Source of the DNA: Defluviitaleaceae bacterium | Lineage (GTDB): Bacteria > Bacillota > Clostridia > Lachnospirales > WRAX01 | Assembly: GCA_009784575.1 (NCBI GenBank) | Contig: WRBK01000002.1 | Span: forward strand, 92,484-156,483 | Reading direction: 5' to 3' | Length of the DNA stretch: 64,000 nt | Shown here: in pieces, positions 1 to 64,000 of the stretch | How the letters are laid out: each line of letters opens with the position of its first letter | Position numbering within the stretch: position 1 is the stretch's first letter | The notes under the pieces: model-generated | The model's input: the letters and a program-made list of their open reading frames with translations, nothing else | What the model was told of the DNA's origin: nothing | Database searches by the model: none | Translations under genes and position numbers: made by a program

Positions 1-965
1 AGCACGGCATATTGTAAAAGGTCAACAATATTGCCGCTATATGCGATAGAATAAGGCTCGCGCAGCTCAATATACTTTTGCGCCAGCCCAAAAGCAGCCT
101 CTGGGCTATGGCATACATCTTTCACCCAGCCTTGGCTTAGGCGTGTTTCTATGCGGCTTGGGTCAACCTCAGCAATAATGCCAACACCCCCGCAAAGCTC
201 CATGGCCTTGGGCTGTGCGCCGCTCATACCGCCGAGCCCACTGGATACAAACAGCTTACCCTGCAAATTATCATCCGTCGCAAGTCCCATAACCTTGCGC
301 CCAGCATTCAACAATGTATTATACGTGCCATGCACAATGCCTTGCGGTCCAATGTACATCCAGCCGCCAGCCGTCATCTGCCCATAGCTGGCAACACCCA
401 TTTGTGATGCTATCTCAAAATCCTCAAGATTATCATACATGCCCACCATCAAGCCATTTGTAACAATTACGCGCGGAGCGGACGGGTGCGAGGGGAAAAT
501 ACCAGTTGGATGTCCGCTGGCAACCACCAATGTGCTATTTTCATCCAATTCTTCCAGATACTGCATAATAAGTCTATACTGCATCCAATTTCCGCATACA
601 GCCCCCGTCTCACCATATGTAATCAGCTCATATGGATAAAGCGCTATTTCAAAGCTCAAATTATTATCTATCATCACCTGAAAAGCCTTGCCCTCCAAGC
701 ATTTGCCCTCATATTCATCAATTGGCTTGCTATAAATACGCCCCTGCGGACGATAACGATAGGCATATATACGCCCATATGTCACCAGCTCCTGCATAAA
801 TTCAGGCGCAAGCTCCTCATGCAACTCCTTTGGCACATAGCGCAAAGCATTCTTTAAAGCCTGTTTTGCTTGCGCTTTGCTTAAACGAAACCCACGGCTG
901 GGCGCACGACGAACACCAGGCTCAAAAGCAGGGTAGCTAGGCAAAATATTATCAAGTTGTCTCAT
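1..965 (-). CDS. hutU: Urocanate hydratase, N-terminal part (cut by window edge)
   Basis: Urocanase converts urocanate to imidazolone propionate, the second step of histidine degradation, in the cytosol with a tightly bound NAD+. The frame is open from the ATG at 965 to position 1, about 321 codons. The translation carries the family hallmark blocks GGWMYIGPQGIVHGTY and, further on, SSGLGGMSGAQPKA, which belong to the NAD-binding core. The start is the first ATG, 17 bases into the 5' side of a GGTGAT-type ribosome site, with a good promoter just upstream (1012-1040). The C-terminal half lies outside the window. Other hut genes are not visible here; the YjiH-type transporter two genes upstream may be functionally linked. 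Confidence in the family is high. Confidence 0.93.
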   Translation of the reverse strand, partial: MRQLDNILPSYPAFEPGVRRAPSRGFRLSKAQAKQALKNALRYVPKELHEELAPEFMQELVTYGRIYAYRYRPQGRIYSKPIDEYEGKCLEGKAFQVMIDNNLSFEIALYPYELITYGETGAVCGNWMQYRLIMQYLEELDENSTLVVASGHPTGIFPSHPSAPRVIVTNGLMVGMYDNLEDFEIASQMGVASYGQMTAGGWMYIGPQGIVHGTYNTLLNAGRKVMGLATDDNLQGKLFVSSGLGGMSGAQPKAMELCGGVGIIAEVDPSRIETRLSQGWVKDVCHSPEAAFGLAQKYIELREPYSIAYSGNIVDLLQYAV

Positions 966-1011
966 CAAAATCACCGCTTTCTAAATTTTTCTCGAGCATG
1001 TCTGTATGCTA

Positions 1012-1040
1012 ATATTATAGGAATTTAAGGGGTTTGTCAA
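1012..1040 (-). promoter_or_regulatory. Sigma-A-type promoter for hutU
   Basis: On the minus strand TTGACA (1035-1040) is followed after 17 bases by TAATAT (1012-1017); an overlapping TATAAT at shorter spacing is also present. It lies about 50 bases before the hutU start, so hutU can be transcribed independently of the upstream rlmD-like gene. Confidence 0.6.
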
Positions 1041-1080
1041 GAATTTATGAAACTCACTCACTATATTATATCACGCACAC

Positions 1081-1263
1081 AGACTAACATTCCATACCAT
1101 TTTTTAATTTTCACACGCATTTTCATAAACATTTGCATTTGCATTATCATAAGCATATACATTATCATCTACATCTACATTAAGGTTAGCATCTGGTTAT
1201 GTTAGGTTATTTTAGGTTATACTTAGGTTATTTTAGGTTATACTTGGGTTATTTTAGGTTTTC
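1081..1263. repeat. Low-complexity stretch and 21-bp tandem repeat
   Basis: Positions 1202-1222 and 1223-1243 are perfect copies of a 21-base unit (TTAGGTTATTTTAGGTTATAC) and 1244-1263 is a third, diverged partial copy. The unit itself is built of two GGTTAT half-units. Upstream (about 1120-1195) is a degenerate CAT-rich run of short repeats. The third copy overlaps the stop codon of the rlmD-like gene. No gene is seen between 966 and 1248; the promoter of hutU is the only other signal. Confidence 0.8.
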
Positions 1264-2610
1264 CTTCCTCAACCCAACCACAACCTCCACATTAGCCGTC
1301 CTGGGAAACATATCAATAATCTTTATTTTCTCCACCACATACCCTGCCGCCATAAACGCCACCAAATCATCCACCATGGACGTTGCTTTACAAGAAACAT
1401 AAACAATACACTGGGCATCAAAAGCCAATATATCAGGGATGGCACGCGGATTAATGCCTTCGCGCGGCGGGTCAAGAATTATCGTATCAGGTTTAATATC
1501 AAGTTCTTTGACCATTTTACGTACATCACCTGATATAAACTCGCAGTTATTAACATCATTAAGCGCGGCATTTCCTCTAGCTGCTTCCACGGCTTCTTCT
1601 ACAAGTTCAATCCCAATAACGCGCTTAGCAAATTTGGACAAATATATACCTATAGTGCCTGTTCCACAATACAAATCAAAAATAGTCTTATCCGCTACAT
1701 CGCCAGCAAACTCCGCAATAGTCTTATAAAGAACCTGCGCCATCACGGTATTTGTCTGAAAAAACGAAAATGCCGATACTTTAAACCGCAAGCCAAGCTC
1801 GTCCAATTCCTCATAATAATGGTCTTTGCCGTACAAAAGCCTAACATCATCTGCCACCACAGCATCCGCAAGAGAATTATTCACAGTATTAAGAATCCCT
1901 TCAACTCTGCCTTCAAGTGGCAATTCTTGTAGTTTAGCGGCATAGTCGCTATAATCACCATCTCCTGCTGTTACAAGATTCGCCAAAATATCGCCGCTAC
2001 TAAAACCACGGCGCAATACCAAATGGCGCAAAGCTCCCGTACGCAAACGTCGATGATGAAATGTTTCGCCGCGCTCTTTAAAATACGCCAGCGTAAACTC
2101 CAAGATACGCGCAAAATCAGCATGAGCAAGCAAGCAGCACTCTGCACCTACAGCCTCATAAAAACTCCCGCGCTTGCGCATACCCAGCGTTAAATTACCA
2201 TCCTTGCCATCATCCCCAAAAGAATATTCCATCTTATTGCGATAGCCATCCGTAGAATATGCCGCAATGGTAGGCAAAAAGGCGTACTCCAGATTCAGCG
2301 GCTCAAGCACACGCCGCACCATAGCCTCCTTTAGCTCCATCTCATATTCATATGGTATCTGCTGAAAAGCACAGCCACCGCACAAACCAAAAACAGGGCA
2401 GGGCGGCGTAATCTCCTGCGGTGCTGGCTCTAACACCTCCAAAATCTGTGCTTTAGGCACTTTGCCCTTGCGAAAAATCTGCACCCTAAGTCGCTGACCA
2501 GGCAAACCACCCTTAATAGCTATCTTGCGGTCGCTAGATATACCAATACCAATATTAGGGAATTTTAATGCATCCTCTATCTGTACTTCATGTATACTTC
2601 CTTTTTTCAT
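1249..2610 (-). CDS. rlmD: 23S rRNA (uracil-C5)-methyltransferase, RlmD/RumA/RlmCD type
   Basis: SAM-dependent enzyme that methylates C5 of a uridine in 23S rRNA (family RumA/TrmA). Visible parts: an N-terminal TRAM-like RNA-binding domain (about 1-65), a four-cysteine iron-sulfur site (C71, C77, C80 and C158 or C159), the SAM motif LYCGTGTIG near residue 313, the LDPPREG motif near 379, and the nucleophile in YVSC (C407). Length 453 is normal. The residues after the nucleophile read SCKATSM rather than the usual SCNPxT-like form, so the exact target uridine is uncertain. AAAGGAG precedes the ATG by 11 bases. Clostridia often carry several paralogues of this family. Confidence 0.9.
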   Translation of the reverse strand: MKKGSIHEVQIEDALKFPNIGIGISSDRKIAIKGGLPGQRLRVQIFRKGKVPKAQILEVLEPAPQEITPPCPVFGLCGGCAFQQIPYEYEMELKEAMVRRVLEPLNLEYAFLPTIAAYSTDGYRNKMEYSFGDDGKDGNLTLGMRKRGSFYEAVGAECCLLAHADFARILEFTLAYFKERGETFHHRRLRTGALRHLVLRRGFSSGDILANLVTAGDGDYSDYAAKLQELPLEGRVEGILNTVNNSLADAVVADDVRLLYGKDHYYEELDELGLRFKVSAFSFFQTNTVMAQVLYKTIAEFAGDVADKTIFDLYCGTGTIGIYLSKFAKRVIGIELVEEAVEAARGNAALNDVNNCEFISGDVRKMVKELDIKPDTIILDPPREGINPRAIPDILAFDAQCIVYVSCKATSMVDDLVAFMAAGYVVEKIKIIDMFPRTANVEVVVGLRKENLK

Positions 2611-2632
2611 CTTTGCAAAGCTCCTTTGATTG

Positions 2633-2659
2633 AAAAAAGACCTTTATAAGGCCTTTTTT
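2633..2659 (-). terminator. Intrinsic terminator (symmetrical)
   Basis: A stem of AAAAAAG-A-CCTT against AAGG-C-CTTTTTT with a three-base loop gives a U-tract on both strands. It lies between the YjiH-type gene and the rlmD-like gene and would end the YjiH transcript on the minus strand. Confidence 0.7.
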
Positions 2660-2695
2660 CGATATTTATGGTCATTTATCTCTTGTCCTAAAGGT

Positions 2696-4156
2696 CTATA
2701 GGAACAACCATGCAAACAAAACGATTATTGGCAAAGCAATGATAGTTCTCATAACAAATAGGATTGCTAGATGACCAATATTTAGCGGGATTCTGGACTT
2801 TAGTATCAAAATACCAGTTTCTGCTAGGTAAATAATTTGTACTATGGAAAGCGCACCAATGATAAAGCGCGTAGCAAGCGGCGCTTCTGTGCCTAGCAAT
2901 ATGGCAGGTATGAACATGTCTATAAAGCCAACGATGGTAGCAGGAGCATAGTCAAAAGCACCCTCAACACCGAGTATATTCATATACCAACCAAATGGCC
3001 ATGCCAATACATCAAAGATATCTGTAAACTCTACAAGAACGAGAGCAATAGTACCCCAAGCCAATATCACAGGTATCAAATCCATAAAGATATTAAGCCA
3101 GTTAGAAGCACCAGATTTCATAACATCATTAGGGCCTGTTTGACCAGCGCGCCTTGATGCCGACTTCACAGCCCAGCTAAACATAGATGTACCTTTTGGT
3201 ACTTCTTCGTCAATCTGCTTGCCTACATCTGGTAAATATTCATTTTTGATACGGCTAAGAGGCCAAATTCTAGGCATTAATATAGCCAAAAGAATCGTTG
3301 TTACTGTGATAACAAGATAGAACAATGGGAAATGCCCCATAAGACCAACTGTGGATGCTATAACGAATGTGAATGGCAACGAAACCAAAGTAAAGTTTAC
3401 GCAAATAGCGGCGGCCTCACGGTCTGTGTAAAAACCCTTTTCGTGCTGCTGACGTGTAATGATAACAGATGCCGCAGAAGAGCTAAACCAAGAGCCAAGA
3501 AGGTCAATAGAAGAGCGACCAGGCAGCGTAAATAGGAAACGAATAACTTTCCTAATCAGCGTACCCAAAAACTCCATAAGCCCAAAGTCTGTCAAAAGCG
3601 GTATTGTAATACCAAGGATGATGAAGATGGACATGAGGTTAGAGCCGCCAGCGGAGATAAGGTCCATCATCAAATCGCCTGTAAAACTAGCGATAAGCCA
3701 GTCTGGACCCATACCAAGAAACACCATCCACACAATAGCAACGGCAATAGCCTTGCTAACGAAATACAGTGGAGAGCATAAGAAAAGCTTAATTACAGGA
3801 CCTAGCTTCTCAATCCTCGCATTCAATGCGGCGGCTGGCTCTTCTGCTGATGTTGCAAGCAAAATGGAATATGCTATCATCTTAATGATGTAAGCAATAG
3901 CCGACCCTAAAAACGAGATGGTGATAACGCCTGCGGCTACAAAAAACAGTAGCCCAAAACCATTAACATCAAGTGCGTTGATGGTTTCGCCTAGCCAAGC
4001 AATGGCAAAGCCCAAAGGAATGTTGAAAGCCCTATAGCCATCAGCGTTAGTGAATGGTATCGGCACCATAAACAAAAACACGCCGACTAAAGACATAATA
4101 ATGAACTTCAGCTTATGCGCCAGCTTAGGCGTGTAGTCCTTCAGTTCTTGATTCAT
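2696..4156 (-). CDS. YjiH family membrane protein (nucleoside-recognition/Gate domain)
   Basis: Polytopic inner-membrane protein of 486 residues with about ten to twelve hydrophobic helices and the conserved opening seen in YjiH proteins (VPIPFTNADGYRAFNIPLG region, residues 31-50). The family carries Gate (nucleoside-recognition-like) helices and is presumed to transport a small solute, but the substrate is not established. It is two genes upstream of hutU on the same strand; in other Bacillota YjiH-like genes are found near amino-acid catabolism genes, so a histidine or urocanate link is possible but is inference. GGGAGAGG precedes the ATG. A terminator follows at 2633-2659. Confidence 0.8.
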   Translation of the reverse strand: MNQELKDYTPKLAHKLKFIIMSLVGVFLFMVPIPFTNADGYRAFNIPLGFAIAWLGETINALDVNGFGLLFFVAAGVITISFLGSAIAYIIKMIAYSILLATSAEEPAAALNARIEKLGPVIKLFLCSPLYFVSKAIAVAIVWMVFLGMGPDWLIASFTGDLMMDLISAGGSNLMSIFIILGITIPLLTDFGLMEFLGTLIRKVIRFLFTLPGRSSIDLLGSWFSSSAASVIITRQQHEKGFYTDREAAAICVNFTLVSLPFTFVIASTVGLMGHFPLFYLVITVTTILLAILMPRIWPLSRIKNEYLPDVGKQIDEEVPKGTSMFSWAVKSASRRAGQTGPNDVMKSGASNWLNIFMDLIPVILAWGTIALVLVEFTDIFDVLAWPFGWYMNILGVEGAFDYAPATIVGFIDMFIPAILLGTEAPLATRFIIGALSIVQIIYLAETGILILKSRIPLNIGHLAILFVMRTIIALPIIVLFAWLFL

Positions 4157-4209
4157 GTAATCCTCTCCCTCTTAAATAAAATATGTATTTCAAAGATAAG
4201 CTTAATAGC

Positions 4210-5373
4210 CTACCTGAAGTACCTATCATTAAATGCTTCAAACATCCGCCCAATAGCGGCAAACCTACCAAAGCCAGCCCCAGCATCTTCGCCCATATCA
4301 GATAAAATGATGAGAATATATGGTGACGGCGCATACACAATAGCTAGGTCATGAAAATGCTCATCCATCCAACCATATTTTAGCGCGACATCATAGTTGT
4401 CCGAAAGTATTGTGCCAAAAGCATATATAAGGTCATAGCGCAATTCATGTGCAAATTGCCCATCGCTCTCAAGATAATTAAACACAGCGGTCATCCACAC
4501 AGCGGCATCTTCCACATCAATATTCTTTGCCGTAAGGCTAAGAATACGCGCACGATTTGCTCCGATTTCATCCACAAAATCCCAGAAAGTAAAGTCAGGA
4601 TGATTGTAATTTAGCGCAAGCATACGATAAGCTACATTGCAGCTATAGCGTATGGAATGGTTCAAAAGCTCCTGCGTGGTGAATTGCGTACCAAAAGGCA
4701 TATGCTGTATCAGCCCGCTACCGCCGCGATGATTGACGGCTGTGTAGGTATGTATATCATCCATGGATATGTAGCCGCGTTCCGCAAGGGTGTAAATATA
4801 TATCGCACTATAGATTTTATTGGTGCTTGCCCCAAAAAACACGCGACCAAGGTTATATGTAAAAGTAAAGCCTGTATCCAAATTCATATAAAGCACGGAG
4901 ACTCGGTTACCATGCGCCTGCAATGCAGAGTGCAACGCGGCTGTGGGCGGTTCAAAATCCAAATTAACCCACCGCGCACCAAGATGTGTTTCTATCTGCA
5001 ACCAACGCCCATCTTGCTGCAATACGCGCACGAGCTGTGGCGTGATAAGGTCTACATATGCTGTGTCACCCATATTCTCATGTATCCCAAGCAAACGCGG
5101 TGTACGGCGTAGATTGGCTTCAGCATAAACCCACTCTGCACCGCGGTAGGTAGTTATGGCTATCCAGCCATAGCCGTTATCCTCATGATACCGCACATAT
5201 TGCGGGTTAAAATCACCAATTACATTTGCGGTGAAGCTAGGCTCGTCATATGTAACAAACCGCCACGGTATATGGCGCAGATTGTCTTGCGTATCGCTTT
5301 CAGATGCTGTGACATGCAATGCTCCAAAAACCATAAACGCTGTGAAAACTAAAATTGCCGTTAAATATCTCAA
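4210..5373 (-). CDS. Secreted serine hydrolase (class A beta-lactamase fold) with SH3-like repeats
   Basis: A 387-residue exported protein. Residues 1-24 form a signal peptide; 30-90 and about 91-145 are two SH3-like modules; the rest is a penicillin-recognising hydrolase domain. The active-site SxxK is S183-T-N-K186, the second motif S244-C-N246 fits SxN, and K332-Y-G334 occupies the KTG position, with Tyr in place of Ser/Thr. It could be a beta-lactamase-like or peptidoglycan-editing enzyme; the substrate cannot be read from sequence. Translation starts at TTG 5373 because the preceding ATG runs straight into TGA and GGAG sits 8 bases upstream. The first SH3-like module closely matches the N-terminus of the adjacent CapA-type gene. 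Confidence 0.8.
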   Translation of the reverse strand: MRYLTAILVFTAFMVFGALHVTASESDTQDNLRHIPWRFVTYDEPSFTANVIGDFNPQYVRYHEDNGYGWIAITTYRGAEWVYAEANLRRTPRLLGIHENMGDTAYVDLITPQLVRVLQQDGRWLQIETHLGARWVNLDFEPPTAALHSALQAHGNRVSVLYMNLDTGFTFTYNLGRVFFGASTNKIYSAIYIYTLAERGYISMDDIHTYTAVNHRGGSGLIQHMPFGTQFTTQELLNHSIRYSCNVAYRMLALNYNHPDFTFWDFVDEIGANRARILSLTAKNIDVEDAAVWMTAVFNYLESDGQFAHELRYDLIYAFGTILSDNYDVALKYGWMDEHFHDLAIVYAPSPYILIILSDMGEDAGAGFGRFAAIGRMFEAFNDRYFR

Positions 5374-5400
5374 ATCATTGTCTCCATTTCTTAAATATTG

Positions 5401-6588
5401 TTATTGACCAATCATTTGACTATATGCACGAATACGCTCCAAAATCCGCTCTGCATCAGCACCCTCAGCTATAGTCGGCTGAAAATCATTACGATAGCGT
5501 ACAGATGACACGAAAATCGGGATAATATTTATGTCAACATCTGGTTGCAAAACGCCATCGTGGAATGTAAATGTTTGCTGAAAAATAAAGCTATCTTGGT
5601 CAGGCGGGTTAGAGTTCCCGCCAAAAGAGAAATTGGCAAGCGAATACACGATGTGATGCCCACTATGCTCCTCGATGCCCTGTATAACATGCGGATGCGC
5701 TCCAAGCACCAAATGCGCCCCTTGGTCAATAGTAAAACGCCCAATAGCAACCTGATAAGGCTCAGGCACATTATTTCGCTCCACGCCCCAATGATAATAA
5801 GCAATAATCAACTGTGCGCCGCGCTCTTGTAATTCGGCAATGGCATCAGAGATACGTCCGCGGTTATGAGCGGTATCCTGCCAGATACGATGCCCAAACA
5901 GCCCAACACTTATGCCGTTTACCTCTATAATAGTGATATACTCATTGCCAAAAAACGCTATGCCTTCTGCCGCAAGAGCCGCCGTTGTGTCCCTATACCC
6001 TTGGTCAAAAAAGTCAATTGTGTGGTTGTTTGCAATGGTCACAACATCCACATATGACGATGACAATATTTGTGCAAAATGTGGCGGGCCACGAAAAACA
6101 AATTGCTTATCCATATGCTCTGTTGCATATGTCAAAGTGCCTTCCAAATTTAGGATTGTTAAATCATCCGCTTCAAAAATATGTACAACATTTCGGAGAA
6201 AGTGGCTATGGTCTCGCCCGCTTTGCTCAAATTCACGCATAAAAGCATGATATCCAGCCCATCGCGAATCACCGCCCAAAGTGGTGTCGCCAGCGGCAGA
6301 AATGGTTATTGTCACAATATCTGGCATAGGCTCTGACCTATAATAAAGCCACTGCCTGCCACGATAAGTGTTTATCAAAATCCAACCGTCGCCATTGTTT
6401 TCTGTATAATCAACATTCTGGGAGGAAAACCTACCAACACGCTGGGATTCAAAATCAGGTGACTCATAGGTAACAAAATCCCAAGGAATATGGCGGCTGC
6501 CAGACTGCATATTGCTAGAAGCAATAAGCGAAACGCCGCAAAGCAACATCAGAGTTATTACGGTTAAGGACTGGACGATTTTTCTCAT
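5401..6588 (-). CDS. CapA/PgsA-type protein with N-terminal SH3-like module
   Basis: Secreted protein of 395 residues. A signal peptide (1-25) is followed by an SH3-like module (about 32-88) and a CapA domain with the metallophosphoesterase-like landmarks AAGDTTLGGD (98-107), NLEGT (147-151), ANNHTIDF (186-193) and GAHPHV (296-301). CapA-family proteins are linked to poly-gamma-glutamate capsules, but many are of unknown substrate and no pgs genes are near. The frame stays open to 6657, but that extension runs through the rplT terminator, so the ATG at 6588 with AGAGGTG seven bases upstream is chosen. It precedes the serine hydrolase by 27 bases and the two are probably co-transcribed. Confidence 0.85.
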   Translation of the reverse strand: MRKIVQSLTVITLMLLCGVSLIASSNMQSGSRHIPWDFVTYESPDFESQRVGRFSSQNVDYTENNGDGWILINTYRGRQWLYYRSEPMPDIVTITISAAGDTTLGGDSRWAGYHAFMREFEQSGRDHSHFLRNVVHIFEADDLTILNLEGTLTYATEHMDKQFVFRGPPHFAQILSSSYVDVVTIANNHTIDFFDQGYRDTTAALAAEGIAFFGNEYITIIEVNGISVGLFGHRIWQDTAHNRGRISDAIAELQERGAQLIIAYYHWGVERNNVPEPYQVAIGRFTIDQGAHLVLGAHPHVIQGIEEHSGHHIVYSLANFSFGGNSNPPDQDSFIFQQTFTFHDGVLQPDVDINIIPIFVSSVRYRNDFQPTIAEGADAERILERIRAYSQMIGQ

Positions 6589-6603
6589 AAACACCTCTTT
6601 TTT

Positions 6604-6646
6604 GCAAAAAAGCGAAGTCCTCCGAAAAAATCGGACTAACTTCGCT
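6604..6646 (-). terminator. Terminator of the infC-rpmI-rplT operon
   Basis: On the minus strand a stem AGCGAAGTTAGTCCGA paired with TCGGAGGACTTCGCT (6611-6646) is followed by a run of six T (6605-6610). It directly follows rplT. Confidence 0.85.
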
Positions 6647-6663
6647 AAATAATACATTGTTTA

Positions 6664-7017
6664 TTATACGTTACTTTTTGCCATATCAGCAAGCTTAGCA
6701 AAGCCTGATGCATCATGTATGGCCATTTCTGCTAGCATCTTACGATTTATGTTGATACCTGAAAGCTTCAAGCCATTCATAAACCTAGAATACGAGATAC
6801 CATTTATTCTAGCAGCGGCATTTATGCGTGTAATCCACAAACGCCTAAAATCGCGCTTGGTTTGTTTGCGACCAGCAAAACTATGCGCCATAGCGCGCAT
6901 AACTGCTTGCTTGGCGGTGCGGTACTGCTTACTGCGTGCGCCATAATAGCCCTTTGCCATTTTTAATACTTTTTTATGTCTCTTTTTGGCGTTTAAGCCA
7001 CCTTTAACTCTTGCCAT
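6664..7017 (-). CDS. rplT: 50S ribosomal protein L20
   Basis: 117 residues, the usual length for bL20. The Arg/Lys-rich N-terminus (MARVKGG...[15 protein letters not shown]) binds 23S rRNA early in large-subunit assembly, and the C-terminal part carries the conserved [18 protein letters not shown] block. GGAGG lies ten bases before the ATG. It is the last gene of infC-rpmI-rplT. In Bacillus L20 represses its own operon by binding the leader, and the leader here has matching architecture. Confidence 0.98.
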
Positions 7018-7056
7018 GTTGTAACAACCTCCAAATATTCTTTACGCGTGCGTATC

Positions 7057-7254
7057 TTACAAATACGGTAGCACTCTTTTGTAGTTATCTTGCATAGTTT
7101 TGTCAACCAGTGTAGCCTTACGAAGATTACGCTTACGCTTAGGGCTTTTCTTTTCCAATATATGGTTTTTGTTACATTTCATGCGCTTTAATTTGCCTGT
7201 GCCTGTAACTTTAAAACGTTTAGCAACAGCGCGGTTGGTTTTCATTTTCGGCAT
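7057..7254 (-). CDS. rpmI: 50S ribosomal protein L35
   Basis: 65 residues with the typical bL35 pattern [19 protein letters not shown] at the N-terminus, followed by a Lys/Arg-rich tail. Component of the large ribosomal subunit. It sits between infC and rplT in the conserved three-gene operon. Confidence 0.98.
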
Positions 7255-7278
7255 TGTAAAAACTCCTTTTAATTAAAG

Positions 7279-7821
7279 CTATTCGCTTTTTTCTTCTTTT
7301 TTCTTCTCATGCTCCTTTTTTGCCATAAGGAACATGGACATTCTGCGTTGCTCCATTTTTGGTGGTCTGTCCACTGTGCCATATTCTTCTACAGACTTTG
7401 CAAAGTCATTAAGAATTTTAAAAGCGGTTTCGGTGCGACCCATTTCGCGACCATGCCTAAAGCGCACAGTCACCTTTACTTTATCACCATTTTTAAGAAA
7501 CTCTATGGCGCGCTTCACCCTCACTCCGATATCATGGGTGTCGATATTAGGGGTTAGCCAAAGCTCTTTTGTATCCTGTGTCTTCTGTTTCTTACGCGCC
7601 TCACGCTCTTTTTTTGCTTGCTCAAATTTGAATTTAGAAAAATCCATAATTTTGCAAACAGGTGGCTTGGCATTTGGTGAAATTTTGACCAAATCCAAAT
7701 TCTTATCATCCGCCATTTTTTGCGCATCACGCCCAGGGAAAATACCTAACATCTCCCCAGAATCATCAATCAAACGAACCTCTTTGTCCCTAATTTGCTC
7801 GTTGATAAAAAACTCGGCTAT
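7279..7821 (-). CDS. infC: Translation initiation factor IF-3, probable ATA start
   Basis: IF-3 binds the 30S subunit, prevents premature joining of 50S and proofreads the start codon. The translation shows both IF-3 domains: FINEQIRDKEVRLI at the N-terminus and the RHGREMGRTE-containing C-terminal domain. An upstream ATG at 7875 is in frame but lies inside the attenuator hairpin. A near-perfect ribosome site, AGGAGGTG (7828-7835), ends six bases before ATA at 7821, giving a 180-residue protein of normal IF-3 length. Non-AUG infC starts (usually AUU) are a known self-regulation device because IF-3 rejects such codons; AUA is inferred from spacing. The alternative GTG inside the ribosome site is unlikely. 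Confidence 0.93.
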   Translation of the reverse strand: MAEFFINEQIRDKEVRLIDDSGEMLGIFPGRDAQKMADDKNLDLVKISPNAKPPVCKIMDFSKFKFEQAKKEREARKKQKTQDTKELWLTPNIDTHDIGVRVKRAIEFLKNGDKVKVTVRFRHGREMGRTETAFKILNDFAKSVEEYGTVDRPPKMEQRRMSMFLMAKKEHEKKKEEKSE

Positions 7822-7859
7822 ATCCAGCACCTCCTGATAATGGTTGAAATCTTGCCTAC

Positions 7860-8003
7860 AAAAAAACGGCCGCAATATATGCGCCCGCTCACCTAATCAA
7901 TAAAGTATAAAGGCATATATGCCCAAAAATACAATATTTCAGATGCAACCCCAATGCCAAAGCTTTAAGCAAGAGGTGAGAAGCAGGCTTCTACTTAATA
8001 CTA
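7860..8003 (-). promoter_or_regulatory. infC leader with attenuator (L20-leader-like)
   Basis: The transcript would run about 180 nt before infC. In RNA order it holds a small hairpin (AGAAG-CCUG-CUUCU, 7992-7979), the segment CUCACCU (7980-7974), its perfect complement AGGUGAG (7893-7887), then a GC-rich hairpin (GGGCGCA against UGCGGCC, 7885-7867) followed by a U-tract (7865-7860). The long-range 7-bp pairing next to a terminator is the architecture of the Bacillota L20 leader, where L20 binding triggers termination. The role is inferred from architecture and position. Confidence 0.75.
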
Positions 8004-8009
8004 AAGGCT

Positions 8010-8038
8010 ATGTTACCACATATCTATCGCAATGTCAA
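8010..8038 (-). promoter_or_regulatory. Sigma-A promoter of infC-rpmI-rplT
   Basis: TTGACA (8033-8038) and TAACAT (8010-8015) on the minus strand with a 17-base spacer; transcription would begin near 8003. Confidence 0.8.
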
Positions 8039-8058
8039 GAAGAATTTTAATTTTTTTC

Positions 8059-8105
8059 TTGACAAAGGTAATAGGTTAAGTTATTATAAATATATAACTA
8101 GTTAT
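8059..8105 (+). promoter_or_regulatory. Promoter with palindromic operator before the marR-type gene
   Basis: TTGACA (8059-8064) and TATTAT (8082-8087) are 17 bases apart. A perfect palindrome ATAACTAGTTAT (8094-8105) sits at the expected transcription start, and another AGTTAT (8079-8084) overlaps the -10 box and pairs as an inverted repeat with ATAACT at 8094-8099. This fits autoregulation by the MarR-type protein encoded just downstream. Confidence 0.65.
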
Positions 8106-8130
8106 CTTTTTAAAACAGGAGGAAGTGTGC

Positions 8131-8592
8131 ATGAAGCTTAAAAATATTGATATTTCAAATCAGGCTTTTATTTATGCTGCCATTCATTTGCTCTCAAACC
8201 GTATGCAAATAATAGGGGACAAAATTGACCTGACCATATCCAGCAAGCAATGGTTTGTTTTAGCTGCGGTATCAAAATTCAAAGATACACCACCCAATAT
8301 AGGTGACATAGCAGATGGATTAGGCACATCCCGCCAAAATATCAAAAAAATGGCAAATATCCTTGAGCAGCGCGGGTTTTTGCATATGGAAAAAGATAAA
8401 AGTGATTCAAGAAATATACGCCTCTATTTAACCCAAAGATGCAACGATTATTTCGAGAGTAGAGAGCAACAAGAAATGGAATACCTAGAAGGCATTTTTT
8501 CTGGTATTGATGATGAAATTCTCGCGACACTACGTGAAGGACTGGGTAAACTAGTAGATAATATAGACACAATGTTAGGAGGGTTAAAGTAA
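8131..8592 (+). CDS. MarR family transcriptional regulator
   Basis: 153-residue winged-helix repressor. The helix-turn-helix region reads PPNIGDIADGLGTSRQNIKK, followed by an acidic/basic wing (MEKDKSDSRNIRLYLT), the DxR wing signature typical of MarR proteins. A GTG at 8125 is also in frame but is one base after AGGAGG; the ATG at 8131 has ideal spacing of seven. The stop abuts the next gene, so it probably regulates that gene and itself through the palindrome at its promoter. The ligand is unknown. Confidence 0.9.
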   Translation: MKLKNIDISNQAFIYAAIHLLSNRMQIIGDKIDLTISSKQWFVLAAVSKFKDTPPNIGDIADGLGTSRQNIKKMANILEQRGFLHMEKDKSDSRNIRLYLTQRCNDYFESREQQEMEYLEGIFSGIDDEILATLREGLGKLVDNIDTMLGGLK

Positions 8593-9459
8593 ATGAGAAA
8601 GGGTAGGGTGAAAAGCAAGATGATTTGGATTGTAGGCGGTATCTTTATCTTTATAGTGATGATAGTGATATTTTTTCAAATCCCATATTCGCCGACAAAA
8701 AGCAATTTTCAAAGAGATGTTCAAATGAATAAAGAACAATCAGTAGATATGCCAACAAGATTTTTTACGGAGCAAGGCATAGAACATCTTCCGATAGCTA
8801 TGCAGAACCACTTTAAAGTGGCTGGTCTTATCGGGCAACCAATGCCAAATTACGCAAAGGTATTTATGCCATCTGTTCCCTTATATCAGTCTAAGGATGC
8901 CTCCCCGTTGATTCTTGACTACAACTTATATATTTTTTCACATCCCGCGCGGTTAGCATATATGACCACTTCTATGTTCGGATTTCCATTTGAAGCATAT
9001 GACAGTACGCAAGAGGGAATCGGATTTATGAAAGGTATTGTAGGTAAGATATTTACACTGTTTAATGAAGATGGACCAGAAATGGATAGGGGGCAGCTTA
9101 TGACATGGTTGGGCGAAGCACCCCTCTTGCCTTCTGTGCTTTTAAGCCAATATATAACATGGCAACAAATAGATGCAAATAGGGTAGAAGCTATATTGGC
9201 ATACAGAGGGATATCAGGTTCTGGCATCTTTACATTTTGTGATAATGGTCTAATACACTCGTTTCAAACCAACGACAGACCCAGAACAGCAACTGACGGC
9301 AGCATCGATTTCCCTAAATGGTCTGCTGTAATTGATAGTTGGAAAAGGAATGAGGATGGCGCATATATCCCAAGTTCTGTAAAAGCCATATGGCATTTGT
9401 CAGAGGGTGATTTAGTTTATTTTGAGACTAGCAGTTTTACAATTGAATTTGGGCATTGA
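8593..9459 (+). CDS. Membrane-anchored DUF6544-like protein
   Basis: 288 residues with one N-terminal transmembrane helix (about 11-28) and an extracytoplasmic or peripheral domain. The pattern HLPIAMQNHFKVAGLIGQP followed later by RGQLMTWLGEAPLLPSVLL and the GSGIFTFCDNGLI block resembles DUF6544 proteins. The family's function is unknown. It starts on the base after the marR stop codon, with GGAGGG eight bases upstream, so the two genes are translationally coupled and the protein is probably what the repressor controls. Confidence 0.7.
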   Translation: MRKGRVKSKMIWIVGGIFIFIVMIVIFFQIPYSPTKSNFQRDVQMNKEQSVDMPTRFFTEQGIEHLPIAMQNHFKVAGLIGQPMPNYAKVFMPSVPLYQSKDASPLILDYNLYIFSHPARLAYMTTSMFGFPFEAYDSTQEGIGFMKGIVGKIFTLFNEDGPEMDRGQLMTWLGEAPLLPSVLLSQYITWQQIDANRVEAILAYRGISGSGIFTFCDNGLIHSFQTNDRPRTATDGSIDFPKWSAVIDSWKRNEDGAYIPSSVKAIWHLSEGDLVYFETSSFTIEFGH

Positions 9460-9464
9460 TTACT

Positions 9465-10349
9465 CTATATCTGCTTATCAAAATCCTTAAAACCCTCACC
9501 AAGCACCTCGCGCACATCCGCCACAATAACAAAAGCCCGCTTGTCAATACCCGTCACAACCTCTTTTAGCTTCGCAATCTCGCGCTTGGACACAACGCAT
9601 AGAAGTACATTTTTTTCATGTCCCGTATACGCGCCACGCCCATCAAGGCTTGTTACGCCACGGTCCATCATTTGCGTAAGGGCAGCAGCTATTTTATGTG
9701 AATCTTCGGAGATGATGAATGCTGCTTTAGCAAAATTAAGACCCTCAAGAATATATTCAATAGCCTTTGTGGACACAAAAATCGCAATAATTGCATACAT
9801 GGTGCGCTCAAAATCAAAAACGAAAAAGCCAAGCAAAATGATAGACCAATCCACAGTCATCAAAATACGAGAGGTAGGAATATGCTTAAACACCTTATGC
9901 AAAAGTGCTGCAACAAGCACAGAACCACCTGTGGTAGCTAGCTGGCGATACACCAAGCCCACGCCGATACCGCAAATCACGCCACCAATAATCGAGGCAA
10001 GGAAAAAGTCGGTTTCAAATGTATATGTTACATATTCTTCCAGTAAAAATAATGAAAGCGTCAAGAAAAGATATGCAAAGGTGGTTTTTGCAATGAATTT
10101 CAAGCCAAAAACCTTTAGCGCGATAAGCACAAGCGGAATATTGAAAACAAGAGTGGTAAGCCATACAGGGATGGTAAAATCTAGGTTATTATAAGAATAG
10201 TCCAGAATGATGATGCCAAGCCCAGAAACACCGCCAACGACGAGGTTGTGAGGCATAAAGAAAAAATACAAACCAAAAGCCATTATGGCCGTACCTATAG
10301 CTATCCAAAGATATTCATACACAACTTGTCTGCCGCTTTTTGTAGTCAT
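9465..10349 (-). CDS. YitT family membrane protein (DUF161 + DUF2179)
   Basis: 294 residues: five to six transmembrane helices in the first 200 residues with the glycine-rich family signature (GGVSGLGIIIL near 36-46 and TGGSVLVAALLHK near 144) and a soluble C-terminal DUF2179 domain that ends near DVREVLGEGF. YitT proteins are common in Bacillota in several copies and have no settled function. Its ATG overlaps the stop of the tagA-like gene by four bases (ATGA), so it is read from the envelope operon. Confidence 0.88.
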   Translation of the reverse strand: MTTKSGRQVVYEYLWIAIGTAIMAFGLYFFFMPHNLVVGGVSGLGIIILDYSYNNLDFTIPVWLTTLVFNIPLVLIALKVFGLKFIAKTTFAYLFLTLSLFLLEEYVTYTFETDFFLASIIGGVICGIGVGLVYRQLATTGGSVLVAALLHKVFKHIPTSRILMTVDWSIILLGFFVFDFERTMYAIIAIFVSTKAIEYILEGLNFAKAAFIISEDSHKIAAALTQMMDRGVTSLDGRGAYTGHEKNVLLCVVSKREIAKLKEVVTGIDKRAFVIVADVREVLGEGFKDFDKQI

Positions 10350-11077
10350 AGTTCACCTCTAATTTTTTTGTAAATAACGAGTAAAACGAATTTCAAAAGC
10401 ACAGTTTGCCGCAATATGCGCGAAGGCTGTCGCAATAGGCGATAAAGCCATTCCATACCTATTTTCTGAAAAAACTTAGGTGCGCGGCGCAACCGCCCAG
10501 ATAGCACATCAAAGCTACCGCCCACGCCCATAAGGATTTTTGCGTTTATTTTGTCTCTATGTTTCATTATCCATTTTTCTTGCCTAGGGAAACCCAAGCC
10601 CACAAACACAATGTCTGCACCTGATGCGTTGATTTTATCGATTATGACAGCATCCTCATTATCTTTAAAATAACCATGATAGAATCCGCATATATTCAGA
10701 GCAGGGTGCTTTTCGACCACCTTTTCTGCTGCTGCCTCAGCAACATCTGGTGCTGCACCCAAAAAATAAACACCATGTCCACTTTTTGCTACACGTTCAA
10801 GCAAATCTGTCATAAGCTCTATACCAGGCACACGCTTTTTTATCTTGGGTTTTGTAAGCTGCGAAGCCCATACAATACCTATGCCATCAGGTATAACAAG
10901 TTCAGCAGAGCTAAGCGTTGCCGCAAATTCTGCATCTTTTTGCGCCAACATCACCATCTCTGGATTAGGCGTAAAAACAACATGTACAGAATTGCCATTC
11001 AAAAATGAAAACGCCTTTACTGCGGCTTTTTCAGGCGATAGATTATCAAATGAAACACCAAGAATAGTTGCCTTCAC
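10346..11077 (-). CDS. WecG/TagA/CpsF family glycosyltransferase
   Basis: Enzyme of the GT26 family that adds a sugar, typically N-acetylmannosamine, to undecaprenyl-linked GlcNAc at the cytoplasmic membrane face; in Bacillus TagA this makes the linkage unit of wall teichoic acid. The translation shows PDGIGIVWASQL, FLGAAPDVAEAAAE, VGLGFPRQEKWI and GVGGSFDVLSG, all family blocks. The first possible start (GTG 11086) abuts AGGGGG; GTG at 11077 has a spacing of eight and is preferred. The gene sits between the GT4-CsaB fusion and yitT, supporting a role in a lipid-linked surface glycan. The sugar specificity is inferred. Confidence 0.9.
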   Translation of the reverse strand: MKATILGVSFDNLSPEKAAVKAFSFLNGNSVHVVFTPNPEMVMLAQKDAEFAATLSSAELVIPDGIGIVWASQLTKPKIKKRVPGIELMTDLLERVAKSGHGVYFLGAAPDVAEAAAEKVVEKHPALNICGFYHGYFKDNEDAVIIDKINASGADIVFVGLGFPRQEKWIMKHRDKINAKILMGVGGSFDVLSGRLRRAPKFFQKIGMEWLYRLLRQPSRILRQTVLLKFVLLVIYKKIRGEL

Positions 11078-11089
11078 TATATCCACCCC

Positions 11090-13327
11090 CTAAAATTCAT
11101 CACGATTAATGATATCATAGGCAATCTGCGCGTTGCTTTGTGCTTTTTCAATCATTGGTCGCGTTATCTTGCATAACTCACGAGATATTTCGTCGCGCTT
11201 CTCCAAAATTTCCTCGGAAAAGTTAATGAGCTTGCCAGCAGATATATCTTCCAAATCCACATAATACTTTTGGTTGAGTTCATTGAGCATGGATGATACC
11301 TTGGGGTCATATACCAATCCGATAACGGGTGTAGCTGTATTTGCGCCATATATGATAGAATGTAAGCGCATACCCACAAGAAATTCCGCCCCTGCAACAA
11401 CAGAAAGTATCTCTTCTATTGTAAAATCTTCTTGGAGATAATAGCTCTGTCTTTTAGCCACCTCCATCACCTGCGTAGAAATCTCGGCATCATTTGAAGG
11501 CTGCATAGGGATAAATAGTGGGTACAAGCCATGCTTTTCGCTCATATAATCACAAAAAACAGCCATTTCAGAAACAAAATCCTCTTTCAGTGTTTTCCAA
11601 CCCCGTATAGATACACAAAAATATTTTTTACCAATTAAGTTAATTTTATCCAAGAGGGCAGAGCTAGCATCTGGATTTGTGTTGGTGAAGCCAAAGGCGG
11701 CATCAGCTGTAACTATGACACTCTCATTCTTTAGTCCTAGCTCTTGTAACACAATCTTGGATTGTTGGTCGCGCAATGTAATTTTCTCGACCTTTTCAAG
11801 AGCGGCGGCGGCTCTGCGTTGATTTTTCTCAAGCTTTAGCGGGCCAATGCCATTTGCATAAAGCATAACCTTAGCACGCGCTAAAGCGGCAAGATTCATC
11901 ACAAATACATAATATATCAAGCTTTTTGTAGATGTTAAATCTTGGATAAGACTACCGCCACCCATTATAAGCAAATTTGCCTTGCGCAAAGATGCTATGA
12001 TGCGCGGGAAATTAAATCTCTGAATCGACTCCACATTATATATACTTTTGGTTTCCTTGGGTCGTTTAGAAATCACAGTTATCTTAATTTCTGGATGAAT
12101 CGCACGCAAATCGTCAGTTATTGCTTTTAGCAAAATATCGTCGCCGTGATTATTAGAACCATAATAGCCTGAAATTACAGCATCTATAGCTCTATTTGGC
12201 TTACGAACGCAATCATATAGCATCAAAGCATCATCTGCCATTTTGTCCAGTGAATAATTTTCTTCTATAATTGTTCTAGCCATTGAGCCTAGCTCTGCGA
12301 GCTTCTTAGGTGAGGAATCCAATAGGTTAAACAAATCTTTGCTAAGATTTTGGACAGCGACCTCTTCATGACCACGGCAAGTAAAATTTGTAGCAATTGC
12401 AGTGTCCAAAACATTCTTGTTAAGCACGCCCAAATACCCCTGGCCACCTGCCAAAATAGCAGGTTTTGCACATGCCATAGCCTCCAAAACCGAGCGACTA
12501 ACGCCAACAAAGATATCTGCTGCCGCAAGAAATTTAGGAATGTCTGTGCGCGTACCAGTTACGATTATATGTTTAATACCCATCGAATCATTAATTCCTT
12601 GAGCCTTTTCGACGATAGCATCATAGTCATTTCCACTACCCACAATGACAATTCGGGTATTCGGATTCTTTTCATACAATTGTGGCGCAAGCTCTATCAA
12701 GCGATGTGCCGCATGTGACATATCCCTGTCCATACGACTAATATTCACAATTCGCTTACAATCCGTGGGTATGTCAAGCTCGCTTAAAATATCAGAAAAA
12801 TCTACATCTGGCGTAAACTTGTCCGTATCTATGCCATTTATCGTAAGAAAAACATTATCTTCTGACATCCTATAGTTTTTTACAAGATTTTCTTTGATAT
12901 CTTGTGCAACAGAAAGGCTCGCCTCGCCAAAATTTGTCAAAAGCTTGTATGCCATTGCATTACTAAAATGCGCATGAGCTGTAGTAACAAAGCGAAAATG
13001 TAGATGCTTCTGCAAAAGTCCGCACAAAAAGGCTGGTATACGCGCATGAGCATGAACCAACCTTATATCATTTTCTTTAATAATCCGCTTGAGAGAAAAA
13101 TATGATGTAATAAGATTTTTTGGATTTTTATTATGTAGCGGCAACTTAAAATGCTTTATGCCATGCCGAACAAGCTCTTCGACATACACCCCGCCATTAG
13201 AAACAACATAAACATCAAGCCCGCGCCGCCTTAATGACTTGCAAAGCTCCAAAACATGGGTTTCCGCGCCGCCTATTTCCATGCCCATAAGAGCCATCAA
13301 TACCTTTGTGTTTTCATATGAACTCAT
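11090..13327 (-). CDS. GT4 glycosyltransferase fused to CsaB pyruvyltransferase
   Basis: A 745-residue two-domain protein. Residues 1 to about 370 form a GT-B glycosyltransferase of family 4 (GMEIGGAETHVLELCKSL at 15-32, VSRSVLEAMACAKPAI near 295). From about residue 380 the chain is a CsaB-type polysaccharide pyruvyltransferase (SGYYGSNNHGDDILL, GGGSLIQDLTS, MRLHSIIYG). CsaB adds pyruvyl ketals to cell-wall polysaccharide, the ligand of SLH domains of S-layer proteins. The ATG at 13327 with AGAGGGG eight bases upstream is chosen; the longer frame to 13387 would overlap murJ by 59 bases. CsaB is usually a separate protein of some 360 residues, so the fusion is notable. Confidence 0.88.
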   Translation of the reverse strand: MSSYENTKVLMALMGMEIGGAETHVLELCKSLRRRGLDVYVVSNGGVYVEELVRHGIKHFKLPLHNKNPKNLITSYFSLKRIIKENDIRLVHAHARIPAFLCGLLQKHLHFRFVTTAHAHFSNAMAYKLLTNFGEASLSVAQDIKENLVKNYRMSEDNVFLTINGIDTDKFTPDVDFSDILSELDIPTDCKRIVNISRMDRDMSHAAHRLIELAPQLYEKNPNTRIVIVGSGNDYDAIVEKAQGINDSMGIKHIIVTGTRTDIPKFLAAADIFVGVSRSVLEAMACAKPAILAGGQGYLGVLNKNVLDTAIATNFTCRGHEEVAVQNLSKDLFNLLDSSPKKLAELGSMARTIIEENYSLDKMADDALMLYDCVRKPNRAIDAVISGYYGSNNHGDDILLKAITDDLRAIHPEIKITVISKRPKETKSIYNVESIQRFNFPRIIASLRKANLLIMGGGSLIQDLTSTKSLIYYVFVMNLAALARAKVMLYANGIGPLKLEKNQRRAAAALEKVEKITLRDQQSKIVLQELGLKNESVIVTADAAFGFTNTNPDASSALLDKINLIGKKYFCVSIRGWKTLKEDFVSEMAVFCDYMSEKHGLYPLFIPMQPSNDAEISTQVMEVAKRQSYYLQEDFTIEEILSVVAGAEFLVGMRLHSIIYGANTATPVIGLVYDPKVSSMLNELNQKYYVDLEDISAGKLINFSEEILEKRDEISRELCKITRPMIEKAQSNAQIAYDIINRDEF

Positions 13328-13328
13328 A

Positions 13329-14882
13329 TTACGAACCCCTCTTAAAACGCGCCAAAACAATATCCTTGGCGATTTTCGCCTCATCAATTTGCAAAATCAA
13401 TGCTATAGCAAAGTATATAAAAATGCCTAGCAAACTGATTATACCAATTATGACAATATAAGGCAAGTCCGAAATTATATTCGTAGCAACAAATAGTACA
13501 AGAGCCATAGATGCGGAGGCAAACATCATCTTTAGTAGATTGGAGATAATTCTTTTAGTAAGTACAGGATGCTTGCGCGAAATTATTATAAGCATGACCA
13601 AACCAGCCGTTGTAACAGATATGGTTTGTGCGAGCGCAACGCCACCTATTCCAAGAACATCCACCAAAAGCAATGATGCAACCAAATTTATCGTGATAGC
13701 CACAACGCTTGTTATCATTGGAATTTTGCCATTCATTGTGGCAAAAAAGGCACGGCTAAGCAGGGTGGTTAGTCCAAAGCCCAACATACCAATCGCTAAG
13801 AAACCCAGCGCATATGCCACCTGTGCCGCGGATTCCTCTGTAAAATTTCCACCAAAAAAAGCGAAATGCGATATGGGTTCGCGCAGTATAAACAAGCCGA
13901 TTGCCATAGGTATCAAGAAAAATGCTATGGCAGAAACTGCACCAGAAAGCACCGAAGAGAACTCGGAATCTTTGCCTAGGGTCGCCTTTGCTGCTTCCTT
14001 GGATAACTTTGGAAATAATATATTTGTAACGGATAACACAAAAAAACCTGTAAGCACCAAATATATCGTGTTTGCGGCGCGTAGCTCAACTATCGCTTCT
14101 GCATTATATCTATTTGGTATCACCCACAAATGTATCAAATTATTGATAGGAAATAGCCACGCGCTCACCAAAAACATAGGAGACAAGCGTAAAATTTGCC
14201 TTAAAGCATCATCACGCAAATTCAAACGCGGACGAAAACGATAACCCTTGCGATGCAGAGGAGGCAAAAGTATAGCGAATTGCAAAATATTTCCAATAAT
14301 GAAAGCGACGGCAAGCCCAAAGACACCTAGCTGCTCATAAAACAGCCCAAGATAAGCCAAAATTAATATATTTGGTATAAGCGACATGATAGACGGCGTG
14401 TAAAACCCGCCTAATGACTGCAACACGCCTGTAAACGCAAATGCCGTAGTGGTCGTAAACACAATGAAGATAAGGATGCGCAAAAGCCGCGCCGCCATAG
14501 CCGCCGTTTCCGCACCACCACTCGACAAAAAGACCACAGCGATAGTGTCCGCTGCAAAAAAGCCAACAAGACTGATAGCAAGTGACAAAATTATCACAAA
14601 AGTAATGAAATTGCTAGCCACATCAAAAGCTTCTTGCTGTGTTTTTTTCTCCAAATAGCTATTAAAGACAGGGATAAAACTAGCAGAAATAGCCGCCGCA
14701 AAAGCTACATCTAAAAAATTTTGCGGGATGGTCAAAGCGGCAGAAAAAGCAATTGCCTCTGGTGTTGTACCCATTAGCCGAATAGTAACAATATCGCGCA
14801 AAAAGCCGCTGAGCTTTGCTATCAGCACCAAAATCATCATAATAGAGACGGTTTTGATGCCGCTTTTCATGCTGTCTTCCAT
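13329..14882 (-). CDS. murJ: MurJ/MviN-type lipid flippase
   Basis: 517-residue polytopic membrane protein of the MOP superfamily with about fourteen helices. The opening (KLSGFLRDIVTIRLMG, residues 23-38) and later LLSRAFFATMNGKIPM block are typical of MurJ/MviN. MurJ moves lipid II to the outer face of the membrane. Because it is embedded between a phosphodiester glycosidase gene and the GT4-CsaB gene, it may instead be a dedicated flippase for the polymer made by this locus. The ATG overlaps the upstream stop by one base (TAATG) with AAGGAT upstream, so translation is coupled. Confidence 0.88.
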   Translation of the reverse strand: MEDSMKSGIKTVSIMMILVLIAKLSGFLRDIVTIRLMGTTPEAIAFSAALTIPQNFLDVAFAAAISASFIPVFNSYLEKKTQQEAFDVASNFITFVIILSLAISLVGFFAADTIAVVFLSSGGAETAAMAARLLRILIFIVFTTTTAFAFTGVLQSLGGFYTPSIMSLIPNILILAYLGLFYEQLGVFGLAVAFIIGNILQFAILLPPLHRKGYRFRPRLNLRDDALRQILRLSPMFLVSAWLFPINNLIHLWVIPNRYNAEAIVELRAANTIYLVLTGFFVLSVTNILFPKLSKEAAKATLGKDSEFSSVLSGAVSAIAFFLIPMAIGLFILREPISHFAFFGGNFTEESAAQVAYALGFLAIGMLGFGLTTLLSRAFFATMNGKIPMITSVVAITINLVASLLLVDVLGIGGVALAQTISVTTAGLVMLIIISRKHPVLTKRIISNLLKMMFASASMALVLFVATNIISDLPYIVIIGIISLLGIFIYFAIALILQIDEAKIAKDIVLARFKRGS

Positions 14883-17749
14883 TAATTAAATATCCTTTCA
14901 AGACCATATTGCAAGCCATCCGAACCAAAACGGAAACGCAATACACTAAACTCTGGATTTACATCCTGTCCTATAAAAAGCGATGCCAAATTGATATAGC
15001 GCACACCATCAAGCAACTGCACGGATGTTGTAGTGCCGCCACCTGATACTACAAACACATTTCGCCCAGCAAGTGCCTGACTAACCAACATATCATGGAA
15101 AATAGCTCTCTCATGCGCATTACCAAAAGTTAGCGGTGAGACATTAGTATGTATTACAATATTATCCATTGTTGTACTGGCTAAAGCATCATTCAAACGA
15201 CCCCATTGGAAAGAATTAACAGCAGATGAGCCAGATGGTGAAAAAATCTGCATAAGGTTAATATCGTTGATAATCAGTGAAGAAAAGCCATTTTCAAGCG
15301 ATACAGTAGGTATATTTGTATTAGCAGAAATGTCGCCAAGCCCGCCATAGAAAGCCGCAACAGAATCGCGCTCCAGCGCAGACGTAGCAAGATTACGGAA
15401 AAAATCAAAATCATTAGGAGGTGTAGCTCCCGTGAAGGTCATTGGCCCCATAAATGTCATGTCATATTCAAAAGCCGTGCGCTCGCCCATAAATTGCGGC
15501 TGTAGCGGGTCTCTAGCGACTGTGCCAGTAGGCGTTATAGCTGGCTCATGTTCCAATCTTTCATGCACACGCAAATTATCCAAAAACAGCTCAAATTCCG
15601 CTGCCTCGGTCTCATGTGTAGATTCCACACGAAAATCAGTTAATATAACAGGATGCACGGCATCAGCAGGCACACGCGCTGTCAAGTCACGCCAACCTGT
15701 GAAGTTTATGGCATCTGTAAACTCGATAGTATAATTATTACCAGCGTTATCCAAAACATTACCTGTCAATCTATGTCCGCCATTATTTCCATATACAGCT
15801 AATCGGTATGTAATAGCATTAACTGCATCGCCGCCCGCATAGGCTATATTGGCAAATTGATTACGCATACCTTCCTCAAAGGCATATTCGATACGCAATG
15901 AATGCGTGCCTACAGACCTCTGTTCTTCGGAGAAATAAGCACGCCCAGTAACGCCAGGGTTGGCAGTAAATGTAACTTGCCCACCATCCATCACATCTAT
16001 CTGCCTAGAGGGGCGATAGATGTTTATGGGGATAAACACAGATGCGGACATGGTAGCCGTGGATGTGGCTGGCAAAGATGCTCTAGCCCAGCCAAAACCC
16101 TCACCAGTAGCCGTAAACTGACCATTCACAAAGCTGCCAAGGCTCTCTGGGAACACCTCAAAAGTAAGATGAGCAGGGTTAAGCGGCACATGATGTCCTA
16201 AATTATCAACACCATGGAATGTAACACCCACAGTTCCGCTAATCTCTTGCTCACTTGGCACTATCTCTGCAATACGAATTGCATTAAAACCCTGCCAAAC
16301 GTGGTTTTGTCCATCGCTAGCCTGTATTATAACATTGCCCTCATCAAGCGGCATAAGTCCGCCCTCAACAAGTACGGCATTGATGATAGATGTATCCAAT
16401 GCCCCAAAGGAAACAGCTTGGCGATTCAAATAATCATCATACCCAAAGACCTGTATGGGTGTAACCATGCCAACAGCAATATTTTGCGGTGCATTAATAT
16501 TTAATGATGTAATGGGTCCAAAAGGTGGAGGAGTAGGAACAGGCGCACCCGCAGGGGCATGAGTTGTTATAGGCACTTGGCTGATATTGAGTGAGGTAAC
16601 AGGTCCCATAGCAGACCTATTAACAAGTCCTATGGTATTGATAACGGCACGCTGAGTGCCTTCTGATGGGGTGTTCACCACGGATAGCGAGCCGCCAGGC
16701 AGCGTGGCCGCCATGGTTGTAGAGCCGCCGCCATCAAGGTTTATAGCGTTGAATGCACCAAATTGTTGCATATATGTAGCTGCCTCTGCCAGCGTAGCAC
16801 CAATAGAGTGGTTGCGCCCGTCAATAGTCATTAAAATTAGGCGGTTGCCCTCAGCATTTAAGCCAAGCAAAGTGCGTGGGTCTCTGCTGCTGCTAGGTGC
16901 TGTTATCACGCCATTATGTAATATGCGGTGGCTACCAGAAATAGCTGTGGTTATGCCTTCCAAATCCACATTCGCCCCAACCACCATCTCGGCTTGCTGT
17001 CCCCAATGAAACAGATGCTCATTTTCGTAATATGTAGCAGGATTCATTATTACAACAAACCCATTTTCTGGAATATATACTGTATAATGCGTTCTGCCAA
17101 CAACAATACCGTCTTCCACCACAATTTTATATGTGCGCCCCAAACGTGCATCTATGCTTTCTGTAGAGGTCGTATAGCCATGTGTAAGAAAAGATGGCCA
17201 GTTAAGATTCGTGACCATATTCATCAAGCCTACATAGAAAATATTTTCGCCATCAAGCCTAAGCCCAACATATGGGCGCACAAAATCTATAAAGCCATAG
17301 TCACCAAGCAAAAAAGATGCAGAATCATCACTATATTGATTTGCGCCGCGTTGCGCCGACATTTCGCCGTCTATCATTTCAAAGCCAAGCGGCACAGAAT
17401 GTCTGCCCGCAAGCCCGAAGAAGTCGCCATTAACGCCAGCAATAGCCTGATTATCGCGCAAAATTGTGGTGGTTGGCTGTTTTAGCCCTAACTCCACATT
17501 GGAGTTAAGCGCGGAAACTGCCAGATAAGGGTCATCAAGCGGAATTTCTAGCACAGAAATATCCACAAGCCCAGCAGATGTAAGGCGCGTGACCCTGTGT
17601 AAAAAGGTGTTGCGCGTGATATGGTGTGTTTGTCGTGTCTCGCTAAATACCTGCGGTGCAGCTTGTAGTTCAGTTGTATGTAAAGGTGATAAGGCAAAGC
17701 CAGCCGCCAAAATAGCGGCGATAGCACCCTTTATGAATTTTCTCTTCAT
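14882..17749 (-). CDS. Secreted NAGPA-type phosphodiester glycosidase, multidomain
   Basis: 955 residues. Signal peptide 1-31; NAGPA/DUF2233 domain about 45-380 with GVNGDFFGLAGRHS, LMTIDGRN and the catalytic-loop block NLDGGGSTTMA near 336-346; then proline-rich linker, a Big-like domain, a carbohydrate-binding-like jelly roll (about 590-740), and a C-terminal domain resembling the end of calcineurin-like phosphoesterases (FVVSGGGTTTS near 900). NAGPA enzymes remove GlcNAc linked through a phosphodiester; bacterial members act on teichoic-acid or exopolysaccharide linkages. The gene is directly upstream of murJ in the envelope locus, which supports a wall-polymer substrate. Assignment of the middle domains is tentative. 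Confidence 0.85.
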   Translation of the reverse strand: MKRKFIKGAIAAILAAGFALSPLHTTELQAAPQVFSETRQTHHITRNTFLHRVTRLTSAGLVDISVLEIPLDDPYLAVSALNSNVELGLKQPTTTILRDNQAIAGVNGDFFGLAGRHSVPLGFEMIDGEMSAQRGANQYSDDSASFLLGDYGFIDFVRPYVGLRLDGENIFYVGLMNMVTNLNWPSFLTHGYTTSTESIDARLGRTYKIVVEDGIVVGRTHYTVYIPENGFVVIMNPATYYENEHLFHWGQQAEMVVGANVDLEGITTAISGSHRILHNGVITAPSSSRDPRTLLGLNAEGNRLILMTIDGRNHSIGATLAEAATYMQQFGAFNAINLDGGGSTTMAATLPGGSLSVVNTPSEGTQRAVINTIGLVNRSAMGPVTSLNISQVPITTHAPAGAPVPTPPPFGPITSLNINAPQNIAVGMVTPIQVFGYDDYLNRQAVSFGALDTSIINAVLVEGGLMPLDEGNVIIQASDGQNHVWQGFNAIRIAEIVPSEQEISGTVGVTFHGVDNLGHHVPLNPAHLTFEVFPESLGSFVNGQFTATGEGFGWARASLPATSTATMSASVFIPINIYRPSRQIDVMDGGQVTFTANPGVTGRAYFSEEQRSVGTHSLRIEYAFEEGMRNQFANIAYAGGDAVNAITYRLAVYGNNGGHRLTGNVLDNAGNNYTIEFTDAINFTGWRDLTARVPADAVHPVILTDFRVESTHETEAAEFELFLDNLRVHERLEHEPAITPTGTVARDPLQPQFMGERTAFEYDMTFMGPMTFTGATPPNDFDFFRNLATSALERDSVAAFYGGLGDISANTNIPTVSLENGFSSLIINDINLMQIFSPSGSSAVNSFQWGRLNDALASTTMDNIVIHTNVSPLTFGNAHERAIFHDMLVSQALAGRNVFVVSGGGTTTSVQLLDGVRYINLASLFIGQDVNPEFSVLRFRFGSDGLQYGLERIFN

Positions 17750-17780
17750 CTATGTATCCCCAATCTTTTGATTTTGATTT

Positions 17781-18311
17781 CTATTGTCCAACAATGCTAA
17801 AGCTACCACGAATAATGAACCAAGAATCCGCCGTAGCACGTACACCGCGCCCATCCTCACGAGGAACAATCAACAAATTGTTTGCAGGTATAGTTGCATC
17901 ATGAAAAATGTCATGGCCAGTCGTAGCATTAACTATGCCATCCTGCCCAGGTACATGGGCTGTAGCACTGCCACTGCGTCGTATTATCTCTGTTCCTTCG
18001 CCAGCCAGAATTATCTGTCCAGCATTAACATGCACAGGTGTAAAAGTCATGCCTGCACCAAAAAAGTTAGTGATATCAGCCAAAACCTCATTTACCACGG
18101 CTTCAGTGTTGATTTGCCCGCCTGCACCCTGTGCATTAATTATCTGCATAATCTCATTGATGCGCTCATTAAAATAATACATTGAAACAGCGGGATTTTC
18201 AAAACTGCCGCCAGGAGCAGGGGGGTTTGCATTAAGAAAGCTACCACCAAGCACCAAGCCGCCAGTAAAGAAGGCAAGCCCTAGCCCTAAAATATATAGT
18301 TTTTTCTTCAT
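17781..18311 (-). CDS. Hypothetical exported or membrane-anchored protein
   Basis: 176 residues that I cannot assign to a named family. An N-terminal hydrophobic segment (5-26) follows three lysines, so it is a signal peptide or anchor. The C-terminal half has a compact Gly-rich beta pattern: GQIILAGEGTEIIRRSG, GIVNATTGHDI, NNLLIVPREDGRG and a terminal RGSFSIVG. I recall similarly built uncharacterised proteins in other Clostridia, but this is from memory of pattern only. It is the first gene of the minus-strand envelope run, with its own promoter (18344-18372) and an AGGAGGATAGG ribosome site. Confidence 0.75.
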   Translation of the reverse strand: MKKKLYILGLGLAFFTGGLVLGGSFLNANPPAPGGSFENPAVSMYYFNERINEIMQIINAQGAGGQINTEAVVNEVLADITNFFGAGMTFTPVHVNAGQIILAGEGTEIIRRSGSATAHVPGQDGIVNATTGHDIFHDATIPANNLLIVPREDGRGVRATADSWFIIRGSFSIVGQ

Positions 18312-18343
18312 AAAATCCTATCCTCCTAAGAATATACCAACCC

Positions 18344-18372
18344 ATTATACCAGACTTTTCGCTAAAAAACAA
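18344..18372 (-). promoter_or_regulatory. Promoter of the envelope run
   Basis: TTGTTT (18367-18372) and TATAAT (18344-18349) on the minus strand, 17 bases apart, about 30 bases before the hypothetical gene's start. It diverges from the spoIIIA promoter. Confidence 0.6.
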
Positions 18373-18397
18373 TAAATGATACAAATATGAAATATAG

Positions 18398-18426
18398 TAA
18401 TATTTTTCCAATTATGCACATAAGCT
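18398..18426 (+). promoter_or_regulatory. Sigma-E-like promoter of spoIIIA
   Basis: TAATATT (18398-18404) matches the sigma-E -35 consensus, and CATAAGCT (18419-18426) matches six of eight positions of the -10 consensus, with the expected 14-base spacer. The start of spoIIIAA is 34 bases downstream. Sigma-E control of spoIIIA is known in Bacillus and Clostridium; here it is inferred from the match. Confidence 0.6.
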
Positions 18427-18459
18427 TGTTTACAGAAATATTTGCAAAGGATGAGTGCG

Positions 18460-19413
18460 ATGAAAATGTCTCATAGCATAAAATCGGTTTTGATAGAAAA
18501 TACAGCGGACGAGCTGCGCGAGGTTTTTTTGCGCACCGAATCTGCTGTTTTGGAGCGCGCCCGCGAAATACGCATCAGACAAGGTTTGCCCATATCTATA
18601 TGCAGCGAAAGCACAGGTGACTTTTTTCTCGGGCAAAGAGGGGACAGGCATAGGCGGGCAGAAAGTGCTTTCAAACCAACAGCGGCGCATATTGTAGCCA
18701 TGATGGCAAAACTTTCTAACCACTCACTATATGCTTATGATAATGAGATTAAAAATGGCTTTATAACAATAGCGGGGGGACACAGAATGGGTCTTGCTGG
18801 GCGCGTTACTGTTGAGCATGGCCGCATAAAGACCATCAAGCATATTAGTGGGCTGACCATAAGGGTGGCGCGGCAGATAATAGGTGCAGCGGATTCCATT
18901 TTTCCCGAGATAGTAAATGGCGGCATTCGTAGCACCATGATAGTATCTCCGCCAGGATGCGGCAAAACCACCATCTTGAGGGATGCGATACGTAGGCTCT
19001 CGCTAGCTGGCTACAATGTGGCCGTTGTGGATGAACGCAGCGAAATAGGGGGTTGCTACATGGGTGTAACACAAAATGACCTTGGTCCACGAACAGATGT
19101 ACTAGATGCCGCACCAAAAGCGGAAGGTATGATGCTAGCCCTACGTGCGCTATCGCCGCAGGTGGTAGCGGTGGACGAAATTGGCAGCATAGAGGACATT
19201 GTCGCTATAGAAAACATGGCAAGATGCGGTGTTGCTGTGATTTGCACCCTGCATGGCAAAGATATTGATGACCTAAAAAAACGACCTAATCTAGCTTCTG
19301 TTTTAGCGAATAGTATATTTGAACGATACATATTTCTGACAGATAAGCCAAAAATAGGCAAAATTTGTGGCATTTACAACGAAAAACTGGAGGGGATACC
19401 ACATGCTAATTAG
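18460..19413 (+). CDS. spoIIIAA: Stage III sporulation protein AA (ATPase)
   Basis: Secretion-type AAA ATPase that energises the SpoIIIA-SpoIIQ channel between mother cell and forespore. The Walker A block SPPGCGKTTIL lies near residues 162-172, the family signatures GHRMGLAGRV and DERSEIGGCYMG are present, and a Walker-B-like VVAVDEIGS follows. Several in-frame starts exist (TTG 18442, ATG 18451, 18460, 18466); AAAGG at 18445-18449 best fits the ATG at 18460. It is the first gene of the complete spoIIIA operon and overlaps spoIIIAB by 11 bases. Confidence 0.96.
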   Translation: MKMSHSIKSVLIENTADELREVFLRTESAVLERAREIRIRQGLPISICSESTGDFFLGQRGDRHRRAESAFKPTAAHIVAMMAKLSNHSLYAYDNEIKNGFITIAGGHRMGLAGRVTVEHGRIKTIKHISGLTIRVARQIIGAADSIFPEIVNGGIRSTMIVSPPGCGKTTILRDAIRRLSLAGYNVAVVDERSEIGGCYMGVTQNDLGPRTDVLDAAPKAEGMMLALRALSPQVVAVDEIGSIEDIVAIENMARCGVAVICTLHGKDIDDLKKRPNLASVLANSIFERYIFLTDKPKIGKICGIYNEKLEGIPHAN

Positions 19414-19918
19414 GATTTTGGGCGGTGTAATGATTTGTGCCGCATGTGGTCTTCTTGGGCTATATATGAGCCATCGCGGCGTAGCTCGCGCTAGACTGCT
19501 AGCAGAATTTAAGCAATCGCTAACTATGCTAAAATCCGAAATAGAATACGCCGCATACCCTATGCCGCAGGCCTTTAGTGACATAGCAAATGCAACAAGT
19601 GAGAATCTTGCCGCTTTTTACGATGAATTGTCACACAAACTGATAGAAAAAGAGATGAGTCTAGCTGATGCATGGGAAATTGGCTTGGCGAAATTTCAAA
19701 ACACCCAGCTTACAGCAGAAGATATGAGAACAATCGGTAACCTAGGCAGGTCACTTGGAAATATTGATGCCATAGCGCAAATACAAGCAATAGATTTAAC
19801 AATAAAATCCATAGATGAAATTTTGGCACGACTAGCAATGAAAAATGCAAAAGATGGGAAAATGTACAAGCAGCTGGGGTTACTAGGCGGCGCATTAATA
19901 GTAGTAGTGCTGATATAA
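19403..19918 (+). CDS. spoIIIAB: Stage III sporulation protein AB
   Basis: 171 residues; GspF-like mother-cell membrane protein with a hydrophobic helix near each end (about 3-23 and 154-170) and the conserved LLAEFKQSLTMLKSEIEYAA block. Needed for SpoIIIA channel assembly. GGAGGGG lies eight bases before the ATG at 19403, inside the end of spoIIIAA. Confidence 0.95.
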   Translation: MLIRILGGVMICAACGLLGLYMSHRGVARARLLAEFKQSLTMLKSEIEYAAYPMPQAFSDIANATSENLAAFYDELSHKLIEKEMSLADAWEIGLAKFQNTQLTAEDMRTIGNLGRSLGNIDAIAQIQAIDLTIKSIDEILARLAMKNAKDGKMYKQLGLLGGALIVVVLI

Positions 19919-19936
19919 CTACAAAGGAGGAAAATT

Positions 19937-20131
19937 ATGGATATAACAGTAGTATTCCAAATAGCCGCCGTCGGCATCTTGGTAGCGGTGTTAAACCAAG
20001 TTCTTAAAGGCGCAGGCAGAGACGACCAAGCCACCATAACCACGTTGGCAGGACTAATAGTGGTGCTTTTCTGGATAATAGGCTATATCAGCGACTTTTT
20101 CAGTGCGGTACAAAGTCTCTTCCAACTGTAG
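19937..20131 (+). CDS. spoIIIAC: Stage III sporulation protein AC
   Basis: 64 residues with two transmembrane helices, the standard size and pattern (VLNQVLKGAGRDDQA between helices). Small inner-membrane part of the SpoIIIA channel complex, in the conserved position between AB and AD. AAAGGAGG precedes the ATG. Confidence 0.95.
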   Translation: MDITVVFQIAAVGILVAVLNQVLKGAGRDDQATITTLAGLIVVLFWIIGYISDFFSAVQSLFQL

Positions 20132-20143
20132 GGTGGTGATAAT

Positions 20144-20536
20144 GTGACCACAACCATTTTCCAAATAGCTGCCATAGGCATAATGGGCATGATATTAGCC
20201 ATGACCCTAAAACGCGACACGCCAATTTTTGCCATATTAATAAGCCTGGCAGTAGCCCTACTAATCTTTCTACTAATCATACCGCAACTAGCGGGGCTTG
20301 TAGCTTTAGTAGACATCATAACAACATACCTATCACAAGGGCAAGAATACATACTCGTCGTTGTTAGAATCATAGGCATAGCCTATATAGCGGAATTTGC
20401 GGCACAAATATGCCATGATGCGGGTGAAGGTTCAATAGCGGGCAAGGTGGAACTGGCAGGCAAAGTGCTGATAATGGGGGTTGCCGCACCCGTTATTATT
20501 TCGCTGGTGGAGCAGGTGGTTTCGATAATACCATGA
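20144..20536 (+). CDS. spoIIIAD: Stage III sporulation protein AD
   Basis: 130 residues with about four membrane helices, homologous in its first part to SpoIIIAC (IFQIAAIGIMGMILAMTLK versus IFQIAAVGI in AC). GTG at 20144 is the start; GGTGGTG lies just upstream and no ATG is available. Component of the mother-cell side channel. Confidence 0.95.
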   Translation: MTTTIFQIAAIGIMGMILAMTLKRDTPIFAILISLAVALLIFLLIIPQLAGLVALVDIITTYLSQGQEYILVVVRIIGIAYIAEFAAQICHDAGEGSIAGKVELAGKVLIMGVAAPVIISLVEQVVSIIP

Positions 20537-20551
20537 TTATTACAAAAGAAG

Positions 20552-21616
20552 GTGATTCAAATAGAACCCCTATACGAACAAATCTACAACCTAAACCTCA
20601 GCGATATAGACATAACAATCGGACAAGCTCTTCCTGTCGAAGCCACCAACCTCACCGACATAGCCCTAGCCGCCCTACGCGGCGAAATCGACCTCTCCAT
20701 GGGCAATATCTTTAACTGGATTTTATCGGGCATTTTCACAGAGGTATCGGCACTTTTTCACCTCCTGCGTCAAATGCTGATAATAGCTATACTTTCTGCA
20801 TTTTTCAAAGCCATGACCACATCTTTCCAAAACAGCGGTATAAGCAAGCTAGGCTTTTACATATGCTATGTCCTTGTGGTCGTGCTGTTGTTTCAGACAT
20901 TTTCGGTAGCTATATACATAATGACATCAATGGTAAACAACATAGTCACACTCTTAATGGGCTCAACACCCATAATAATAGGTCTCGTGGCCAGCGGCGG
21001 CTATATAGCCAGCGCAGGAGCTTTCGCGCCCATATTGCTATTTGCCGCCTCTTTCCTCACGGTATTTATAGATATCCTAATAGTGCCAACGCTAATTTTT
21101 GCTGCTACAATCTCGCTTATTAGCTATCTTTCCGAAAAAGAATCGCTGGACAAGCTGTCGAAAATCATGCAAAAAGGCATAGCATTCGGGCTAAAAGGCA
21201 TAGCCCTTATATTTATGGCGGTGCTTGGTTTTCAGCGCATAGCAACACCGATAGTCAACACTTTAGCCATACGCGGTACGCGCACGGCGGTTTCTGCTGT
21301 GCCAGTCGTTGGACAAGCCCTCTCTGGCGCAATAGACACCGCATTATATTACTCTGCTGCCGCCCGTGGCGCGGCATCTTCGGCTCTTTTGATAGCTGTT
21401 GTCGCTATCAGCATTGTACCCATACTACAAGTGGCGGCATTTGTTGCGGTCTACAAGCTATCCGCGGCACTTTTAGCCCCTATATGCGATGAACGCATAA
21501 TCGAAGCAATAGATACAATGGGTGGTTATGCCGCATTGGTTCTAGGGGTATGTGTCCTAGCGGCTTTCCTGTTCATCTTTATTGTGCTGATAACATTGGC
21601 ATCATTTTCATTTTAG
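20552..21616 (+). CDS. spoIIIAE: Stage III sporulation protein AE
   Basis: 354 residues with about eight transmembrane helices; the IMTSMVNNIVTLLMGSTPIIIGLV and GFQRIATPIVNTLAIR regions are typical of SpoIIIAE, the large polytopic subunit of the SpoIIIA complex. Most family members have a cleaved signal; here no clear one is seen. The only standard start is GTG 20552, which lies inside the AAGGTGAT ribosome-site-like sequence, so the true initiation point is uncertain by a few codons. Confidence 0.94.
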   Translation: MIQIEPLYEQIYNLNLSDIDITIGQALPVEATNLTDIALAALRGEIDLSMGNIFNWILSGIFTEVSALFHLLRQMLIIAILSAFFKAMTTSFQNSGISKLGFYICYVLVVVLLFQTFSVAIYIMTSMVNNIVTLLMGSTPIIIGLVASGGYIASAGAFAPILLFAASFLTVFIDILIVPTLIFAATISLISYLSEKESLDKLSKIMQKGIAFGLKGIALIFMAVLGFQRIATPIVNTLAIRGTRTAVSAVPVVGQALSGAIDTALYYSAAARGAASSALLIAVVAISIVPILQVAAFVAVYKLSAALLAPICDERIIEAIDTMGGYAALVLGVCVLAAFLFIFIVLITLASFSF

Positions 21617-21633
21617 GGAGGGCGGGGCGGCAT

Positions 21634-22248
21634 ATGCAAATAATCTCTGAATATATCAGAAACCTTGCTGTCTTTCTTATTTTTTCGAGCTTCATAACAA
21701 TAATATCCCCAGGCAAAAAATACGAGCCATATATCAATATGGTGCTTGGCATAATCCTAATATTCATCGTAGTAACGCCTCTAGCAGGCATTATAACAGC
21801 ATTATCAGGCGGCACTGGCGACTTTTTTTCCGATGCCGTACTGCAACATGATAGAGCTGTGATGGCAAGACAAATAGAAGATGCAGGGCAATCACAAATA
21901 GATGCCATCCTAGAAAATTATACACAAGCACTAACAGAGCAGCTATCGCGCATAATCTCAAACCATAATTTCACCCTGCAACACGCAGAGTTTGATATAG
22001 ACATAGGTGAAGATTTCGGAGCGATACTATCCATGCGCATAACCATAAATGAAAACGATAGCGCAGGGACAAACCTAATCCGCATAGACCCCGTGCGCAT
22101 AACCCCCGCTATAAACGCACGCGGTGAGCCTACCATGTCAGAAATAGAAGAATCGCCGCGAATATTATCGCTTAAAAATGCAATCTCGGACTTCTATAAC
22201 CTGTCACAGGACAATATAATACTAGAGACTAGCCAGACTAGCTACTAA
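21634..22248 (+). CDS. spoIIIAF: Stage III sporulation protein AF
   Basis: 204 residues: two N-terminal transmembrane helices (about 8-25 and 33-55) and a soluble C-terminal domain exposed to the intermembrane space. The MQIISEYIRNLAVFLIFSS opening is typical of SpoIIIAF. The frame extends upstream into spoIIIAE, but GGGAGGGCGGGG before the ATG at 21634 sets the start. Confidence 0.93.
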   Translation: MQIISEYIRNLAVFLIFSSFITIISPGKKYEPYINMVLGIILIFIVVTPLAGIITALSGGTGDFFSDAVLQHDRAVMARQIEDAGQSQIDAILENYTQALTEQLSRIISNHNFTLQHAEFDIDIGEDFGAILSMRITINENDSAGTNLIRIDPVRITPAINARGEPTMSEIEESPRILSLKNAISDFYNLSQDNIILETSQTSY

Positions 22249-22261
22249 AGAATTGCTAATA

Positions 22262-22440
22262 AACTGTTTACTATCTATCTTCACACGATTTTTTTCGCTT
22301 AACGCTCTCATGATTTTTCAGAAAATCACTGAAAAATCACTACCGCTTATAACTTTTTTGATATCTGTAGCGCAAAGAGCGCACTACAAATATCAAAAAA
22401 TACGCTCAAAAATCGGTTCAGATTAGATGGTAAACGAGTT
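22262..22440. repeat. Imperfect palindromic element A in the spoIIIA operon
   Basis: The gap between spoIIIAF and spoIIIAG holds an element of about 180 bases. Its ends are degenerate inverted repeats (GTTTAC...ATCTA...CGATTTTT at 22266-22292; reverse complement at 22408-22435). Inside is a strong hairpin (22354-22400) with loop-proximal CGCAAAGAGCG. The same loop and a TACGCTC..AAAAATYGGTTCA arm occur in element B (38130-38231). The hairpin lacks a terminator-like tail and lies within the operon. Confidence 0.7.
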
Positions 22441-22459
22441 CTAATGAGGTGACAAAAGA

Positions 22460-23071
22460 ATGCTTAAATCCATAAAAGAACATTTTGAGAAAAAAGACAA
22501 AAAAGGCGTGCCAGCATTGATAATAATGCTAATATGCGGGGTTTTGCTGCTTATTGCCAGCCAAATCTTTGCTAATATGGACAATGCTCCAGAAATTAGT
22601 GTTAGCGAGCTACAGGGATGGGGAGAAAGTCCGCAGAACCAGGACCATATCGGCATGGATACAACTGAGGCTATTACATTATCAAGCTACCTAACCCAGC
22701 AGCTAGAAGAAATATTAAGCCTTGTAGCGGGTGCGGGTCAAGTACGCGTTATGCTAACCATGAGCAATAGCGTGAATATCTTTGCTCAAAACAAGCAAGA
22801 AAACATAGCCGCAACCATAGAAGATGATGGCGAAGGAGGGGTGCGCAATATACATACAACAAATGCCTCCACCACATATGTGATGGTAAGACGAGCAGAT
22901 GGCGGCGAAGCACCCCTAATGCTGCAAGAAATAAGCCCCTCAATAGAGGGCATTATCATAGTGGCACAAGGCGGCGGCGATGTAGCGGTACGTGATGCGC
23001 TAACAAGAGCTACTCAGGCCGCATTGGGCATAGCACCTCATAGGATTCAAGTTTTGGAAATGAAAAATTAA
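22460..23071 (+). CDS. spoIIIAG: Stage III sporulation protein AG
   Basis: 203 residues; one transmembrane helix (about 17-35) and a C-terminal ring-building domain that forms a large oligomeric ring in the intermembrane space. GAGQVRVMLTMSNSV and the C-terminal GGGDVAVRDALTRATQAALG block are family hallmarks. AGGTGACAAAAGA precedes the ATG. It is separated from spoIIIAF by the palindromic element A. Confidence 0.95.
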   Translation: MLKSIKEHFEKKDKKGVPALIIMLICGVLLLIASQIFANMDNAPEISVSELQGWGESPQNQDHIGMDTTEAITLSSYLTQQLEEILSLVAGAGQVRVMLTMSNSVNIFAQNKQENIAATIEDDGEGGVRNIHTTNASTTYVMVRRADGGEAPLMLQEISPSIEGIIIVAQGGGDVAVRDALTRATQAALGIAPHRIQVLEMKN

Positions 23072-23086
23072 GGGAGGAATATAATT

Positions 23087-23767
23087 ATGAACAATGGCAA
23101 CAGACCTACATTTAGCGTAAAGAGAAACCATGTCATCATATCAGCATTGGTGCTAATGATAGCCGTGGCGGGGTATCTTAACTTTATGGATAACACACGC
23201 GGCGATGTGGAGGGCAACTTTGCCCTAACGGGTTCGGATGAAATCTTGGGATTAATAATGGATGACACATTGGGTCAAGAGGTGGTTTTGGTAAACACCA
23301 CGCTAGATGAAGCAGGCAACCTAGACTTCACACATGACCCAACAATAGCATTTTCTGTAGCGGAAGGCAACCAAACAGAGCCAGGCACAGCTGTTTTTGT
23401 AAATAGTGCAAGCGACTCCTCATTCTTCATCCAAGCCAAGCTAAACCGCGAGCAAGCTCGCTCCAGCCAAATGTCTTCGCTAACAGAAATGATAAATAAT
23501 ACAAATATAGCACAAGACCAAAGAGCATCGACAGCTGAGCAGCTACTAGATATCCAAACACGCATAGAGCGCGAAACCGCCGCAGAGGTTCTAATAGAAG
23601 CCAAAGGTTTTTCGGAAGTATATGTGCGCATAGGTGATGCCTCCGTAGATGTGGTAGTAGACACCCCGCAACTAACTGACCAAGAAATAGCGCAGATAGA
23701 AGATGTAATACGTCGTAAGACTGGGTTTACGCTAGACCAGATATTTATAAGTCCATTGAGGCAATAA
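23087..23767 (+). CDS. spoIIIAH: Stage III sporulation protein AH
   Basis: 226 residues; one transmembrane helix (about 15-31) and a C-terminal YscJ/FliF-like ring domain which binds SpoIIQ across the septum. The FSVKRNHVIISALVLMIAVAG opening (shown in part) and AEVLIEAKGFSEVYVRIGD block are typical. GGGAGG lies ten bases before the ATG. Last gene of the spoIIIA operon; a terminator follows. No spoIIQ is in the window. Confidence 0.95.
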   Translation: MNNGNRPTFSVKRNHVIISALVLMIAVAGYLNFMDNTRGDVEGNFALTGSDEILGLIMDDTLGQEVVLVNTTLDEAGNLDFTHDPTIAFSVAEGNQTEPGTAVFVNSASDSSFFIQAKLNREQARSSQMSSLTEMINNTNIAQDQRASTAEQLLDIQTRIERETAAEVLIEAKGFSEVYVRIGDASVDVVVDTPQLTDQEIAQIEDVIRRKTGFTLDQIFISPLRQ

Positions 23768-23778
23768 AATAAATACAA

Positions 23779-23808
23779 AAGGCACATTCTGTATAGGATG
23801 TGCTTTTT
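23779..23808 (+). terminator. Terminator of the spoIIIA operon
   Basis: GCACAT (23782-23787) pairs with ATGTGC (23798-23803) and is followed by TTTTT. Confidence 0.75.
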
Positions 23809-23917
23809 GATATTCTTTCACATATGAAAATTGTTCGTGACCTTACTATTCCTTTTATGATATAATCATCTTATATATAACATCGCTTATATAACACTCA
23901 TGTTTGGAGATAATGAG

Positions 23918-24189
23918 ATGAACCCTCTCAATATCAATATGCTTTTGTGGCTCTTTTTGCTGGCTGTAGCGACTATGCAGATACTACCAAATGGAATATT
24001 CAGTTATAACTGGGCTGATTTTTTATTGCTTTTGGTCCAACAAATAGATTCAGAATATTGCTTTTATTTGGGTTTACAACTTTAGGTTATTTGTTCTGGC
24101 TGCTCGCGATTCAATGCTTGACTATAGAATATTACACAATTAACATCGGAGGCGAATTAAAATGCAAAACAAAAGAATGCAAGACCTAA
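23918..24189 (+). pseudogene. Small two-helix membrane protein, apparently frameshifted
   Basis: From ATG 23918 (GGAG eight bases upstream) the frame encodes about 55 residues with a hydrophobic helix (LLWLFLLAVATMQILP) and stops at 24085. In the -1 frame, starting near the FLLLLV codons around 24035, the reading stays open and hydrophobic (RILLLFGFTTLGYLFWLLAI) to TAA at 24187-24189, overlapping ligA by 28 bases. One base gained or lost would join both parts into a protein of about 90 residues. It could be a real pseudogene, a sequencing error in a T-rich run, or simply a 55-residue protein. A TATAAT lies at 23861. Family not recognised. Confidence 0.45.
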
Positions 24190-26123
24190 TAGACATGCTA
24201 ACCCGCGCAAACCACGCATACGAACAAGAAAATAACCAAATAATGACGGACTTTGAATACGACAAACTATACGACGAGCTTATGCAATTGGAATCGGCAA
24301 CAGGCGTGGTGTTAGAAAATTCCCCAACCCAACGCGTAGGACATGAGGTGGTCTCATCTCTAGCAAAAGTGCGCCATGACACCATTATGCTCTCGCTAGA
24401 TAAGACCAAAGATATACCAAAACTGGAGACCTTTCTACATGCAGATGGCAAGAACATGCAAGGTGTGCTTTCGTGGAAGCTGGACGGTCTTAGCCTTGTG
24501 CTAAAATACTCAGGTGGCAAATTGGCAGCGGCAACAACCCGCGGCAATGGCGAGATAGGGGAGGACGTAACCCACAATGCACGCTTTATCCGCAATGTAC
24601 CACAAAAAATCGAATACACAGGCGAGCTTACCCTGCGCGGTGAGGCTATCATTAGCTTTTCAGAATTTGCCCGCATCAACGAAAGTCTGGCAGATGACGG
24701 CAAATACAAAAACCCCCGCAACCTCTGTGCTGGCACTATGCGCCAGCTAGACACCCGCATAGCTGCTGCACGTAAAGTAGAATACTATCCATTTTCATTA
24801 GTGGCAGGCCCAGATTTTCAAAAAAAGTCAGATGGGCTGGACTTTCTGAAACAACAGGGATTTGCGGTTGCTGAATATAGACTGGTAGATGCTGAAAATG
24901 TAACAGAAGCCGTAGAGCATTTCAAAAGTATCGTGACCTCACAAGACTTTGCTACGGATGGCTTGGTTCTCACTTTTGACGACATAGTCTACAGCGAGAG
25001 TCTAGGCGCAACATCCAAATTCCCCCGTGATTCCATAGCTTTCAAATGGACAGATGAGCTAAAGCGCACACGCCTTTTAGATATCGAATGGTCTCCGTCT
25101 CGCACAGGGCTTATAAACCCAGTCGCTATCTTTGAGGCAGTGGAGATAGAAGGCACAACAGTAGAGCGCGCCAGCCTACACAATATCAGCATTTTGGAAG
25201 GGTTGCAACTAGGCATAGGCGACGAAATTTCCGTTTACAAAGCTAATATGATAATTCCTCAGATAGCGGAAAATTTTACGAAAAGTGGTGCGGCAACGCC
25301 GCCTGCGGCTTGCCCTGCTTGTAGCAACCAAACAGCCATAAAAGATGAAAATAACACCCGCACATTACATTGCACAAACTCCGCCTGTATAGCGAAATTG
25401 CTGCACACTATAACCCACTATGCCTCACGCAACGCGCTAAATATTGAAGGGTTTTCGCAACAAACTGTAGAAAAATTCATAGAACTCGGCTATCTAACAA
25501 GCTATGCTGATATTTACAAACTGGATACTCATGCCGATGAAATTAAGTCTCTAAAAGGGTTTGGCGAAAAATCTTACAACAAGCTAATTGATGCAATTGA
25601 AAAATCAAAAACACCGCATCTAGCCAATTTTATTTTTGCTCTGGGCATTGACAATGTGGGACTTTCAGGCGCAAAACTTCTATGCCGCAATTTTAACTAT
25701 AGCCTAAATGCTATACGCGCTGCTCAGGTCGAAGACTTTGTGGATATAGAGGGCTTTGGCGAAGTCATAGCGCAAAGCATTTACGATTATTTCTGCAATA
25801 ATAGCAATATTGCCATCCTAAATGCCGCTTTGCCACATCTCATATTCATCAAAGAAGAAGTTGTCACGGTAGATGAAAACTCCCCAATTTTCAGCAAAAC
25901 CTTCGTAATAACAGGCGACCTAACCCATCACAAAAACCGTAAAGAGCTGCAAAACCTAATAGAATCTCTTGGCGGCAAGGCCGCTGGTTCTGTGTCCGCT
26001 AAAACAAACTACCTAATAAACAATGATGCCACTTCAACCTCTGGCAAAAATAAAAAAGCCCAAGAACTGGGCGTAGCAATAATCACAGAAACAGACTTCA
26101 TAGCCCTCCTAGACGAAAAGTGA
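24162..26123 (+). CDS. ligA: NAD-dependent DNA ligase LigA
   Basis: Seals nicks in replication and repair using NAD+. Domains in order: Ia/adenylation domain with the AMP-accepting lysine in SWKLDGLS (K106), OB domain, a four-cysteine zinc finger (CPAC near 384, second CxxxxC pair 20 residues on), helix-hairpin-helix repeats (about 420-560, LKGFGEKSYNKL) and a C-terminal BRCT domain (about 575-653). Length 653 is normal. GGAGGCGAATTAAA precedes the ATG. It is often next to pcrA in Bacillota; here it stands alone after the small membrane ORF and ends with TGA. Confidence 0.97.
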   Translation: MQNKRMQDLIDMLTRANHAYEQENNQIMTDFEYDKLYDELMQLESATGVVLENSPTQRVGHEVVSSLAKVRHDTIMLSLDKTKDIPKLETFLHADGKNMQGVLSWKLDGLSLVLKYSGGKLAAATTRGNGEIGEDVTHNARFIRNVPQKIEYTGELTLRGEAIISFSEFARINESLADDGKYKNPRNLCAGTMRQLDTRIAAARKVEYYPFSLVAGPDFQKKSDGLDFLKQQGFAVAEYRLVDAENVTEAVEHFKSIVTSQDFATDGLVLTFDDIVYSESLGATSKFPRDSIAFKWTDELKRTRLLDIEWSPSRTGLINPVAIFEAVEIEGTTVERASLHNISILEGLQLGIGDEISVYKANMIIPQIAENFTKSGAATPPAACPACSNQTAIKDENNTRTLHCTNSACIAKLLHTITHYASRNALNIEGFSQQTVEKFIELGYLTSYADIYKLDTHADEIKSLKGFGEKSYNKLIDAIEKSKTPHLANFIFALGIDNVGLSGAKLLCRNFNYSLNAIRAAQVEDFVDIEGFGEVIAQSIYDYFCNNSNIAILNAALPHLIFIKEEVVTVDENSPIFSKTFVITGDLTHHKNRKELQNLIESLGGKAAGSVSAKTNYLINNDATSTSGKNKKAQELGVAIITETDFIALLDEK

Positions 26124-26214
26124 AACACCCGCTCCATATTCCCCTCCACGGAGGGGATGTTTGCGGTCGTTTTAGAGCGCGAACGGGGGTGGTCATGCCC
26201 CTAACTAGGCACCG
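26124..26214. repeat. GC-rich hairpin-rich spacer
   Basis: The convergent gap after ligA carries CCCCTC-CACG-GAGGGG (26149-26164) and a GGGGGTGGTCATGCCCC block. Its base composition is unlike its surroundings. No U-tract follows, so it is not a classical terminator. It resembles, from memory, short CCCCTCC..GGAGGGG repeats scattered in some clostridial genomes. Confidence 0.4.
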
Positions 26215-26886
26215 CTATATACTAACAAACCCATAAACATCCTTACAAACAACCTCCCGCAGCTCCCCGTCCTGCATCAAAACAGTATGACACCCTCCAT
26301 CATAATATTTCAACATAGCACACTCGCCAATCCTTTCCTTGATATATGCCGCACTTTTATGCCGCACACTCTCATCATCCATGCATTGCAACACAAGCGA
26401 CGGCGGCAAAGCATCTGAAAACATACGCTTGGAGCGCGAAAGCATCCGTAAAAACTCCATGGTGGGTCTTCCAGTTGTGTTTCTAATACTTTTCTTATAA
26501 TACTCAATCTTCTCCCTATCACGCGAGATTATGTCCCGCGCAATAATCTTAGGATTCCAAAAATATATCGGTGTGTTAATAAAAACAATCTTACCGACCC
26601 TCTGCGCGCCAAATTCCATAGCTAAATGTGCAGAAATAAGACCGCCCATGGAAAAACCTATGAGATTAACCCTTTCATATTCACACAAAAGCCGTGCAAC
26701 CTCAGCTCTTGCAGATTCTATCCAATCTTTATGTGTCGTCGCGACAAGTTCTCGTCGCGCCTTACCATGCCCTGCCAAGGCTATATCATGGGTGGCAAGC
26801 CCTCGGGTACGCAAATAATCGGAGAGATATTGGGTCTCTCCGATATGTCCGCCGAAGCCGTGGATTAGGATATTGGTTTCGGTCAT
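26215..26886 (-). CDS. Alpha/beta hydrolase (esterase/lipase-like)
   Basis: 223-residue serine hydrolase. Landmarks are the oxyanion region ILIHGFGGH (residues 6-14), the nucleophile elbow GFSMGG near residue 80 and the C-terminal catalytic histidine in GGCHTVLM. Closest in shape to carboxylesterase/monoacylglycerol-lipase-type enzymes; substrate unknown. The frame continues upstream into the peptidase gene, but GAGGG eight bases before the ATG at 26886 marks the start. It lies ten bases after the peptidase gene. Confidence 0.85.
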   Translation of the reverse strand: MTETNILIHGFGGHIGETQYLSDYLRTRGLATHDIALAGHGKARRELVATTHKDWIESARAEVARLLCEYERVNLIGFSMGGLISAHLAMEFGAQRVGKIVFINTPIYFWNPKIIARDIISRDREKIEYYKKSIRNTTGRPTMEFLRMLSRSKRMFSDALPPSLVLQCMDDESVRHKSAAYIKERIGECAMLKYYDGGCHTVLMQDGELREVVCKDVYGFVSI

Positions 26887-26896
26887 TAATATACCC

Positions 26897-27679
26897 TCAT
26901 CTTTGATTCCAATACGATATAGCCAGTTCTTCCCATTCTTCCGCATATTCATTTGATGATACGAAGTTGTACAAAAATCTTCGCCATTCCTCAATCATGC
27001 CATGTATATCCTGTCCATAAACATTTATGAAGTTATCGACGTCCCAAAGAACTTTCATAAAATTGTCCATTCCGTAGGTTTCTACAAGATATATGACAAA
27101 AGATGTTGCCGTTGCATATGTGTTTATAGCGGCTATGTGGTCGGGTGCAGATACGCTTGTATAAAATGTTCCAAAACCAACATGAATTGCCCTATAATCA
27201 TGATTGGTTAGGCGATAATGAGCGGCAAAATGCCACAAGTAATCGTAATAGAACGAATACGCATGCCTTATAAAGCCTTCACCATAAATCTCATCATGAT
27301 ATGGCAAGCTATGGTCAAAATCTTCGGATTTATTGAATGTATCATTTATAAAGTCTGCAAAGCCTTCCTCTAGAGGTCTTATGGGGCGAGGTTCACCAAT
27401 TTGATGCATTACTGCGTGAACTACCTCATGACCAGCTACCATAACGCTAAGTAGGTTAAATAGCACCACCCTGTCAATAGCCATAAGTCCGCCGCCGCCG
27501 CCAAATACCAAATTACCTTCTCCATACCAAATCTGAAATGTTATATTTCTGGATTCAAATTCTCTAAACTGTGCAATAAAATCAATTGTAAAGTTTGTAG
27601 CATCATAAATGTAAGCTATGTACGCTCTTGCATCCTCCATTGAAATGCCATCTTGTAAATCACCAAACAGAAACTGCAC
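26897..27679 (-). CDS. HEXXH metallopeptidase-like domain protein, probably the C-terminal half of a split gene
   Basis: 260 residues with a zinc-peptidase motif HEVVH near residues 85-89 and a downstream acidic ligand candidate in LEEGFADF about 18 residues later, the gluzincin (peptidase MA-like) arrangement. No signal peptide is visible, and the only start (GTG 27679) has no ribosome site. The upstream lipoprotein ends six bases before in another frame, and this frame continues open upstream (CDVASVQFLFGD). A single-base change would fuse them into one lipid-anchored peptidase of about 530 residues, which I think more likely than two genes. Confidence 0.65.
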   Translation of the reverse strand: MQFLFGDLQDGISMEDARAYIAYIYDATNFTIDFIAQFREFESRNITFQIWYGEGNLVFGGGGGLMAIDRVVLFNLLSVMVAGHEVVHAVMHQIGEPRPIRPLEEGFADFINDTFNKSEDFDHSLPYHDEIYGEGFIRHAYSFYYDYLWHFAAHYRLTNHDYRAIHVGFGTFYTSVSAPDHIAAINTYATATSFVIYLVETYGMDNFMKVLWDVDNFINVYGQDIHGMIEEWRRFLYNFVSSNEYAEEWEELAISYWNQR

Positions 27680-27684
27680 ACTAG

Positions 27685-28500
27685 CTACATCACAGCAAAG
27701 GTTATTGAGTATTCAGCAATGCTGGCATCAATTGCCATAGCCCCTAAGAAGTTTAGAGTTATTGTTGTATTCATCTGATAGCCAAAGTGATTTAAGAAAA
27801 GCTCTTCTGAAAGATTTCCTGCTGACACTGAATCTCCATTCATATAGAGAGCGATTAATTCATTCAGACTATCACTTTCGGAAAGATGTTTAACAAAGAG
27901 ATATGCAATGTCAACAGCCATGGCATTTTCTGTTGTATACCACATATATGGAGAAAAGAGAAAATCACCAAAATGTTCAACTAGCTGTGGCTCGTTCGAC
28001 ATCGAACTAAACATGCCATTATTGCCCATGATATATGCCTCTAGTCCGACAGACGGCCAGATGGGCAAATTGCCACGGGATACAACGTGGGTAAATCGTC
28101 CAAGGGTGTCGTTACCGCCAAAGTTTAAACTTAACTCATTGTGCGTGAAGATATGGTCAAGCAGGTCGATTTGTGATGCATTTATTCTAATCTGTGTATC
28201 AGGTATAGCTATGAACTGCTCCAATCCTTGCGCTATGATTTCGACAATGTTTATAAAATTGGTATTAGCAGCTTCATCATTGGTTCTAAACATATAGGTT
28301 CTACGTCCTAGTTGGGCTGTGGTGGTGTAGCCAGTTGTGACAGCAACTATATTACTTGTTTCGATGAATTCGATGAATTCGATGTCAAAGTCAAGTATGG
28401 TAATTTCTTCGGTATCATCTACAACATCTTCCGAACCACAAGCAACAAAAATCATCAGGGAAAGTAGCGATACAATCAAAACCAAAAATGATTTCTTCAT
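27685..28500 (-). CDS. Putative lipoprotein, probable N-terminal half of a split metallopeptidase
   Basis: 271 residues starting with a lipoprotein signal (MKKSFLVLIVSLLSLMIFVA, lipid-modified C21) and an acidic linker (SEDVVDDTEE). The remainder is not recognised; it ends with AEYSITFAVM followed by TAG. Downstream, in the next frame, lies an HEXXH domain without its own signal or ribosome site. AAAGGAGGG, inside the end of the rluB-type gene, precedes the ATG. If intact, the product would be an extracytoplasmic membrane-tethered protein. Confidence 0.7.
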   Translation of the reverse strand: MKKSFLVLIVSLLSLMIFVACGSEDVVDDTEEITILDFDIEFIEFIETSNIVAVTTGYTTTAQLGRRTYMFRTNDEAANTNFINIVEIIAQGLEQFIAIPDTQIRINASQIDLLDHIFTHNELSLNFGGNDTLGRFTHVVSRGNLPIWPSVGLEAYIMGNNGMFSSMSNEPQLVEHFGDFLFSPYMWYTTENAMAVDIAYLFVKHLSESDSLNELIALYMNGDSVSAGNLSEELFLNHFGYQMNTTITLNFLGAMAIDASIAEYSITFAVM

Positions 28501-28503
28501 AGC

Positions 28504-29220
28504 CTAGCCCTCCTTTTTAAGTTGTGCCACCTCTTTCGTCGTCAAATGCCGCCATTGCCCAACTTTCAAGCCGCCAATGGCGATGCTGCCCATAGCGGTG
28601 CGCTTTAGCGAGACCACGCGTATGCCTAAAGCTTCAAACATCTTGCGTATCTGCCTATTGCGCCCCTCATATAACACGATTTTTGCCGTCTTTTTGTCTG
28701 CTCCGATTATGGAAAGCTCTGCTGGGCGGGTTGTGTAACCATCTATTTCCATGCCATCTGCAAAAGCTTGTGACGTGGCTTCATCAAGAGGCGCAGCCAC
28801 TTTAGCTATGTAAGTTTTATTTGAGCCATGGCGCGGATGGGAGAGCTTGTGCGTTAATGCGCCATCATTGGTTAGTAAAAGCAAGCCGCTGGTGGCATAA
28901 TCCAGCCGCCCAATAGAAAAAAGCCGTGCATCCACGCCCTCTATCAAGTCCAGCACAGTTTTACGCCCATACTGGTCAGAAGCAGAGGTGATAACGCCTG
29001 CTGGCTTGTTAAGCATGATATAAACATGCTCCTCGCCTTTAGGCACAACAAGTACGCCCTCAAAGACTACCTCATCCTTATCAGGCGTGATTTTTGCGCC
29101 AACCTGTGCTATTTGTCCATTAATCGCCACCTTGCCAGCCGCGATATACTCCTCCGCGCGGCGACGTGATGCTATGCCACAGTCAGCTAGGTATTTTTGT
29201 AATCTTATTTCATTCGTCAT
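28504..29220 (-). CDS. rluB: RsuA/RluB-family rRNA pseudouridine synthase
   Basis: 238 residues: an N-terminal S4 RNA-binding domain (RLQKYLADCGIASRRRAEEYI) and a catalytic domain with the aspartate in GRLDYATSGLLLLTNDG (near residue 102). Family enzymes make pseudouridine in 23S or 16S rRNA; Bacillota RluB modifies 23S rRNA. In many Bacillota it follows scpAB; that context is absent here. The ATG overlaps the HIT gene's stop (ATGA), so they are co-translated. Confidence 0.93.
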   Translation of the reverse strand: MTNEIRLQKYLADCGIASRRRAEEYIAAGKVAINGQIAQVGAKITPDKDEVVFEGVLVVPKGEEHVYIMLNKPAGVITSASDQYGRKTVLDLIEGVDARLFSIGRLDYATSGLLLLTNDGALTHKLSHPRHGSNKTYIAKVAAPLDEATSQAFADGMEIDGYTTRPAELSIIGADKKTAKIVLYEGRNRQIRKMFEALGIRVVSLKRTAMGSIAIGGLKVGQWRHLTTKEVAQLKKEG

Positions 29221-29564
29221 GTCTCATAAACCCCATAGCAAATATGAATGTGAATATGCTTTGTGTTCTGAAATTTCCCCTGATTCATCAGCACCTCACA
29301 GCCGCCCTTTTTATCAATTAAAAATTGCGATGCTGCCTTTATTGCCTCCATCAAATCCAGCACAATCTTATTATCCTCGGGTGTCAAATCGTGGATAGTA
29401 GGAATGTGTTTTTTGGTCTGTACGCTTACGCGCTCTTGCGAATATTCCCATGGCGCATCAAAAGCAAAGGTGTGTTCAGAATTGTATATAATCCGTTCAG
29501 GCGCAATATCGCCGCGCTCTAGCATTGCGGTTTTTTCGCAGCCCCAACATTCGTGTTTTTCCAT
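29217..29564 (-). CDS. HIT family protein
   Basis: 115-residue histidine-triad protein with the triad at the very C-terminus (H103-I-H105-I-H107). HIT proteins are nucleotide hydrolases or transferases acting on nucleoside phosphoramidates or dinucleotides. An N-terminal CWGC pair could bind zinc. The in-frame ATG at 29585 is rejected because AGGGGG is correctly spaced only for the ATG at 29564. It follows degV by 17 bases. Confidence 0.82.
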   Translation of the reverse strand: MEKHECWGCEKTAMLERGDIAPERIIYNSEHTFAFDAPWEYSQERVSVQTKKHIPTIHDLTPEDNKIVLDLMEAIKAASQFLIDKKGGCEVLMNQGKFQNTKHIHIHICYGVYET

Positions 29565-29581
29565 GCTATGCCCCCTAATCA

Positions 29582-30397
29582 TCAAAACGCCAAAATTATC
29601 CCTTTCTCATCAGCATAAAGCGAAGCCGTACCACGCGTAGGGATAATGAATATTTCCTTAAAATCAAAACGCTGACGAATAAGCCCTGCTAACTGCTCTG
29701 CCAATGTTTGGTTATTGCAATGCGATATAACGGCATTTTCACCTTCCGTCTTACGCCCGCTAGCACTAATCAATGATAGCATCTTATCCAACATTGCCTT
29801 TGTGCCACGTACTTTTGCGTACAAACCAATTTCGCCATTTCCGTCAGAGCCAAGCAGTAGCTTGACATTGAGCATACTAGCTATCTTGCCCTTTACAGCA
29901 CCGAGGCGACCGTTTTTAATCAGATTCTCAAATTTCTCAAGAACCAGATATGTCTTCATCTCATCAATAAATTTATTGACACTGTCAACTATCTGTGGCT
30001 TTGGCAATCCGCGCGCTATAAGCTCGCGTAGCTTTAATGCAACCAATGTGCCGCCAGCCGAAGCACTTTTAGAATCAAATACATGAATATCTGCAGGCAC
30101 ATCTTCTGCCGCTAACACAGCATTAGAATATGTTGCAGAAAGTGCGGCAGAAACCGTCACAACAAAGGCATCCTGTGTCATGGCATCGCTAAAAGCGGCA
30201 GGAGCAGGGGCTGCCGTACCCACCTTCTCCTTGCAATCCTGCATTTCCTGCATAAAAGTTGCTAGATTAAGATGTGAGTCATCCATATACTCCTTTTCGC
30301 CTAATCTAAGATGCAACGGAACAGTCACAATACCGTGCGCTTGCTCAATCTCTGGCGTTAGGTCACTGCTGCTGTCTACAATAATTTTGTAATTCAT
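29582..30397 (-). CDS. DegV family fatty-acid-binding protein
   Basis: 271 residues of the DegV fold, which in Bacillota (FakB) holds a fatty acid for phosphorylation by FakA. Typical blocks are IIVDSSSDLTPEI at the start, LSATYSNA (near 84), FDSKSASAGG and the C-terminal FIIPTRGTASLYADEKGIILAF part. It lies at the start of a minus-strand run leading to the HIT and RluB-type genes, and its start overlaps the stop of the methyltransferase remnant. Confidence 0.92.
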   Translation of the reverse strand: MNYKIIVDSSSDLTPEIEQAHGIVTVPLHLRLGEKEYMDDSHLNLATFMQEMQDCKEKVGTAAPAPAAFSDAMTQDAFVVTVSAALSATYSNAVLAAEDVPADIHVFDSKSASAGGTLVALKLRELIARGLPKPQIVDSVNKFIDEMKTYLVLEKFENLIKNGRLGAVKGKIASMLNVKLLLGSDGNGEIGLYAKVRGTKAMLDKMLSLISASGRKTEGENAVISHCNNQTLAEQLAGLIRQRFDFKEIFIIPTRGTASLYADEKGIILAF

Positions 30398-31020
30398 AGC
30401 TCTGCCTCCTGTCTAAAAACATTTATTTTATAGCAATTATCATTGTATTTGGTATCTTTTTTAATCGTTGTATCAAACTCTGTTGCGTATGGAGCATTGC
30501 TTGTACTCAGCACAAAATCCATTAGCTTTTGTGCCTCCCATGCCTCTAAGCCATGACATGAAACCTCTCTAACATGCCTAAATTTGCTAAATGCCTTTAT
30601 TTTGTCTGCACATGTGTTTTTGTTATTGTGCTTTGGTGGGTTTTCTTGGGCATAGTAGATTTTAGAACATTTGTCCCTCAACTCAACAAAAGCTTTTTCT
30701 ATCTCCCAATCAAATATTGGCGGCAAAGCAAAGTCATATATTGCTAAAACGCCATCTGGTTTAAGAACCCTATGAAATTCAACCAAGGAACTACCCGTAT
30801 CCATTCAGTGAAAGGCTTGCGAAACAGTGATAACGTCGGCATAGCTGTCAGGTAAACCCGTATCATTAGAGAATCCTTTTGTGAAAACAATATTGCCTTT
30901 TGCGCTTTCTTCAGCAATTGCCCTCATATCGTCATTCGGCTCAATGCCGATAGTTTTTGCAGCAATATCTTTCCATATTATCGCCGAAAGACCCGTCCCG
31001 CAACCAATATCAACCTCTTT
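30394..31020 (-). pseudogene. Class I SAM methyltransferase remnant
   Basis: Reading in the 30804 frame, the segment encodes the SAM motif VDIGCGTG immediately after the YngK-type stop codon, then IGIEPNDDM, a SQAFH stretch, and HRVLKPDGVLAIYDF. Two defects are visible: the first 35-45 residues expected before motif I are missing, and the Trp of the usual QAFHWMD motif is TGA (30805-30807). The C-terminal 136 residues are open from ATG 30804 but lack the SAM site. I read this as a truncated, decaying gene left by a deletion. Confidence 0.85.
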
Positions 31021-33201
31021 TTATTCCCTAGTAGGCTCACTTTCTTGATGCAACCTATTGACTGCCGTCACTGCAAAATTATATGACCCCCAAAGCTCCA
31101 TCAACGTATGTGAAAAATAGATACTATCATGGTCGGTTATAGCGGGAATTATCGCAAAAATATTCGCAGGATTGCTAATATCCACCACATCTTCTTGAGA
31201 TGCATAAACTACAAAATACCGCGTACGCACAAGTTCGCTGTCATTATCTTCGCCATCCCGCCAAATAATTGTGCCATTCTTGATTTCTAAATCTATAGGC
31301 ACTGAGGGTGCTGCGCCGCCAAGATGCGTAAAAGCAGGAACAAGTGCAGGGTATCTCCAAGCGTTCTCGCGCAATGCCATCATCGCATCCCAAAGCCCAA
31401 AATCTCGATTGCGCTGACTATTACGTATGTGATTATGGCTAAATATCATAGAGCCGCCAATATGTGGATTGCCCAAATTGTAATGCTCCTGCCGCAAAAA
31501 TGTACGCATACCCTCGTTTTGATATTCCACGCCACCGCGCCACTTTAAAGGAATATTGCCATCTACCATACGATATAAACCAGTGCCGATATACAAATGC
31601 GCATTGGTGTATTCGCCTTGTGAATTGCGCAACTCGCCATCTGGTCCAAAATTATGCACCAAACGTCCCCACCAGTCGGCAATGGGTCCATAAGGAGCAG
31701 CCGCAAGCGACCAGTCCCAGTAGATTTGCGGGGTAATATAATCTATAAAATTCTCAATAACCCAACGGCGCGTATCTGCATATGATGAATGGAAATTCGA
31801 CCATGATGTGGTAGATGCAGAGCCAGTATGCTCGCTAAAAGTACCACCATCATAGCCTGTAGAGCCATCGCCGCTAATCCAAACACCACCAGGGCTAATG
31901 CCAAAGCGTACCCAAGGCGCAACTTCCTTGATAGCTTCATTTACCTCGCGTATCAGCATTTCGGTATTTTCGCGCCTCCAATCGCCGCGGTCTGATAGAT
32001 GCGTACCAGAAACCCAATTGTTTTCGGCAGTATTATATCGCAACGCTACCGCATCATCATTCCAATTGGCGGGATAAAAATAATCATCAAAATGCACAGC
32101 ATCAATATCATAATTTTCAACAACTTCCATCACGCGCTCTACAATCCAAGCGCGGGCGGCAGGTACACCAGGGTCTAACACATATCGCCCTTCACCAAGC
32201 TGGATGTATTGTCCGAGGGTAGCAAAAATATTATTAGGTATCTGCGACCACTCATCGCGTATTTCCGCAAGAGATTCTACAGGTCGCCCAGCAGAGGATA
32301 GAATTATGCCATCACCGCGAGTATAACTAATAAGCGAGTGCGTAATACGATAAGGATTAAACCAAGCATGAAACTCCATATTGCGTTCGCGTGCCATCTC
32401 TATAGCGGCTTCTAAGGGGTCAAAGACGTCGCCGCGCGTATCTATAAGTTGCCCTGCAAAATTGGTCTCGCCCGTAAGCCAAGCAGACCAAGGCACAAGG
32501 TCAGAATTATAAAAAGCATCGCCAGTGGGGCTGATTTGGAATATTACGGCATTCATGCCCAGAGCTTCCATCTCATCAAAACGCAGACGAAGCTCATCTA
32601 TCTGCATATCTACATGGGCAGGCGTTGTGCCACGCGCTGCAACGCTTGGCCAATCCAAATTAATAACAGTAGCTATCCATGCCGCCCGCAAATGATACTT
32701 TTGCGGCACATCTTCGCCAATAGCAATTGTGGCAAGATATGGACGATAACGATTATATGGGTCGATTATATTGTATCTAAACAGCTCGATAGCAGTGTTT
32801 AACCTATCAATCTCAACCAAAATCTGCTCATCAGAAAGGCTTGCGTTTGCGGCATGTCTTGCTGTGGTTATAGCGGCATAAAAAGTAGCCATATCGCTAG
32901 GATAATGCCGTCCAGCCTGTATATATTCACCATATGCTGTTGCGCCATCAAATCGCCTTTGGGCATAGTTAATGAGAGCGGTAAAAGTATCTTTAGGTGA
33001 TATTTCTTGCTCCTGCGGAGTCTCTTCAACATAATTATCATGATCTTGTGAAAGTAGTGCTACGGATAAAGGGGTAGGGGTAGCCGCCAAAGCTACCTCA
33101 GGGCTACTTGTGCCAAGTATGTTAAATATTGCAATGCCTGCCGCCAATCCGCAAAGCAAGCATATAGCTATTATAGTGGGTTTTAAATAATGTGTCCTCA
33201 A
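31021..33201 (-). CDS. GHL10/YngK-type glycoside hydrolase-like protein
   Basis: 726 residues. An N-terminal signal/anchor helix (about 9-28) precedes a helical FIVAR-like region (about 65-150), then the GHL10 (formerly UPF0748/DUF187) TIM barrel beginning at LRAAWIATVINLDWPS and including MEFHAWFNPYRI and DAVHFDDYFYP, and a C-terminal FN3-like domain. Relatives are secreted or surface proteins thought to act on wall glycans. TTG at 33201 is the start with AGGAGG seven bases upstream. Its stop abuts the methyltransferase remnant in the same frame. It has its own promoter (33236-33264). Confidence 0.87.
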   Translation of the reverse strand: MRTHYLKPTIIAICLLCGLAAGIAIFNILGTSSPEVALAATPTPLSVALLSQDHDNYVEETPQEQEISPKDTFTALINYAQRRFDGATAYGEYIQAGRHYPSDMATFYAAITTARHAANASLSDEQILVEIDRLNTAIELFRYNIIDPYNRYRPYLATIAIGEDVPQKYHLRAAWIATVINLDWPSVAARGTTPAHVDMQIDELRLRFDEMEALGMNAVIFQISPTGDAFYNSDLVPWSAWLTGETNFAGQLIDTRGDVFDPLEAAIEMARERNMEFHAWFNPYRITHSLISYTRGDGIILSSAGRPVESLAEIRDEWSQIPNNIFATLGQYIQLGEGRYVLDPGVPAARAWIVERVMEVVENYDIDAVHFDDYFYPANWNDDAVALRYNTAENNWVSGTHLSDRGDWRRENTEMLIREVNEAIKEVAPWVRFGISPGGVWISGDGSTGYDGGTFSEHTGSASTTSWSNFHSSYADTRRWVIENFIDYITPQIYWDWSLAAAPYGPIADWWGRLVHNFGPDGELRNSQGEYTNAHLYIGTGLYRMVDGNIPLKWRGGVEYQNEGMRTFLRQEHYNLGNPHIGGSMIFSHNHIRNSQRNRDFGLWDAMMALRENAWRYPALVPAFTHLGGAAPSVPIDLEIKNGTIIWRDGEDNDSELVRTRYFVVYASQEDVVDISNPANIFAIIPAITDHDSIYFSHTLMELWGSYNFAVTAVNRLHQESEPTRE

Positions 33202-33235
33202 TATATTTCCTCCTCGAGATTATTGCCTATTTACT

Positions 33236-33264
33236 ATTATACAATAAGATTGTGAACTTTTCAA
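33236..33264 (-). promoter_or_regulatory. Promoter of the GHL10 gene
   Basis: TTGAAA (33259-33264) and TATAAT (33236-33241) on the minus strand with a 17-base spacer, about 30 bases before the TTG start. Confidence 0.7.
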
Positions 33265-33340
33265 AGATTTTTTTATGAGACTTTCTAAGGCCGTTGATAT
33301 ACCGAATGGTGTTGAGTATAATGGCGGGCGCAAATTACTT

Positions 33341-33471
33341 TAGGGCGTGTTCCCACTAACGAATACACATCTTTGCGGCTGATATTTCCGCATTTCTGCG
33401 TCAGCTCCTCCTTGAAATGGCAAAAATAAGACTTGCAAATCTGCATACTCTTATAGTGGGAACACGCCCTA
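33341..33471. mobile_element. MITE-like element with perfect 18-bp inverted repeats
   Basis: TAGGGCGTGTTCCCACTA (33341-33358) is repeated exactly inverted at 33454-33471. The 131-base unit codes for nothing. The terminal TA dinucleotides are compatible with the TA target duplication of IS630/mariner-type transposases. It lies in the divergent gap between the GHL10 gene and ogt. Confidence 0.8.
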
Positions 33472-33554
33472 GTATAGTTAGCGATTTGTTAGTTTTGATA
33501 TACACTATATATCGCCAAGTTTGCCGTTTGGCAAGCTGTACTTAATGTCAACTA

Positions 33555-33583
33555 TTGTAACTACAAAATTTTTATGATATACT
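33555..33583 (+). promoter_or_regulatory. Promoter of ogt and the M32 gene
   Basis: TTGTAA (33555-33560), 17 bases, TATACT (33578-33583); the ogt ATG is 25 bases further. Confidence 0.65.
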
Positions 33584-33608
33584 TGATAAGAAGAGGAGGG
33601 ACGGCACC

Positions 33609-34061
33609 ATGGAATATATTTACAAATCTCCTATTGGCGAGCTTTTGATTACTTATAACGACACCCATATCATAGGCGCACGCTTTGATACATCTCAGTG
33701 CGGAGAGTACCATGGCAACGATATAATAGCAAACTGCATCACCCAGTTAGACGAATACTTCTCGGGAAAACGCAAAATATTTGATTTGCCATTAAACCCT
33801 GAAGGTACAGAATTTCAACAGACTACATGGTCTGCTCTATGCACTATTCCTTATGGCAAAACCGCATCATACGGCGAAATAGCTGCACAAATGGGCAAGC
33901 CAAAAGCACCACGTGCCGTGGGTATGGCAAATAACAAAAATCCAATTTACATAATAATCCCATGCCACAGGGTGGTAGGTGCAGATGGTAAGCTAGTAGG
34001 ATACGGCGGCGGTCTATGGCGTAAAGAATGGCTACTTGAACATGAAACAAAAAACATATAA
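33609..34061 (+). CDS. ogt: Methylated-DNA-protein cysteine methyltransferase
   Basis: 150-residue suicide repair protein that takes the alkyl group from O6-methylguanine onto its cysteine. The active site PCHRV (C119) and the recognition-helix motif PRAVGMANNKNP are present. AGGAGGG precedes the ATG. The M32 carboxypeptidase gene starts 16 bases downstream, so both are probably on one transcript. Confidence 0.96.
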   Translation: MEYIYKSPIGELLITYNDTHIIGARFDTSQCGEYHGNDIIANCITQLDEYFSGKRKIFDLPLNPEGTEFQQTTWSALCTIPYGKTASYGEIAAQMGKPKAPRAVGMANNKNPIYIIIPCHRVVGADGKLVGYGGGLWRKEWLLEHETKNI

Positions 34062-34077
34062 AATGGAGGTAATGCAA

Positions 34078-35586
34078 ATGAACTTGGAAGCAACCATCAT
34101 GGAGTTCAAAGCTCATCTTGAAAAGATGAAAATGTACCAAAGTGCCATGAGTGTAATGAGTTTTGATGACGCGACAATTGCGCCAAAAGGTGCTACAGCA
34201 GACCGCGCAAAGCGTAATGGCTTTTTTGCCGCAGAACTTTTTGCTCTTAGCACAGGCGAAAAAATGAAGAGCTTGCTAGAAGCCCTAGAGCCACACAAAG
34301 AAGAGCTGGATGTAAACACAGCCGCAATGTATCGCCTAGTTAAGAAAAACTATGACAAAAGCGTAAAAATTCCAATTGATAAAATTCGTGCCTTCAGAGA
34401 GCTTACAAGCAAAGCAAATGATGTATGGGAAAAAGCTCGCAAGGACAACGATTTTGCCGCTTTTGCACCTTATCTGCGCGACATAGTGGCAGCCCGCAAA
34501 GAGATGGTTGAATTTGTGCGTACAGATGATGCTCCAACCTACGACTATTTGCTGGATGACTACGAGGAAGGCGCAACAATGGCTATGTACGACGAATATT
34601 TCGCAAAAGTCCGCGCCGCCATCGTGCCTCTGCTAAAAGGTGTAATGGAAAGCAAGAAAAAAATCAACTATGAGCTAGTAAAAATGTCTGTGGACATAGA
34701 AACACAGCGCAAAATCTCCGAATATGCCGCAAAAATGGTCGGCTATGACCTAAACCGTGGCTACATAGGCGAAACAGCGCATCCTTTCTGCTCCACATTC
34801 TCTCGTAATGATGTACGCATAACTACGCGCTATGATGAAAATGATTTCCTATCCAGCTTTTACAGCATTTTGCATGAATGCGGACATGCATTATATGAGC
34901 AAAATACAGGTGAAGATATAGCTGGTACAGTCCTTGCCCGCGGCGTTTCTATGGGCATACACGAAAGCCAAAGCCGCTTCTATGAAAATGTAATCGGTCG
35001 CTCCAAAGGCTTCTGGGAATACGCAACAAATGGGTTAAAAGAAATTTTGCCACAAAGCTACAAAGATGTGACCGCAACAGAATTTTATGAAGCGGCAAAC
35101 CTTGCTGGTCCATCCCTTATCCGCGTTGAAGCAGATGAGCTAACATATTCCCTTCATATAATGGTGCGCTACGAAATAGAACGCATGCTCTTTACTGAAG
35201 ACATTGATATTATGGAGTTGCCAGCCATCTGGAACAAGAAGTTTGAAGAATATCTGGGCATAACCCCTCCAAATGATGCAATGGGCGTACTACAAGACAT
35301 CCACTGGTCCTTCGGTGGCATGGGTTATTTCCCGACATATTCCATAGGTTCTGCATACAGCGCGCAATTCTTGTCATATATGAAGCGCGAAATGGACTTT
35401 GATGCTTTGGTGAAAAAAGGCGACTTTGCAACCATCACAGCATGGTTAGTGGACAAAATCCACCGCCACGGCAGTATACATACGCCAAAGGACTTGGTTC
35501 ACAAAATAGCTGGCGAACAGCTTAATGCAGATTATTATGTCGATTATTTAAATGAAAAATTTAAGTCGCTTTATGAAATACAGTAG
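34078..35586 (+). CDS. Carboxypeptidase Taq-type (M32) metallopeptidase
   Basis: 502 residues. The zinc-binding motif is H266-E-C-G-H270, followed by the third ligand region (HESQSRFYENVIGRS) and the M32 motif FGGMGYFPTYSIGSAYSAQ near 420. These enzymes remove C-terminal residues from peptides in the cytosol. Three in-frame ATGs exist; GGAGGT at 34065-34070 is best spaced for 34078. A terminator follows at 35611. Confidence 0.95.
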   Translation: MNLEATIMEFKAHLEKMKMYQSAMSVMSFDDATIAPKGATADRAKRNGFFAAELFALSTGEKMKSLLEALEPHKEELDVNTAAMYRLVKKNYDKSVKIPIDKIRAFRELTSKANDVWEKARKDNDFAAFAPYLRDIVAARKEMVEFVRTDDAPTYDYLLDDYEEGATMAMYDEYFAKVRAAIVPLLKGVMESKKKINYELVKMSVDIETQRKISEYAAKMVGYDLNRGYIGETAHPFCSTFSRNDVRITTRYDENDFLSSFYSILHECGHALYEQNTGEDIAGTVLARGVSMGIHESQSRFYENVIGRSKGFWEYATNGLKEILPQSYKDVTATEFYEAANLAGPSLIRVEADELTYSLHIMVRYEIERMLFTEDIDIMELPAIWNKKFEEYLGITPPNDAMGVLQDIHWSFGGMGYFPTYSIGSAYSAQFLSYMKREMDFDALVKKGDFATITAWLVDKIHRHGSIHTPKDLVHKIAGEQLNADYYVDYLNEKFKSLYEIQ

Positions 35587-35610
35587 TTAATAATATGATA
35601 TACACAAAGA

Positions 35611-35644
35611 GCCGTCCGTAGGTGGATACAAAGGGCGGTTTTTT
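35611..35644 (+). terminator. Terminator after the M32 gene
   Basis: CCGTCC (35612-35617) pairs with GGGCGG (35633-35638, one G-U pair) and TTTTTT follows. Confidence 0.75.
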
Positions 35645-35716
35645 GTTGCTAATAAACGAATATTATTACATTTACGTGACAATATATATATATGGCAATT
35701 TGTGCAGAAATTTAGC

Positions 35717-35745
35717 TTGAAATTTTTGGCGAATAATGTTATAAT
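35717..35745 (+). promoter_or_regulatory. Promoter of the chemotaxis receptor gene
   Basis: TTGAAA (35717-35722) and TATAAT (35740-35745) with a 17-base spacer, 75 bases before the ATG. No flagellar sigma-D-like site was seen. Confidence 0.7.
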
Positions 35746-35820
35746 TGATTTCATGGGATATAGAGGTTGTTGCAGGATGCGGCAAGAGCCCAAAAATCAT
35801 TCAGGAGGGAAGAGATTATT

Positions 35821-38109
35821 ATGAAATTTATTAACAACATGAAAGTTAGAAGCAGATTATTTTTGAGCTTCTTTGTCATACTAGCTATAACATTGGGTAT
35901 AGCGATTTTTGGCTCTGTTAGCCTTTTTGGAGTAAATGAAAACTACTCCTATGTGTTAAACTACCCATTCCAGCGATATACCATACTGCGCGATATCGAA
36001 GTAGGAATGATGAACTCCAGACGTGTCATGAACAGAGCATCCATGTCTGCTCCTGACTCTGATGATGCTAACAGAAATGCTACTATCGATGCCCAAGAGG
36101 ATGCTTTGCGTATTCAGCGTGCTGAACTTGAGACATATTTTCAGGCTTTCCGTCAGTCTTTGGCAGATGATGTTTATCTTGAAGACAGTCAAGTTGCGCT
36201 CTCCATGCAACGCATAAATTCATTAGAAACCTTAGTAATGTATTATATTGACCATTATGTTGCTCAAACAATGAGTATGGCCCGTGTAGGCAATTCCATG
36301 GGTGCGCTGGCTGTCACTCAAGATGCTGGACGTACAGTCGGTGAAATAGGTGAAGTTTTCTATGCTATGATAGACTTTACTGGCGGTGTTATGCGAACCG
36401 TTAATGCAGACCTCACCAGACAAACAACAGATACTTTTATTATCCTCATGGTAATTGCAGGCGTAGGTGTTTTGATTGGCATACTTATAGCTTTGTTTAT
36501 TTCAAATTCTATTTCTAAACCAGTAAAAAACCTTGGTGTTGTACTTGGGAATGTGGCCCAAGGTAATCTTAATATGAACATAGACCGTAGTCGTGTTTCA
36601 AAAGATGAGGTTGGTCAGCTAACGCAAGATGTATATTCTGTTATTGACGTGGTACGCAATATAGTGGACGACCTTAACAAGCTATCGCATGAGTTCACTA
36701 CACTGGGTGATATCGATTATCGTGCAGATGTAACAAAATATCAAAACGATTATAAAGAGCTAATGGAAAAATTAAACGCTCTTTTGCAAGGACAAGCCGA
36801 CGAGGTTCTGCCTGTTATTGAAGCAATGTCGGCCATGTCTGATGGTAATTTTAGCATAGAATTAGCAGACCTACCAGGCAAAAAGATTATTCTTCCGCAA
36901 GCTGTTCGCGGTGTCGCTGAAAAGCTTAACGAGATTTACGAATCTGTGGCGGGTCTTGCAACTGCGGCGGCGGATGGTGACCTTTCTGAGCGTGTGGACG
37001 AGAGCAAGTTTAAAGGAAACTGGGCATCCCTTGCTAATAGGCTTAATACTCTAGTGGATGCTGTAGCAGAGCCGCTTGCAGCCGTAGAGACTGCTCTACT
37101 GCACATGCGTGATGGTAATTTTGCTGATGCTAGAATCCATGGCGAATACAAAGGCACTTTCGAAAGCCTAAAGAATGCGCTAAACGAAACAGAAGAAATG
37201 ACCCTAAGCTATATCAATGAAATTTCCGAAGTTCTTAGCGAAATGTCCAAAGGTGATTATACTGTTACAATAGACAGAGATTACATTGGTTCTTATGCTC
37301 CAATTAAAGAGGCTCTTAATGTTATTCTGGATGCTCTTAACAACACAATGTCTGAAATTCAATCGGCATCGTATCAAGTGCTTTCAGGTGCAGAGCAGAT
37401 TTCGCAATCATCTATGTATCTAGCGGAAGGCTCAAGCCGTCAGGCATCTGCCATAGAAGAGCTGACAGCATCCATAGAGATGATAAACGAAAAGACCAAA
37501 GAAAGCGCAGATAGTGCGACAACAGCAAGCGCGAAGGCGCAAAGCACCTCCGACTATGCAGTGGAAGGCGGTCAAACCGTTAAATCCATGCAAGAAATTA
37601 TGGAAAATGTACAAGAATCTACGGCTGGTATAGGTAAGATTATCGGCGTAATTTCTGATATTGCTTTCCAAACGAATCTACTTGCGCTTAATGCATCAGT
37701 AGAGGCTGCTAGGGCAGGCGAGCACGGCAAGTCATTCTCTGTAGTAGCAGATGAGGTACGCTCGCTAGCATCTAAGAGCCAAAAGTCGGCACAAGATACT
37801 GCCACCATTATTGATGAAGACACGAGAGTCGTTGCGCAAGGCATTGAGGCATCAAACCATGTAGCAGAGGCGTTTACTACCATTATGGATGATATTAATC
37901 AAATATCTGCCGTTGTTGGTCAGATTGCGGCAATGGCACAAGACCAGGCAGAATCCATTTCTCATATTAATGCATCTGTTGGTGAGATTTCTAAGGTTGT
38001 GCAAGATAATTCTGCTACAGCAGAAGAATCCGCGTCTGCATCACAAGAGCTTAACTCTCAAGCAGAAATGTTGCGCGAGCTAGTTTCTATGTTTAAACTG
38101 CGTAAATAA
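35821..38109 (+). CDS. Methyl-accepting chemotaxis protein with poly-HAMP region
   Basis: 762-residue receptor. TM1 (about 12-34), an extracellular four-helix-bundle sensor (about 35-200), TM2 (about 203-225), a canonical HAMP, then about five further HAMP-like repeats recognisable by the spaced ...DGNF/DGDL/KGDY... turns, and the cytoplasmic signalling coiled coil with the conserved tip [20 protein letters not shown] near residue 615. It passes ligand signals to CheA/CheW. The frame opens at 35767, but AGGAGGG fits the ATG at 35821. No che genes are in the window, so it is an orphan receptor gene. Confidence 0.93.
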
Positions 38110-38129
38110 TAGTAAAATAGATATGCCAT

Positions 38130-38231
38130 TAACCTGTTTCACACAATCACTACTTGAAAAACACCTGCCAGAAAAAATTTTCGCAAAGAGCGCGAAAATT
38201 ACGCTCGGAAAAATTGGTTCAACACGGGTTA
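38130..38231. repeat. Imperfect palindromic element B
   Basis: About 100 bases after the chemotaxis gene. Ends TAACCTGTTTCACACAAT (38130-38147) and the inverse of ATTGGTTCAACACGGGTTA (38213-38231) match imperfectly. The core hairpin TTTTCGC/GCGAAAA (38178-38198) encloses AAAGAGC. It shares the CGCAAAGAGCG core and TACGCTC..AAAAATYGGTTCA arm with element A at 22262. Confidence 0.65.
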
Positions 38232-38251
38232 TTCGATAAGTTTAATAAATG

Positions 38252-38278
38252 AAAGCCGCCCAAAAGGGCGGCTTTTTC
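38252..38278 (+). terminator. Terminator of the chemotaxis gene
   Basis: AAAGCCGCCC, AAAA loop, GGGCGGCTTTTT: a perfect GC-rich stem with a U-tract. Confidence 0.92.
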
Positions 38279-38299
38279 GTTGTTTTGCGTAAAAAAATA

Positions 38300-38328
38300 T
38301 TGCATTTTATTGTTTTTTGACATATAAT
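38300..38328 (+). promoter_or_regulatory. Promoter of the NCS2-like permease gene
   Basis: TTGCAT (38300-38305), 17 bases, TATAAT (38323-38328), about 45 bases before the ATG. The short leader shows no purine-riboswitch-like core. Confidence 0.65.
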
Positions 38329-38373
38329 TGAGATGCACGAAAAATTTGCATAAAGAAAAGAGGGTGTACATTT

Positions 38374-39618
38374 ATGTTCCAAGATGTTTGGGTATTTACT
38401 GTGGCCGTGATATTTGTTGCCATTAATGGTCTAACGATGCTAGCATGGGCTGCTGCTCAGGGCTATAAAATGAAGCCAACGGCATTTGCCTTTTTGGTAG
38501 GTGCCATCGGTAACTTGCTAACAGGCTCTATAACGCCAATATCTGGTCAGTCCTCCATATTGACGGTATCGCATTTCATGAAAAATGTGAATGAGCGTAT
38601 TGGCGCGCTGTTAATTGCCGTTATTGTAATGGTTCCACTAGGCTTAACAGGCGCAGTTACTGAAATAGCTAACTTTGCTGGTATTCCTGTGGTAAATGGT
38701 ATGATGGCGGGTGTGGGTCTTATCGTTGCAGGCATATCCATTGATATGTTTAAGCAAGCAAAACGCACAACTGCAATCGCCTTCATCTCGGCTCTTGCAA
38801 CGCATGTCTTGTGCCTACAGGCCGCTCCTGGCTCGCACTTCTTCACGCACAGGCTTGTCTATGTAATTGCTGTATCTGTTACACTAGCAACTATTGATTT
38901 TGCATTGTTACAAAAAGGCCCCGAAACAGGCAAGCGCGGCCGCCGCGTGAATATCCTTAAAATGGCACAGGATTCTGGCTACGAAGGCGACATGACCCAG
39001 AATGAAAATCCGAAATTCTGGACAAAGGAATATTGGGCAGATTTCAAATTAATGAAGCCAAAGTTTAACTTGTACGCAATCTACTTTTCCTTGGCATTCA
39101 TTAGCTTGAATATAGGCACAAACATTGCATTTGGTAATATAACCGCTGGCATGGGTGCTCGCGATGCGTACGGAAACCTCCTTAACCCTCAAAATATGGA
39201 TCACCTCACAGTTATCAACAGCATAGCGGACATCCCGAGCATACTATTTGGCGGTGCGCCTGTAGGTGCTATCATTTCTGCTACGGCAGCCGCCCCATGG
39301 CCTGTTATTGCGGGTGTTGTAATGATGTTATTATGCGCACTTTTGCTTTTACTTGGTCTAATGACCAAAGCTGTAAAATATATACCTGTCCAAGCTATAG
39401 CGGGCTTCCTGTTCATCATAGGCTTTTTCTCTACATTTGTACCAAATCTACGCAGTTCTTTCGGTATCACATTTGCTGAAGGTGCATGGACACTTTCGGG
39501 CGACACCGTATCACAAGCCGCCGCCGCCCTTGCAGTAACGGCAATCACAAAAAATCCTTTCCTCGGGCTAGTGGCTGGTATAGCTGTTAGATACCTAGGC
39601 TCATACTTTGGGCTATAG
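38374..39618 (+). CDS. NCS2-like permease (uncharacterised polytopic membrane protein)
   Basis: 414 residues with about twelve hydrophobic helices and one polar loop in the middle (about 185-235, rich in Lys and Asp). Segments such as GNLLTGSITPISGQSSIL and the helix pairs rich in small residues recall the nucleobase-cation symporter (NCS2) fold, but I do not see a diagnostic substrate motif. Likely an inner-membrane importer of unknown substrate; a sulfate-permease-like fold is an alternative. GAGGGTG precedes the ATG. It stands alone between two terminators. Confidence 0.6.
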   Translation: MFQDVWVFTVAVIFVAINGLTMLAWAAAQGYKMKPTAFAFLVGAIGNLLTGSITPISGQSSILTVSHFMKNVNERIGALLIAVIVMVPLGLTGAVTEIANFAGIPVVNGMMAGVGLIVAGISIDMFKQAKRTTAIAFISALATHVLCLQAAPGSHFFTHRLVYVIAVSVTLATIDFALLQKGPETGKRGRRVNILKMAQDSGYEGDMTQNENPKFWTKEYWADFKLMKPKFNLYAIYFSLAFISLNIGTNIAFGNITAGMGARDAYGNLLNPQNMDHLTVINSIADIPSILFGGAPVGAIISATAAAPWPVIAGVVMMLLCALLLLLGLMTKAVKYIPVQAIAGFLFIIGFFSTFVPNLRSSFGITFAEGAWTLSGDTVSQAAAALAVTAITKNPFLGLVAGIAVRYLGSYFGL

Positions 39619-39675
39619 CATAAGTTATAATTAAGTTATAAAAAATTAATATTTATTAATATTTATTAATATTTT

Positions 39676-39715
39676 GCTACCTTGCTTTTGTGACACAAGC
39701 AAGGTAGCATTTTTT
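39676..39715 (+). terminator. Terminator after the NCS2-like gene
   Basis: GCTACCTTGCTT (39676-39687) pairs perfectly with AAGCAAGGTAGC (39697-39708), then a T-run. Confidence 0.92.
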
Positions 39716-39870
39716 ATGATGTGAGTTTTCGGCGAGCTACAAGGCTATCCTTATGTTAAGTTTGTGTTTATATTTGCTAAAAGGGTCACATAAGTTATGC
39801 AAAATTTATTAAATAATAAGCGGAATTAAGCATTTTTTATCCAAAAAAAATCGTCAGCCAAAATACGCCC
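39716..39870. other. AT-rich gap, no gene seen
   Basis: Between the terminator and the opp promoter I see no open frame with a ribosome site and no clear structure. With the leader below it makes the 490-base gap before oppD. Confidence 0.6.
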
Positions 39871-39899
39871 TTGACATAATGCTGTAACATTGGTATAAT
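39871..39899 (+). promoter_or_regulatory. Strong sigma-A promoter of the opp operon
   Basis: Consensus TTGACA (39871-39876) and TATAAT (39894-39899) exactly 17 bases apart. Confidence 0.88.
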
Positions 39900-39905
39900 G
39901 TCATA

Positions 39906-40110
39906 AAAGGTTCGGGATACCCGAATTTATGGGTCAGCGGTTGGTCTATATGATGCTTGGAAGGAGGGAAGAATAGCGTTCGCTACATTATCAAATCGTG
40001 CGATTGCACTTTTCGTGTCTTTGCATTTTATCTAATCGCTGCCGTCGGTTTGAAGGTTTTAATTTTACACAGATTTTGATGTTCCTTATTAATTATGAAA
40101 TGGGGATTGT
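39906..40110 (+). promoter_or_regulatory. Long structured leader of oppD of unknown type
   Basis: About 205 bases between promoter and oppD. It holds a hairpin TTCGGGATACCCGAA (39911-39925), a strong AAGGAGGG (39961-39968) with no ATG, GTG or TTG at a useful distance, and two short palindromes, TAGCGTTCGCTA (39974-39985) and AATCGTGCGATT (39994-40005). Reading from ATA at 39973 would give a 20-residue hydrophobic peptide. It does not show T-box, SAM or glycine riboswitch landmarks that I know. Regulation is inferred only from length and structure. Confidence 0.4.
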
Positions 40111-41094
40111 ATGGATAAGCTTTTGGAAATAAAAAACTTGACCACATCATTCAGAATCAGGGGTCAATACTATGCCGCTGTGGACGGTGTAGATTTACAT
40201 ATCAACAAAAACGAAATATTCGCCGTAGTGGGCGAGAGCGGTTGCGGCAAAAGTGCTATGGCGGTTTCCATAGTAGGACTGCATAATCCCGTGTTTACAA
40301 GAATAAGCGGCGAAATTTTGCTAAATGGCCGCGATTTGTTGACCCTTAAAGAAAATGAACTCAACAAAGTTAGAGGTGGCAACATTGGTATGATTTTCCA
40401 AGACCCTCTTAGTGCTCTTAACCCTCTTATGAAAATAGGGGCGCAAATAGAAGAGAGTCTTACCTACCACACCATTCTAACCAAAAAAGAGAAAAAAGAA
40501 AAAGCACTGGAGCTACTTATGGACGTGGGCATTGTTGACCCGCCGCGTACCTACGACTCTTATCCGCATGAACTAAGCGGCGGTATGAGACAGCGTGTAA
40601 TGATAGCTATAGCTATATCTGCAAAGCCAGAATTGCTCATTGCGGATGAGCCTACAACTGCCTTGGACGTTACAATACAAGCGCAGATTCTTGACCTACT
40701 CAAAAAACTGCAAAAAGAGTCTCAGTCTAGCATAATTATGATTACGCATGACCTTGGTGTTGTGGCGGAAATGGCGGATCGCGTGGCGGTTATGTACGCT
40801 GGTCAAATTGTGGAGATTGCCACTGTGCATCAATTATTCCAAAACCCGCAACATCCGTATACACGCTCTTTGCTTTCAGCTATGCCAAATGCAGAGCGTA
40901 AAACAAAAAAGCTGCACTATATTGAAGGAATTGTTCCGCCGCTACAAGATATGCTAAGAACAGGGTGCAGATTTTCTCCTCGCATCCCTTGGATAGGCGA
41001 CGAGCATCACGAAGAAACCCCAGAATACCACGAAATTTCTCCTGGTCATATGGTGCTTTGTTCGTGCTACCGTGATTTCAAATTTAATAGCTAG
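40111..41094 (+). CDS. oppD: Oligopeptide/dipeptide ABC transporter ATPase (OppD)
   Basis: 327 residues. Walker A GESGCGKSA near 42-50, Q-loop, signature LSGGMRQRV and Walker B LLIADEPT, plus the C-terminal oligopeptide-family extension with cysteines (TGCRF, LCSCY), which in relatives can bind an iron-sulfur cluster. Energises peptide import with OppF. GGGG five bases before the ATG. First gene of the opp operon. Confidence 0.95.
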   Translation: MDKLLEIKNLTTSFRIRGQYYAAVDGVDLHINKNEIFAVVGESGCGKSAMAVSIVGLHNPVFTRISGEILLNGRDLLTLKENELNKVRGGNIGMIFQDPLSALNPLMKIGAQIEESLTYHTILTKKEKKEKALELLMDVGIVDPPRTYDSYPHELSGGMRQRVMIAIAISAKPELLIADEPTTALDVTIQAQILDLLKKLQKESQSSIIMITHDLGVVAEMADRVAVMYAGQIVEIATVHQLFQNPQHPYTRSLLSAMPNAERKTKKLHYIEGIVPPLQDMLRTGCRFSPRIPWIGDEHHEETPEYHEISPGHMVLCSCYRDFKFNS

Positions 41095-41148
41095 GGCATT
41101 TGACTTTAGCTTCAATACTTTAGTACTATAAAGAAAGGAGAGAAGAAA

Positions 41149-42078
41149 ATGCCGCTATTAGAAGTAAAAAATTTGAAAGTACACTATCCTATTAGAGGGG
41201 GCATACTTGGTCGCATACAAAGCTACGTAAAAGCTGTTGATGATGTTAGCTTTTCTATGGATAGCGGTGAAACTCTTGGTCTGATTGGAGAAAGTGGTTC
41301 GGGCAAGAGTACCACTGGCAAAGCAATTTTGGGATTAACACATATTACAGATGGTCAAATATTCTTTGATGGTAAAGACATAACCAACTCTGTAAAGAAA
41401 AATCGTTCTCCTTATCGCAAAAGTGTACAAATGATTTTTCAGGATGTATATTCATCCCTTAACCCAAGAAAGAGGGTTTTGGACATTATAGCAGAACCCA
41501 TCCGCAACTTTGGCGAAAAAATGACAAAAGCCGAAGAGGAAAAAGCGGTAGACGAGCTGCTAGCAATTGTTGGTATGAGTCCATCTGTTAAAATTAAATA
41601 TCCTTTTGAGTTCTCTGGTGGTCAAAGACAAAGAATAGGTCTTGCGAGAGCTATAGCCCTCAAGCCAAAACTCATTGTAGCTGACGAGCCAGTTTCTGCG
41701 CTAGACCTATCTATACAGGCACAGGTACTTAACTACCTTGTCGAAATTCAAGAGGAGTTAAATCTGGCCTATCTATTTGTTAGTCATGACCTTGGTGTTG
41801 TTAAGCATATGTGCAAAAATTTGGCTATTATGCACAACGCACGCTTTGTAGAATATGGCAGTAGTGATGAAATTTATAACAATCCTACGCATATATATAC
41901 AAGAAGACTGATAACTGCTATACCTGATATAGATCCAGAAAAACGTGCAGAAAATGCTAAAAGAAGAAGTGATGTAGCCGATGAATATGCCGCTCAGCGT
42001 AGCAACTATTATGCCGAAGATGGCAAGGTTTACGACCTAAAACAGCTAAATCCAGACCATTACGTGGCGATGCCATAG
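41149..42078 (+). CDS. oppF: Oligopeptide/dipeptide ABC transporter ATPase (OppF)
   Basis: 309 residues. Walker A GESGSGKSTTGK near 43-54, signature FSGGQRQRIGLARAI and Walker B LIVADEPVSALD. Partner of OppD. The C-terminal tail (about 265-309) has an unusual RSDVADEYAAQRSNYYAEDG region. AAAGGAGAG precedes the ATG; the gap after oppD is 54 bases. Confidence 0.95.
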   Translation: MPLLEVKNLKVHYPIRGGILGRIQSYVKAVDDVSFSMDSGETLGLIGESGSGKSTTGKAILGLTHITDGQIFFDGKDITNSVKKNRSPYRKSVQMIFQDVYSSLNPRKRVLDIIAEPIRNFGEKMTKAEEEKAVDELLAIVGMSPSVKIKYPFEFSGGQRQRIGLARAIALKPKLIVADEPVSALDLSIQAQVLNYLVEIQEELNLAYLFVSHDLGVVKHMCKNLAIMHNARFVEYGSSDEIYNNPTHIYTRRLITAIPDIDPEKRAENAKRRSDVADEYAAQRSNYYAEDGKVYDLKQLNPDHYVAMP

Positions 42079-42091
42079 AAAGGAGCAGTTT

Positions 42092-43057
42092 ATGTGGAAA
42101 ACAGTAGTACGTAGATTATTGATTTTTATCCCACAGATTATTGTGGTTAGTATAATAGTTTTCTTTGCTGCTCAGGCGATGCCAGGCGATGCTATCTCTG
42201 GTTTGATTGGTGAGCAAGCAGATGCCGCTGAAGTAGCGCATCTCAGAGCAATACATGGTCTTGATAGACCTATTCACGAGCAATATTTACGCTGGGTTGG
42301 CGGAATTTTAACAGAGTTTGACTTTGGTATGTCCATCGCGCATTCCCGTCCAGTAACTGACCTTATCGGCGATAGAGCGGGCAATACTTTTAGGCTATCT
42401 CTATTGACCCTAGTGTTTACCTATGCAATAGGTGTGCCTCTTGGGGTTACGGCTGGCAGACGCAGAGGCACGATATTAGATAAAATTATAGTTACTTATA
42501 CATTCTTTGCTATAGCGATGCCTACGCTTATCTTTGCACTTATTAACCTATTCATATTCGGATTCCAACTCGAACTTATACCCATACGAGGCAGTGTGAG
42601 TGTTGAAATTACGCCAGGGACATTTGAACATGTTCTAAGCAGACTTCACCATCTCGTAGCACCTGCTCTTACTGGTGCATTGCTAGGAACAGTTGCTATT
42701 ATCAACTTCCTACGCAGTGAAGTTATTGAAACGCAAAACAGTGATTATGTAACAACGGCACGAAGTAAGGGTGTGCCAACACGCGTTATCTACAGGAGGC
42801 ATATTCTTAGAAACTCTGTAATACCTGTAGTTGGTGGTTTTGGCATGGCTATAGCCTTCCTGCTTTCAGGTACGATATTTATAGAAAGAGTATTTAGCTA
42901 CCCTGGCATGGGAGATTTATTTATTTCCTCCATAATAAACAGGGATTTCCCTGTTGCTAATACACTTATATTAATGTTTGCGTTTTTCGGAGTAGTTGGA
43001 ACATTGCTGGGTGACATATTCCTAGCAATGGTAGACCCAAGAATTAGAATAAGATAG
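42092..43057 (+). CDS. oppB: Peptide ABC transporter permease (OppB)
   Basis: 321 residues with six transmembrane helices and the EAA-like coupling segment (TTARSKGVPTRVIYRRHILRN, in part), the cytoplasmic loop that meets the ATPases. The N-terminal RRLLIFIPQIIVVSIIVFFA is typical of DppB/OppB. GAAAGGAG precedes the ATG. Confidence 0.95.
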   Translation: MWKTVVRRLLIFIPQIIVVSIIVFFAAQAMPGDAISGLIGEQADAAEVAHLRAIHGLDRPIHEQYLRWVGGILTEFDFGMSIAHSRPVTDLIGDRAGNTFRLSLLTLVFTYAIGVPLGVTAGRRRGTILDKIIVTYTFFAIAMPTLIFALINLFIFGFQLELIPIRGSVSVEITPGTFEHVLSRLHHLVAPALTGALLGTVAIINFLRSEVIETQNSDYVTTARSKGVPTRVIYRRHILRNSVIPVVGGFGMAIAFLLSGTIFIERVFSYPGMGDLFISSIINRDFPVANTLILMFAFFGVVGTLLGDIFLAMVDPRIRIR

Positions 43058-43072
43058 GGGAGGTGACCTTGG

Positions 43073-43972
43073 ATGAGCAATGTTGAAACAACTAAAAAAG
43101 TAAAGCAAAGAAATGAAACTTCTTTTTTGCACATAGTGGCAAGAGAAGTATATGCTGACAAAATAGCTCTTGTGTCCTTTATTCTGATGGTTGGTATTAT
43201 TTTCACAACCTTCATTTGGGCCGCAACATTAGATAACGATTTCGCTGTTAGAATTAACTTGTCTTTAGCTAATCAAGCACCATCTGATGATTTTCTTTTA
43301 GGTACTGATCCTGGTGGCAGAGCTATTACGGATATGCTAGTTCTTGGCGCACGTAACTCGCTTTTGATAGCATTTGCTGTTACAGCCATAACAGGCTTGG
43401 CTGGTCTATTGATGGGTTTGTTCGCTGGCTTTTACGGCGGTCATGTAGATAATGTGCTAATGAGAATTATTGATACATTCACAATGATGCCTACCCTTAT
43501 GTTTATAATCGTATTTGTTAGCATCGTTCCAAACTACTCTGTTCCAGAGTTTGTATTTATCATGAGTGTGTTTGGGTGGATGGGTATGGCAAGAACAATA
43601 AGAGCAAGAACATTGCAACAAGGCAGGCTGGACTATGTGTCTGCATCAAAAACTCTTGGTACACCAAATCTTGTTGTAATATTTAGAGAGGTATTGCCAA
43701 ACCTAGTATCCATAGTTACTGTGGCATTTACCCTAGCACTTGCGGGCAATATCGGACTAGAAACAGGTCTTACCTTCCTTGGTTTTGGTATGCCAGCCAA
43801 CACGCCCAGTTTGGGTACGCTAATTTCTTATGCGGCTACTCCTGCCTTCATGGTTAATAGACCATGGCAATGGCTACCTGCGGCTTTATTCGTTCTTATC
43901 TTGACCCTTTGCGTAAACTTTGTTGGTCAAGCTTTTAACAGAGCGGCGGATGCAAGACAAAGGCTTGTATAG
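43073..43972 (+). CDS. oppC: Peptide ABC transporter permease (OppC)
   Basis: 299 residues; an N-terminal cytoplasmic segment, six helices, the LGTDPGGR motif typical of DppC/OppC after the first helix, and an EAA-like loop (VSASKTLGTPNLVVIFREVLP). Forms the translocation pore with OppB. GGGGAGGTGA precedes the ATG. Confidence 0.95.
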   Translation: MSNVETTKKVKQRNETSFLHIVAREVYADKIALVSFILMVGIIFTTFIWAATLDNDFAVRINLSLANQAPSDDFLLGTDPGGRAITDMLVLGARNSLLIAFAVTAITGLAGLLMGLFAGFYGGHVDNVLMRIIDTFTMMPTLMFIIVFVSIVPNYSVPEFVFIMSVFGWMGMARTIRARTLQQGRLDYVSASKTLGTPNLVVIFREVLPNLVSIVTVAFTLALAGNIGLETGLTFLGFGMPANTPSLGTLISYAATPAFMVNRPWQWLPAALFVLILTLCVNFVGQAFNRAADARQRLV

Positions 43973-44008
43973 CCTAGTCCTTAGAGGTAATAATATTTTC
44001 CGATATGA

Positions 44009-44034
44009 TTTTTTCAGGCGCAGTGTCTGAAAAA
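44009..44034 (+). promoter_or_regulatory. Intercistronic hairpin before oppA
   Basis: TTTTTCAG (44010-44017) pairs with CTGAAAAA (44027-44034). There is no strong U-tract after it. Such hairpins before binding-protein genes often protect or process the downstream mRNA; that role is inferred. Confidence 0.5.
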
Positions 44035-44103
44035 TACATATATAATTTAGTTGACAAATTCTATGCGAATTTAGCCAACAAAAACAAAAAAGGAGGCAAA
44101 GAA

Positions 44104-46017
44104 ATGAAATTTTTCAAAAAGTTTTTGTTGCCGATAGCCCTTATGCTAGCTATAATGATTTTTGCGGCAGCTTGTGGCGGCAATGATGCAGATGAGACCG
44201 AAGTGGAAACTCCTGCAGTAACAACAGAAGACCCAGCAACACAAGACGATGATGACGATGATGACGATGTAGAGGATGTAGTTGACGCAGGCCCTGCTGT
44301 TGACCCTCTAGCGGCTATGCACGCTGTATTGGAAAACTTCCCTACATCTGTGCAAAACACAAACCCAATCATCCAAGGTGGCACATTGAGAATAGCTGAA
44401 GCTGCTTCTTCTCCAATGAGCGGTCTTCTTGGTGGTGCTGTATTTAGCACAAACGCTACAGACTCTGCTATGACCGACCTATCGGGTGCTAACTGGTCTA
44501 TCTTTAGTGCTAATGATTCAAGAGCCTTTGGTAACACAGGTATTGCTTCTTACACAGTAGACCCAGTTGCTCTTTCTATGCACATCACTCTTAATGAGCA
44601 TGTTCTATGGCATAATGGCAATCAATTGACATTGGATGACCTTCTATTTGCTTATGAAATCATTGCTCATCCAGATTATGTAGGTATCCGTTGGACGGCT
44701 CCAGTACAATCTATCGTTGGTATTTGGGACTATCATAATGGCGATGCTGATTACATCTCTGGTATGGTTCTTTCTGATGATAACATGGAAATGACAATCT
44801 ATTTTGAAGAAATGCCACCATCTCATATGCACTTTGGTATCTGGACTGCTCCAGTTCCTCGCTCTGAGTTTGACGGCATCGCAGTTGCTGACATGCACAC
44901 TTCTGCTCCAGTTCTTGTTAATCCTATCGGCTGGGGTCCATTCAGAATAGTAAATATCGTTCCTGGCGAGGCTGTACACATGGTACGTTTTGATGACTTC
45001 TTTGATGGTCCTGCTATCCTTGATGGCGTTGTAAAAGAAATCATCCATCCAGACCTTGTTCCTGAAGCTATGGTAATGGGTCACTTTGACCTTGTTGGTT
45101 TCCCTCTTGACCAGTTCCCATACTATCAAAACCCAACAAACTTCCAATTTGTTGCTGCTCTTGTAGGAACATATAACTACACAGCTTTCAGACTTGGCAC
45201 ATTCAACTCTGAAACAAGCCGTGTTGAACAAACAAGAGACACACCACTTCAAGATGTGCGCCTTCGTCAAGCTATGGCATATGCTATAGACCAAGAAGCT
45301 ATCACAACTACATTGTGGCATGGTCTTCGTTTCCCAGCAACATCTATCGTAACACCTATCCACGCTGGTTTCTTGGATACAACCGTTCCTGGCTATCCAT
45401 TTGACCCAGCAAGAGCTAACCAACTTCTTGACGAAGCTGGCTTTGACCAAAGAGATGCTGAAGGTTACAGACTTGACCAAAACGGCAATGAAATGAGACT
45501 TATCTTTGGTATTCATGAAGCTCCAAACAATGAGCTTACAGCACTTTTCTACATCCAACAGTGGTCTGATATTGGTGTTAGAGTAGAATTGTACCATGGT
45601 CGTATGCAAGAGTTCACAAGCTTTATGGACGAAATGCGTGAAGATGCTGACGGTGGCGTAGTTGACATTATGTTCGGTAACTGGATACCTGGTTTCAATC
45701 CAAACCCAAGCGGTAGATGGGGCGGTGGCACAAACTCTAACTTCTCAAGATACACATCTGCAGAGTTTGATGCAATCTTTGATAGACTTATGTCTCCAGC
45801 GGCGTGGGATCCGGCTCAGCTTCAGCAAATGTATGTAGACCTACAATGGTATATCCACGAGAATGTTCCAATGATTCTTAACAACTGGAGAGTTGCTCTT
45901 ATGGCTGTTAATAACAGAGTTAGCGGCTACTCAACTATCATAAGTGATGAAGTTACTCCTTTTGGTTCTTCTCAAAGATGGCATCAAATTGGCGTAACAG
46001 CTGACCAGCCATACTAG
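44104..46017 (+). CDS. oppA: Oligopeptide-binding lipoprotein (OppA, SBP family 5)
   Basis: 637 residues. Lipoprotein signal with lipid-modified C24 (FAAACGG), an Asp/Glu-rich linker including eight consecutive Asp at about 58-65, then the SBP_bac_5 fold (LRQAMAYAIDQEAI near 388, WRVALMAVNNRVSG near the C-terminus). It captures peptides outside the membrane and delivers them to OppBC. The frame is open from 44005, but AAAGGAGGC fits the ATG at 44104. Codon use (AGA, CTT rich) differs from neighbouring genes and suggests strong expression. Gene order is D-F-B-C-A. Confidence 0.95.
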   Translation: MKFFKKFLLPIALMLAIMIFAAACGGNDADETEVETPAVTTEDPATQDDDDDDDDVEDVVDAGPAVDPLAAMHAVLENFPTSVQNTNPIIQGGTLRIAEAASSPMSGLLGGAVFSTNATDSAMTDLSGANWSIFSANDSRAFGNTGIASYTVDPVALSMHITLNEHVLWHNGNQLTLDDLLFAYEIIAHPDYVGIRWTAPVQSIVGIWDYHNGDADYISGMVLSDDNMEMTIYFEEMPPSHMHFGIWTAPVPRSEFDGIAVADMHTSAPVLVNPIGWGPFRIVNIVPGEAVHMVRFDDFFDGPAILDGVVKEIIHPDLVPEAMVMGHFDLVGFPLDQFPYYQNPTNFQFVAALVGTYNYTAFRLGTFNSETSRVEQTRDTPLQDVRLRQAMAYAIDQEAITTTLWHGLRFPATSIVTPIHAGFLDTTVPGYPFDPARANQLLDEAGFDQRDAEGYRLDQNGNEMRLIFGIHEAPNNELTALFYIQQWSDIGVRVELYHGRMQEFTSFMDEMREDADGGVVDIMFGNWIPGFNPNPSGRWGGGTNSNFSRYTSAEFDAIFDRLMSPAAWDPAQLQQMYVDLQWYIHENVPMILNNWRVALMAVNNRVSGYSTIISDEVTPFGSSQRWHQIGVTADQPY

Positions 46018-46055
46018 GTCGACATCGTAATAATAATTAATAAGCAATAAAAACG

Positions 46056-46082
46056 ATGACCACCAGTTTAACTGGTGGTCAT
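46056..46082 (-). terminator. Bidirectional terminator between oppA and spoIVB
   Basis: ATGACCACCAGT (46056-46067) pairs with ACTGGTGGTCAT (46071-46082). On the minus strand the stem is followed by CGTTTTTATTG, a better U-tract than on the plus strand, so it chiefly ends the spoIVB transcript. Confidence 0.85.
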
Positions 46083-46111
46083 TTCTTATAAAAATTCTCA
46101 TTCGTGATGGT

Positions 46112-47278
46112 TCATGCCGCCACCATATCCTCATCCATCATCTTCTCAATAAATACCCCATACCCTCGCAATGGATTTTGTACAAACACATGTGTAACAG
46201 CACCTATCACTTTGTCATTCTGCACAATAGGACTGCCGCTCATGCCTTGCACAATGCCATTTGTGCGTGTTATCAATCCTTGGTCAGTAATGCGTACAAC
46301 AAGTCCTTTTTCTGCATCAGCATCTTCATTTACGCTTTCTATATACACATCATATGATTTTATACCATCACCTTCAATATTGGAAAATATCTTAGCGGGA
46401 CCTTGGCGAATCTGGTCATGCCTTGCGGCGGCAAACTGTTCTTTTGGTAAACGTATATAATCACGATTAATATCTCCATACAACCCAAGCGTGGTATTTT
46501 TATTGATAGTGCCAATGACATTATCTGGTTTTATTTCGCCGATTAATTCACCTGGTTCACCTTTTTTTCCCTTCACAACATCAATGATATGCGACTCCAT
46601 AACATGACCATGACGCACGGTCATCAATTTGCGCGTATCGACATCCATTATGCCATGCCCCAAAGCTCCGAAACGGTTTGTGGCAGGGTCGTAGTAAGTG
46701 ATAGTTCCGATTCCTTGGGTGCTGTCACGCACCCAGCAACCTATTTTGGGACGATTATCATCGCTGCAAACAACAGGGTGGATGTCTGTAGTCATAAGAA
46801 CGCCATCGCGCATAATTTCTAATGTGATACAATCGGTAGATGTAGAAATCAGCTCTGACAATTGGGAGTGGCTATGCATTGCGATGCCATTAGCTTTTAA
46901 TAAAATGTCTCCAGATTGCAACTTGCCTTCACTAGGACTTTGCAATTTTCCATCTTTTGAACTAAACTTGTCAGTACCTAAAATCATGATGCCATCAGTA
47001 TAAAATCGAACACCGACAGTTATGCCAACAGGTATCAATATAGTTTGTTCGTCTTTAGCTGTCATGCTCTTAGGAGAACCTAAGTGTAAAGCAAAGTCAC
47101 CGCCATGCTGTTCTGCATTGACGGTGATAGCATCTTCATAAAATATTTCATTATACGGGTATGCCTGAAATTCAACATACTCTCTTATATTGACAAATAA
47201 ATACAAGAAAATAGATACCATAAGTATGATAAGTGCAACAAAAAGAAATTTTTTATGGCTTGATGTAGATTCGGTCAT
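46112..47278 (-). CDS. spoIVB: SpoIVB sporulation signalling protease (S55)
   Basis: 388 residues: N-terminal membrane anchor (about 10-28), PDZ domain (about 95-170) and S55 serine-protease domain with the GMSGSP active-site block near 344-349 followed by GAVTHVFVQNPLRGYGVF. In Bacillus it is made in the forespore and cuts SpoIVFA to release sigma-K activation. The conserved recN-spoIVB order holds, but spo0A, which normally follows, is replaced by the convergent opp operon. Any sigma-G promoter in the 73-base gap after recN is weak at best. Confidence 0.95.
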   Translation of the reverse strand: MTESTSSHKKFLFVALIILMVSIFLYLFVNIREYVEFQAYPYNEIFYEDAITVNAEQHGGDFALHLGSPKSMTAKDEQTILIPVGITVGVRFYTDGIMILGTDKFSSKDGKLQSPSEGKLQSGDILLKANGIAMHSHSQLSELISTSTDCITLEIMRDGVLMTTDIHPVVCSDDNRPKIGCWVRDSTQGIGTITYYDPATNRFGALGHGIMDVDTRKLMTVRHGHVMESHIIDVVKGKKGEPGELIGEIKPDNVIGTINKNTTLGLYGDINRDYIRLPKEQFAAARHDQIRQGPAKIFSNIEGDGIKSYDVYIESVNEDADAEKGLVVRITDQGLITRTNGIVQGMSGSPIVQNDKVIGAVTHVFVQNPLRGYGVFIEKMMDEDMVAA

Positions 47279-47351
47279 AAAATCACTTCCTTAGCTAAAG
47301 ATACTGGATTTAGTGTATCCAAAATCCTTGTCACTATACAGGGAGCTTGTG

Positions 47352-49037
47352 CTAATTAGATTTTTTTGACATATTTGCCAGATTTATCATTTCTCTTGCG
47401 GCTTTTTCTGTTGTTTCTGTAATTACTGCCCCGCCAATTAAGCGCGCAATCTCAGCGACTTTTCCGCCGCCCTCTAAGTTATGGATATACGTAAATGTCC
47501 TATTATCTGTCTGACTTTTTTCAATCAAAAAATTGGCATCGCCCATAGCTGCAATTTGCGGCAGATGTGTAATGCATAAAATCTGATGATTTTTTGCAAT
47601 AATGGATAATTTCTCAGCTACCTGTTGTGCTGTTCGACCACTGATTCCAGTGTCGATTTCATCGAAAATAAAGGTCTCTATGGTATCATAGCTTGCAAGA
47701 GCGGTCTTTAGCGCAAGCATTACACGCGACATTTCGCCGCCAGATGCTATGTTAGATAAAGGCTTTGGCAATTCCCCCACATTTGCCGAAATCATAAACT
47801 CAACCCTGTCAAACCCATTTGTGCCAAATTCTGGGCGAGTGGAAATCTGTATAGCAAAACGGGCAGATTCCATACCTAATTGCTGTAAAATACTTTCTAT
47901 TTGCACTTCTAATGCAGAAGCGGCATTTTTTCTGATTTTAGACATTTCTAAGCAAACACGGCCAATCTCTTTTTCAAGGGCTTTTTTTTCGATTGCCAAT
48001 CTCGCCAATTCCTCTTGACTGTTTTCGATTGCATTAAGTTTGCGCTCAATATCATCATATAATTCGAGAATTTGAGCCGCGCTAGTACGACCATACTTTT
48101 GCTTCAATCTATAGATTTGGTCTAATCTGGTCTCGATTTTTTCTAGCTCTTCGGGGTCATGCTCCAAATCCTCTGCATAACGCGTAAAATGCCTAGAGAT
48201 ATCTTCTAATAATGCATATGAATCGGCAAGGTTGTCTACAAAGTTAGTCTGCTCGACCTCCAATGATGCCACGGTTTCGACTAAACCCATAACTTGCGCA
48301 AGCTTATCCAAAGCTCCACTCTCGCCAGCAAGTAATTCTGCTATCTGCGTTGAAGAATATGTAATTTTTTCGGCATTAGAAAGCAGTTTGCGGCGTGAAT
48401 TAAGCTGCTCTTCCTCGTTAGCAATCAGGTTTGCCCCTGCAATTTCTGCTATTTGAAATTTATATATCTCAATGCGGTCTTCGTCCGCATCTTCGCCAGA
48501 AACGGTAGCAATCGTTTTCTGAAGAGCTCTGTATGCGGATATATGGCGTGCCAATTGGGCTTTTCTAGGCTCTAAATCGTCATGACAGAAGCGGTCAAGC
48601 AAATGTAAATGTTTTTGCGGATTCAGTAATGATTGATGCTCATGTTGACCATGAATATCAATCAAAAGAGCCGCTACATCGCGCAACATTCCGATTGTAA
48701 TTGGCTTTCCGTTAATCTTTATTATCGACCTACCTTTAACACCTAGAGAACGAAAAATAAGCAACGCACGGTCTTCTCCGATTTCAACGCCCAGCTCAGA
48801 AATTTGCTCCACTAATTGGTCATGAGCGACCGTCAAAAAGACCTCTACCGTGGCAGTCTCTGCGCCACTACGAATAAAGTCGCGTGGAATGCGACTGCCA
48901 AGCACAAAGTTGATAGAATCAATTAAAATCGACTTTCCTGCACCTGTTTCGCCAGACAGAATATTTAGACCAGAAGCAAAGTCTATGGCGGCTTCCTCTA
49001 TCAGAGCCACATTTGACACTTTTAGATGCTCCAACAT
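47352..49037 (-). CDS. recN: DNA repair protein RecN
   Basis: 561-residue SMC-like ATPase used in double-strand break repair. Walker A GETGAGKSILI near 30-40, two long coiled-coil segments in the middle (about 160-380) and the C-terminal ABC signature IASGGEMSRVMLALK with Walker B FIFDEIDTGISG. Four bases separate it from nadK. Confidence 0.97.
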   Translation of the reverse strand: MLEHLKVSNVALIEEAAIDFASGLNILSGETGAGKSILIDSINFVLGSRIPRDFIRSGAETATVEVFLTVAHDQLVEQISELGVEIGEDRALLIFRSLGVKGRSIIKINGKPITIGMLRDVAALLIDIHGQHEHQSLLNPQKHLHLLDRFCHDDLEPRKAQLARHISAYRALQKTIATVSGEDADEDRIEIYKFQIAEIAGANLIANEEEQLNSRRKLLSNAEKITYSSTQIAELLAGESGALDKLAQVMGLVETVASLEVEQTNFVDNLADSYALLEDISRHFTRYAEDLEHDPEELEKIETRLDQIYRLKQKYGRTSAAQILELYDDIERKLNAIENSQEELARLAIEKKALEKEIGRVCLEMSKIRKNAASALEVQIESILQQLGMESARFAIQISTRPEFGTNGFDRVEFMISANVGELPKPLSNIASGGEMSRVMLALKTALASYDTIETFIFDEIDTGISGRTAQQVAEKLSIIAKNHQILCITHLPQIAAMGDANFLIEKSQTDNRTFTYIHNLEGGGKVAEIARLIGGAVITETTEKAAREMINLANMSKKSN

Positions 49038-49041
49038 AAAA

Positions 49042-49848
49042 TCACACTTTCCTCATTTTCTTCCGAAATATTTCGTAAAAGCTTGAGTTATTAGTTTTAA
49101 TTATTCTCGCAAAATGACTACTAGGACGAATAACGATTGAAAATCCTTCGCCTACAGCATCAGAAACATCATTTTGGTTCTCGATAACACCATCAAAAGA
49201 AATTGTGGCAATGGGGGCGTACGCTACCTTCGCCTCTATGGATTCGTTAATGGAAACGACAATAGGTCGCGCACTAGGAGAATGAGGACACACAGGCGTG
49301 ATGACCACCATCCTTTCGTCTGGCTTTAGCACAGGGCCACCAGCCGCAAGGTTGTATGCCGTAGAACCAGTGGGGGTGGATATTATCAAGCCATCAGCTC
49401 GAAAAGCATCCATATGTTCGCCATCTACACTAACGGCACATTCAATCATACGAGGACTAGCCCCGCGATGCACCACAATATCATTAAGGGCATAAAATTG
49501 ACAATCAGGTTTATTTACAGTCAACATCATTCGCTCTTCAATCTTGAAGTTGCCAGAAAGCACCGAATCAATGGCGTTTTTTGCCTGTGAATTTTCTACA
49601 TCCGTTAAATACCCGACATTTCCTAGGTTAATACCTAAAAGCGGAATATCTGTTCCGATAACAAATTTTGCAGCTCTTAAAACAGTGCCATCTCCACCAA
49701 GAACCACAAGAAAATCAACAATATCGGTGATTTCGTCATCAAACAAAATAACTTTGCAACCTTGATTTTCTGCATAGCCCACTAGGTCTTGTGTAACCTT
49801 CAAATCTGCATCTTTATATAAATTCTTATAGAATCCTATTTTCTTCAT
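49042..49848 (-). CDS. nadK: NAD kinase
   Basis: 268 residues. Phosphorylates NAD to NADP. The substrate-binding LGGDGTVLRAA (near 51-61), GINLGNVGYLTDV and SPTGSTAYNLAAGGP blocks are all present. Lies between tlyA and recN, where Bacillus has ahrC/argR; nadK in this position is common in Clostridia. Confidence 0.97.
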   Translation of the reverse strand: MKKIGFYKNLYKDADLKVTQDLVGYAENQGCKVILFDDEITDIVDFLVVLGGDGTVLRAAKFVIGTDIPLLGINLGNVGYLTDVENSQAKNAIDSVLSGNFKIEERMMLTVNKPDCQFYALNDIVVHRGASPRMIECAVSVDGEHMDAFRADGLIISTPTGSTAYNLAAGGPVLKPDERMVVITPVCPHSPSARPIVVSINESIEAKVAYAPIATISFDGVIENQNDVSDAVGEGFSIVIRPSSHFARIIKTNNSSFYEIFRKKMRKV

Positions 49849-49853
49849 ACATT

Positions 49854-50585
49854 TTACCCTCGTTTTTCTGCTAAAAAGAGATATTCGGTGTTGCCATTTT
49901 GTCCCATAATAGGAGAAAAATCCATGTCACAAATAACCAATCTAGAATTTAGCATAGCTCGGACAATCTTATCTATAGCAAACCTATGTGCTGATAAGCT
50001 GTTAACAACACCTTTTTTGCTCAATGCATTTGCGCCACATTCAAACTGTGGTTTCACTAAAAACACAATCAGACTCTGCGAATCTAAAAGAGATGCTACT
50101 TTTGATATAACCTTCTCAAGAGAGATGAAAGATAAGTCGACGGAAGCAAACTCAGGAGTAAAGGCTAACTCATCAGTATTTACGGTCATTATATTTGTGT
50201 TTTCCATAGAAATCACACGTGGGTCATGCAATAGCTTCTCTGCCAACTGTCCATGCCCATTGTCCAAGGCAATCACTGATTTTGCGCCATGTTGTAACAT
50301 ACAGTCCGTGAAACCGCCAGTGGATGCACCTATATCTATACAAACTTTGTCAATGATGTCTATATCGAACTCCTTCATCGCGTGAGCTAATTTCAATCCG
50401 CCTCGTGATACATATGGCAACTTTTCTGCGAAAATCTCTAGCCTACAATCTGATGAAAACTTCACCCCGGATTTAATGACAACCTTTCCGTTCACCATGC
50501 ATTTTCCTGATAATATCACTTCTTTAGCGTACTCGCGTGAAACAGATAAATGTTCACAAACAAGAATATCAAGGCGTTTTTCCAT
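49854..50585 (-). CDS. TlyA family rRNA methyltransferase
   Basis: 243 residues: N-terminal S4 domain (LDILVCEHLSVSREYAKEVI) and an FtsJ/RrmJ-like methyltransferase domain with SAM motif DIGASTGGFTDCML near 89-102. Relatives (TlyA/YqxC) methylate rRNA ribose; the old name hemolysin A is misleading. ATG 50585 is preferred over TTG 50591 because of GGAG spacing. It overlaps the end of dxs. Confidence 0.93.
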   Translation of the reverse strand: MEKRLDILVCEHLSVSREYAKEVILSGKCMVNGKVVIKSGVKFSSDCRLEIFAEKLPYVSRGGLKLAHAMKEFDIDIIDKVCIDIGASTGGFTDCMLQHGAKSVIALDNGHGQLAEKLLHDPRVISMENTNIMTVNTDELAFTPEFASVDLSFISLEKVISKVASLLDSQSLIVFLVKPQFECGANALSKKGVVNSLSAHRFAIDKIVRAMLNSRLVICDMDFSPIMGQNGNTEYLFLAEKRG

Positions 50586-52437
50586 CACCAATGGTCTCCA
50601 AAATTTTATTAATAATACTTTTGGTATCTAGTCCTGATAGTGCAAGCAATTCTTCCCTTGTTGCAGTGGGTAAAAACTCGTCACCTACTGCAAAAGAATG
50701 AACCATCTTACCACCCATAGCATATCTCAATGCTTGTCCAAAGCCACCATTATACACATTTTCTTCGAATGTAAATATATGGTCATATTTATGTAAGTCA
50801 GTTATCATTTTTGTATCTAGTGGCTTGATAAAGCGCGGATTTATAACAGTAACAGTGGGTGTAATGCCTTTACGCTCCAACTCCTGCGCAACATCGCTGA
50901 TGGTGGAAAGCATAGACCCGACGGCAACGAGAGCCATATGCTCTCCTGATACAAGTGTCTCACTTTTACCATATTCAATAGGAGAAATATCGCAAGAATA
51001 AGGGCTGGATGCGATAGCCTTTGGGTAACGTATAGCCACAGGTCCATCATGAACAAAAGCCCAATCAAGCATACCATCTAGTTCTGCGCCGTCACGAGGT
51101 GCTAAGATAGTTAAATTAGGAATATGTGACAAATAGCTAAGGTCAAAAACGCCCTGATGGGTTTCGCCATCGGCAGGCACAACCCCAGCCCTGTCAATCG
51201 CAAGTACAACTGGTAACTTCTGAATGCATACATCGTGCAAAATCTGGTCATAAGAACGCTGCAAAAATGTGGAATAAATGCATATTATTGGTTTCATACC
51301 TGTTTTTGCTAAGCCTGCAGCAAAGGTGGTTGCGTGGCTTTCTGCTATACCTACATCAAAAAATCTCTCGGGAAAGTGTTTTTTGAAATCAGAAAGACCG
51401 CAACCATCAGGCATTGATGCGGTGATAGCCACAATTTTTTCGTTTTCCCGAGCTAAATCTACAATTTTTTTTGAAAATACATCGGTAAATGTAGGTTCAC
51501 TTTTAGCTATCTTTGCACGTCCAGTCTTGATATCAAAAGGCTCAACCCCATGAAATTTGTGAGGGTATTTTTGAGCTAAGCTGTATCCTTTACCTTTTTT
51601 TGTAATTACATGCACTAGCACGGGACCGCTAATGTTTTTGACATTCCGAACCACAGAAATCAACTGCTCCAAATCGTGTCCATCAACAGGGCCATAATAT
51701 TTAAAGCCCAACTCTTGAAATAATACACCTGGCAGCAGGAGATATTTGAGCTGATTCTTAGTCTTTTCTATAAAATTCCTTGTAAATCGCCCTGCAAAAG
51801 GTATGCCGCCCAAAAATCTTTTGGCATCACGCTTTGCAGATATATAAGACGGCGCAGACCGCAAATCATTTAAATATCGTGAAAGCGCACCAACATTTTC
51901 GGAAATCGACATTTGGTTATCATTAAGAAAAACCATGATGTCGGTATCGCTTCGTCCGATATTGTTAAGCCCTTCTAGCGCAAGCCCGCTAGTTAGCGAA
52001 CCATCACCAATAACGGCAGCGACTTTGCTGCTACTTCCCTGTAAATCACGACCAATAGCCATGCCAAGTGCGGCAGAAAGCGACGTAGAACTATGCCCAA
52101 CATCAAAGGAATCATGCGGACTTTCAGAGGATTTTATGTAACCACTCAAGCCTTCATATTTACGTAAAGTATTAAATTCGGCGGCTCGTCCTGTCAAAAT
52201 TTTGTGCGGATAGCATTGATGCCCTACATCCCACACGATTTTGTCCTGCGGGGAACTTAGGCAATAATGCAGGGCTATTGCTAGCTCTACCACGCCTAAA
52301 TTGGATGCTAAATGACCCCCTGTTTGCGAAACTGTGGTCAGTATCAATTTACGGATTTCTTCTGCTAATGGGGTTAGTTGCTCTATTTTTAGCCGCTTTA
52401 AATCTCTTGGCGAATTTACTTTATTAATCAAATTCAT
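50569..52437 (-). CDS. dxs: 1-deoxy-D-xylulose-5-phosphate synthase
   Basis: 622 residues. Thiamine-diphosphate enzyme that makes DXP from pyruvate and glyceraldehyde 3-phosphate, the first step of the MEP isoprenoid pathway. GHQCYPHKILTGR, the cofactor motif GDGSLTSGLALEGLNN and the transketolase-type AESHATTFAAGLA are visible. It follows ispA and the PAP2-like gene and feeds undecaprenyl carrier synthesis. Confidence 0.97.
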   Translation of the reverse strand: MNLINKVNSPRDLKRLKIEQLTPLAEEIRKLILTTVSQTGGHLASNLGVVELAIALHYCLSSPQDKIVWDVGHQCYPHKILTGRAAEFNTLRKYEGLSGYIKSSESPHDSFDVGHSSTSLSAALGMAIGRDLQGSSSKVAAVIGDGSLTSGLALEGLNNIGRSDTDIMVFLNDNQMSISENVGALSRYLNDLRSAPSYISAKRDAKRFLGGIPFAGRFTRNFIEKTKNQLKYLLLPGVLFQELGFKYYGPVDGHDLEQLISVVRNVKNISGPVLVHVITKKGKGYSLAQKYPHKFHGVEPFDIKTGRAKIAKSEPTFTDVFSKKIVDLARENEKIVAITASMPDGCGLSDFKKHFPERFFDVGIAESHATTFAAGLAKTGMKPIICIYSTFLQRSYDQILHDVCIQKLPVVLAIDRAGVVPADGETHQGVFDLSYLSHIPNLTILAPRDGAELDGMLDWAFVHDGPVAIRYPKAIASSPYSCDISPIEYGKSETLVSGEHMALVAVGSMLSTISDVAQELERKGITPTVTVINPRFIKPLDTKMITDLHKYDHIFTFEENVYNGGFGQALRYAMGGKMVHSFAVGDEFLPTATREELLALSGLDTKSIINKILETIGDGKTP

Positions 52438-52450
52438 GCGTACCTCGTTA

Positions 52451-52894
52451 TCAATATAATAGCAATGCGATGATAATGCCCAAAATGCCTCCTGCGGCTA
52501 CCTCTATGGGTGTGTGTCCCAACATTTCTTTCAATTTCTTATCCAATTTTATCCCTGTGTTTTCAATGCTTGCAAGCAGGTCATTTATGACTTTTGCCTG
52601 ATTTCCTGCCGCTCGCCTCACGCCAGATGCATCATACATCACAATAAGGCTGACGATTGCGCCCAGAGCAAAAATTGGCGAATCAAACCCCTCCGAAAGC
52701 CCGATAACCGTGGTTACAGCGGTAACAAACGAAGAATGGGAACTGGGCATACCGCCTGACGACATCAAAAGTCCCCAATTGAGCCTTCTTGAGCGAGCAA
52801 GCTCTATCACAATTTTAAGAATCTGCGCTACAAGCCATGCGCAAAGTGCTATCCAAAGGGCATTGTTGCCCAAAATTTCATCAAAAAATGACAT
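52451..52894 (-). CDS. Divergent PAP2 family membrane protein (DUF212)
   Basis: 147 residues with about four helices and the family motifs GGMPSSHSSFVTAV (near 47-60) and DASGVRRAAGNQAKVIN. Possibly a lipid phosphatase of the PAP2 superfamily; its position between ispA and dxs makes undecaprenyl pyrophosphate or another isoprenoid phosphate a sensible but unproven substrate. Confidence 0.9.
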   Translation of the reverse strand: MSFFDEILGNNALWIALCAWLVAQILKIVIELARSRRLNWGLLMSSGGMPSSHSSFVTAVTTVIGLSEGFDSPIFALGAIVSLIVMYDASGVRRAAGNQAKVINDLLASIENTGIKLDKKLKEMLGHTPIEVAAGGILGIIIALLLY

Positions 52895-52898
52895 TTAT

Positions 52899-53759
52899 TC
52901 ACCTTGTTCTGTGAAGTAGATTTTCTGCCATAGATACCATGAAGGCTGAGTTGTCAAATTTCAAGAGACTGCTTATAGCTGACACTGATATGTCATCATG
53001 CATTTTCTTTGCAACATCTATGCCTAAAACAGAGGCATAAGTGGCTTTGCCGAGCTTCTGGTCACCTTCCAAATCTAAAAAGTCGTCTTTTAACTGAAAA
53101 GCCAAACCTAAATCAAAACCTATTTTTTCCATGATGCTCACAGTATTATCACCACAACCAGCAACTAAAGCACCGCATCCAAAAGCTGCCATAAAGAGCT
53201 TTGAGGTCTTATTTTTATAGATATACGCAACCTCATCAGCGGTAGCAGGCGAGTTTTCTAAGCGCACATCCATAACTTGCCCGCCAATCATACCCGTTAT
53301 GCCCGCATAACTAGCAATTTTTGACATACTTTTCAAAAAGTGCAAACTATTTTCATTGTTGTTAATGCAAAAATCTGACATAACTTCATATGCACGATTA
53401 AGCAAAGCATCCCCTGCCAAAAGTGCCATATCCTCACCAAAAACAATATGATTCGTGGGTTTATCGCGCCTAAAATCATCATTATCAAGCGCGGGCAAAT
53501 CATCATGAATCAAAGAATAGGTATGTATCATCTCTAAAGCACAAGCAAAGGGCAGGGCATTTTCGCGCAGTCCATTAAGCATATCGCACACACCCAGCAA
53601 AATAGCAGGGCGAACACGCTTGCCACCAGAAAAAATGCTGTATCTAGCAGATTCATAAATAACCTCAGGATAGGAAATTTGCAAATAATCTTCCAATCTT
53701 CGGTCTATAAGTCCAATATATTCTTGCAACTGCGAATTAAAATCAAAGCTCATCTTCAT
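52899..53759 (-). CDS. ispA: Farnesyl/geranylgeranyl diphosphate synthase (polyprenyl synthetase)
   Basis: 286 residues. Head-to-tail condensation of isoprenyl diphosphates. First aspartate-rich motif DDLPALDND (near 81-89) and second DDFLDLEGD (near 222) bind magnesium. FARM residues with the DDx4D spacing fit bacterial FPP synthases. The ATG overlaps the end of xseB with GAGGAACG upstream. Confidence 0.95.
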   Translation of the reverse strand: MKMSFDFNSQLQEYIGLIDRRLEDYLQISYPEVIYESARYSIFSGGKRVRPAILLGVCDMLNGLRENALPFACALEMIHTYSLIHDDLPALDNDDFRRDKPTNHIVFGEDMALLAGDALLNRAYEVMSDFCINNNENSLHFLKSMSKIASYAGITGMIGGQVMDVRLENSPATADEVAYIYKNKTSKLFMAAFGCGALVAGCGDNTVSIMEKIGFDLGLAFQLKDDFLDLEGDQKLGKATYASVLGIDVAKKMHDDISVSAISSLLKFDNSAFMVSMAENLLHRTR

Positions 53760-53973
53760 CGTTCCTCATAAGAAAAGGCTGTGCTTCGCCGCTTTTGGAA
53801 AGCAACAAAACTTCTTTTTCGGCAGCATTCAAAGCCTCATCACAAGCTGTGGCGAGTGCCACTCCTTCTTTGTACAATGCCAAAGAAGCTTCAAGTGGCA
53901 TATCTGCACTCTCTATTGCAATTACAATTTCATCCAAACGCCTTATGTTTTCTTCAAAATCAAATTTTTTCAT
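53743..53973 (-). CDS. xseB: Exodeoxyribonuclease VII small subunit
   Basis: 76 residues, the typical short helical subunit (FEENIRRLDEIVIAIESADM, PLEASLALYKEG). Forms exonuclease VII with XseA for single-stranded DNA degradation. Overlaps both xseA and ispA. Confidence 0.95.
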   Translation of the reverse strand: MKKFDFEENIRRLDEIVIAIESADMPLEASLALYKEGVALATACDEALNAAEKEVLLLSKSGEAQPFLMRNDEDEL

Positions 53974-55096
53974 CTACAATCTCCGCTTCTCTAATTATAT
54001 CAGAAAATTGTAATACCATGCGTTGTCCTGCTTGCAAACTTTTACCAGACTTTATTATATTTCCGCCTTCATCTTTTGCAAGCACAAAGCCGCGTCTTAA
54101 TACAGCTAGAGGCGAAACCTTTTCTAGCAATTGCAACTTAGCATATAGCAAGCTTCTTTGTGTCGCTATTTTACTTATCTGCCTTTCGGGTGAAAGCCTG
54201 TAAAGCCTGTTATCTAGTGCGGTACGAGCATCGTGCAGCCTTCTACCTATAGCATTGTGCAACTCGTCTGTGCAATGGGCAAGCCCTGCATACATCTCAT
54301 CCAGCCTTGGTGTTGCCAGCTCTGCCGCCGCTGTGGGTGTAGCAGCCCGCAAATCTGCCGCAAAATCACAAATTGTCACATCTATTTCATGACCCACAGC
54401 TGAAATCACGGGAATTGTGGAATTATGCACCGCACGAGCCACAACCTCGGTGTTGAAAGCCCATAAATCCTCAACGCTACCGCCGCCACGCCCTACAATC
54501 AACACATCCGCGCCACCGTCAGCACATGCAAGCTCTATGGCACGAGCGATATCGTCGGGCGCATCATCTCCCTGCACCAAAGCTGGTATCAAAATCAATT
54601 GAACGAGTGGATTACGCCGCCGAGCGGTATTTATCATATCAAATACAGCGGCTCCGGTAGGGGAGGTGACAATGGCTATTTTATCAGGATACTGTGGTAT
54701 TGGACGAGAATTATCAAAAACCCCCTCTTCGTGCAGTTTGGACTTTAGGGCATCCAAGTTATCACGAATTTTACCGCGCCCTGTAGCCTCCATAAATTCA
54801 CCAACAAATTGTACATCACCTATTTTTTGGTAAACTGTCACACGACCATATATCTGAACAAAATCACCATCTTTAGGCGAAAATTGTAAATTGGCGGCAT
54901 CATTTTTAAAAAATACACATCGCAAAGCCGATGCATCGTCTTTTAGACTGAAATATAAATGGCCCGAGCTATGCCGCCTAAAATTAGAAATTTCACCCTC
55001 TATAACTATGCTACATAGAAAAATATCCTCCTCCAGCAGCTCCTTCATATATTCTACGATTTTAGAAACCCTATAGGCTCGCACTTTCATTGTCAT
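53960..55096 (-). CDS. xseA: Exodeoxyribonuclease VII large subunit
   Basis: 378 residues: N-terminal OB fold (IVIEGEISNFRRHSSGHLYFSLKD) and catalytic domain with IAIVTSPTGAAVFDMINTARRRNP and VGRGGGSVEDLWAFN. Slightly shorter than the usual 400-450, with a compact coiled-coil region. The start at 55096 overlaps nusB; an ATG two codons later is equally possible. Folate gene folD, which precedes xseA in Bacillus, is absent. Confidence 0.96.
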   Translation of the reverse strand: MTMKVRAYRVSKIVEYMKELLEEDIFLCSIVIEGEISNFRRHSSGHLYFSLKDDASALRCVFFKNDAANLQFSPKDGDFVQIYGRVTVYQKIGDVQFVGEFMEATGRGKIRDNLDALKSKLHEEGVFDNSRPIPQYPDKIAIVTSPTGAAVFDMINTARRRNPLVQLILIPALVQGDDAPDDIARAIELACADGGADVLIVGRGGGSVEDLWAFNTEVVARAVHNSTIPVISAVGHEIDVTICDFAADLRAATPTAAAELATPRLDEMYAGLAHCTDELHNAIGRRLHDARTALDNRLYRLSPERQISKIATQRSLLYAKLQLLEKVSPLAVLRRGFVLAKDEGGNIIKSGKSLQAGQRMVLQFSDIIREAEIVDEKI

Positions 55097-55535
55097 TTTC
55101 GCCTTCTTTTAGTTTTCTAACGATTTTGCCAAGCACGCCATTAACAAATTTACTGCCATCCTCAGAAGAGAAGGCTTTGGCAAGTTCTACTGCTTCGTTT
55201 ATAGATGTGCCTTCTGGGATTTTATCGTCAAATAGAATCTCATAAACAGCTAAGCGCATTATTGCCAAATCAATCTTAGAGATGCGAGAAATATCCCATG
55301 CAGAAGAAGTTTCGGCGATATGTGCATCAATTATATTCAGGTTTGCAAAAACGCCCCCGACTTCGCCGAGAATAAAATCCATTTCGTTGACACCTTCGTT
55401 GAGTTCCTCGGCAAAATCAGCTAGATAATAATCCAAATCATCAACCATGTCATTATTGTCGTAAAATTCCCGCGCAAAAACCATGCAAAATGCATGTTTC
55501 CTATCGCTTTTGCGACCTATAATTCTCTTGCTCAT
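55071..55535 (-). CDS. nusB: Transcription antitermination factor NusB
   Basis: 154 residues, all-helical NusB fold; KIDLAIMRLAVYEILFDDKIP and INEAVELAKAFSSEDGSKFVNGVLG are hallmark blocks. Works with NusE on rRNA operon antitermination. Lies three bases after the asp23-type gene, in the classical Bacillota order. Confidence 0.96.
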   Translation of the reverse strand: MSKRIIGRKSDRKHAFCMVFAREFYDNNDMVDDLDYYLADFAEELNEGVNEMDFILGEVGGVFANLNIIDAHIAETSSAWDISRISKIDLAIMRLAVYEILFDDKIPEGTSINEAVELAKAFSSEDGSKFVNGVLGKIVRKLKEGENDNESASL

Positions 55536-55538
55536 TAT

Positions 55539-55943
55539 CTACCCTCTCTTGGTAGGCATCACCTTAGACTTAACCTTTGCCTTCACCTTTGGCGGTTTAT
55601 CAAAATGTATACCAACCACATTTACATTTACTTCTTTTACAGTCATCCCTACCATAGTTTCTAGCGCGGATTTCACGCGCTTTTGAACTTCTTCAGATAC
55701 AATATGAATTTGATGTCCAAATTTCACAATAATTGCTATGTCCACACTAACAGAATCTTCACGCATAGCAATTTTTACACCGCGCGAAAAATTGCGCTTG
55801 GCAAAACGACCAGAGGCATCAGAAACAGAGTGACTAGTAGCAACGCCTTCAACCTCAAGCGCGGCTGTGCCTGAAACAACAGCCAACACCTCATTGGCTA
55901 TCTGAATTTGACCATTTTGGGCATTCACAGAAACATCATGCAT
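55539..55943 (-). CDS. Asp23/Gls24 family protein (YqhY-like)
   Basis: 134 residues with the Asp23 pattern (GQIQIANEVLAVVSGTAALEVEG, then ...MVGMTVKEVNVNVVGI). YqhY-type members precede nusB and are tied to acetyl-CoA carboxylase control in Bacillus; accBC are not in the window. The C-terminus is lysine-rich. First gene of the long minus-strand operon down to spoIVB. Confidence 0.93.
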   Translation of the reverse strand: MHDVSVNAQNGQIQIANEVLAVVSGTAALEVEGVATSHSVSDASGRFAKRNFSRGVKIAMREDSVSVDIAIIVKFGHQIHIVSEEVQKRVKSALETMVGMTVKEVNVNVVGIHFDKPPKVKAKVKSKVMPTKRG

Positions 55944-56003
55944 ATTTTTTCCTCCTAAAGTTTAAATCTGCTTAATCGTGTTCATAATCATCTTATTCAT
56001 TTT

Positions 56004-56031
56004 ATTATATCAGAAATTGAAAGAAGTGCAA
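56004..56031 (-). promoter_or_regulatory. Promoter of the asp23-nusB-to-recN operon
   Basis: TTGCAC (56026-56031) and TATAAT (56004-56009) on the minus strand with a 16-base spacer; back-to-back with the dacF promoter. Confidence 0.65.
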
Positions 56032-56052
56032 GCAAAAGCTGTCGAAAAACTA

Positions 56053-56081
56053 TTGACGTTTATGACGACAAGGAATATAAT
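56053..56081 (+). promoter_or_regulatory. Promoter of the dacF-type gene
   Basis: TTGACG (56053-56058), 17 bases, TATAAT (56076-56081), about 35 bases before the TTG start. It looks like a vegetative sigma-A site rather than a sporulation one. Confidence 0.75.
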
Positions 56082-56114
56082 TAATACTAAAGCTTGACAG
56101 AAGGGAGAAATATA

Positions 56115-57548
56115 TTGCGAAAGTTACGAATAATTTTGATATCGAGTATTTTTGCTCTCGTTTTTTCGAGGGCTGTTTATGCTACAGAAATAAATATGGA
56201 TAATGAAATTCCTTTGGAATCTGAATTTTCAATACTAATAGATGCAAGTACAGGACATATAATACATGAAGTTAATATGCATGAGCGCGCTTATCCTGCC
56301 AGCATTACAAAAGTGATGACAGCTCTTTTGCTCCTTGAAAGTGGGCATGGTATGCAAACGCCTGTTGTGCATAGCTTTGAGGCTATCTCGACTGTCATGC
56401 CGTGGCATAGCGGCTTGGCAGATGTGGGAGAGTTTTTGACTGTAGAAGAATCGCTTTATGCCATCTTGCTTGCCAGCGCGAATGACACGAGCAACGCCAT
56501 TGCCGAATTTTTGGGCGGCAATATGGAGAATTTTGCACAAATAATGACATCGCGCGCGCATGAACTAGGTGCTTTTAATACAAACTTTACTAATGCACAT
56601 GGATTATGGGAAGAAGACCACGCCACAACAGCATATGACATTTCTATAATAATGCGTGAAGCACTTACGCATGATTTGTTCCGCGAAATTATTGCCACTC
56701 AACGTTTCACGATTCCACCATCGGCAACCCAAGAAGAATATCGTATAATTTATAATACTAATAATATGATTTTTCCAACAAGTATGCATTTTAGCCCAGA
56801 TATCATAGGCGGCAAGACAGGCTTTACGAACAATTCCAGACATACATTGGTTTCGTATGCACAAAGGGGTGACCTAGAGCTTATTTCTGTGGTTTTGTAT
56901 GCAGACCAACGCCCTATGATTTTTTCGGACACCAGAATGCTGATGGAACATGGCTTTGAAGGATTCCTACGATACCAAGCCTTTTTGGCAAATGATTTTG
57001 AATACACAATAGACCTCGTGCAACGTAGCGGCGATGGCGTTCTTGTGATAGGGGACGTAGGGATTGTGGCTGAAGGGGATATGATTCTGTCATTGCCTGC
57101 AGGATTTAATACAGACGGCATTGAGATGAGTGTGCATCTGCCAAATAGAATTGTTGCGCCTGTTACAGAAGGCTTTTTGGTGGGCAGGATTTTGATTGAG
57201 CATGATGGGACAATCCTTGCAGAAGTTCCGTTGCGTACGGCTCATGCGGGTTTGCAACTAAGCGAACAAGACCTAGCTGCTATTTTACCAGGCGGTGGTG
57301 CAGTGGTCAGTTATGCAACCTATGGAGCTGATGAAGAAAATGTGCAAAATACATGGTCTGTCTTTAATATCGCCTTAGCGATTGTGGCTAGCATTGTAGT
57401 GGGATTTCTTTTATTAAGATTTTTGCAATTTTCACACAGACCGCGCCGCCGTAGAAAATCTCTAGGTAAATACAGAGGAAACAGGGGATACAGCCGTACA
57501 CATAGAGCATATGCTCGGGACTATAAATTTAAGTATCGATATAAATAA
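56115..57548 (+). CDS. dacF: D-alanyl-D-alanine carboxypeptidase (DacF/S11 type)
   Basis: 477 residues. Signal peptide (1-23), S11 penicillin-binding domain with S63-I-T-K66, S121-A-N123 and K234-T-G236, the PBP5-like C-terminal beta domain, then a transmembrane helix (about 415-437) and a 40-residue tail very rich in Arg, Lys and Tyr. It trims the terminal D-Ala of peptidoglycan stems. A real transmembrane helix with a basic tail, rather than the usual amphipathic helix, is uncommon. TTG at 56115 with AAGGGAG upstream is the start; TTG 56094 lies before the ribosome site. Confidence 0.92.
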   Translation: MRKLRIILISSIFALVFSRAVYATEINMDNEIPLESEFSILIDASTGHIIHEVNMHERAYPASITKVMTALLLLESGHGMQTPVVHSFEAISTVMPWHSGLADVGEFLTVEESLYAILLASANDTSNAIAEFLGGNMENFAQIMTSRAHELGAFNTNFTNAHGLWEEDHATTAYDISIIMREALTHDLFREIIATQRFTIPPSATQEEYRIIYNTNNMIFPTSMHFSPDIIGGKTGFTNNSRHTLVSYAQRGDLELISVVLYADQRPMIFSDTRMLMEHGFEGFLRYQAFLANDFEYTIDLVQRSGDGVLVIGDVGIVAEGDMILSLPAGFNTDGIEMSVHLPNRIVAPVTEGFLVGRILIEHDGTILAEVPLRTAHAGLQLSEQDLAAILPGGGAVVSYATYGADEENVQNTWSVFNIALAIVASIVVGFLLLRFLQFSHRPRRRRKSLGKYRGNRGYSRTHRAYARDYKFKYRYK

Positions 57549-57557
57549 GCAGATGCT

Positions 57558-58448
57558 TTAATTATGCAACATCAACCTAGAGTTAGCATCTTTTTCTAGC
57601 TGCTTCGCCAAATCATCAAAAGATGCAAATTTACGCATGTCACGCATCCATTGCAAAAAGTCTACACGAATGATGCGGTCATATAGGTCTCCTCTAAAAT
57701 GCAACAAATGGGTTTCTACAAGCCCTTGGTTAATATTGGTGATACTAGCGTAACCCTTGCCATCAACAAAAGTATTTGTGTGATAAACCCCTATTGGTGG
57801 CAGCAACTTGTCTGGCGGCATAGCGATATTCGCAGTAGGAAAGCCCATTTCGCGCCCTTTTTTCTTGCCATGAGTAACCTTACCCATTAAGAAATAGTCA
57901 CGACCACAGGTCTGTGATATGCCATAAAAGTCCTTCGATGAAACAAGTCTACGAATATTTCCTGAATTAATTTGCGTGAAGCCGCTGGATATAAGTGGTA
58001 TAGAGTGAATGTATAACCCCAAGCCATCACCACGCTGCTTAGCCATCACCATGTCACCACGTCCGCCCTCGCCAAATCGAAAATTCTCTCCAAACACCAT
58101 AGCCCTGCCACACAACTGTCTAAAAATTATATCTTCAAGAAAACTTTCTGGCGACGTCTGAGCAAATTCATGAGTAAATGGAAATTCGATATAATAGTCC
58201 AAACCTAGCTGCTCCAAAAGATAGAGCTTTTCTTGTTGTGACAAAATTAATGGATAATTCTTGCTTTTTAGCACAGCCATAGGATGCGGAGAAAAAGATA
58301 GCACAGTGGCTGCTAAATTGCGGCTTTTGGCAACTTTTTTTAGCTCAGAGATTAAAGCGATATGACCCTTATGCAAGCCATCAAATTTGCCGATTGTTAT
58401 AGCTAAATCTTGATTTACTTCTATGTTCTGACCATGCAAGTATATCAT
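57558..58448 (-). CDS. ribF: Bifunctional riboflavin kinase/FAD synthetase
   Basis: 296 residues. N-terminal nucleotidyltransferase domain (GKFDGLHKGHIALI near 22-35, FSPHP) makes FAD from FMN; C-terminal kinase domain (GREMGFPTANIAMP near 200) makes FMN from riboflavin. The order truB-ribF is the standard one in Bacillota; stop and start overlap by four bases. Confidence 0.96.
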   Translation of the reverse strand: MIYLHGQNIEVNQDLAITIGKFDGLHKGHIALISELKKVAKSRNLAATVLSFSPHPMAVLKSKNYPLILSQQEKLYLLEQLGLDYYIEFPFTHEFAQTSPESFLEDIIFRQLCGRAMVFGENFRFGEGGRGDMVMAKQRGDGLGLYIHSIPLISSGFTQINSGNIRRLVSSKDFYGISQTCGRDYFLMGKVTHGKKKGREMGFPTANIAMPPDKLLPPIGVYHTNTFVDGKGYASITNINQGLVETHLLHFRGDLYDRIIRVDFLQWMRDMRKFASFDDLAKQLEKDANSRLMLHN

Positions 58449-59347
58449 AACAACATCACCTTGGGCTTGATATATTCTTGACCAATTTGTACATAAATAC
58501 CTGCCAAATTGCCGTCTTGGTCATGAGCTAGGTATTCTTCGTAACTTGATGTTTTTTCGCATAAAATTCCGCTAACGTATTCAAGTGGAATTTTATTGCC
58601 ATTTCTCATCCACTTCTCAACCTTATTAGAGATAATGATTCTTGGAAAATGTCCCAAAGCACCTTCAATAGGCATAATAACGCGGTCAAGTTCGTCATAT
58701 GCCGCAATATCTCGTAAATCATCTATCTTTATTGCATTTTCCACAGAAAAACTACCGCTTCTCGTGCGCAACAATTCGTCCATATGCGCAACTGAATCCA
58801 ATGCTTTACCAAGGTCGGCGCAAAGCGCGCGAATATATGTACCCTTGCTACAAGCTACCTTAATCCTGAAAAAATCAGGCAAATCCGCGCTTAATAGCTC
58901 TATTGCGTGAATTGTAATCTGTCTTGTTTTGCGCTCCACTTCCTCGCCTTGTCTTGCGTGTTCATATAGCTTTTTGCCCTTTACCTTTATGGCGGAATAC
59001 ATGGGAGGCAATTGCTGAACTTGTCCGATAAATTTTTGCAATGCATCATTAACATCGAATAGATTTCCCAAAAATGGCTTTTGGCTCAAAACCTCTCCAG
59101 ATGCATCTTGTGTAGTGGTTTCCGTACCCAAAATCACATTAGCTATGTACTCTTTATCATCTGCCATTATATAGTCAGAAATTTTCGTGGCACGACCAAG
59201 ACACACAGGCAAAACTCCCTCTGCATCAGGGTCTAGTGTACCTGTGTGTCCCGCCTTGCATTTAGCAAGCCCTCTAACGATATTCACGACATCATGTGAT
59301 GTATAACCTTTTTCTTTATAGATGTTAATTATACCGCTTCTGTTCAT
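58445..59347 (-). CDS. truB: tRNA pseudouridine(55) synthase TruB
   Basis: 300 residues. Catalytic aspartate D39 in GHTGTLDPDAEGVLPV, followed by KGKKLYEHARQG and CSKGTYIRALCADLG. Makes pseudouridine 55 in the T loop of tRNA. Overlaps nrnA by four bases. Confidence 0.97.
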   Translation of the reverse strand: MNRSGIINIYKEKGYTSHDVVNIVRGLAKCKAGHTGTLDPDAEGVLPVCLGRATKISDYIMADDKEYIANVILGTETTTQDASGEVLSQKPFLGNLFDVNDALQKFIGQVQQLPPMYSAIKVKGKKLYEHARQGEEVERKTRQITIHAIELLSADLPDFFRIKVACSKGTYIRALCADLGKALDSVAHMDELLRTRSGSFSVENAIKIDDLRDIAAYDELDRVIMPIEGALGHFPRIIISNKVEKWMRNGNKIPLEYVSGILCEKTSSYEEYLAHDQDGNLAGIYVQIGQEYIKPKVMLL

Positions 59348-60306
59348 TTGTGGTCTAATGCTGCCTTTATAGCATCTAGCACAAGCGAAACGCCCTCATC
59401 AAGACCAGAAACAAAATTGCCCGCCGCCGCAAATTTATGCCCGCCGCCGCCGAAATTTTCCGCGAGCAGACGTACATCAAGATTGCTAGAACGAAAAGAT
59501 ACCTTGACTCTGCCCTCTAATCTCTCGGTAAAAAATGCAGAAACAACAGCATCCTCGGTGTTTAGCATATATTCCGCAATACCATCTAAGTCGGAATATG
59601 TAGCATGTACAGCCCTCATATCCTCCTGTGTAAGCACAGTATAAACAATCGGATATCCTTCGACGAATTGCATCTTTTGTATAGCTTTAGCAAATATTTG
59701 TGCTTCTATATGAGAATGTGAATAAATGGCATTACGCTGAATCCCTGAAAAATCAATGCCAGTGCGCATCAAAAGTGCCGCAATCTCCATGGTTTCCGCT
59801 GATGTAGCGGAATGACGAAAGCCGCCAGTATCTGTTACGATGCCCATATATAATGATTCTGCAATATCTTTTGTGATAGGGATATGCATGTTAATGATAG
59901 TAAAAATCACTTCAGCGGTAGATGAAGCGTTCGTGTCCACGTAGTTAAGCCGCGCAAAATTGCTATTATTAACGTGATGGTCAATATTGATAGTGATTGG
60001 AGAACGATTAAAAAGCTCCTCTGCTTCGCCCACACGGATTTTATCTCCGCAATCTACAGCGATGAAAACATCACATGTAAGCTTGTCAAGGTCACCAGTA
60101 TAAATAAATTCGCACCCTTTCACAAAATCAAATCTCGATGAATATTTGTCCAATATCACAGTGGGTTTTTTCCCTGCTAGATGTAAAGCAAGCGCAAGCG
60201 CAAGCGCAGACCCTATAGCATCGCCATCTGGCGTAGGGTGGCTTGCTATTACGATGTTGTCACCATTTTTGGTCATATTGTTCCAGGCTTCAAATCTTGA
60301 AAACAT
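59344..60306 (-). CDS. nrnA: DHH-family nanoRNase/pAp phosphatase NrnA
   Basis: 320 residues. DHH motifs: SHPTPDGDAIGSALAL, FIAVDCGD and NIDHHVNNSNF; the DHHA1 domain has GGGGHKFAAAG near the C-terminus. Degrades 2-5 nt RNAs and dephosphorylates pAp. The rbfA-nrnA-truB-ribF order is conserved in Bacillota. GGAGGG precedes the ATG. Confidence 0.96.
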   Translation of the reverse strand: MFSRFEAWNNMTKNGDNIVIASHPTPDGDAIGSALALALALHLAGKKPTVILDKYSSRFDFVKGCEFIYTGDLDKLTCDVFIAVDCGDKIRVGEAEELFNRSPITINIDHHVNNSNFARLNYVDTNASSTAEVIFTIINMHIPITKDIAESLYMGIVTDTGGFRHSATSAETMEIAALLMRTGIDFSGIQRNAIYSHSHIEAQIFAKAIQKMQFVEGYPIVYTVLTQEDMRAVHATYSDLDGIAEYMLNTEDAVVSAFFTERLEGRVKVSFRSSNLDVRLLAENFGGGGHKFAAAGNFVSGLDEGVSLVLDAIKAALDHK

Positions 60307-60327
60307 GGCTTTCCCTCCTTTGGTGGG

Positions 60328-60675
60328 CTATTCACCCTTATTCACATCATCCAACATTTTGCCAATCTTAAAACTGTAATCCAAAGAGTCATCAGCAATA
60401 AACTTAAAATCTGGCGTTTGGCGTAACTGTAATGCGCTCGCTATCTGGCTCTTGATATAGCCCTTAGCACTATTGATGGCTTCCATACAGCTCTCCTGTG
60501 CTTCATCACTGCCGAGTATACTAATATATGCCTTACAATGCTTTAAGTCTGCACTGGTATCTACACGTACAACAGATGCCATAGACACCATTCGCGGGTC
60601 TTTCAAGCCCGAGCGCAAAATTTCGCTCAGCTCTTTTTTTATTTCGTCATTAATCCTTATTATGCGGTTTTTCAT
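60328..60675 (-). CDS. rbfA: 30S ribosome-binding factor RbfA
   Basis: 115 residues, KH-like fold with RINDEIKKELSEILRSGLKDPR at the start (in part) and the Ala-kink KGYIKSQIASALQLRQTPDFKF region. Helps mature the 16S 5' end. Between infB and nrnA. Confidence 0.97.
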   Translation of the reverse strand: MKNRIIRINDEIKKELSEILRSGLKDPRMVSMASVVRVDTSADLKHCKAYISILGSDEAQESCMEAINSAKGYIKSQIASALQLRQTPDFKFIADDSLDYSFKIGKMLDDVNKGE

Positions 60676-60690
60676 TAGGTCATCAGTCCT

Positions 60691-63609
60691 TTATTTGTCA
60701 CGCTTAATTTCTTCCATCACGAAAGCTTCCACTACGTCGCCTTCTTTGATGTCACTAAACTTTGTCAACACCAAGCCGCACTCATAGTTTGTCAACACTT
60801 CGCGCACATCTTCTTTAAAACGGCGCAATGTATCCAGCGTACCCTCATACACAACGATATTGTCACGCAATACACGCACAGAAGAATTTCTTGTGATTTT
60901 GCCGTCATTTACATATGCGCCGCCAATAGTGCCTATGCCGCTTGCCTTAAAGATTTGGCGGATAGTAGCGTGACCAATGATTTTTTCTTCAAAAATTGGG
61001 TCAAGCATACCAACCATAGCAGCCTGAATGTCATCAATAGCATTATAAATAATGCGATACAAACGAATATCAACCTGTTGGTCTTCCGCGACAGCCTTGG
61101 CTGATGGCTCAGGGCGTACATTAAAGCCAATGATAATGGCGTTTGAAGCTGAAGCGAGCATTACGTCGCTTTCCGTGACGGCACCCACGCCGCCCAAAAT
61201 AGTGCGTATACGAACTTCGTCATTAGAAAGCTTTTCTAAAGATGCCTTAACGGCCTCCACAGAGCCGCCCACATCAGCTTTGATGATAATATTAAGCTCT
61301 TTAACCTTGCCTGCCTGTATTTGCGAGAAGAGGTCGTCAAGAGAGACCTTTTGCGGCGTTTCATCTATCAACTTCACGCGATTTTTAGCTATTATAGTTT
61401 CTGCCACATAGCGTGCCTCATTAGCATTTTGTGCGATATTAAACAAATCGCCTGCGGCAGGTACAGAATGTAGCCCCAAAATTTCAACAGGAATAGATGG
61501 AGCTGCCTCTTGTACTTTCTGCCCCTTATCGTTTATCATTGCACGTATACGGCCATGTGCCGTACCAGCCACGATATGGTCACCAATATGCAATGTGCCT
61601 GATTTTACAAGTACAGTAGCAACAGGTCCACGACCTTTGTCAAGCTGAGCTTCAATAATCGTGCCGCGCGCCTTCTTATTAGGGTTGGCTTTAAACTCCT
61701 TCATATCTGCAATTAATAGTATCATTTCAAGCAGATTGTCCAAACCCTCTTTTGTATGAGCAGAAACGCGAGCGCAAATAATGTCACCGCCATATGCCTC
61801 GGCAATAAGCCCATGCTCTGTCAATTCTTGTAAGACACGGTCAGGGTTTGCAGATGGCTTGTCGATTTTGTTTATAGCAACAATAATTTCAACGCCTGCT
61901 GCTTTAGCATGGCTGATAGCCTCAATTGTTTGCGGCATGACACCATCATCCGCAGCCACAACAAGCACAGCAATATCCGTTACCTGTGCGCCGCGCATAC
62001 GCATAGCTGTAAACGCTTCATGACCAGGTGTATCAAGGAAGGTGATAGGGCGGTCTCTAATACTAACGGTATAAGCACCAATATGTTGTGTTATGCCGCC
62101 AGCCTCGCCCACAACAACATCCGTGTGACGAATAGCATCCAAAAGAGAAGTTTTGCCGTGGTCAACGTGACCCATAACCACAACAACAGGCGGACGATTA
62201 ATTAGAACATCATCGCCTTCTTCATCCTCGCTAAACACTTCTTCCAATATGTCAATCTCTATCTTTTCCTCAACCAAGATATTGTATTCCATAGCTATCT
62301 CCATAGCCTTTTCATAAGAAATCTCTTGGTTTATGCTTATCATCTCACCTTTTTTGATGAGGGACTTAACAAGTTCCGCACCTTGCTTATTCATCATTTC
62401 AGCTAGCTCTTTTAGTGTTAATGTAGCTGGTACGTATATTACACGTGGCTCTTCGGGCTTTGCAACAACTTTTTGTACATTTTGACGAGCCAGCATTTTT
62501 TCTTTGCTATCATCTACCAAGCGGTCTTTGCGTCTATCTTTGCCTCTGGAGGTTTCTAGCTTTTGCCTGCGACCATGCTTGTCAGGTGCTTGCTGTTTTT
62601 GGTCTGGTTTACCACTTCTGCCAAACGCACCCGCTGTGCCTCCGCTGCCAAAGTTTCCACCACCACTGCCGCCACGAAATGGGGCTTTGTCATTACCGCG
62701 GAATTGCTGTCTATCGCCTCCGCCGCCATGTTGCGGACGACCACCACCAGGTCTACTTTGTCCCTGACCATAGCCGCCACCTTGTCCTTGCGGACGACCG
62801 CCGCTAGGCGCGCCTTGCCCGCTAGGTCTTGGTCTGCCATCGCCCCTGTTGTTATATGGTGGTCTATCTCCCCTGTTGTCGCCCCTTGGAGCTGACCTGC
62901 CATCAGCATTGGGTCTTGAAGGTCTATCGGGCCTGCTTGCTCCGCCTTCGCGTGGCGGTCTATCGCCTCTAGGTCTATCTGGTCGTGGAATAGGTTTGCC
63001 ATCCGCATCAAGTCTCGGCGGTCGTGGAATAGGCTTGCCATCAGATCCAAGCGGACGTTCTCTGCGAGGGATAGGCTTACCATCTGCATCATATCTCACA
63101 GGTCTAGGCAATGGCTTTCCGTCAGGCCCAAGAGGTCTTTCTCTGCGTGGCAATGGATTTCCGTCAGCATCATATCTCACAGGTCGAGGAATAGGCTTGC
63201 CGTCAGCATCAAGCCTTACAGGTCTTGGCAAAGGCTTTCCATCAGGTCCAAGCGGACGCTTTTTGCGCGGAATAGGATTTCCGTCAGCATCATATCTCAC
63301 AGGTCTAGGCAATGGCTTTCCATCAGGCCCAAGAGGTCTTTCTCTGCGTGGCAATGGATTTCCGTCAGCATCAAGTCTAACGGGTCTTTCTGGTCTTGCA
63401 TCTGGCTTTGCTTTATCTTCTTGCTTCATTGCTTGCGCTTCTATTGTTTTGCCTGTACCAAAATGCTTGCGTACTTTTTCGGCATCGTTCGCATCAAGTG
63501 CTGCAAAATGTGTTTTGGCTTCTATACCAATTTCTGGAAGAAATTTTATGATTTCTGAGGAAACAATCCCCAACTCTTTTGCCCATTCATGTATCCTTTT
63601 TTTGGACAT
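60691..63609 (-). CDS. infB: Translation initiation factor IF-2 with long repeat insert
   Basis: 972 residues. N-terminal IF2N module (1-50), a low-complexity insert (about 70-390), a second IF2N-like module (about 395-450), the G domain with GHVDHGKT (near 479), DTPGHEAF and NKIDKPSAN, then domains II-IV; the C-terminal domain binds fMet-tRNA. The insert first holds about ten tandem 13-14-residue units of the form R-x-R-x-D/G-x-DG-x-P-x-PR (about 76-212), then a Gly/Arg/Gln-rich RGG-like stretch. Clostridial IF-2 proteins often have RGG-like inserts, but the DADG/LGPDG repeat is striking. The corresponding DNA is tandemly repetitive (about 62970-63380). Confidence 0.97.
62970..63385. repeat. 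Coding tandem repeats in infB
   Basis: DNA units of about 39-42 bases alternate between a DADG type (CCGTCAGCATCATATCTCAC) and a LGPDG type (CCATCAGGTCCAAGCGGACG), nearly identical at base level, about ten units in all. High identity suggests recent expansion or homogenisation. Confidence 0.8.
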
Positions 63610-63621
63610 GTTACCACCTTC

Positions 63622-63951
63622 CTATAGAGGTTGCAATTCCTCTATAAACTCCTTTATTTTTGTTGCAAAACTTTGGTCTGTGACTACAAAGGTGGCACGA
63701 TTGTGCAGCCCCGTAGCACGGCTTATCTCCTCCTTCGTAAATAGACTATATATCGGTACATCGTAAAATTTTGCCTTGTTGCCAAATTTCTTTTGTGTGT
63801 TAGCTGAAGCATCACATGCCACATGCACAAGAAGTGCTGCGCCACCACGAATAGCTTTTTCACAACTTTCTTCGCCTGCTGTCACTTTTCCTGCTTTTCT
63901 AGCTAGTGCCAGCATGGAGAGCAAACGTTTTTTTAATGCCTCTTTATTCAT
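63622..63951 (-). CDS. L7Ae-family ribosomal-like protein YlxQ
   Basis: 109 residues; L7Ae/L30e fold with LLSMLALARKAGKVTAGEE at the start, as in YlxQ proteins that bind kink-turn RNA. Stands between ylxR and infB in the conserved nusA-ylxR-ylxQ-infB order. Its start overlaps the ylxR stop. Confidence 0.93.
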   Translation of the reverse strand: MNKEALKKRLLSMLALARKAGKVTAGEESCEKAIRGGAALLVHVACDASANTQKKFGNKAKFYDVPIYSLFTKEEISRATGLHNRATFVVTDQSFATKIKEFIEELQPL

Positions 63952-64000
63952 CTAAAATCATGCCCTCCAATATTGCATAAATCTCGCGAGGTATCTTTTG
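63944..64000 (-). CDS. YlxR (DUF448) C-terminal end, cut by window edge
   Basis: The last 18 codons, QKIPREIYAILEGMILDE, then TAA, lie in the frame just upstream of ylxQ and overlap it by eight bases. The KxPxEIYxxL pattern and position match the end of YlxR, a small nucleic-acid-binding protein. Most of the gene lies outside the window. Confidence 0.7.
   Translation of the reverse strand, partial: QKIPREIYAILEGMILDE

Follow-up and report, generated by a model that had tools for sequence, protein, structure and literature searches.

Two adjacent genes for secreted enzymes, whose catalytic parts belong to different Pfam families, start with what looks like the same short module, and the question is where that module came from and what it does for both. 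The pair lies in a window of 64,000 nucleotides (the whole stretch analysed, from contig WRBK01000002.1 of a Defluviitaleaceae bacterium), in which the minus strand reads infC, rplT (both named by eye from the sequence), a CapA-type gene and a serine hydrolase gene (Table 1). The CapA-type protein matches PGA_cap with 158.8 bits (Pfam cut-off 27) and the hydrolase matches Beta-lactamase2 (PF13354) with 80.9 bits (cut-off 22). The CapA-type gene was taken to begin at the ATG at 6588; a longer open reading frame, to 6657, runs through the terminator region. The hydrolase begins with TTG, and a genome of the same genus (G001) has a TTG at the same place in a similar context. The account that we consider probable is that the module is a lineage-restricted, SH3b-like wall tag that was copied from the hydrolase to the neighbouring CapA gene in the ancestor of the genus.

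A common module in two neighbouring genes

The first-pass annotation had proposed that one N-terminal block of about 55 residues opens both proteins, and alignment bears this out. The two modules, of about 56 residues, score 172 against each other, compared with a mean of 25 for shuffled sequences (sd 5.3, maximum 62), and as none of 2000 shuffles scored as high, chance similarity was rejected. BLASTP of one whole protein against the other returned a single significant alignment, that of the N-termini (37 of 83 positions identical, E 2e-20). The signal peptides that precede the modules score 21 against 14.7 for shuffled sequences, a value that 79 of 2000 shuffles reach; they are not convincingly alike, so sharing is demonstrated for the module only, and the idea that signal peptide and module are homologous as one block was rejected. 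The module carries the signature IPWxF...P.F...PQ.V...GW..I.T..G..W. Third codon positions of the two copies are 38% identical, so that the copying, if real, would be old and no DNA trace of it is left.

Close examination of the hydrolase revealed a second SH3-like unit, at about residues 88–143, which had been overlooked in the first-pass annotation. It aligns with the first module of the same protein at a score of 57 (21 for shuffled sequences, 0 of 2000 shuffles as high) and with the CapA module at 39 (21 shuffled, 8 of 2000).

Judging from the layout of the locus, the two genes are probably co-transcribed. The hydrolase start lies 27 bases after the CapA-type stop. Upstream, between rplT and the CapA-type gene, 71 bases fold into a hairpin of −22.2 kcal/mol (z −5.1), and hairpins occupy the same place in two genomes of the same genus (G001 and G002). 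The CapA-type gene starts some 20 bases after the hairpin, which leaves little room for a promoter (window 6589–6663). Sigma-70 and terminator scans performed near chance, and the rplT hairpin was missed by the scan though seen by folding.

Table 1. Features of the two-gene locus, in window coordinates
Feature	Position	Strand	Description	Basis
CapA-type secreted protein	5401..6588	(-)	395 aa; signal-like hydrophobic N-terminus, one SH3-like module, PGA_cap	
SH3-like module, CapA-type protein	6334..6501	(-)	residues 30-85	alignment, BLASTP
PGA_cap domain PF09587	5623..6306	(-)	residues 95-322, shortly after module	Pfam
Serine hydrolase	4210..5373	(-)	387 aa; signal-like hydrophobic N-terminal helix, two SH3-like modules, Beta-lactamase2	
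Hydrolase SH3-like module 1	5113..5283	(-)	residues 31-87	BLASTP, alignment, model
Hydrolase SH3-like module 2	4945..5112	(-)	residues 88-143, diverged copy	alignment, model
Beta-lactamase2 catalytic domain PF13354	4303..4899	(-)	residues 159-357	Pfam, structure match
SxxK motif, STNK	4816..4827	(-)	residues 183-186	hydrolase family alignment
SxN motif, SCN	4636..4644	(-)	residues 244-246	hydrolase family alignment
KYG at KTG position	4372..4380	(-)	residues 332-334	hydrolase family alignment
Terminator-like hairpin between rplT and CapA-type gene	6611..6646	(-)		folding

Fold, reach and carriers of the module

The module pair of the hydrolase, modelled with 13 relatives, folds with high confidence (pLDDT 93.3) into two units of five main strands each, that is, two SH3-like barrels, in agreement with the label that the first-pass annotation had given; the model covers the hydrolase pair, and the CapA module is known from sequence alone. 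In a structure search with VIA-align, whose rows cover mainly module 1 and whose Z of 7–8 is moderate by the tool's own caution, the best match was a bacterial SH3-like domain (9ovi, Z 8.4, 2.2 Å over 60 residues). The top rows after it are mostly SH3 domains of wall-acting enzymes (peptidases, lysostaphin and endolysins), and the lysostaphin SH3b with a peptidoglycan fragment (5leo) matches with Z 7.1 and 2.4 Å over 60 residues. Foldseek, given the pair, found one match with E under 0.001, endolysin 4krt (TM 0.36), and the module profile searched against PDB sequences gave weak matches only, the best being a eukaryotic SH3 domain (E 0.0085).

The module is a member of the broad bacterial SH3 group. 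Like Pfam SH3_3 (PF08239), SH3_4, SH3_6 and the SH3b of lysostaphin, to which it is related by weak sequence matches and by structural ones, it is an SH3-like barrel (predicted here) joined to wall enzymes. The SH3b of lysostaphin has a groove between β1 and β2 in which the pentaglycine bridge is bound (PMC6461655). Unlike the Pfam SH3 families, the module has a signature of its own, and in the samples searched it is carried by few genomes beyond a part of one order. The copies in the window fall below the Pfam threshold: against SH3_3 (cut-off 27 bits) the hydrolase reaches 13.8 bits and the CapA-type protein is unlisted at E 10. SH3_3 matches 7 of 17 modules weakly (best E 2.9e-5), and the module of one relative, from locus L144, passes it at 39 bits.

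Searched as the sole query, the hydrolase module matched 11 of 58 relatives, the window's own genome included. A profile of 17 modules matched 35 of the 392 genomes sampled from the order; eight of these match at E 1e-4 to 1e-3 and no better, and in five of the eight (G203, G212, G232, G343 and G366) the hits are, by eye, ordinary SH3-type or other proteins. Among 398 genomes sampled from the phylum the same profile matched three: that of the window itself, and two others at weak E values (3.3e-4 and 4.6e-4). The first-pass annotation had envisaged that the module might be a universal form of SH3_3; its scarcity in the phylum sample, together with the weak and partial SH3_3 matches and the sub-threshold scores of both window modules, led us to reject this. 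Our literature search, whose coverage excluded most subscription journals, found nothing on PF09587 and PF13354 together, PGA_cap with SH3, SH3 with Beta-lactamase2, or SH3 with amidase in Lachnospirales.

After removal of overlapping copies, 51 open reading frames match the module (the window's two proteins and a few frames cut by locus ends included): 36 are Beta-lactamase2-like, four PGA_cap, two Amidase_3, one Cthe_2159 and eight none of these. Among the last eight, one is a Peptidase_C39_2 protein by Pfam (L070), two (L074 and L067) look related to it by eye, and the remaining five are the weak matches in the five genomes named above. L028 has a Peptidase_S11 domain ahead of the module, and SLH domains accompany it in one protein of L144. 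A separate observation concerns G136, where the gene for a module-headed C39-type peptidase looks frameshifted, with module and peptidase in different frames (L103 2485–3332).

The named relatives of the hydrolase come from 42 loci, 33 of them titled Defluviitaleaceae. PMC7024585 reports 67 Defluviitaleaceae MAGs from higher termites, and taken with the isolate names this suggests termite or similar guts as the habitat.

Origin of the module in the CapA-type protein

To place the two copies we turned to a tree of 41 modules over 56 columns, a number that the program warns is small. Hits covering at most 46 profile positions, which included most second modules and an eroded module of G002, were left out, as were duplicate fragments of the window and G001 proteins. 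In one clade of five rows (92/95, not starred), the three CapA modules (window, G001, G002) join module 1 of the adjacent hydrolases of the window and G001. The window's genome has one other module-bearing hydrolase, encoded on contig C30, and its copy falls outside this clade. The possibility, raised in the first-pass annotation, that the two modules are no closer to each other than to others therefore runs against the tree, which supports, if not firmly, their being each other's closest kin. Within the clade the CapA modules group together (93/71, not starred), as do the hydrolase modules (99/94, starred). Recent gene conversion was rejected, as the modules group by gene and not by genome and the third codon positions have diverged to the extent given above.

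The other side of the comparison is the CapA core. Matches were found in 75 of the 392 genomes; over half of these 75 lie outside the core tree, which was built from 30 cores, the best matches plus their kin. Four of the 30 have a module and 26 do not; most PGA_cap (CapA/PgsA-like) relatives differ from the CapA-type protein in having a variable, low-complexity linker where its module sits. The starred branches require a minimum of two changes: the first lies in this genus, the other in G157, where the CapA protein has a tandem module pair and falls elsewhere in both trees, by core and by module. That two distant CapA lineages carry a module could be taken to mean that the module is ancestral to CapA and was later lost many times. 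We find this very improbable: the great majority of the cores compared have no module, and the modules of the two lineages come from different parts of the module tree.

Gene order was compared as well. The arrangement infC-rplT-CapA-hydrolase recurs in G001 and G002 and is thus present in all three genomes of the genus; it was seen in none of nine other loci (eight with CapA, three of these from the same family, and one with a hydrolase), though two of these are whole short contigs, for which absence counts for little.

The best supported reading of these sequence comparisons is that the module was copied from hydrolase to CapA in the ancestor of the genus. The course of events would be as follows. 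A divergent bacterial SH3 domain, SH3b-like, would keep secreted enzymes at the wall; in the genomes sampled it is usually carried by Beta-lactamase2-type hydrolases, in one copy or two. In the genus ancestor, the first SH3 module of the hydrolase would have been copied onto the adjacent CapA-type gene, landing where CapA relatives have their variable linker. The pair now sits behind infC-rplT, and both enzymes would end up at the same sites on the wall. The direction of copying is what we infer from the carriers: because the module is frequent in hydrolases, the reverse direction within the pair is less likely.

It is also conceivable that the two genes took their modules separately, drawing on distinct SH3 sources within the lineage, and that their adjacency is coincidental. 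The module is mobile across enzyme classes, the G157 CapA appears to have gained its tandem pair independently, and the fork that joins the window's modules, 92/95 and not starred, rests on 56 columns; moreover, the raw identity of the two (52%) is hardly above that between the window's hydrolase module and a module of G027 (50%). Against this, the CapA modules and those of the adjacent hydrolases form one group apart from the 36 others, and the adjacency holds in three of three genomes of the genus. We consider separate recruitment unlikely. The domain duplication proposed in the first-pass annotation accordingly gains support from the module tree and from the 26 cores that lack the module; in view of the two nearly equal identities, it is unproven.

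Outside the genus, the CapA proteins of highest identity belong to another family, f5 (G232, G244 and G208, 71–76%), and those of the window's own family are less alike (G006 and G004, 64–65%; G008, 47%), so that the CapA gene may have been transferred.

Two further loci show modules in an altered state. In G002 the paired hydrolase (L099 6746–7861) has mostly lost module 1 and has an acidic stretch instead, and the CapA-type copy is kept. In G157, the same frame just upstream of the module-bearing CapA (L102 206–334) appears to contain the tail of one SH3 module followed by the beginning of a second, perhaps the remnant of a recombination that built the fusion.

Catalytic domains and the role of the module

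The first-pass annotation had also noted a Tyr at the KTG position of the hydrolase, and the protein does read KYG there. Among the hydrolases aligned, 53 of 54 could be scored at this position (the other was uncovered), with KYG in 33, KTG in 13 and KSG in seven; since 33 of the 53 scored have the Tyr, we rejected it as a special feature. All 54 retain SxxK and SxN (SDN in 45, SCN in nine), and in the omega segment, which is shortened, no conserved Glu was seen by eye among the 54. The comparison with class A β-lactamases that the annotation had called for gave the same picture: SxxK, SxN and KxG are kept, and in a profile alignment the omega-loop Glu of 6wgr, the counterpart of the catalytic Glu166 of these enzymes, stands opposite a gap. 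The missing glutamate is read solely from alignments.

A model of the full hydrolase (pLDDT 88) is closest to the class A-like structures 4hes and 3cjm (Z 26.6 with each), and PBP-A, a class A-fold DD-peptidase of Thermosynechococcus elongatus, is a nearly equal match (Z 25.4). The fold and the three motifs could be read as those of a true class A β-lactamase, which would tie the pair to drug resistance. The hydrolase comes nowhere near the cut-off of any of the eight NCBIfam families listed, however (34.1 against 200 bits for bla_class_A), and its omega segment has no conserved glutamate; on these two grounds a β-lactamase function was rejected, and the near-equal match to a DD-peptidase also speaks against it, so that we give this reading scarcely any credence. 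Because the deacylation glutamate of class A enzymes has no counterpart in it, the hydrolase is more likely to be a DD-peptidase of the PBP-A type. According to PMC11189452, PBP-A shares with it the SxxK- and SxN-type residues and the lack of an omega-loop catalytic glutamate. The two differ in that their structure-aligned identity is 15%, and the SH3 modules in front and the KYG are features of the hydrolase. The Beta-lactamase2 structure 3cjm is both the joint best structure match and the best PDB sequence match, but it aligns with the catalytic domain only and has K-I-G where the hydrolase has K-Y-G.

In the CapA-type protein, N188, H189, D192 and H300 correspond to Asn87, His88, Asp91 and His295 of the epimerase MslH, the first three in a stretch of alignment that is not significant alone. 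PMC10406935 describes these MslH residues as metal ligand and catalytic dyad members. The proteins differ in that the CapA-type protein scores 33 bits against a cut-off of 700 for the MslH model.

What, then, might the module do? Most of its partner families are known for wall enzymes, and SH3-like folds serve non-wall roles too. The shared wall ligand or localisation cue suggested in the first-pass annotation is plausible by analogy, from the SH3b-like fold and the partner families; the module would bind the wall, and both copies may recognize the same ligand. On a different reading, the module has a structural or regulatory role in place of a wall-tag one, as a spacer, a dimerisation domain or an inhibitory domain. 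It precedes very different catalytic domains, its copy number ranges from none to three per protein, and within the genus it changes faster than the CapA core (identity at most 70% against 83–85%), all of which would suit such a part, as would the many roles of SH3-like folds. On the other hand, its partners come mostly from wall-enzyme families, one carrier also has SLH domains, and most of the best structural matches are SH3 domains from enzymes that act on the wall; we therefore regard a structural or regulatory role as somewhat unlikely, though deserving of some weight.

Under the wall-tag account, an SH3b variant local to this lineage has moved between wall enzymes, which is evolution of a known and fairly ordinary kind. 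A bolder version would have a private wall-address system in these gut Clostridia, with an exchangeable SH3b tag shared by unrelated wall enzymes, a co-expressed pair tagged by copying for one wall site, and a CapA-type metalloenzyme that acts on wall peptides and not on capsule; we think this quite doubtful. PGA_cap proteins occur widely, in 7 of 14 control genomes, and most have, to our knowledge, no assigned function. If one of them has received its targeting domain from an adjacent hydrolase of the peptidoglycan type, that would point to a wall role for this one at least, a role that the module makes testable. As the Pfam SH3 models cover the module poorly, a new SH3b model built on it could also be useful for these gut Clostridia.

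Elsewhere in the window, the membrane protein encoded downstream of the pair (2696–4156) has no Pfam match at E 0.001, and the open reading frame at 26897–27679 matches Peptidase_MA_2 below the cut-off (22.4 against 32.4 bits). On the minus strand, a frame at 60691–63609, IF-2-like by eye, contains an N-terminal array of units of the D-G-K-P-L-P-R-P type (62981–63388), with tandem repeat periods of 39, 81, 120 and 201 bases.
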